Part shown: positions 1 to 20,368 of the stretch, in pieces | How positions within the stretch are numbered: the stretch's first letter is position 1 | Layout: the number at the start of each line of letters is the position of its first letter | Translations under genes and position numbers: made by a program | The notes under the pieces: generated by a model | The model's database searches: none | Told to the model about the DNA's origin: nothing | Seen by the model: the letters and a program-made list of their open reading frames with translations, nothing else | Origin: a virus | Virus record (IMG/VR): IMGVR_UViG_3300009620_000090 | Span: 1 to 20,368 of that record | Direction: 5' to 3' (one strand) | DNA length: 20,368 bases

Positions 1-80
1 AGAGTGAGCGGACTACTATTTGGGCTCTACTGAGAAATCAGGGCCATCGTGACTTGGCAGAGATTATAAGGAGGCTGTAA
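1..80 (+). CDS. 3' end of an upstream phage gene (partial)
   Basis: Only the last 25 codons are inside the window, read in the frame that starts at base 3 and ending at TAA 78-80. The peptide ends TIWALLRNQG...AEIIRRL and looks helical with basic residues near the end. The product is not recognisable. The stop overlaps the next start as TAATG, the arrangement used at many junctions downstream. A strong Shine-Dalgarno sequence (AAGGAGG, about 68-74) lies inside these last codons, which supports a real compact operon rather than a chance open frame. Confidence 0.6.
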   Translation, partial: SERTTIWALLRNQGHRDLAEIIRRL

Positions 81-589
81 TGGCAGTTGGATCCTCCGCA
101 ATGTGCGGAACTTTCAAGACAGAAGCAATGGCGGGAATCCATTTTTGGACTCCGCATACACGAACTGGATCTAGCGCAATAAGTGCGGATACGTTCAAGA
201 TTGCGATGTTTACAAATAGCTCATCCATCAGTGCTGATACTACTGGTTACACTACCTCTAACGAGGTGTCTGGAACAGCTTACACAGCGGGGGGTAATGC
301 GTTGGCAAGTGTGACACTTGGCTTGGCCGATAACAGCAGTTCTGTACCCACTGCATATTTGGATTTCGCTGATAGCACATGGTCAACTTCTACTATTTCC
401 AGTGCCAGAGGAGCTTTAATCTATAACAGCACGCTAAGTTCTGCGGGTACAGGTTCAACTACTAATCATGCGGCATACCCAGCGGTTGCGGTAATCAACT
501 TCGGCGGGGATAAGTCATCCAGTGCGGGTGATTTTACTATACAGTTTCCGGCAAATGATGCCAATAACGCGATAATCAGGATTGCATAA
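80..589 (+). CDS. Small phage virion-associated protein (169 aa)
   Basis: This 169-aa Ser/Thr/Ala-rich, predicted beta-rich protein resembles a family found near tail genes of many marine and other tailed phages. Family-like features I recognise are the CGTFKTEAMAGIH start, the DTFKIAMFTNSSS strand, the SSARGALIYN strand and the FTIQFPAND...IIRIA ending. The exact role is unknown; a tail or decoration protein is inferred from composition and position before the fibre gene. The start at 80 is supported by AAGGAGG 6 nt or so upstream and by TAATG coupling to the preceding gene. The 3' end is coupled the same way to the repeat protein at 589. No signal peptide or membrane segment is visible. Confidence 0.85.
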   Translation: MAVGSSAMCGTFKTEAMAGIHFWTPHTRTGSSAISADTFKIAMFTNSSSISADTTGYTTSNEVSGTAYTAGGNALASVTLGLADNSSSVPTAYLDFADSTWSTSTISSARGALIYNSTLSSAGTGSTTNHAAYPAVAVINFGGDKSSSAGDFTIQFPANDANNAIIRIA

Positions 590-1050
590 TGGCCCTTATT
601 ACTGGCTGGGATAGGAGTACCTGGAACGCAGGAACGTGGAATAGCCCCGTTCCCGTTGAAGTTACAGGTGTCTCTGCGGCCAGTGCAACGGGTTCCGTTA
701 CAGTCAATCTCCCCGTCAGCATCAGTGTTACTGGAGTATCCGCCGCTAGCGCAATTGGTTCAGCTTCCGTAGTAGTTCCTGTAACGGTGGCGGTATCTGG
801 AGTATCCGCCGCTAGCGCAATTGGAAGTGCTACAGCAGTAACCAATTCCAATCTTTCTGTTACAGGTGTCTCCGCAGCAAGTGGTATTGGTTCCGTTCAG
901 ATAAACTTCGCGTTCAGTGTAGAGGGGGTTTCGGCTGAAGGAATTGTCAATAATGCCCTTGTTTGGAGTGTTATTGACACCTCTCAAACCTCTAGTTTCT
1001 CAGAAATAAGTACCACACAAACGCCGGATTGGACAAAAATAGCGGCATAG
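589..1050 (+). CDS. Repeat-built phage structural protein (153 aa)
   Basis: The N-terminus (residues 5-18, GWDRSTWNAGTWNS) is Trp/Gly-rich. Residues 25-118 consist of a tandem motif V-T/S-G-V-S-A-A-S-x-x-G-S with spacing 22, 22, 22 and 20 residues. Each unit alternates hydrophobic and Ser/Thr residues, as expected for stacked beta-strands of a fibre or Ig-like rod. The C-terminus carries WSVIDTSQ and a TQTPDWTKIAA ending, a pattern I associate with marine phage appendage proteins. The function is inferred to be virion surface or tail appendage. Start ATG 589 overlaps the previous TAA; the gene ends 9 nt before the tail-fibre gene. Neighbouring repeat units are nearly identical at the DNA level, suggesting recent duplication. 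Confidence 0.8.
   Translation: MALITGWDRSTWNAGTWNSPVPVEVTGVSAASATGSVTVNLPVSISVTGVSAASAIGSASVVVPVTVAVSGVSAASAIGSATAVTNSNLSVTGVSAASGIGSVQINFAFSVEGVSAEGIVNNALVWSVIDTSQTSSFSEISTTQTPDWTKIAA
661..942 (+). repeat. 66-nt coding tandem repeat, 4 units plus partial
   Basis: Units begin at about 661, 727, 793, 859 and 919 and encode VTGVSAAS-type blocks. A 28-nt core, starting CTGGAGTATCCGCC, is identical at 731-758 and 797-824, exactly 66 nt apart. The first, fourth and fifth copies have diverged further. The repeat is in frame, so changes in copy number would preserve the reading frame. Confidence 0.85.
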
Positions 1051-1059
1051 GAAAAGGCT

Positions 1060-2772
1060 ATGGCATCTTCATACACAACAAGTTTTGGCATCGAAAAAAT
1101 CGGATCTGGAGAACAATCCGGCGCGTGGGGAACGACTACCAACCACAATCTGGATATTCTGGATCGGATAGCTTCTTACAAGGCGGTGGGCTTAACTGGA
1201 ACAACCACCACTTTCACTGTCCGAGAAGCATCCCCAGGCTCCGGGACTGAAAATCTTCAGGATGGAATGTACCGCGTGGTTAAGTTCACGGGAGCATTGG
1301 GAGGTAATAATACCGTCACAGTGGCTCCGAATACGACGGCTGCTTATTTTATTATGATTAACGCAACCACAGATTCAGGATCCAGTGGACCGTATTCAGT
1401 TATTCTGACTCAGGGTAGTGGTGCCAATATAACGATAGAGAACGGTAAATCTGCTCTCGTTTATATGGATGGCGCGGGTTCTGGCGCGGCGGTTGTGGAT
1501 GCTCTGTCCAACTTGGCCCTCGCTACCATAACAGCTTCTGGAGACATTACCTCTAGCGGAACCTTTAATGCGTTAGGTGATACTGCCGCCAGTGATAAAG
1601 CCGCAGTTGGGTACACTTCCGCTGAAGGTCTTATCCTTACAGGTCAGGGTTCGACCAATGACGTTACGATCAAGAATGATGCTGACGCTGATGTCTTAGA
1701 AATTCCTACAGGAGGCACAGATGTCACGGTTGTAGGAGACATTACGGCTGGTGGGACGGTAGGCGCTACTGGCGACACCGCAGCGGGAGATGATGCTGCT
1801 CTTGGTTACACTTCTGCCGAAGGACTGATCCTTACAGGCCAGGGTTCGACCAATGATGTTACGATCAAGAACGACGCTGATGCTGACGTAATCACAATCG
1901 CCACAGGTGCTACCAATGTAGACATCGTAGGAGATGTAACAGCATCTACGGTAAATGCTGATGGGGACACCGCCGCTGGCGATAATGCCACAATGGGTTA
2001 CACCGCTGCGGAAGGTCTTATTCTTACAGGCCAGGGAAGCACAAACGATGTTACCATTAAGAACGACGCTGACACTGCGGTTATCAAAATTGCAACGGGC
2101 GCAACGGGCGTAGAGATAGTTGGGGCGCTAACTTTAGGGACTGATTTAAGCGTAGCTAACGGTGGCACGGGAGCCAGTACATTTACCGCAAACAATGTAC
2201 TCTTAGGCAACGGAACCTCCGCCTTTCAGGTAATTGCTCCAGGAGCGGACGGCCAAGTTTTAACGTCAACAGGCAGCACTTGGCAGTCGGAGGCACTGTC
2301 AGGGGGAAAAATTCTACAAGTGGTTCAAGCGACGAAGACAGACACATTTACTACAACATCCACAAGTTTTACCGATGTCACCGATGTCACTGTAGATATT
2401 ACTCCGGCGGCGACAAGTAGTAAGGTTCTGGTTCTTCTTACTGGTTTTGTTGGTAATTCCTCCACGGGTAATGCTAATGCTTACTTATCGCTTGTGAGAG
2501 GCTCGACCGAAATATTTATAGGTGATGCGGCCAGCAGCCGAGTACGAGCATCGACAACCATTGGGCCGAGTAGGTCTGCCAATGGGATTGCTTACGGCGT
2601 AAGTATTGCGTATGTGGATTCCCCCTCCTCAACTTCTTCGACAACCTACAAAGCTCAAGCGCGAATTGGGGGTGAGGGCACCATGGTGGTTGGACGTTCC
2701 GGCGATGACTCTGACGCTGACAATGAGGGCCGAGTGCCAACGTCCATAATCGTTATGGAGATAGGGGCATGA
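1060..2772 (+). CDS. Tail fibre protein with triple repeat (570 aa)
   Basis: This is a probable receptor-contacting tail fibre. Residues 1-150 form a conserved virion-anchoring-type N-terminus (SFGIEKIGSGEQSGAWG...HNLDILD). Residues 173-365 are three tandem 64-65-residue units of the form GDTAAGD..GYT.AEGLILTGQGSTNDVTIKNDAD. Residues 368-408 carry the phage-fibre motif NGGTG..TF..NNVLLGNGT and a DGQVLTSTGSTW turn. Residues 415-570 form a separate C-terminal beta domain (GGKILQVVQATKT...SIIVMEIGA) similar to C-terminal fibre domains of cyanophages and other marine phages, from memory. Start 1060 has AGGAAAAGG just upstream. The end overlaps the next gene by ATGA. The C-terminal domain is the likely host-range determinant, by inference. 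Confidence 0.88.
   Translation: MASSYTTSFGIEKIGSGEQSGAWGTTTNHNLDILDRIASYKAVGLTGTTTTFTVREASPGSGTENLQDGMYRVVKFTGALGGNNTVTVAPNTTAAYFIMINATTDSGSSGPYSVILTQGSGANITIENGKSALVYMDGAGSGAAVVDALSNLALATITASGDITSSGTFNALGDTAASDKAAVGYTSAEGLILTGQGSTNDVTIKNDADADVLEIPTGGTDVTVVGDITAGGTVGATGDTAAGDDAALGYTSAEGLILTGQGSTNDVTIKNDADADVITIATGATNVDIVGDVTASTVNADGDTAAGDNATMGYTAAEGLILTGQGSTNDVTIKNDADTAVIKIATGATGVEIVGALTLGTDLSVANGGTGASTFTANNVLLGNGTSAFQVIAPGADGQVLTSTGSTWQSEALSGGKILQVVQATKTDTFTTTSTSFTDVTDVTVDITPAATSSKVLVLLTGFVGNSSTGNANAYLSLVRGSTEIFIGDAASSRVRASTTIGPSRSANGIAYGVSIAYVDSPSSTSSTTYKAQARIGGEGTMVVGRSGDDSDADNEGRVPTSIIVMEIGA
1576..2154 (+). repeat. Three in-frame ~192-195-nt repeats in the tail fibre
   Basis: Units lie at about 1576-1770, 1771-1962 and 1963-2154. 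The most conserved part of each encodes LILTGQGSTNDVTIKNDAD. Units 1 and 2 share longer identical DNA stretches (for example CAGGGTTCGACCAATGA) than either shares with unit 3, so the first two look like the more recent duplication. Confidence 0.85.
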
Positions 2773-3077
2773 CAAATATTGCTAGAGCAATCCTTGAGCT
2801 CGATTCCACTGCTCAAGTTTCTATTAATGCAGAAGACATTAACCAAATCACTTGGCATGATGGCAATCCCAACAACATTACCGCCGAGCAGATTGTTGCT
2901 AAACAGGCAGAGCTACAGTCAGAATATGACGCCCAAGAATATGCAAGAACACGAGAGACTGCATATCCTGCCGTTGGCGATCAGCTTGACATGCAATACT
3001 GGGATCAAGTCAACGGAACGACTACCTGGAAAGATACTATTGCAGCGGTGAAGGCAGCACATCCGAAACCAGAATAA
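2769..3077 (+). CDS. Tail-fibre-assembly-like small phage protein (102 aa)
   Basis: This 102-aa protein resembles small proteins often found directly after fibre genes in marine phages. The motif DQLDMQYWDQVNGTTTWKD (residues about 71-89) followed by a short IAAVKAAHPKP tail is characteristic as I remember it, as is ITWHDGNPNNITAEQI near residues 27-42. A role in fibre folding or attachment (chaperone-like) is inferred from position and family resemblance and is not shown. Its ATG overlaps the fibre stop (ATGA), so translation is probably coupled, which suits a chaperone made in proportion to its client. The middle part (about 38-66) is predicted helical and charged. Confidence 0.8.
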   Translation: MTNIARAILELDSTAQVSINAEDINQITWHDGNPNNITAEQIVAKQAELQSEYDAQEYARTRETAYPAVGDQLDMQYWDQVNGTTTWKDTIAAVKAAHPKPE

Positions 3078-3307
3078 TGAGACACCTGCGTCCTTTCTTC
3101 AGAGGCGTTTATTATGATTATTCTAAGTTAGGGTCACAGGTAATGGCGACAGTTAAAGAAGTTCAGGCGAAACTAAATACCCATGAAGCGGTCTGTGCTG
3201 AACGGTGGAAAGAGACCATTGAGCGAATAAAGCGTCTTGAGTTGATTATGATTACTTCTGCTGGAGCGGTGATTATCCTGATGGTTGGGATGCTTTGGAA
3301 GATATAA
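3077..3307 (+). CDS. Small coiled-coil/transmembrane protein, XhlA-like layout
   Basis: The protein has 76 aa if started at 3077 (TAATG overlap with the previous stop, but no clear ribosome site), or 54 aa if started at the in-frame ATG 3143, which has AGGG upstream. The shorter form begins MATVKEVQAKLNTHEAVCAE and fits the length of similar small phage proteins I recall. It has a charged helical N-terminal part (HEAVCAERWKETIERIKRLE) and one C-terminal membrane segment (LIMITSAGAVIILMVGMLW). This is the layout of haemolysin XhlA-type proteins, which assist holins in some Bacillus phages. A lysis-accessory or membrane-anchored role is inference. The 5' extension has no recognisable domain. 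Confidence 0.7.
   Translation: MRHLRPFFRGVYYDYSKLGSQVMATVKEVQAKLNTHEAVCAERWKETIERIKRLELIMITSAGAVIILMVGMLWKI
3297..3301 (+). promoter_or_regulatory. Ribosome binding site fixing the start at 3309
   Basis: GGAAG lies 7 nt before ATG 3309. The alternative upstream start in the same frame is TTG 3285 with no ribosome site, so 3309 is preferred. Confidence 0.6.
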
Positions 3308-3308
3308 G

Positions 3309-5594
3309 ATGCCCTTGTCAAAGATACAGTTTCGTCCTGGGGTTAACAGGGAAACTACGTCCTACGGAGATGAGAACGGTTGGTATAATTCCGACCTAGT
3401 TCGGTTCCGCAAAGGGCGACCCGAGAAAATGGGCGGATGGACCCGTCTTAGTAGCAACACTATAGAAGGAACGGGCCGGTCTCTTCATGTATGGGCCGCG
3501 TTAAGCGGCTCCAAGTACATGGGCCTTGGGACAGAGACCAAGTTCTATATAGAAGAGGGTGGGGGATACAACGATGTTACCCCTATCCGAGCTACAACTA
3601 CTCTTGGAGCAAATCCCCTTAAAACAGGTGCAGCTAGTAGCGCAGTGGTGACTGTGACCGCCCCTAGCCATGGCGCGGTTAATGGAGACTTCGTCACGTT
3701 AAGCGGGGCAACGACTACGGATGGGATCACAGCAGCCCAGTTGAACACGGAACATGAGCTTACTCTCATAGACTCGAACAGTTACACGATAACAACAGCG
3801 GGTTCAGCTTCTTCCGGGTCCACCGCTGGCGGAGGCTCCTCTGTCGTTGCCACTTATCAGATAAACACAGGTCTCGACACGGTTGTAACTGGCACTGGTT
3901 TTGGGGCGGGTCTTTGGGGTGGACTTAGCACAGGCTATGCACAAACTACCCTCAATGACAGTGGCGGGATAAGCGATTCTGACACAACTTTCATTCTGAC
4001 GAGTGCCTCGGACTTCGAGACAGCGTCTACTACCACCACCGCAGATTTGACTGCCTCAAGCTCCACCATAGCGGGCTCCAGTACAACGGGGTTTCCTAGT
4101 AAAGGTACCATTAAGATCGGAAGCGAAAACATTCGCTATGGAACCAATGCAGGGAATGTCTTTGGGGATCTGACAAGGGCGGACGACGGCACTACGGCGG
4201 CGAGTTCCTCCAGCGGGGCTACCATAACCTTTGTTGGACTTGTCCTGATTGACGATGAATTACTCCAGTACACGGGCAAATCATCCAATACGATTAACGC
4301 GGGAGTCGCCAGGGCAGCCAGAGGAACTACGGCAGCGGCCCATGATGATGGTGCAACAGTTAAAGAAGCCAATGACTTTGTAGGATTCGGGCACGCCTCG
4401 GCCACCGCCGCAGAATCAGGATCAAATATTCGGCTGTGGGCTCAAGATAACTGGGGCGAAGATCTTGCGTTTAATGTCCATGACGGTCCACCTTATTATT
4501 GGGACAAGACCCTTGGTCTGGGAAACAGGGCCACGACCTTTGCCTCGCAGACCGGAGCCTCGGATGCCCCGACCATTACCCGAAGACTTATGGTTTCTGG
4601 CGCAGATAGGCATGTTGTATGTTTTGGATGCAACCCCATAAACGAGACGGCCCAAGACCTGTTAATGATCCGCTGGTCAGATCAGGAAGGTCCTTTTGAT
4701 TGGACCCCCACCGCTACCAACACAGCAGGATCCCAGAGGATTTCCTCTGGTTCCGAGATAATCTCTGCCCAGAAAACACGCCAGGAAATGCTGGTTTGGA
4801 CGGATACCTCTCTTCATGCCATGCGTTTTGTGGGACCGCCATTTACTTTTGGCGTCAGTATGCTGGCAAACAATGTGTCAATAATAGGGCCAAATGCCGT
4901 CACAACTGTGGGAGACAAGGTATTCTGGATGGACCGGGAGAATTTCTACGTCTACACGGGCCGTATCCAGGTTATTCCCTGCACCCTCCTTCGTTACGTG
5001 TTTGATGACATCAATCTAGAACAGAATTTCAAATGCTTCGCTGCATCCAACAAGATGTTTGACGAGGTGTTCTGGTTCTACCCGAGTGCCGATGCGTCCG
5101 AAATAGACCGCTACGTTAAGTTCAATTTCACGGAGAACACATGGGATCTGGGAACCCTTTCCAGAACTGCGTGGGTAGACTACGGAATTCACAACAATCC
5201 AAGGGGCTCCGGCCAAGTAAGCAGCACGAACTATGTCTACGTTCACGAAAGCGGCGATGATGACGATGGCACCGCCATGACATCTTTCATTGAATCCGCT
5301 GATTTCGATCTTGGAGATGGTGAGCAATTCATGTTCGTGGATCGTTTGATACCGGATATAGACATAACCAGTACCGATGCAGACGCTTCCGTGAACTATA
5401 TCCTGAAAACGAGGAACTACCCTGGAGATAGTCTCGCAACGAACTCTACAAATGCCGTTAAGGCGTCCACTCAGCAGTCTTTCCTGCGGAGCCGTTCGAG
5501 GCAAGCTGCCTTACGAATTGAGAGCGATACGACGAATATAACCTGGACCTTGGGCGACCTCCGTCTGGGATTACGACCTGATGGGAGAAGGTAA
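3309..5594 (+). CDS. Tail nozzle / stabilisation-like structural protein (761 aa)
   Basis: The N-terminus (FRPGVNRETTSYGDENGW, a Leu/Arg-rich strand and GRPEKMGGWTRL) has the layout I associate with podovirus tail nozzle or P22 gp10-type DNA-stabilisation proteins. These are short-tail components that form a beta-propeller ring below the connector. Residues about 385-560 (FNVHDGPPYYWDK, RLMVSGADRHVVCFG, IRWSDQEGPFDW, MDRENFYVYTG) resemble propeller blades. Residues about 92-355 form a large Ser/Thr/Gly-rich insertion containing two copies of an I-K/D-x-E...Y-x-G module (see the repeat feature). The C-terminus ends RLGLRPDGRR. The tail-nozzle assignment is inferred from family memory and position; a generic tail protein is the safer reading. 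The gene begins one base after the preceding stop and is followed at once by the holin-like gene. Confidence 0.78.
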   Translation: MPLSKIQFRPGVNRETTSYGDENGWYNSDLVRFRKGRPEKMGGWTRLSSNTIEGTGRSLHVWAALSGSKYMGLGTETKFYIEEGGGYNDVTPIRATTTLGANPLKTGAASSAVVTVTAPSHGAVNGDFVTLSGATTTDGITAAQLNTEHELTLIDSNSYTITTAGSASSGSTAGGGSSVVATYQINTGLDTVVTGTGFGAGLWGGLSTGYAQTTLNDSGGISDSDTTFILTSASDFETASTTTTADLTASSSTIAGSSTTGFPSKGTIKIGSENIRYGTNAGNVFGDLTRADDGTTAASSSSGATITFVGLVLIDDELLQYTGKSSNTINAGVARAARGTTAAAHDDGATVKEANDFVGFGHASATAAESGSNIRLWAQDNWGEDLAFNVHDGPPYYWDKTLGLGNRATTFASQTGASDAPTITRRLMVSGADRHVVCFGCNPINETAQDLLMIRWSDQEGPFDWTPTATNTAGSQRISSGSEIISAQKTRQEMLVWTDTSLHAMRFVGPPFTFGVSMLANNVSIIGPNAVTTVGDKVFWMDRENFYVYTGRIQVIPCTLLRYVFDDINLEQNFKCFAASNKMFDEVFWFYPSADASEIDRYVKFNFTENTWDLGTLSRTAWVDYGIHNNPRGSGQVSSTNYVYVHESGDDDDGTAMTSFIESADFDLGDGEQFMFVDRLIPDIDITSTDADASVNYILKTRNYPGDSLATNSTNAVKASTQQSFLRSRSRQAALRIESDTTNITWTLGDLRLGLRPDGRR
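4092..4361 (+). repeat. Duplicated ~45-residue module inside the nozzle-like protein
   Basis: Copy 1 (about 4092-4226) encodes FPSKGTIKIGSENIRYG..AGNVFGDLTRADDGTTAA...GATI. Copy 2 (about 4230-4361) encodes LIDDELLQYTG..SNTINAGVARAARGTTAA...GATV. Both share the pattern I-x-x-E-x-I/L-x-Y, then a turn, T/A-R-A, GTTAA and GAT. The DNA is well diverged, so the duplication is old. Confidence 0.7.
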
Positions 5595-5885
5595 ATGGAA
5601 TGGGCGATAATGACTTTCGGAGGGAAACTGTGCTGCATTTTTGCCTCCGGCTGCGGCGGTTTGGCTAATGTCCTGACGAGCCGCAAGTGGAATCTTGGGG
5701 CGTTGAAGGATATCGCGGTCGCTGTGATTGTTGGGTGGATTGCGGCTGAGTTTTTTATCCCTGCCGCGATGGCCTATTTCCAGTTCAGCGATCAGATCGC
5801 AATCGCCTTGGCTTTCGTCATCGGCTATTGCGGCATCAGGTTGCTGCCAAAGGTTGAGGAAGCCCTCATGCGCCGGATCAAGTAA
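5595..5885 (+). CDS. Holin-like membrane protein (96 aa)
   Basis: This 96-aa protein is hydrophobic with two clear membrane segments (residues about 38-60, IAVAVIVGWIAAEFF, and 66-84, DQIAIALAFVIGYCGIRLL) and a weaker one near 12-27. It ends in a charged basic tail (EEALMRRIK). Size, topology and the Gly-Tyr-x-Gly turn late in the last segment fit phage holins, which open the inner membrane for the endolysin. ATG 5595 directly follows the previous stop and has GGGAGAAGG upstream. It sits amid tail genes, more than 11 kb from the endolysin at 17261, so a different membrane role remains possible. The holin call is family resemblance plus topology, without a diagnostic motif. Confidence 0.65.
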   Translation: MEWAIMTFGGKLCCIFASGCGGLANVLTSRKWNLGALKDIAVAVIVGWIAAEFFIPAAMAYFQFSDQIAIALAFVIGYCGIRLLPKVEEALMRRIK

Positions 5886-5889
5886 GAAA

Positions 5890-6057
5890 ATGGCTAAATT
5901 ACTGGATCACGCGATGCCTATGGCTCCCGATCAATACGACCCGGATGCCTTTGTAAGGATTCTACGGGACCTTGAGATGGCCCTGACGAAGATGGATTTC
6001 CCCTCCGTGGTGAGCGGGGAAGACGACACCAACGGCGTGACGTGGTTCATGGAATAA
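5890..6057 (+). CDS. Small conserved phage protein (55 aa)
   Basis: This 55-aa protein starts MAKLLDHAMPMAPDQYDPDA and has the ending PSVVSGEDDTNGVTWFME, a C-terminal signature I recall from small proteins in marine phage tail regions. The function is unknown. The frame is open further upstream to about 5728, but that extension lies entirely over the holin-like gene and has unrelated Ser-rich composition, so ATG 5890, 4 nt after the holin stop, is the likely start. The stop overlaps the next ATG (TAATG at 6055-6059), arguing for coupled translation. Confidence 0.72.
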   Translation: MAKLLDHAMPMAPDQYDPDAFVRILRDLEMALTKMDFPSVVSGEDDTNGVTWFME

Positions 6058-6377
6058 TGGCTTCAGCGTATAAAAATGTTGCCGTTCTGGTAGGCGCGAC
6101 AGGGGATGTCACCGTCTATACGTGCCCAAGCGCCACTCAGGCCATTGTTAAGAACATAAATTTGTACAATAGTCATTCTGGGACTATAGTAGTATACCCA
6201 AAGATAACCGACAGTTCCGCTTCTGTAACGGTCACGTTGGAGAAGAACAGCATAGGAACTCTCGCAGACGTGTCTCTCGCAGGCCCCTTCGTTCTGGAGG
6301 CCAGCGACACGCTTATATTCAACTGTGATACAGCGTCGAAGATTTATGTCTTTGCGAGTGTTTTGGAGCTTTCGTAA
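6057..6377 (+). CDS. Small beta-rich virion-associated protein (106 aa)
   Basis: This 106-aa protein begins MASAYKNVAVLVGATGDVTV and is predicted to be all beta. Hydrophobic/Thr strands alternate through YTCPSATQAIVKNINLYN, then ITDSSASVTVTLEK, and then the strand AGPFVLEASDTLIFNC. This pattern resembles small proteins encoded beside tail genes in many phages, probably minor tail or decoration proteins. An in-frame ATG at 6042 lies within the previous gene; ATG 6057, in the TAATG overlap, gives the usual MA-x-x-YKN start. The 3' end is again coupled by TAATG to the 585-aa gene. The precise role is not visible. Confidence 0.75.
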   Translation: MASAYKNVAVLVGATGDVTVYTCPSATQAIVKNINLYNSHSGTIVVYPKITDSSASVTVTLEKNSIGTLADVSLAGPFVLEASDTLIFNCDTASKIYVFASVLELS

Positions 6378-8134
6378 TGCTACAGCAAACCCATTACATA
6401 CAAGATACCGGCATAGGATCCTTTGCAGAAGCTTCACCTGATTATGATCTAGCGCCAGTTGGTCTTGGTTCCTTCCAAGACCAAGCCAAGAAATTGGCGG
6501 AGTTTGGACGGAACGGCGACATTTACGTGGTTCATGCCGCCGAGGGCGAGACAGTCATTCCCTTGGAAGTCCTTAATGCCAACCCGAAGGTCCGGGAACT
6601 TCTCTTTGGTCAAATGCGCGAAATGGGCCTTGATCCGCAGGAATTCGTCATAGGGAACGAGCTTAACAGCATAAATCCTGTTACGGGTCTGCCTGAATTC
6701 TTTTTCAAGAGCATATTCAGGTCCGTCAAGAAGGCCGTCAAGAAGGCCGCAAAAGTTGCCAAGAAACTCGCACCTATCGTCCTTCCGATAGCGGCCTCTG
6801 CTTTTGGTATCCCGTTCCTCGGGCCTGCATTTGGCGCAGGAACATTTGGCGCAGCTTTTCTGGGCGGCGGCATAGGAACCCTGGCTGGCGGCGGAAGTCT
6901 CAAGGACGCTTTTAAAGTGGGCTTGGTTTCGGGGGGCACGTCTCTTACCTTTAGCGGGATAGGCTCTTTATTCAACAAGGGTACGAGCTTTGGGGATGCT
7001 GTTACGGCCAACCTTACGGGGAGAACACCTATTTATGGCTTCGATACTCTGGGCAACAAGACGCTACTGGGACATAAAATGGCGGCTTCTCCTGGGGCAG
7101 ATTGGTTTAGCTCAAGTGACGCAGCAAAAGCCAGTGCAGCAGCATCCGAAGCTCAATGGGGCCAGATACTCGGCGGAGATCCTATAGGAGGAGTGACGGG
7201 GGAATTCTTCGGCACACCAACAAAGCAAAGTCCGGGCTATGTTCCCCTTGAGACTATGCCGGTAAAGTTGACGCCGGACTCTTGGACAGTTCCCGTTTCT
7301 CTAGCTGAGACACTTACGCCCTTTGAAGAAGCGGCACGGTTGAATCTTCCATTTGATGAGCGCGGGTACTACATCGGTCTCGATGGACAACATATTTATC
7401 CCGATGCAACCATTACTGGTCAACCTATGGGGACTGGAAATTTACAGCAAGCGTTGGGAACGCGGGTTGTCGATGAGCCTGAAGTTGCGAAACGGGCGGG
7501 TTTCTTTGACACAGCGGGCGACCTTTTATTTGGAAAAGCTCCGAGCGATAGGACCCTTCACCAAGCGGCAGCGGCTTTAGTTGAAAATAATCCTACTTTA
7601 TATGGTCCCGCGACTGATAGAGGCGCGGCACGTGCTATGGAATATGTAACCAAAAAACTTTCGCCCGGTCTAATTAGGAAATACGGCCCGTCTGTGGCTC
7701 TTGGTCTTGGAGGGACTTATCTTGCCGGGGGATTTGACCCACAGGAAGGGGACGAGACAACCGTGGCGGATCTCGCGGGAGTGGTTCCCCGTGGGCCGTC
7801 AGGGGCCGAACTGGTAGAGCAAGACCCGTCACAGTATATGGTAGCACAACTGGACCCCGCGCAATTTACCCCAGAAGGGACACCACTTATCCCGACGACA
7901 TTCCCCGCGCTTCTCGCTGCGAGGGGCGGCATGGCCGAGTTCCCACGTCGCGATCTTCTTGTAGAGGGTCCCGGAACCACACGCTCGGATGACATCCCAG
8001 CCATGCTCTCAGACGGAGAATTCGTAATGAACGCCCGAGCCGTGCGGGGGGCAGACCCAACGGGGCGCGGCAATCGTTATGCAGGAGCCCAGAACCTCTA
8101 CAACATGATGCGTAACTTCGAGATGAAAGCCTAG
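6377..8134 (+). CDS. Probable internal virion / ejection-type protein (585 aa)
   Basis: The N-terminal domain (residues 45-110; HAAEGETVIPLEVLNANPKV, then FVIGNELNSINPVTGLPEFF) resembles a conserved start found in marine phage structural proteins. A strongly basic amphipathic helix follows (residues 116-130, SVKKAVKKAAKVAKK). Next is a long Gly/Ala hydrophobic stretch (131-172) able to insert into or pack against membrane. The C-terminus carries GGMAEFPRRDLL and SDDIPAMLSDGEFVMNARAV, a motif seen at the ends of tape-measure-like and internal phage proteins. The composition suggests a protein ejected with DNA or lining the tail, which is inference. Start ATG 6377 overlaps the previous TAA; no strong ribosome site is present. 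The stop is 2 nt before the next start. Confidence 0.72.
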   Translation: MLQQTHYIQDTGIGSFAEASPDYDLAPVGLGSFQDQAKKLAEFGRNGDIYVVHAAEGETVIPLEVLNANPKVRELLFGQMREMGLDPQEFVIGNELNSINPVTGLPEFFFKSIFRSVKKAVKKAAKVAKKLAPIVLPIAASAFGIPFLGPAFGAGTFGAAFLGGGIGTLAGGGSLKDAFKVGLVSGGTSLTFSGIGSLFNKGTSFGDAVTANLTGRTPIYGFDTLGNKTLLGHKMAASPGADWFSSSDAAKASAAASEAQWGQILGGDPIGGVTGEFFGTPTKQSPGYVPLETMPVKLTPDSWTVPVSLAETLTPFEEAARLNLPFDERGYYIGLDGQHIYPDATITGQPMGTGNLQQALGTRVVDEPEVAKRAGFFDTAGDLLFGKAPSDRTLHQAAAALVENNPTLYGPATDRGAARAMEYVTKKLSPGLIRKYGPSVALGLGGTYLAGGFDPQEGDETTVADLAGVVPRGPSGAELVEQDPSQYMVAQLDPAQFTPEGTPLIPTTFPALLAARGGMAEFPRRDLLVEGPGTTRSDDIPAMLSDGEFVMNARAVRGADPTGRGNRYAGAQNLYNMMRNFEMKA

Positions 8135-8136
8135 CC

Positions 8137-9183
8137 ATGGTAGAGAGAACCATTTCAGAACTCATACAGCGCGAAGCCCCGGAGATTGAGGCTCTAAAAC
8201 TGGGCCTCATCCGGTCTGCAAAAGACCTCTCCGACATAGGGATACAACTTCCCCCGCAGCAGGTTGCCGGTTTTTCCGGCTTGCAGACCCAAGCGCAGCA
8301 GGCCGCGCAGCAGGCGGGTGGTATTGGGGGCTACCAGCCCCTCTTGACAACGGGCGTGGGGACACTTGGTACGGGCCTTGGTACATTGGGCGCGGGTTTG
8401 GCTACACTGGGTCAGGTTCAGGCACCAATAACTGCGGCCCAGCAAGCTGCCGCAGGAGCCGGGCAGTTATTTGCCCCAACAGACCTTTCTGCCTACACCA
8501 ACCCGTTTCAGCAGCAGGTTATAGATACCACACTTGCAGAAATAAACCGGCAGGGCGAAATGGCCCGCAACCAGCTTGCGGCACAGGGTGTCAGAGCAGG
8601 TGCACTTGGCGGGAGCCGTTTTGGAGTACAAGGCGCGGAACTGGACCGCAACCTAGCCGACTCCCGCGCCAGAGCCCTCGCACAATTAAATGCACAGAAC
8701 TACGCCCAAGCTTTAGGAACCGCACAAACAGCCTTCGAGAACCAGCAACGCAGACAGCAACAGCAGTCACAACTATTTGGCGGTATAGCTGGCTTGTACG
8801 GGAACCTAGCCGGGCAACAGGCGGCTATCGGCGGACAACAGGCTGGTATCGGCGGACAGCAGTTAGGTGCCGCCGAACTCCAACAGGCTACAGGTCTCAA
8901 GAACATTGCGGGGTTGCAACAGCTAGGTCAGGAACAGCAGCGCCAGCAGCAAGCTGTGCTGGATGCCGAAATGGCAAACCGGCAGCGCCAGTTGTACGAG
9001 CCGTACAGCAGGCTTTCGTTCCTGTCCGATATTTACAAGGGCGCTCCCTCTACACAAACCACCCTCGGTTCCCAAGTAGCCCCGAGCCCACCAACGCCGT
9101 CCGCTTTCCAACAGGTGGCGGGTTTCGGGACTGGACTCCTTGGAACCGCAGCCGCCGCCAAACAACTCGGCGGTCTATTCTAA
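8137..9183 (+). CDS. Gln/Ala-rich internal virion-like protein (348 aa)
   Basis: The most conserved-looking core is residues 117-200 (LSAYTNPFQQQVIDTTLAEI, RQGEMARNQLAAQGVRAGAL, GGSRFGVQGAELDRNLADSR). I recognise this as a core repeated across marine podovirus internal proteins, and it is predicted as long helices. Residues 73-92 contain a TLG-x-GL periodicity and residues 226-244 contain three GQQ-x-x-IG-type heptads. The C-terminus has RLSFLSDIYKGAPSTQTTLG, also typical of that group. The role in DNA ejection or the inner core is inferred from composition and its place between the 585-aa and larger late proteins. No catalytic motif is visible. ATG 8137 follows the prior stop by 2 nt. Confidence 0.75.
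   Translation: MVERTISELIQREAPEIEALKLGLIRSAKDLSDIGIQLPPQQVAGFSGLQTQAQQAAQQAGGIGGYQPLLTTGVGTLGTGLGTLGAGLATLGQVQAPITAAQQAAAGAGQLFAPTDLSAYTNPFQQQVIDTTLAEINRQGEMARNQLAAQGVRAGALGGSRFGVQGAELDRNLADSRARALAQLNAQNYAQALGTAQTAFENQQRRQQQQSQLFGGIAGLYGNLAGQQAAIGGQQAGIGGQQLGAAELQQATGLKNIAGLQQLGQEQQRQQQAVLDAEMANRQRQLYEPYSRLSFLSDIYKGAPSTQTTLGSQVAPSPPTPSAFQQVAGFGTGLLGTAAAAKQLGGLF
8812..8868 (+). repeat. 21-nt coding repeats (GQQ-x-x-IG heptads)
   Basis: Residues 226-244 of the 348-aa protein read GQQAAIG GQQAGIG GQQLG. The DNA repeats ATCGGCGGACA at both inner junctions. It is a short in-frame slippage-type repeat within Gln-rich sequence. Confidence 0.65.
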
Positions 9184-9184
9184 C

Positions 9185-9189
9185 GAGGA
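9185..9189 (+). promoter_or_regulatory. Ribosome binding site fixing the start at 9197
   Basis: GAGGA lies 7 nt before ATG 9197. The same frame is open back to ATG 9140 inside the previous gene, but that start lacks such a site, so 9197 is preferred. Confidence 0.65.
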
Positions 9190-9196
9190 AAAATCC

Positions 9197-9883
9197 ATGG
9201 CAGGTATATACGACCGAAGAATGTTTCGGATGCAGGCTGGCGGCATGATGCCTCCCATGCAGGAAGCTCCCATCGACCAAATGTCTTTTGTCAGCCCGGA
9301 ACAGGAGGCACAGATTTATCAAGAAGCGCAAAACCTGCCGCCCGAAGTTTTGCAGGCAGCGGATCGGGATCTCGCGTCCACGGTACAGGACATGACCGCA
9401 GATGAAGTTAATGCCGCAGTGGGAGATGAAGTCGCCCGCAGCGTCGGCAATCTGGAGGCAGCAGGTGATTACCGGGACGTTATGAACGCCGTCTGGGAGG
9501 ACGATGCGGATATTGAAGCCTACCGTAACAAGCTCGCGGAAGTCGTCGGCTGGGAAGATGCAGACCGCACACCGGATTCCGTTCTCGCCCTTGTCCAACC
9601 AACACTTCAGCTTGCCCAAATAGATCAGGGCATTGGAGCCTTGATGCAGGAGGAGTTGGCCGAAGTAGGGGCTGTTGGAGGCGGCATCACGGACCTTGGA
9701 CCGGAGGGCGCTGTGGCGGAAGGCATGTCCGCAGAAACCAACGCACTGGTCAACGCAGTGGGGAACATGGCTCAAGGCCCATCAGGCATGATGGCACCTG
9801 GAGAAGGGCCTGCGGGCATGGATCCAAGGATGCTACAGGCAATGATGCAAGGCGCAGGGCCCATGGGCCAAGGCATGGTCTAG
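9197..9883 (+). CDS. Met-rich acidic phage structural protein (228 aa)
   Basis: This is an acidic 228-aa protein. It has a Met/Pro-rich start (MFRMQAGGMMPPMQEAPI), a helical middle, and a segment at residues 109-152 (AYRNKLAEVVGWEDADRTPD, SVLALVQPTLQLAQIDQGIG) that I recall as conserved in marine podovirus proteins at this genome position. The C-terminus is a flexible Gly/Met/Pro tail (GPSGMMAPGEGPAGMDPRML, then QGAGPMGQGMV). The function is unknown; a virion or scaffold-like partner of the flanking internal proteins is inferred from context. It ends 9 nt before the 917-aa gene. Confidence 0.75.
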   Translation: MAGIYDRRMFRMQAGGMMPPMQEAPIDQMSFVSPEQEAQIYQEAQNLPPEVLQAADRDLASTVQDMTADEVNAAVGDEVARSVGNLEAAGDYRDVMNAVWEDDADIEAYRNKLAEVVGWEDADRTPDSVLALVQPTLQLAQIDQGIGALMQEELAEVGAVGGGITDLGPEGAVAEGMSAETNALVNAVGNMAQGPSGMMAPGEGPAGMDPRMLQAMMQGAGPMGQGMV

Positions 9884-9892
9884 GGGATTCTG

Positions 9893-12646
9893 ATGGCAGC
9901 TAACGATACAGGCATCGGGGCCGCTACTCGCGTAAGCCGTGTTCGGAACTTTCTGGACACCCTGGAAGCTACGCACGGCCAAGGTATTTTTGCCACGGAC
10001 ATGGGTACGGTTCGTGCGCGGGAGGCCGAACTCGCAAAATACCTTGGAGCCACGGATTACGCCAAGCAGCTTACGGACGCTCAGGGTATGGGTAAATTAC
10101 AGCTTGCCCTTGCTCTGGCCCAACGGGGCTTCGCGGCGGCAGGCGCTCCGCCTATGCGGGGGGAAACTCCTGTTAGCACGTTATCCAGAGAACTTCTCTC
10201 TCCATTAGCCGGGGATGCAGGCGCTGTTGCCACGCAGATGATGCAACAAAAGCAGGCTCTGAACGCTGCCCAAAGACAGGAAGAGCGCCAGCTAAAACTT
10301 GCGGCCCTTCAAGATGTCAAAACGCAGGCCACCGACCGTCGGGAGCTTGCTCTTAAACTGATGCCGGACCTCAAGACGGACACGGGCATTTCATCACTGC
10401 AAGAGAATGTCGAATTCAATTTTGAAGGTCAGCCTATAGTAGGTAACGTAGTTGTTTACCGAAGCAAGGATGGTACAACTCAAGTTATAAGAACTTTAGG
10501 GGAGCATAAAACAGACGATGGTACGGTGATCCCTGCCGGAACTCTTGTATCAGGGTTTTCTAAAACAACTGCCGATGGAACTGACAAACAGGGAACTCGT
10601 GGTTTTGCAAGACGAATAGGGGATGACGGTAAACCAACTGGCCCGATATTCCCTGTCAATTATACTTATGATGGCGCTACATACAAAGCAAGAGCGGTAG
10701 GAAGTAAGGATAAGACCCCGCTTATTTTTGAAGGCGATGGTATAAACGCTGTTTATACTAACGAAAAAGGCGAGACTCTGGGTTCTGGAACAGGAACCGG
10801 TGAGCCTGCGGTTTATGACATGGGGTTGGCGAGAAAGTGGATCCCAGACCCTAAAAATCCAGACAAACTTATTCTTGGTCCGATTGAAGAAACGAAAGGT
10901 ATGCGGGTAAATGGCGTCCTGATACAGGTGGTCCCTTCCCCAGACGGTACAAAAAACGTACCTATAAAAATGGGTAACTTAATGGGCGAGTATCAATATT
11001 ACGAAAAGCCCACGGCAACCGCCGCACCCACGGATACGAACGACCCTAAGTTTAAGGCGACTTTTGCTGGGCTTTTGGCAAATCTGGCGGGTATGCGGCA
11101 ACGTATGGGTCTCGGTCAAAAAGGTATGGCTTTTGATCCCGCTAAATTCAACATAAACCGAGACTTAACACCTGGAGAGGACTTCCCCTTTACCCGTGTG
11201 GACGGCAAGGATCTGACTGAGGAGCAACAGGCGAACTACGCGAGAAACTTAAAGAATGCTTACTTTAATACACTTAAAGCCATAAAAACGGGGGAAGATT
11301 ATGCAGACTTAAATCGGTCTTTTGTCACAGGTTTTCTTGATTATGACGTAGAAAGTCTGGGCCTCCCCCTTGCCGATGTGGGAAAAAGACTGACAACCCG
11401 ACCACAAGATATCAAAAGGGCTTATGTTGGCGCGGCGCAAGGTTTTGAAGAAAACAGAAATGCAGCGACAACAATAGATTCTTTGCCACTTCCGGTAGGA
11501 CCAGCAGCCCTGCGCTCCGGTATTGGAAGAGTGGTTCTTTATAACCAACTGGGTGTTCAGTTTGGAGAAACCACGCAAGCACCCAAAGCCCTTGCTCCAG
11601 ATGCTTCTCCGCCAGACGTGGCTGCGCGGGCCAACGCTGTGGGAAATTTGGACCGCGCCGACATCCAGACACGGTCCTTGGCCGAACTCGAAGCGAGAAG
11701 TACAAGACTTGGACGCAAGTTAAGACCGAGGACTGCTTACACACTGGAAACACAATTACCAATAGTCGGAGAAGCCTTGGAAGCACGACAGGATATATTA
11801 AGAGGCGCTCTGAATGATTCTGACGGAAGGGAAATAGGCGAAACTACGGGAAGGTCCCTTGATACGCTTGCGATGCTGGACAGATTAGACGCCCATCTGA
11901 AGCTGTCTGGCATTGGGGGCTTTATTACTGGTCCTTTAGAATATGTTTTCAAGTCTAGATTTAATATAGAAATTGGTGCTTGGATAAGAACACGTGAAGG
12001 TCAGGAGGCAGCCAATGAGTTAATGGCGAGTCTTCCTATTCTACAGCAATTAGTGGCCCGTGATCTTGCGAGAGGAGTCGGAGAAGAGCGCATATCCGAC
12101 AGGGATCTAAGAGGCATCCAAACAACCTTGATAAACCTAAACAAGGCCGATGGTTTTAATGCGGACACCCTGCGACAGTTAAGGAATTATCTGAAGGGTT
12201 CCGTTAAGCACTCTCTGGATTATGTGGGCAGTTACTATCTTCCTGATGAAACCTTGCGCCGCGCCGCCCAGTTAGGCATTGATGTTAAAAGCATAAAGGG
12301 AAGAAACGGTTACTACAGTCCATATCTTGCGGACCAGAACTACGCCGTAACCAAACAACCTGTACCAAGTTACTCGAAGGCTTACCAAGATCAACTTCTG
12401 GATGACAGCATATTTGGTTACGTCGCTGAGAGAGGTGGTGTAGGTCAGCCAACCCAGTTCAGGTTACTTAGAACGGATGACGACGGAAACGCAATTCCAA
12501 TACTGGATAGAAAAGGCAACGCAACTGGAAAGTATAAGACGGTTACAATTCCTAAAGCAGAAGGTTGGCAGGCTGCTATAAAAGATCAAGCAATGCTAGA
12601 TTTTAACAGGAAATACCTGCTACAGACGTACAGGTTAGATAGGTAA
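9893..12646 (+). CDS. Large probable internal virion protein (917 aa)
   Basis: Three regions can be seen. The N-terminal ~165 residues are Ala/Gln-rich and helical, with a coiled-coil-like stretch (MMQQKQALNAAQRQEERQLK, about 116-135). A beta-rich section at about 170-370 contains strands such as GNVVVYRSKDGTTQVIRTLG. A long helical C-terminal half contains LPILQQLVARDLARGVGEER and ISDRDLRGIQTTLINL. No enzymatic motif is evident. The size, helical content and place between other late proteins and the 1538-aa gene suggest a podovirus ejectosome component, but no family can be named with confidence. AGGGG upstream supports ATG 9893. The beta-rich part is visibly more AT-rich than the 5' part. 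It stops 1 nt before the next ATG. Confidence 0.72.
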   Translation: MAANDTGIGAATRVSRVRNFLDTLEATHGQGIFATDMGTVRAREAELAKYLGATDYAKQLTDAQGMGKLQLALALAQRGFAAAGAPPMRGETPVSTLSRELLSPLAGDAGAVATQMMQQKQALNAAQRQEERQLKLAALQDVKTQATDRRELALKLMPDLKTDTGISSLQENVEFNFEGQPIVGNVVVYRSKDGTTQVIRTLGEHKTDDGTVIPAGTLVSGFSKTTADGTDKQGTRGFARRIGDDGKPTGPIFPVNYTYDGATYKARAVGSKDKTPLIFEGDGINAVYTNEKGETLGSGTGTGEPAVYDMGLARKWIPDPKNPDKLILGPIEETKGMRVNGVLIQVVPSPDGTKNVPIKMGNLMGEYQYYEKPTATAAPTDTNDPKFKATFAGLLANLAGMRQRMGLGQKGMAFDPAKFNINRDLTPGEDFPFTRVDGKDLTEEQQANYARNLKNAYFNTLKAIKTGEDYADLNRSFVTGFLDYDVESLGLPLADVGKRLTTRPQDIKRAYVGAAQGFEENRNAATTIDSLPLPVGPAALRSGIGRVVLYNQLGVQFGETTQAPKALAPDASPPDVAARANAVGNLDRADIQTRSLAELEARSTRLGRKLRPRTAYTLETQLPIVGEALEARQDILRGALNDSDGREIGETTGRSLDTLAMLDRLDAHLKLSGIGGFITGPLEYVFKSRFNIEIGAWIRTREGQEAANELMASLPILQQLVARDLARGVGEERISDRDLRGIQTTLINLNKADGFNADTLRQLRNYLKGSVKHSLDYVGSYYLPDETLRRAAQLGIDVKSIKGRNGYYSPYLADQNYAVTKQPVPSYSKAYQDQLLDDSIFGYVAERGGVGQPTQFRLLRTDDDGNAIPILDRKGNATGKYKTVTIPKAEGWQAAIKDQAMLDFNRKYLLQTYRLDR

Positions 12647-12647
12647 A

Positions 12648-15600
12648 ATGGCAGAAATCACGCATCCGGATTTCCCAGATATAGTCATAGATACCGGCAC
12701 TGGCCTACAGGGGAAGGACGGTTTCTGGACATACCAGGCGAGGAAAGGAGGGGGGAATTATTTTGACCTTCCGTCTTCTACTCCTTTTGGCCCAGAGGCT
12801 TTAGAGGCCGGGATAAATAATCCAGGGACAGACGTTCCTGGAAATGTAGCGGCGCTCCTGAAAGGTCTACAGTTTTCTGAACAGGGGAGGCCGGGAATAG
12901 TTAAAGGAACCATACTCCCCGCTATTCATAAAACACCAGCCAACATTCTCGGTCTTCCTATGGAAGCCGCGCAGGCTATGGCGCATGCTTTACTGGACAC
13001 TCCGATAAACCTTGTTGACTGGGCTTTTGGTGGTTTTGAAGGCGACATGCCGGGCACGAGGCATTTTTCTACTGCAACGCCGTTTGGGGGTGTTGGGTCC
13101 ATAGCCCGTGGGATGCAGAACGTAGGGGACTGGGCCCGTAGAGGACAAGAATGGACCGAGGAAGCCGGGTGGTATGTAGAAGTTCCAAACCTTCCATATA
13201 ATTTGGATCTTGGTCTTGGGGGTACAAGGTGGGGTGCCGGAACACCTCTAAATCTTTTTACCTTTACCACGGACATTGATGAAAGCACCAAGGCCCGTAG
13301 GTATGCCTCGTTAATCACGCAAATCATAGGCGCGGCCCCCGTGGAAGGTGCCCTTATTGCCAATATGGCAATCAAATTGGCAAGAACCACAAAAAATCCT
13401 ACGACGAAGCATGTTTATGAAGCCATAAGCGAGCTGCACGCAGGACATCCTCTTGCAGCGGCGGCGGCTGAAACGGCCATGGGTGCGGCTGTTGGCGGCG
13501 GGATGGTAACTTCGATCTCGGCGCTTGAGGCGGCTTGGCCGAACGCCCCGCAATGGGCGAAGAACACAGTCATGGCGGGCGGGGGCCTTCTCCTTCCCGT
13601 AGGGGCGATGACGGCTGCTTCAATGGCCTGGGACATAGGAATCAAGACGCCAGTTATACGTTTCCCACTGAGGGTTCTTGCCGGGATGATGGAGAGTGTG
13701 ACTCTTACTGGAGCGCAAAAAGCAGCGGCCCGAGCACTACAGTCAAAGGGCGGCGACTGGAAAGACCGCCACGAAATGCTTGGTGTTATAGGGCAATTCA
13801 GACTTGCCCTTATAGAAGGCCGGAACATGGACCCGGCAACCCGTATTGCCTTCACAACACCCCAATTGTTTCGGAACGAAGCAAGGCTTCTGGAAGCGAA
13901 ATTAGATGCAGCCGCACCAGGGATGCCCCGCGACGAGGTCGATGCACAGCGCAAGCTTATAGAAGACATCCGCATGGCTGCTGACTTCCAAGAAGGGCAA
14001 CTCAAAACACTCTCCACTGACGACGGCGTGGGGGCGGAAGCTTACGCCAAATACTCCGGGCGGATGATGGATAGAAGGGATTCTATTTTTTCTGCTTTCA
14101 ATGACGCCATTCTAAAACTGGATCTCGGTGGAAGATCCGACGCCGGGGTGGGCTATAAAATTATACAAGAAGATTATGATCTGGGTCTTGCGACAGGAGC
14201 TTTTGAATTTAACACCAACCGCATGAGGGCCTTCCAGGAAGGGCATTTGGAGTTAAGGCCGGAGCAGATCCAGGATATGTCCAAAGCTTTTGATGCCGTT
14301 TTAACAAAGATGGAGGAAGGATCCCAGGCGGCTATAGCGGATGCCGAGAGACGGGTTGCGGCTATCCGCGATGGTATGCCGGAGAACATAAGTGCCAAGG
14401 ACCGCCAGTTATTTAATATGTGGATTCGCCGCGAAATTGAAACGGCCTACCAGGAAGTGGACGCCATGGAAGACCTCCTGTGGCACAACATAAGTGGCCT
14501 CAATAGACCAAAGACGGAGTCTTATTTCACTCCTGACGGTGATGATCTGGGTCCGCAGATACTTATAGATGGCGTTCCCATAGGCGAACACTTTGCAGCT
14601 AAAGCAGCGGCCCTCAAGGGAGGCGAGCCCGAAAACCAGAGCAAGTGGCTCTGGAAGCTGTCCGGGCGTGATGCACTGATTGACCAAGCCGCCAAGGGTG
14701 GTGGACCCAATGCAGAAAAAATTGCGAGACAAAATGTAGTAATCAAGAACAACGAAAGAATCGTCGCTCAGAGACAACAGGAACTTGACGCTGCTTCCGC
14801 AAAGTTTAAAGCAGCGGGGGATATCCCTTACGAAAGTACCGCTTACAGAAATGCTATGGCCCGAGTGAGGCAACTTGAGGCCGAATTAGAAGCTGTTCCC
14901 GCTCACCAAACCCCCCGCATAAATAGCACCAGAATAAAACTGGAAGGGGCCCGTGCAAAAGTTGTAGAGTTACTTAGGGCCGAAGCCGTGGACCCGAACC
15001 TGACCAGAGCGGAAACTGCTTTTAATACAGCCCAGACACGACTAAACGACGCACAGATAAAACTTGATACAGCGCGGGACAATATTGAAATATCTTTGAG
15101 TAAAGGCGTTGACCATGAAGGCAACCCGGTAAATCTCGACAACGAAATCGTAAACAGGAGTGTGCTGGACGTCCAAAAGGTAGGCGGCGTTCTCGTTGGA
15201 CGAGAAGCTCAGGAACTTCAAAACATAATCTCCCACCTCAAAGCTGAACTGAGTTTTGAGGACGGAAGACCCAACCGGAAACCCGCCAAGATAACGGCCA
15301 TAGGCGATTTAATTGATGATCTGGAGAGAGCCATAGCGGACCCGGAGAACTTCTCCGTGGACACGATTGCACTGGATGCTGCCCGCCGCATGACGGATCT
15401 CAAGCACGGCCTATTCACGAAGGGTGCTGTTGGGGAGTTGAGAGCGCGTACCACGAGAGGCGAAGCAAAAGTCCCCCCGGAAAAAACTATTGAAAAAATA
15501 GCCCCAACTACGGGTCAAGAAACTAACCTGCGTCAGTTGGAAACCGCTCTTGCCGGGCGGCATAGGTTAATGACCGGACAAGGAACACCTTTCCGGATGA

Positions 15601-17264
15601 CCACGGGGAAAGATGGAAAGGTGGTCCCCGAGCTAGATCGAGATTTTAATCTTCAAAAATACTCAGAAGCACCTCCCGCACCGTTCGAGGCGATCCGAGT
15701 TGACGGGGGGCGATCCTTGGGTTTTCGGCTTGCCGAAGGCACCCAACCCACCCCCGTCAACATAGAAATGGTCCAAAGAACTTTGTGGGACAGGTTTAAA
15801 GGATTCGGCACCGGAGACAAGTTCAGTTCAACAGCAGCGGCCCGGTGGATCGAAAATAACGATGCTGCAATTAGATGGCTTAGAGAGGCAACCGGAAAAG
15901 ACACGGGCTTCGAGGACTTAGCAAATGCGAAACGCATTGTTGAAGCTATACGGCATGCGGACATCAGTAAGTTGGACGATACCGTAAGAACCCTGAGAAA
16001 AAACGGCGCATTTAACGAAGATTTCACGGAGGAAGGCTATCGGTTATTGGTTAGAGAAGCAGCGCAAAGAGAGTCCAATCTCCAGTCCGCCGCTATATTC
16101 CTAGATAATCCGGAACCCTTAACCATTGGTACTAAATTCCTAGCTAAATTTAGAACGAACCCCGAAGTTCTACGGAATACGCTTAAAGTCCTCGAAAGCG
16201 GCGTACTTCCAGATGGCAGCAATCCCGCTCTTGAAGGTTTTAGACAGGCGGTGGCGGAAGGTCTGATCCGCGAGGCTTTGACCAAGCCGGGATCCAGCAC
16301 TAATGCTGGAAAGGTAGCAGAGCAGCTTTCAGCACATCTTGGAACAACCGTGACACTCTGGGACCCCCAAGCCCTTCTCAAGCTGGCGAAAGATCCAATA
16401 ATTAGAAGGCTCCTTGGGGAAATGTACGGAGAGGCTGCGCCAAAAGTTTTTGGCGAGATTGCCGAAGCAGCGCGGCTACAGTCACCTATTGGTCCTGCCG
16501 CCACACCCGGAGTTAAAGTAAGAACTGGGGTTTCCGACACTTGGGCTGGTTTTATTGGCCGGTGGATAGGTGGAGTGGCCTCCGACATCATCCCCCTGGG
16601 CTCTCCAAGCAAGCTGTGGGCTCCGGCCACTGGGCGCCAACTCGGTATGGAGGCCCTGGCCGACGTGCGCGGAAGCAGCATAGACAGGTTACTCGTTGAC
16701 CTCCTGATGGAGCCGGAACTTGCTGTCGTCGCCATGGAAAAATTTCCCGTATCAAATCCCCAGGCCAATGCGCTATGGCAAACAAGACTGCGGCTCTATG
16801 CTCACCAAAAGTTTATCGGGGACAACGCAAGGCGTATTCAACAGCTTAGAAACGTGCCTGGAGTTCTGTATGAGGTAGGGGAACCCACAAAATATCAAGA
16901 ATTCGGCGACGACGAAGAAATCCGCTTTCGGAGGGGACCCCGGACATCTCTTCGGGAACCCACGGGAACAAGACCGCGTCGGGTGGCATCTAATGTGCCA
17001 CCTAATGTGCCATCGCCGAGGGCTCCCGTTCAGGGGTCGGTGCTTAGTCGGGTCAGTCCCGTGGGACAACAGCCCATGCCAGTGGGACCACGGCCCACGG
17101 GTCCAGTCTCGCAGGAAACACTTGCTGGCCTAAGCCAAGTGGGGCTTCCACTTTTTGCAAATTATGGTGGTCATATAACCGCAGGAGCGGGTAGCGGAGT
17201 AGGCCGCAACGAAGAATCCGGCATCATGTCTGTCCGATGCAAGCCCCGCCAGATAGTTGGATGA
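12648..17264 (+). CDS. Very large internal virion / ejection protein (1538 aa)
   Basis: This is the largest gene in the window. Residues about 219-243, 268-298 and 306-332 are hydrophobic and Ala/Gly-rich (SLITQIIGAAPVEGALIANM, AAVGGGMVTSISALEA, AGGGLLLPVGAMTAASMAW), as in proteins that cross or line a membrane channel during DNA ejection. Residues about 689-820 form a long charged coiled coil (NNERIVAQRQQELDAASAKF and on). Residues about 1440-1538 are Pro-rich, ending GGHITAGAGSGVGRNEESGI and a basic KPRQIVG tail. I see no lysozyme or transglycosylase signature. The ejection role is inferred from size, membrane-like segments and position as the last structural gene, comparable to the largest internal protein of T7-like phages. 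Its stop overlaps the endolysin start (ATGA). Confidence 0.75.
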   Translation: MAEITHPDFPDIVIDTGTGLQGKDGFWTYQARKGGGNYFDLPSSTPFGPEALEAGINNPGTDVPGNVAALLKGLQFSEQGRPGIVKGTILPAIHKTPANILGLPMEAAQAMAHALLDTPINLVDWAFGGFEGDMPGTRHFSTATPFGGVGSIARGMQNVGDWARRGQEWTEEAGWYVEVPNLPYNLDLGLGGTRWGAGTPLNLFTFTTDIDESTKARRYASLITQIIGAAPVEGALIANMAIKLARTTKNPTTKHVYEAISELHAGHPLAAAAAETAMGAAVGGGMVTSISALEAAWPNAPQWAKNTVMAGGGLLLPVGAMTAASMAWDIGIKTPVIRFPLRVLAGMMESVTLTGAQKAAARALQSKGGDWKDRHEMLGVIGQFRLALIEGRNMDPATRIAFTTPQLFRNEARLLEAKLDAAAPGMPRDEVDAQRKLIEDIRMAADFQEGQLKTLSTDDGVGAEAYAKYSGRMMDRRDSIFSAFNDAILKLDLGGRSDAGVGYKIIQEDYDLGLATGAFEFNTNRMRAFQEGHLELRPEQIQDMSKAFDAVLTKMEEGSQAAIADAERRVAAIRDGMPENISAKDRQLFNMWIRREIETAYQEVDAMEDLLWHNISGLNRPKTESYFTPDGDDLGPQILIDGVPIGEHFAAKAAALKGGEPENQSKWLWKLSGRDALIDQAAKGGGPNAEKIARQNVVIKNNERIVAQRQQELDAASAKFKAAGDIPYESTAYRNAMARVRQLEAELEAVPAHQTPRINSTRIKLEGARAKVVELLRAEAVDPNLTRAETAFNTAQTRLNDAQIKLDTARDNIEISLSKGVDHEGNPVNLDNEIVNRSVLDVQKVGGVLVGREAQELQNIISHLKAELSFEDGRPNRKPAKITAIGDLIDDLERAIADPENFSVDTIALDAARRMTDLKHGLFTKGAVGELRARTTRGEAKVPPEKTIEKIAPTTGQETNLRQLETALAGRHRLMTGQGTPFRMTTGKDGKVVPELDRDFNLQKYSEAPPAPFEAIRVDGGRSLGFRLAEGTQPTPVNIEMVQRTLWDRFKGFGTGDKFSSTAAARWIENNDAAIRWLREATGKDTGFEDLANAKRIVEAIRHADISKLDDTVRTLRKNGAFNEDFTEEGYRLLVREAAQRESNLQSAAIFLDNPEPLTIGTKFLAKFRTNPEVLRNTLKVLESGVLPDGSNPALEGFRQAVAEGLIREALTKPGSSTNAGKVAEQLSAHLGTTVTLWDPQALLKLAKDPIIRRLLGEMYGEAAPKVFGEIAEAARLQSPIGPAATPGVKVRTGVSDTWAGFIGRWIGGVASDIIPLGSPSKLWAPATGRQLGMEALADVRGSSIDRLLVDLLMEPELAVVAMEKFPVSNPQANALWQTRLRLYAHQKFIGDNARRIQQLRNVPGVLYEVGEPTKYQEFGDDEEIRFRRGPRTSLREPTGTRPRRVASNVPPNVPSPRAPVQGSVLSRVSPVGQQPMPVGPRPTGPVSQETLAGLSQVGLPLFANYGGHITAGAGSGVGRNEESGIMSVRCKPRQIVG
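16990..17013 (+). repeat. 12-nt tandem duplication in Pro-rich linker
   Basis: CTAATGTGCCAC is followed directly by CTAATGTGCCAT, encoding NVPPNVPS in the Pro-rich tail of the 1538-aa protein. It is in frame and probably arose by replication slippage. Confidence 0.6.
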
Positions 17265-17710
17265 AGCTGTCCCAGCACTTTTCTCTAAACGAGCTTACAA
17301 AATCCGGAACGGCAATACGCAAGGGCATCGACAACACGCCAAGCGAGACAGAGGTCGAAAACCTTGTCCTGCTTTGCAGCATGGTGTTGGAGCCCGTCCG
17401 GGAACATTACGGGATTCCTTTTGCGCCGAGCAGCGGGTTTCGTTGCCTTGAGTTAAATCGTGCCATTGGCTCCGCCGACACATCCCAGCACGTACTGGGA
17501 AAAGCCGTAGATTTTGAAATACCCGGAATTGACAACAAACGGGTTGCTCTGTGGATAAAAGAAAACTGCATCTTTGACCAGTTGATTCTGGAATTCTACA
17601 GGGAAGAAGAGCCTACCGGCGGATGGATCCACGGTAGCTATGATATAGACAGAGACCCACAGAGAATGTCGGCACGTATCTTCAACGGTAGAAACTGGAC
17701 CTCCCTGTAA
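17261..17710 (+). CDS. Endolysin, peptidase M15-type (149 aa)
   Basis: This single-domain zinc peptidase of the M15 (D-Ala-D-Ala carboxypeptidase/L,D-endopeptidase-like) group is expected to cleave peptidoglycan peptide cross-links at lysis. Motifs visible from Met1 at 17261 are FSLNELTKS near the start, SSGFRCLELNRAIGS (57-71), SQHVLGKAVDFE (75-86) with the zinc ligands H77 and D84, a LILEF segment with E111 as probable catalytic acid, and WIH (122-124) supplying the third ligand H124. The length of 149 aa matches compact phage M15 endolysins. No signal peptide is seen, so it needs a holin or another exit route. The frame is open upstream to ATG 17237, but the ATGA overlap start at 17261 gives the standard N-terminus. 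It converges on the minus-strand lipoprotein with a 3-nt gap. Confidence 0.92.
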   Translation: MKLSQHFSLNELTKSGTAIRKGIDNTPSETEVENLVLLCSMVLEPVREHYGIPFAPSSGFRCLELNRAIGSADTSQHVLGKAVDFEIPGIDNKRVALWIKENCIFDQLILEFYREEEPTGGWIHGSYDIDRDPQRMSARIFNGRNWTSL

Positions 17711-17713
17711 AAA

Positions 17714-17887
17714 CTAAAAACAGTTCCATTCTTTAAGAATTTTCTCCAGATGCTCTATCCGCTTCTCCAGATTTAACATTTCATGCTTTTGCCACAAGCC
17801 GGTTGCGCCGCCTAGAACAGCAGATTCTATCGGTGAGCATCCCAGAACTGGAAGAATTAAGGCAAAGACAACTGCTTTTGGTATCAT
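17714..17887 (-). CDS. Small lipoprotein (57 aa), outer-spanin-like or exclusion factor
   Basis: I read this frame directly from the complement strand: ATG at 17887-17885 to TAG at 17716-17714. The product has 57 aa. Residues 1-17 form a signal (basic Lys4, hydrophobic AVVFALILPVLG) with a lipobox V-L-G-C, so Cys17 is the expected lipidated residue. The mature part has a Gly-rich patch (AVLGGATGLWQKHE) and a charged heptad-like helix (MLNLEKRIEHLEKILKEW). Ser at +2 favours outer-membrane sorting. Size and lipidation suit an outer-spanin-like protein acting with the nearby endolysin, but it is transcribed with the helicase cassette and lacks a visible inner-membrane partner. A surface-exclusion lipoprotein is therefore an alternative. 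It is 17 nt downstream of the 104-aa gene. No strong ribosome site is seen. Confidence 0.72.
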   Translation of the reverse strand: MIPKAVVFALILPVLGCSPIESAVLGGATGLWQKHEMLNLEKRIEHLEKILKEWNCF

Positions 17888-17904
17888 TTCAGCCAGTTTT
17901 TGGA

Positions 17905-18219
17905 TTATCCAACTACAACGTGTTTGTGTGAATAAAGTTTGCCTAACCTTTCCCAGTAGTCCTCACGGGATTCTGGGTTATCATTATACATATAAAAACT
18001 TTCACCCAACCACACCCCCGTGAAATTAGCTGGGTTTCGTCTGAAACGAATCCTCGCTCTGGGTATTTCCTCGTAATCACGATTAAAAGCAGTTAACAGT
18101 AATTTATCATCCTTATCTGATGTAAAACAGTATGGAACCAGCAAACGATATGCCTGCAATACAGATTCGTGTTTAATGAAGAAAGTGTTGACATTTATTT
18201 CAGAATTTATTTCAGCCAT
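17905..18219 (-). CDS. Hypothetical protein in the inverted cassette (104 aa)
   Basis: I do not recognise this 104-aa soluble protein. It begins MAEINSEINVNTFFIKHESV and contains an aromatic/basic middle (ARIRFRRNPANFTGVWLGES) and an acidic then basic end (NPESREDYWERLGKLYSHKH). There is no membrane segment, signal peptide or Cys cluster. Its start overlaps the end of the SNF2 helicase gene by 13 nt, so it is co-transcribed and probably translationally coupled to it. The DNA is clearly more AT-rich than the helicase: the row 18061-18120 has 20 G or C in 60 by hand count, against 39 in 60 at 18541-18600. Acquisition separate from the helicase is a possible reading. Confidence 0.75.
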   Translation of the reverse strand: MAEINSEINVNTFFIKHESVLQAYRLLVPYCFTSDKDDKLLLTAFNRDYEEIPRARIRFRRNPANFTGVWLGESFYMYNDNPESREDYWERLGKLYSHKHVVVG

Positions 18220-19646
18220 TCCCGCGCATCCTCTCCTAAAATGGTGTCAGCAATCTTAATTTTGCTGCGAAGGGCCTCCACGATCTTCTGGTCTATGGTC
18301 CCCGGAGATATCAGGTCAATGTATGTGACCTTGTTTTCCTGCCCAATACGGTGGGCCCGGTCCTCCGACTGTATCCTAAGCTCCAGATCGTAAGAGTTGC
18401 TGTAGTAGATGACGGTGTTGGCGGCGGTGAGGGTAAGCCCGAAGCCGCCCGTTTTAGGGTGCCCCACGAGGAAACGCAATCCTGATTGCCGATCTTGGAA
18501 AGATTCCACGATCTGTTGGCGATCAGAATCCGGCGTCTCCCCGTGGAGCGTTGCAACCGCCTGTACGTCATGGCGGTTACGCAGGGCCTCGGCAATCGAG
18601 CGAATGTCCATGGTCCATGTCGCCCAGATGATTGCCTTACCCTGAAGCTCGCCGCAGATATCGAGAAGCTCGTTAAGCCTGTTTGATTTAATTGGGTGTA
18701 CCTCACCAGCGTCATCCGTCAGATGCCCCAGGCAGATCTGTTGCAGGCGCATGATCTGGGTCAGAACATTCTGAGTGGTTGCCAATTCCCCGCTTGCGAG
18801 GCGAGCCAGCGCCAGATGCCTCATCTGCGTGTAGGCGTCGGACTGCTCCTGAGTCAACTCAACCTCACGCTTCATGTAGACCTTGTCTGGAAGATCGAGG
18901 CAGTCTTCTTTCCTCACGCGGTAAGAGTGGGCTTCCAGGACGTCTGTAAGCTCGTCCAGACGCCGAAAGCCCACGACGTGGTTAAAGCTGTGGGCTCCCA
19001 TCGTGCGGCGCTGTACCACGGCATAGCGGCTCTGGAAGGTGTAATAGCTCTTGAAGCCCAGTATTTTAGGACTGAGGAAGTACATCTGGCTGAACAAATC
19101 CATCGGAGACTTGGTGACAGGAGAACCCGTCAAAATACGACGCATTGCCGCACCACGGCCCACGGAGCAGATTGCCTTGGTCCTCTTTGCCTGACGATTT
19201 TTGATGGTGGTGGATTCGTCCACACCCATGAAAACCTTGAATTTCCCTACAAAGAACTCAGCGACATCCACGCCCTTCTTGGTGCTGAACGCCTCGACGT
19301 TCATTAAAAGAAATTTAAGCTTCCCGTTCTTTTGGTATAGGTCCTTTAGTTCCTGCCGCTTGGTTTTCGTGAGGTTCGGCTTCCACAGAACGATCTCCCG
19401 CTCTATGCGATCCGGCAGATGCGTTTCTATCTCTCTCACCCAGTTAGCGATGACGCCTTTCGGCGCTACGATAATTGCTAGGTTGATCCGCTCTTGCTCG
19501 AAGTTGTAGCCGATTGTATCCAGGCAAACCTTGGTCTTGCCGGTGCCCATGTCCATGAGAAGCGCATATGTTCCGGAATCTACGCTGGCCTCGAATGCCT
19601 CGCGCTGATGCCGATAGGGCTTGGTTTTAAAAAGAAATTTTCTCAT
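18207..19646 (-). CDS. SNF2-type (superfamily 2) DNA helicase/translocase (479 aa)
   Basis: This is an ATP-dependent DNA translocase of the SNF2 group with a full motif set. PYRHQREAFE (10-19) precedes Walker A DMGTGKTK (32-39, Lys37). Motif Ia is IIVAPKGVIANW (58-69), motif II is VDESTT (142-147) with DES in place of the usual DEAH/DEGH box, and motif III is ILTGSP (171-176). In the C-terminal lobe are GGFGLTLTAANTVIYY (motif V) and QSEDRAHRIGQ (426-436, motif VI with Arg430 and Arg433). At 479 aa it is a minimal SNF2 engine with no accessory DNA-reading domain. Phages carry such enzymes in replication modules, where a role in replication, recombination or displacing bound proteins is plausible; the substrate is not visible. 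It is the first gene of a minus-strand operon, with a good upstream promoter. Confidence 0.93.
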   Translation of the reverse strand: MRKFLFKTKPYRHQREAFEASVDSGTYALLMDMGTGKTKVCLDTIGYNFEQERINLAIIVAPKGVIANWVREIETHLPDRIEREIVLWKPNLTKTKRQELKDLYQKNGKLKFLLMNVEAFSTKKGVDVAEFFVGKFKVFMGVDESTTIKNRQAKRTKAICSVGRGAAMRRILTGSPVTKSPMDLFSQMYFLSPKILGFKSYYTFQSRYAVVQRRTMGAHSFNHVVGFRRLDELTDVLEAHSYRVRKEDCLDLPDKVYMKREVELTQEQSDAYTQMRHLALARLASGELATTQNVLTQIMRLQQICLGHLTDDAGEVHPIKSNRLNELLDICGELQGKAIIWATWTMDIRSIAEALRNRHDVQAVATLHGETPDSDRQQIVESFQDRQSGLRFLVGHPKTGGFGLTLTAANTVIYYSNSYDLELRIQSEDRAHRIGQENKVTYIDLISPGTIDQKIVEALRSKIKIADTILGEDAREWLK

Positions 19647-19657
19647 AAAGATTTCTC

Positions 19658-19686
19658 TTGCCGCCCCCCATAAATACCCATATAAG
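19658..19686 (+). promoter_or_regulatory. Plus-strand sigma70-like promoter for the 191-aa gene
   Basis: The -35 is TTGCCG (19658-19663), with a 17-nt spacer and -10 TATAAG (19681-19686). This matches 4 of 6 and 5 of 6 consensus positions at the optimal spacing. Predicted transcription would begin near 19692-19694, about 42 nt before ATG 19736. The -10 shares bases 19681-19684 with the opposing promoter's -10. The match is by eye and is not a scored prediction. Confidence 0.5.
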
Positions 19687-19707
19687 GGACGTTGACGGTT
19701 AAGTCAA
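19679..19707 (-). promoter_or_regulatory. Minus-strand sigma70-like promoter for the helicase cassette
   Basis: Read on the complement, TTGACT (19707-19702), a 17-nt spacer and TATATG (19684-19679) match 5 of 6 and 4 of 6 consensus positions. Transcription would begin near 19671-19673, about 26 nt before the helicase ATG at 19646. The -35 box lies inside the palindrome at 19691-19710. Confidence 0.55.
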
Positions 19708-19710
19708 CCG
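19691..19710. promoter_or_regulatory. Palindromic candidate operator
   Basis: GTTGAC (19691-19696) and its inverse GTCAAC (19703-19708) are separated by GGTTAA. A second overlapping inverted repeat, CGGTT-N5-AACCG, spans 19696-19710. A dyad of this size fits a dimeric repressor site. It covers the -35 of the minus-strand promoter and the predicted start region of the plus-strand promoter, so one bound factor could affect both. No regulator gene is visible in the window. Confidence 0.45.
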
Positions 19711-19724
19711 CCGATGGATGAAGC

Positions 19725-19729
19725 AGGAG
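19725..19729 (+). promoter_or_regulatory. Ribosome binding site fixing the start at 19736
   Basis: AGGAG lies 6 nt before ATG 19736. The in-frame ATG 19718 has no comparable site upstream, and choosing it would place this consensus site inside the gene. Confidence 0.7.
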
Positions 19730-19735
19730 AAACGA

Positions 19736-20311
19736 ATGAAGGATTTATTACAGGAGATGGCTTCCGACGCCGGAAGCACCGCTGACAAGATAGACAGACT
19801 CGAAGACGACCAACTCGACTCAATTGCGAAACTGGCAAATAATGCCGCGAACCTTGAGCAAATAATAGTCACGACGGAGGAACTGCTCAAGGAGCAAAAG
19901 CGGGCTCTTTATAAAATTACGGACGAGCAACTCCCGGAAGCTCTCGAAACGATGGGCCTCCAGAAGTTTACGCTTATGGACGGAGCGGAAATTTCCGTCA
20001 AACCTGTCTATGGCGCGTCCATACCGAAGAATCGAAAAGAAGAAGCTTTCAAATGGCTCCGCGACAATGATTTCGGAGACCTCGTGAAGAACAATGTCAC
20101 GGTAACTTTTGGGCGCGGGGAAGATGGGGATGCAAAGACCTTTATAAACCTCTGCGGAATGAGAGGATATACCCCGAGCCAGCTTGAGAAAGTCGAGCCG
20201 ATGACGTTGAAGGCATGGCTACGGGAAAGAGTCGAAGCGGGGGACGCCGTCCCGCTAGATTTATTCGGCGCATACATATCGCAACGTGCAACGATCAAGA
20301 GGAGCAAATAG
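19736..20311 (+). CDS. Conserved coiled-coil phage protein (191 aa)
   Basis: Residues about 20-58 are a charged helical/coiled-coil segment (KIDRLEDDQLDSIAKLANNA, then LEQIIVTTEELLKEQKRALY). Residues 74-128 look like a small beta-containing domain (GLQKFTLMDGAEISVKPVYG, AFKWLRDNDFGDL, VTVTFGRGED). The C-terminal block MTLKAWLRERVEAGDAVP and DLFGAYISQRATIK (156-188) is a signature I recall in phage early-region proteins. The function is not established. The helix-then-beta layout is faintly like the Gam host-nuclease inhibitors, but I see no diagnostic motif and do not make that assignment. It diverges from the helicase and opens a plus-strand block continuing at 20314. An in-frame ATG at 19718 would add 6 residues. 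Confidence 0.82.
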   Translation: MKDLLQEMASDAGSTADKIDRLEDDQLDSIAKLANNAANLEQIIVTTEELLKEQKRALYKITDEQLPEALETMGLQKFTLMDGAEISVKPVYGASIPKNRKEEAFKWLRDNDFGDLVKNNVTVTFGRGEDGDAKTFINLCGMRGYTPSQLEKVEPMTLKAWLRERVEAGDAVPLDLFGAYISQRATIKRSK

Positions 20312-20313
20312 AC

Positions 20314-20368
20314 ATGGCCCGAACGGCAGTATCGAAGAAAAACGGCAAAAACGGCAAAAACGGCAAAA
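20314..20368 (+). CDS. 5' end of a gene with a Lys/Asn/Gly-rich start (partial)
   Basis: ATG 20314 lies 2 nt after the previous stop, with AAGAGGAG (20297-20304) as ribosome site. The 18 visible residues are MARTAVSKKNGKNGKNGK and run off the right edge. The basic, flexible start would suit a nucleic-acid-associated protein, but the product cannot be identified from this much. Confidence 0.65.
   Translation, partial: MARTAVSKKNGKNGKNGK
20341..20367 (+). repeat. 9-nt tandem repeat at the right edge
   Basis: AACGGCAAA occurs three times in a row (20341-20349, 20350-20358, 20359-20367), encoding NGK each time. It may continue past the window edge. Confidence 0.75.

Follow-up and report, generated by a model that had tools for sequence, protein, structure and literature searches.

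The window, as the whole 20,368-nucleotide stretch of DNA analysed here is called, derives from an uncultured marine (ocean) bacteriophage. At the locus of interest, an M15 endolysin gene on the plus strand (17237..17710; PF08291, E 1.9e-20; PHROG 894 endolysin, E 4.4e-37) converges on a minus-strand unit headed by a SNF2-type helicase gene (18207..19646; PF00176/PF00271; PHROG 62). Two small minus-strand genes lie at the junction. One of them, p104 (17905..18219), encodes 104 amino acids, overlaps the end of the helicase gene and has a GC content of 0.378; relatives of its product that are 63-73% identical occur in other phages. The second, referred to as lip57, is a tiny gene of the kind readily missed in annotation. 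Its 57-codon frame runs complete from an ATG at 17887 to a stop codon at 17714-17716, and 3 nt separate this stop from that of the endolysin, which ends at 17710. A sequence-only reading of the window had described exactly this frame and spacing and had proposed that it is a lipoprotein gene belonging to the helicase transcription unit. In HTVC027P, a relative with a published transcriptome (PMC12753301), the helicase gene (gp87) is likewise convergent with the late genes.

The region 17237-18219 is identical in all four other IMG/VR contigs of the same phage. A fifth contig, G004, carries a diverged homologue of lip57 (62-64% protein identity, 66% DNA identity) which keeps the frame, Met1, the lipobox Cys, the coiled-coil pattern and the C-terminal Cys. 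The homologue again faces an M15 endolysin gene, whose product is 70% identical to that of the window, and the two stops overlap by 4 nt. Its ATG shares 4 nt (ATGA) with the gene before it; since that gene is a different one from p104, lip57 is not tied to p104. The test for selection was made on the single sequence pair formed by the window and G004, and in that pair synonymous changes are threefold commoner than nonsynonymous ones (pS 0.70, pN 0.22; Fisher p = 7e-8), with 17, 8 and 29 differences among 53 codons at the first, second and third positions, respectively, a clear third-position excess. When the same substitutions were placed at random, no trial out of 20,000 preserved the frame together with Met1, Cys17 and the identity. 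Judged by this comparison, lip57 is a real gene under purifying selection on the minus strand, and the conserved frame and lipobox Cys lend support to the lipoprotein gene that had been proposed. That lip57 is a chance open frame in a convergent intergenic gap is highly improbable: the frame is short, its lipobox departs from the textbook form, no Shine-Dalgarno-like sequence is visible before the ATG in the window or in G004, and antisense frame 1 is free of stop codons in each of them, but the third-position bias, the pS and pN values, the retained ATG and Cys and the overlap of the G004 start with the preceding gene speak against it, and the conservation between the window and G004 leads to its rejection. 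Since its wobble positions fall on those of lip57, antisense frame 1 gives similar values (pS/pN 0.63/0.24). Coding on the opposite strand was also rejected, as antisense frame 1 lacks a Met in the conserved stretch and does not appear among the open reading frames of at least 40 amino acids.

G004 holds the only distant homologue of lip57 found in IMG/VR, and a query built from the two-sequence alignment recovered none in viral contigs beyond the same five. None of 46 candidate stretches in the species-genome collection proved to be a homologue, and the best E-values in the search of phage records were 2 (query P0001) and 5 (query P0002). Nothing meaningful or above noise was obtained for the family in Pfam, NCBIfam, PADLOC or the PDB, or in PHROGs (query P0001).

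The 57-residue product reads MIPKAVVFALILPVLG-CSPIESAVLGGATGLWQKHEMLNLEKRIEHLEKILKEWNCF, and from Cys17 onward it begins CSPIESAVLGG. Sequence and pattern scans delimit a predicted signal peptide, MIPKAVVFALILPVLG (17840..17887, minus strand), of 16 residues with one Lys and a short hydrophobic core, followed by the lipobox Cys17 (17837..17839), which is kept in G004. The residue that follows the lipobox Cys governs outer-membrane sorting; in lip57 it is Ser, in the homologue Thr, and neither has Asp at +2. Lipoboxes may be judged by a strict rule, [LVI][ASTVI][GAS]C, or by a PS00013-like rule. The V-L-G-C lipobox pointed out earlier is present, but it is not a textbook one under either: Leu at -2 breaks the strict rule in the window, and Pro at -4 breaks the PS00013-like rule in both lip57 and its homologue, so that the L-V-G-C of G004 passes only the strict four-residue rule. 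Under a relaxed lipobox scan lip57 is the sole match in the 20-kb window. Markov-simulated sequence gives 0.57 such matches per 20 kb, and none equally hydrophobic was seen in 60 x 20 kb. The relaxed lipobox, the hydrophobic core and the Cys conserved in G004 together correspond to an outer-membrane lipoprotein signal, and the lip57 product is probably a short membrane-anchored lipoprotein.

The mature protein would comprise 41 residues, with one Pro and a C-terminal half predicted to form a charged helix. A coiled coil is predicted for residues 36-54 (17726..17782), with L40, I/V44, L47 and L/I51 in 4-3-4 spacing in both homologues, and the C-terminal Cys56 (17720..17722) aligns with a Cys of the G004 protein. 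AlphaFold2 models a single mature helix over residues 21-55 at low confidence (mean pLDDT 65 over the whole model); comparison with coiled-coil chains gave weak matches only. A unimolecular spanin was considered and rejected, as the C terminus has this charged helix in place of a transmembrane segment.

The junction that holds lip57 is unusual in composition and in content. GC over 17714-18219 is 0.395 against a mean of 0.517, and no sampled 506-nt segment is as low. A survey of the slot took in all 80 helicase loci, and a comparison of endolysin loci took in 31 of 80. The endolysin gene is convergent on the same contig in 42 of the 80 helicase loci; at 17 of these junctions the stops overlap, 2 have slots of <=30 nt and 23 have longer ones. 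The slot is empty in many relatives. Among those listed, its occupants include p104-like genes without lip57 (L132, L137 and L139), related 76-90-aa genes, HNH-like genes (read from translations) and a 174-aa gene, and lip57 itself is present in 4 of the 80 helicase loci, all of the same phage. lip57 sits in an AT-rich, variable accessory slot between the SNF2 helicase and the endolysin. The helicase-endolysin junction as such (17711-18206 in the window; the slot in L107-L186) is a gene-gain hot spot, and when filled it mostly contains HNH-like genes or genes of unknown kind. At another helicase locus a late-strand gene for an unrelated lipoprotein candidate of 87 aa takes the place of the endolysin (L129:5404-5667, minus strand); no family match was obtained for its product.

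Directly upstream of lip57, on the same strand, lies a sigma-70-like consensus match, TTCACA-17-GATAAT (17904..17932). It is one of only two 10-of-12 matches of this kind in 20 kb, and it is absent upstream of the G004 homologue. lip57 may have its own promoter, apart from the helicase unit. The earlier assignment of lip57 to that unit agrees with the strand that it shares with the SNF2 helicase but needs qualifying, as the promoter-like site directly upstream means that strand alone no longer predicts the timing of lip57 expression. The contrast drawn in the sequence-only reading, late expression for an outer-spanin-like lysis role and early expression for superinfection exclusion, is still the right discriminator between the two.

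The genome of this phage, estimated from coordinates at ~56 kb, is covered by the window together with three records, G002, G032 and G033, with overlapping ends. G032 and G033 extend the window leftward and G002 extends it rightward, its far end matching the far end of G033; a further record, G031, is 99.99% identical to the window over 10.3 kb. In a relaxed six-frame lipobox scan of this own-species genome, lip57 is the sole lipoprotein candidate. Applied to G007, G036 and G028, the three relatives known to have a PHROG-812 'Rz-like spanin', the same scan recovers that lipoprotein each time, and nothing else in these records qualifies as a lipoprotein candidate. In G007 and G036 it is encoded in the head module, close to a 200-aa protein that combines an N-terminal membrane segment with a coiled coil and for which no spanin family match was found. 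No match to PHROG 812 was obtained in the seven records searched, those of the window's phage included, and no scanned record combines lip57 with PHROG 812. The scan included 14 records from other phages, mostly fragments whose absences say little, and the replacement pattern is based on one own genome in pieces, one lip57-bearing fragment (G004) and three PHROG-812 relatives. No lipoprotein candidate is seen in the 38.5 kb of G034, an incomplete record. Over the first 6.2 kb this record (L275/G034) shares 96% identity with the window, after which the two diverge; G034 is a recombinant relative, and its 61% identical endolysin stands beside different genes. Head-module PHROG-812 lipoproteins of relatives are encoded at L104:1718-2113 and L288:1038-1427, and the family is widespread in IMG/VR, with 415 matching stretches (the best 80 of 415 were kept).

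The best candidate for an inner-membrane partner is a 118-aa protein of the head module (L281:11911-12264, minus strand) with an N-terminal membrane segment and a coiled coil, which weakly matches PHROG 739 'Rz-like spanin' (E 2e-4). A PF11351 holin gene (L281:11507-11911, minus strand; E 3.4e-18) begins where it ends, and in the relatives L313 and L314 this arrangement recurs, followed downstream by a phage lysozyme gene. The PHROG-739 match falls to an E-value of 0.058 in L314, and no such match is listed for L315 or L317 at E <= 0.1. Basic residues follow the membrane segment, so either topology is possible. No convincing lipoprotein is found near the 118-aa gene in five related loci or in the 38.8 kb of G051, and for this reason the 118-aa protein may not be a spanin. 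By an estimate from coordinates, it is encoded ~25 kb from lip57 and on the opposite strand. Two holin candidates are present in one genome, the PF11351 head-module holin and a 96-aa holin-like membrane protein on the late strand (5595..5885, plus strand; PHROG 2359 holin, E 8.3e-6).

The favoured single explanation, at a probability of roughly 40%, is that lip57 is outer-spanin-like and encoded ~25 kb away from its partner, without linkage. It is preferred because the genome has one lipoprotein candidate with a conserved Cys, lacks PHROG 812 and contains a holin, an endolysin and an inner-spanin-like protein. The lip57 lipoprotein would be anchored in the outer membrane, its 41 mature residues providing a lipid-anchored helix, a coiled coil and a Cys. 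It would dimerise through the coiled coil and the terminal Cys and meet an inner-membrane coiled-coil partner, for which the best candidate is the 118-aa head-module protein next to the PF11351 holin; after cleavage of the wall by the M15 endolysin, the two would help to fuse the inner and outer membranes. The sequences show the gene, its conservation, its place as the sole lipoprotein candidate, the missing PHROG-812 spanin and the holin; that the protein is lipidated, where it sits, which partner and dimer it forms, when it is made and what it does are inferred. The fuller proposal, in which an outer spanin on the helicase strand works with an inner spanin ~25 kb away as an unlinked two-component spanin and replaces the PHROG-812 spanin of sister phages, is more tentative.

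Known two-component outer spanins include lambda Rz1 and T4 PseT.2 (Kongari et al. 2018). Like these, lip57 would be a short lipoprotein with a periplasmic Cys, the residue after its lipobox Cys is compatible with outer-membrane sorting and the phage genome has a holin and an endolysin. Rz1 is proline-rich, whereas lip57 has a single Pro in its mature part. In these systems, too, the strand differs from the present case, where lip57 and the late genes are on opposite strands. No embedded, overlapping or closely linked inner-spanin gene accompanies lip57, its neighbours being the endolysin gene and p104, and PHROGs, Pfam and NCBIfam gave no match above noise to any known family of outer spanins; as neither linkage nor a family match was found, lip57 is not to be filed as an outer spanin. 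Cys56, which aligns with a Cys of the homologue, could form an intermolecular disulphide. Passages of the main spanin survey state that spanins often carry a terminal periplasmic Cys for an intermolecular disulphide and that lipoprotein genes are rare in phages (PMC6139136). The same passages give 91 of 677 phages as having no spanin and 31 genomes as having a lipoprotein without a linked inner spanin, and they put the widest spanin pair at ~1 kb, farther pairs being beyond recognition under the survey's standards (PMC6139136). No unlinked pair like lip57 and the 118-aa protein was found in print within a limited literature collection. The PHROG-812 proteins of G007, G036 and G028 resemble lip57 in being the only lipoprotein candidate of the record; however, they are 126-131 aa long and unrelated in sequence, and in G007 and G036 they are encoded in the head module on the late strand. 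Other points that count against a spanin are the location of lip57 downstream of a replication-type helicase, the variable accessory slot with its unusual base composition, the lipoprotein-free G034 record, the weak spanin identity of the 118-aa protein and the small number of genomes behind the exclusive lip57/PHROG-812 pattern.

The main rival, unlikely yet serious, is that lip57 is a superinfection-exclusion lipoprotein that shields the infected cell against rival phages. The strand of lip57 is compatible with early expression, and its location as the last gene of the helicase unit, the AT-rich slot with changing contents and the patchy presence, with one distant homologue in IMG/VR, fit exclusion better than a spanin. 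Known exclusion proteins are small outer-membrane lipoproteins that act from the periplasm. In published passages, T5 Llp is such a lipoprotein, expressed early and holding a Cys11-Cys58 disulphide (PMC9586334), and Rtp45 is an exclusion lipoprotein of about 6 kDa (PMC12685063). lip57 would resemble both as a small lipoprotein, likely on the periplasmic side of the outer membrane and possibly early. However, no similarity to Llp, Cor or Rtp45 emerged from the search of phage records, where no T5- or T1-type record appears among the 14 matched at E <= 10, and mature lip57 is predicted to be a single helix with a coiled coil and one further Cys, as against the disulphide-linked pair of Llp.

Less likely again, lip57 could be another accessory envelope lipoprotein, which for example changes or braces the outer membrane and hitch-hikes in the slot. 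The wide variation in slot contents, from HNH-like genes (again as read from translations) to small genes of unknown kind, is consistent with this, as are the occurrence of p104 without lip57, the different gene beside lip57 in G004 and the lack of a family assignment. Such a role, however, does not by itself predict that the sole lipoprotein candidate of the genome would occur together with a holin, an endolysin and an inner-spanin-like protein.

A pairing of lip57 with the 118-aa protein would mean that unlinked spanins exist and that the two partners do not have to be adjacent. Screening whole genomes for a single lipoprotein together with an orphan inner spanin would then be a means of finding such pairs, and some of the phages now recorded as lacking spanins might yield theirs in this way. 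Going by the passages of the main spanin survey cited above, the lip57 pair would be of the distant kind that the survey could not identify (PMC6139136). Should lip57 turn out to act in exclusion, the slot next to the endolysin would be a defined site at which this phage group exchanges exclusion genes. With either role, lip57 is a small protein under selection that is readily omitted from annotation.

Elsewhere in the window, positions 3143-3307 on the plus strand encode a conserved protein of 54-55 aa with a C-terminal membrane segment (THEAVCAERWKETIERIKRLE...). It belongs to no named PHROGs family and is 79-98% identical in three relatives, and it is possibly a lysis or tail accessory protein.
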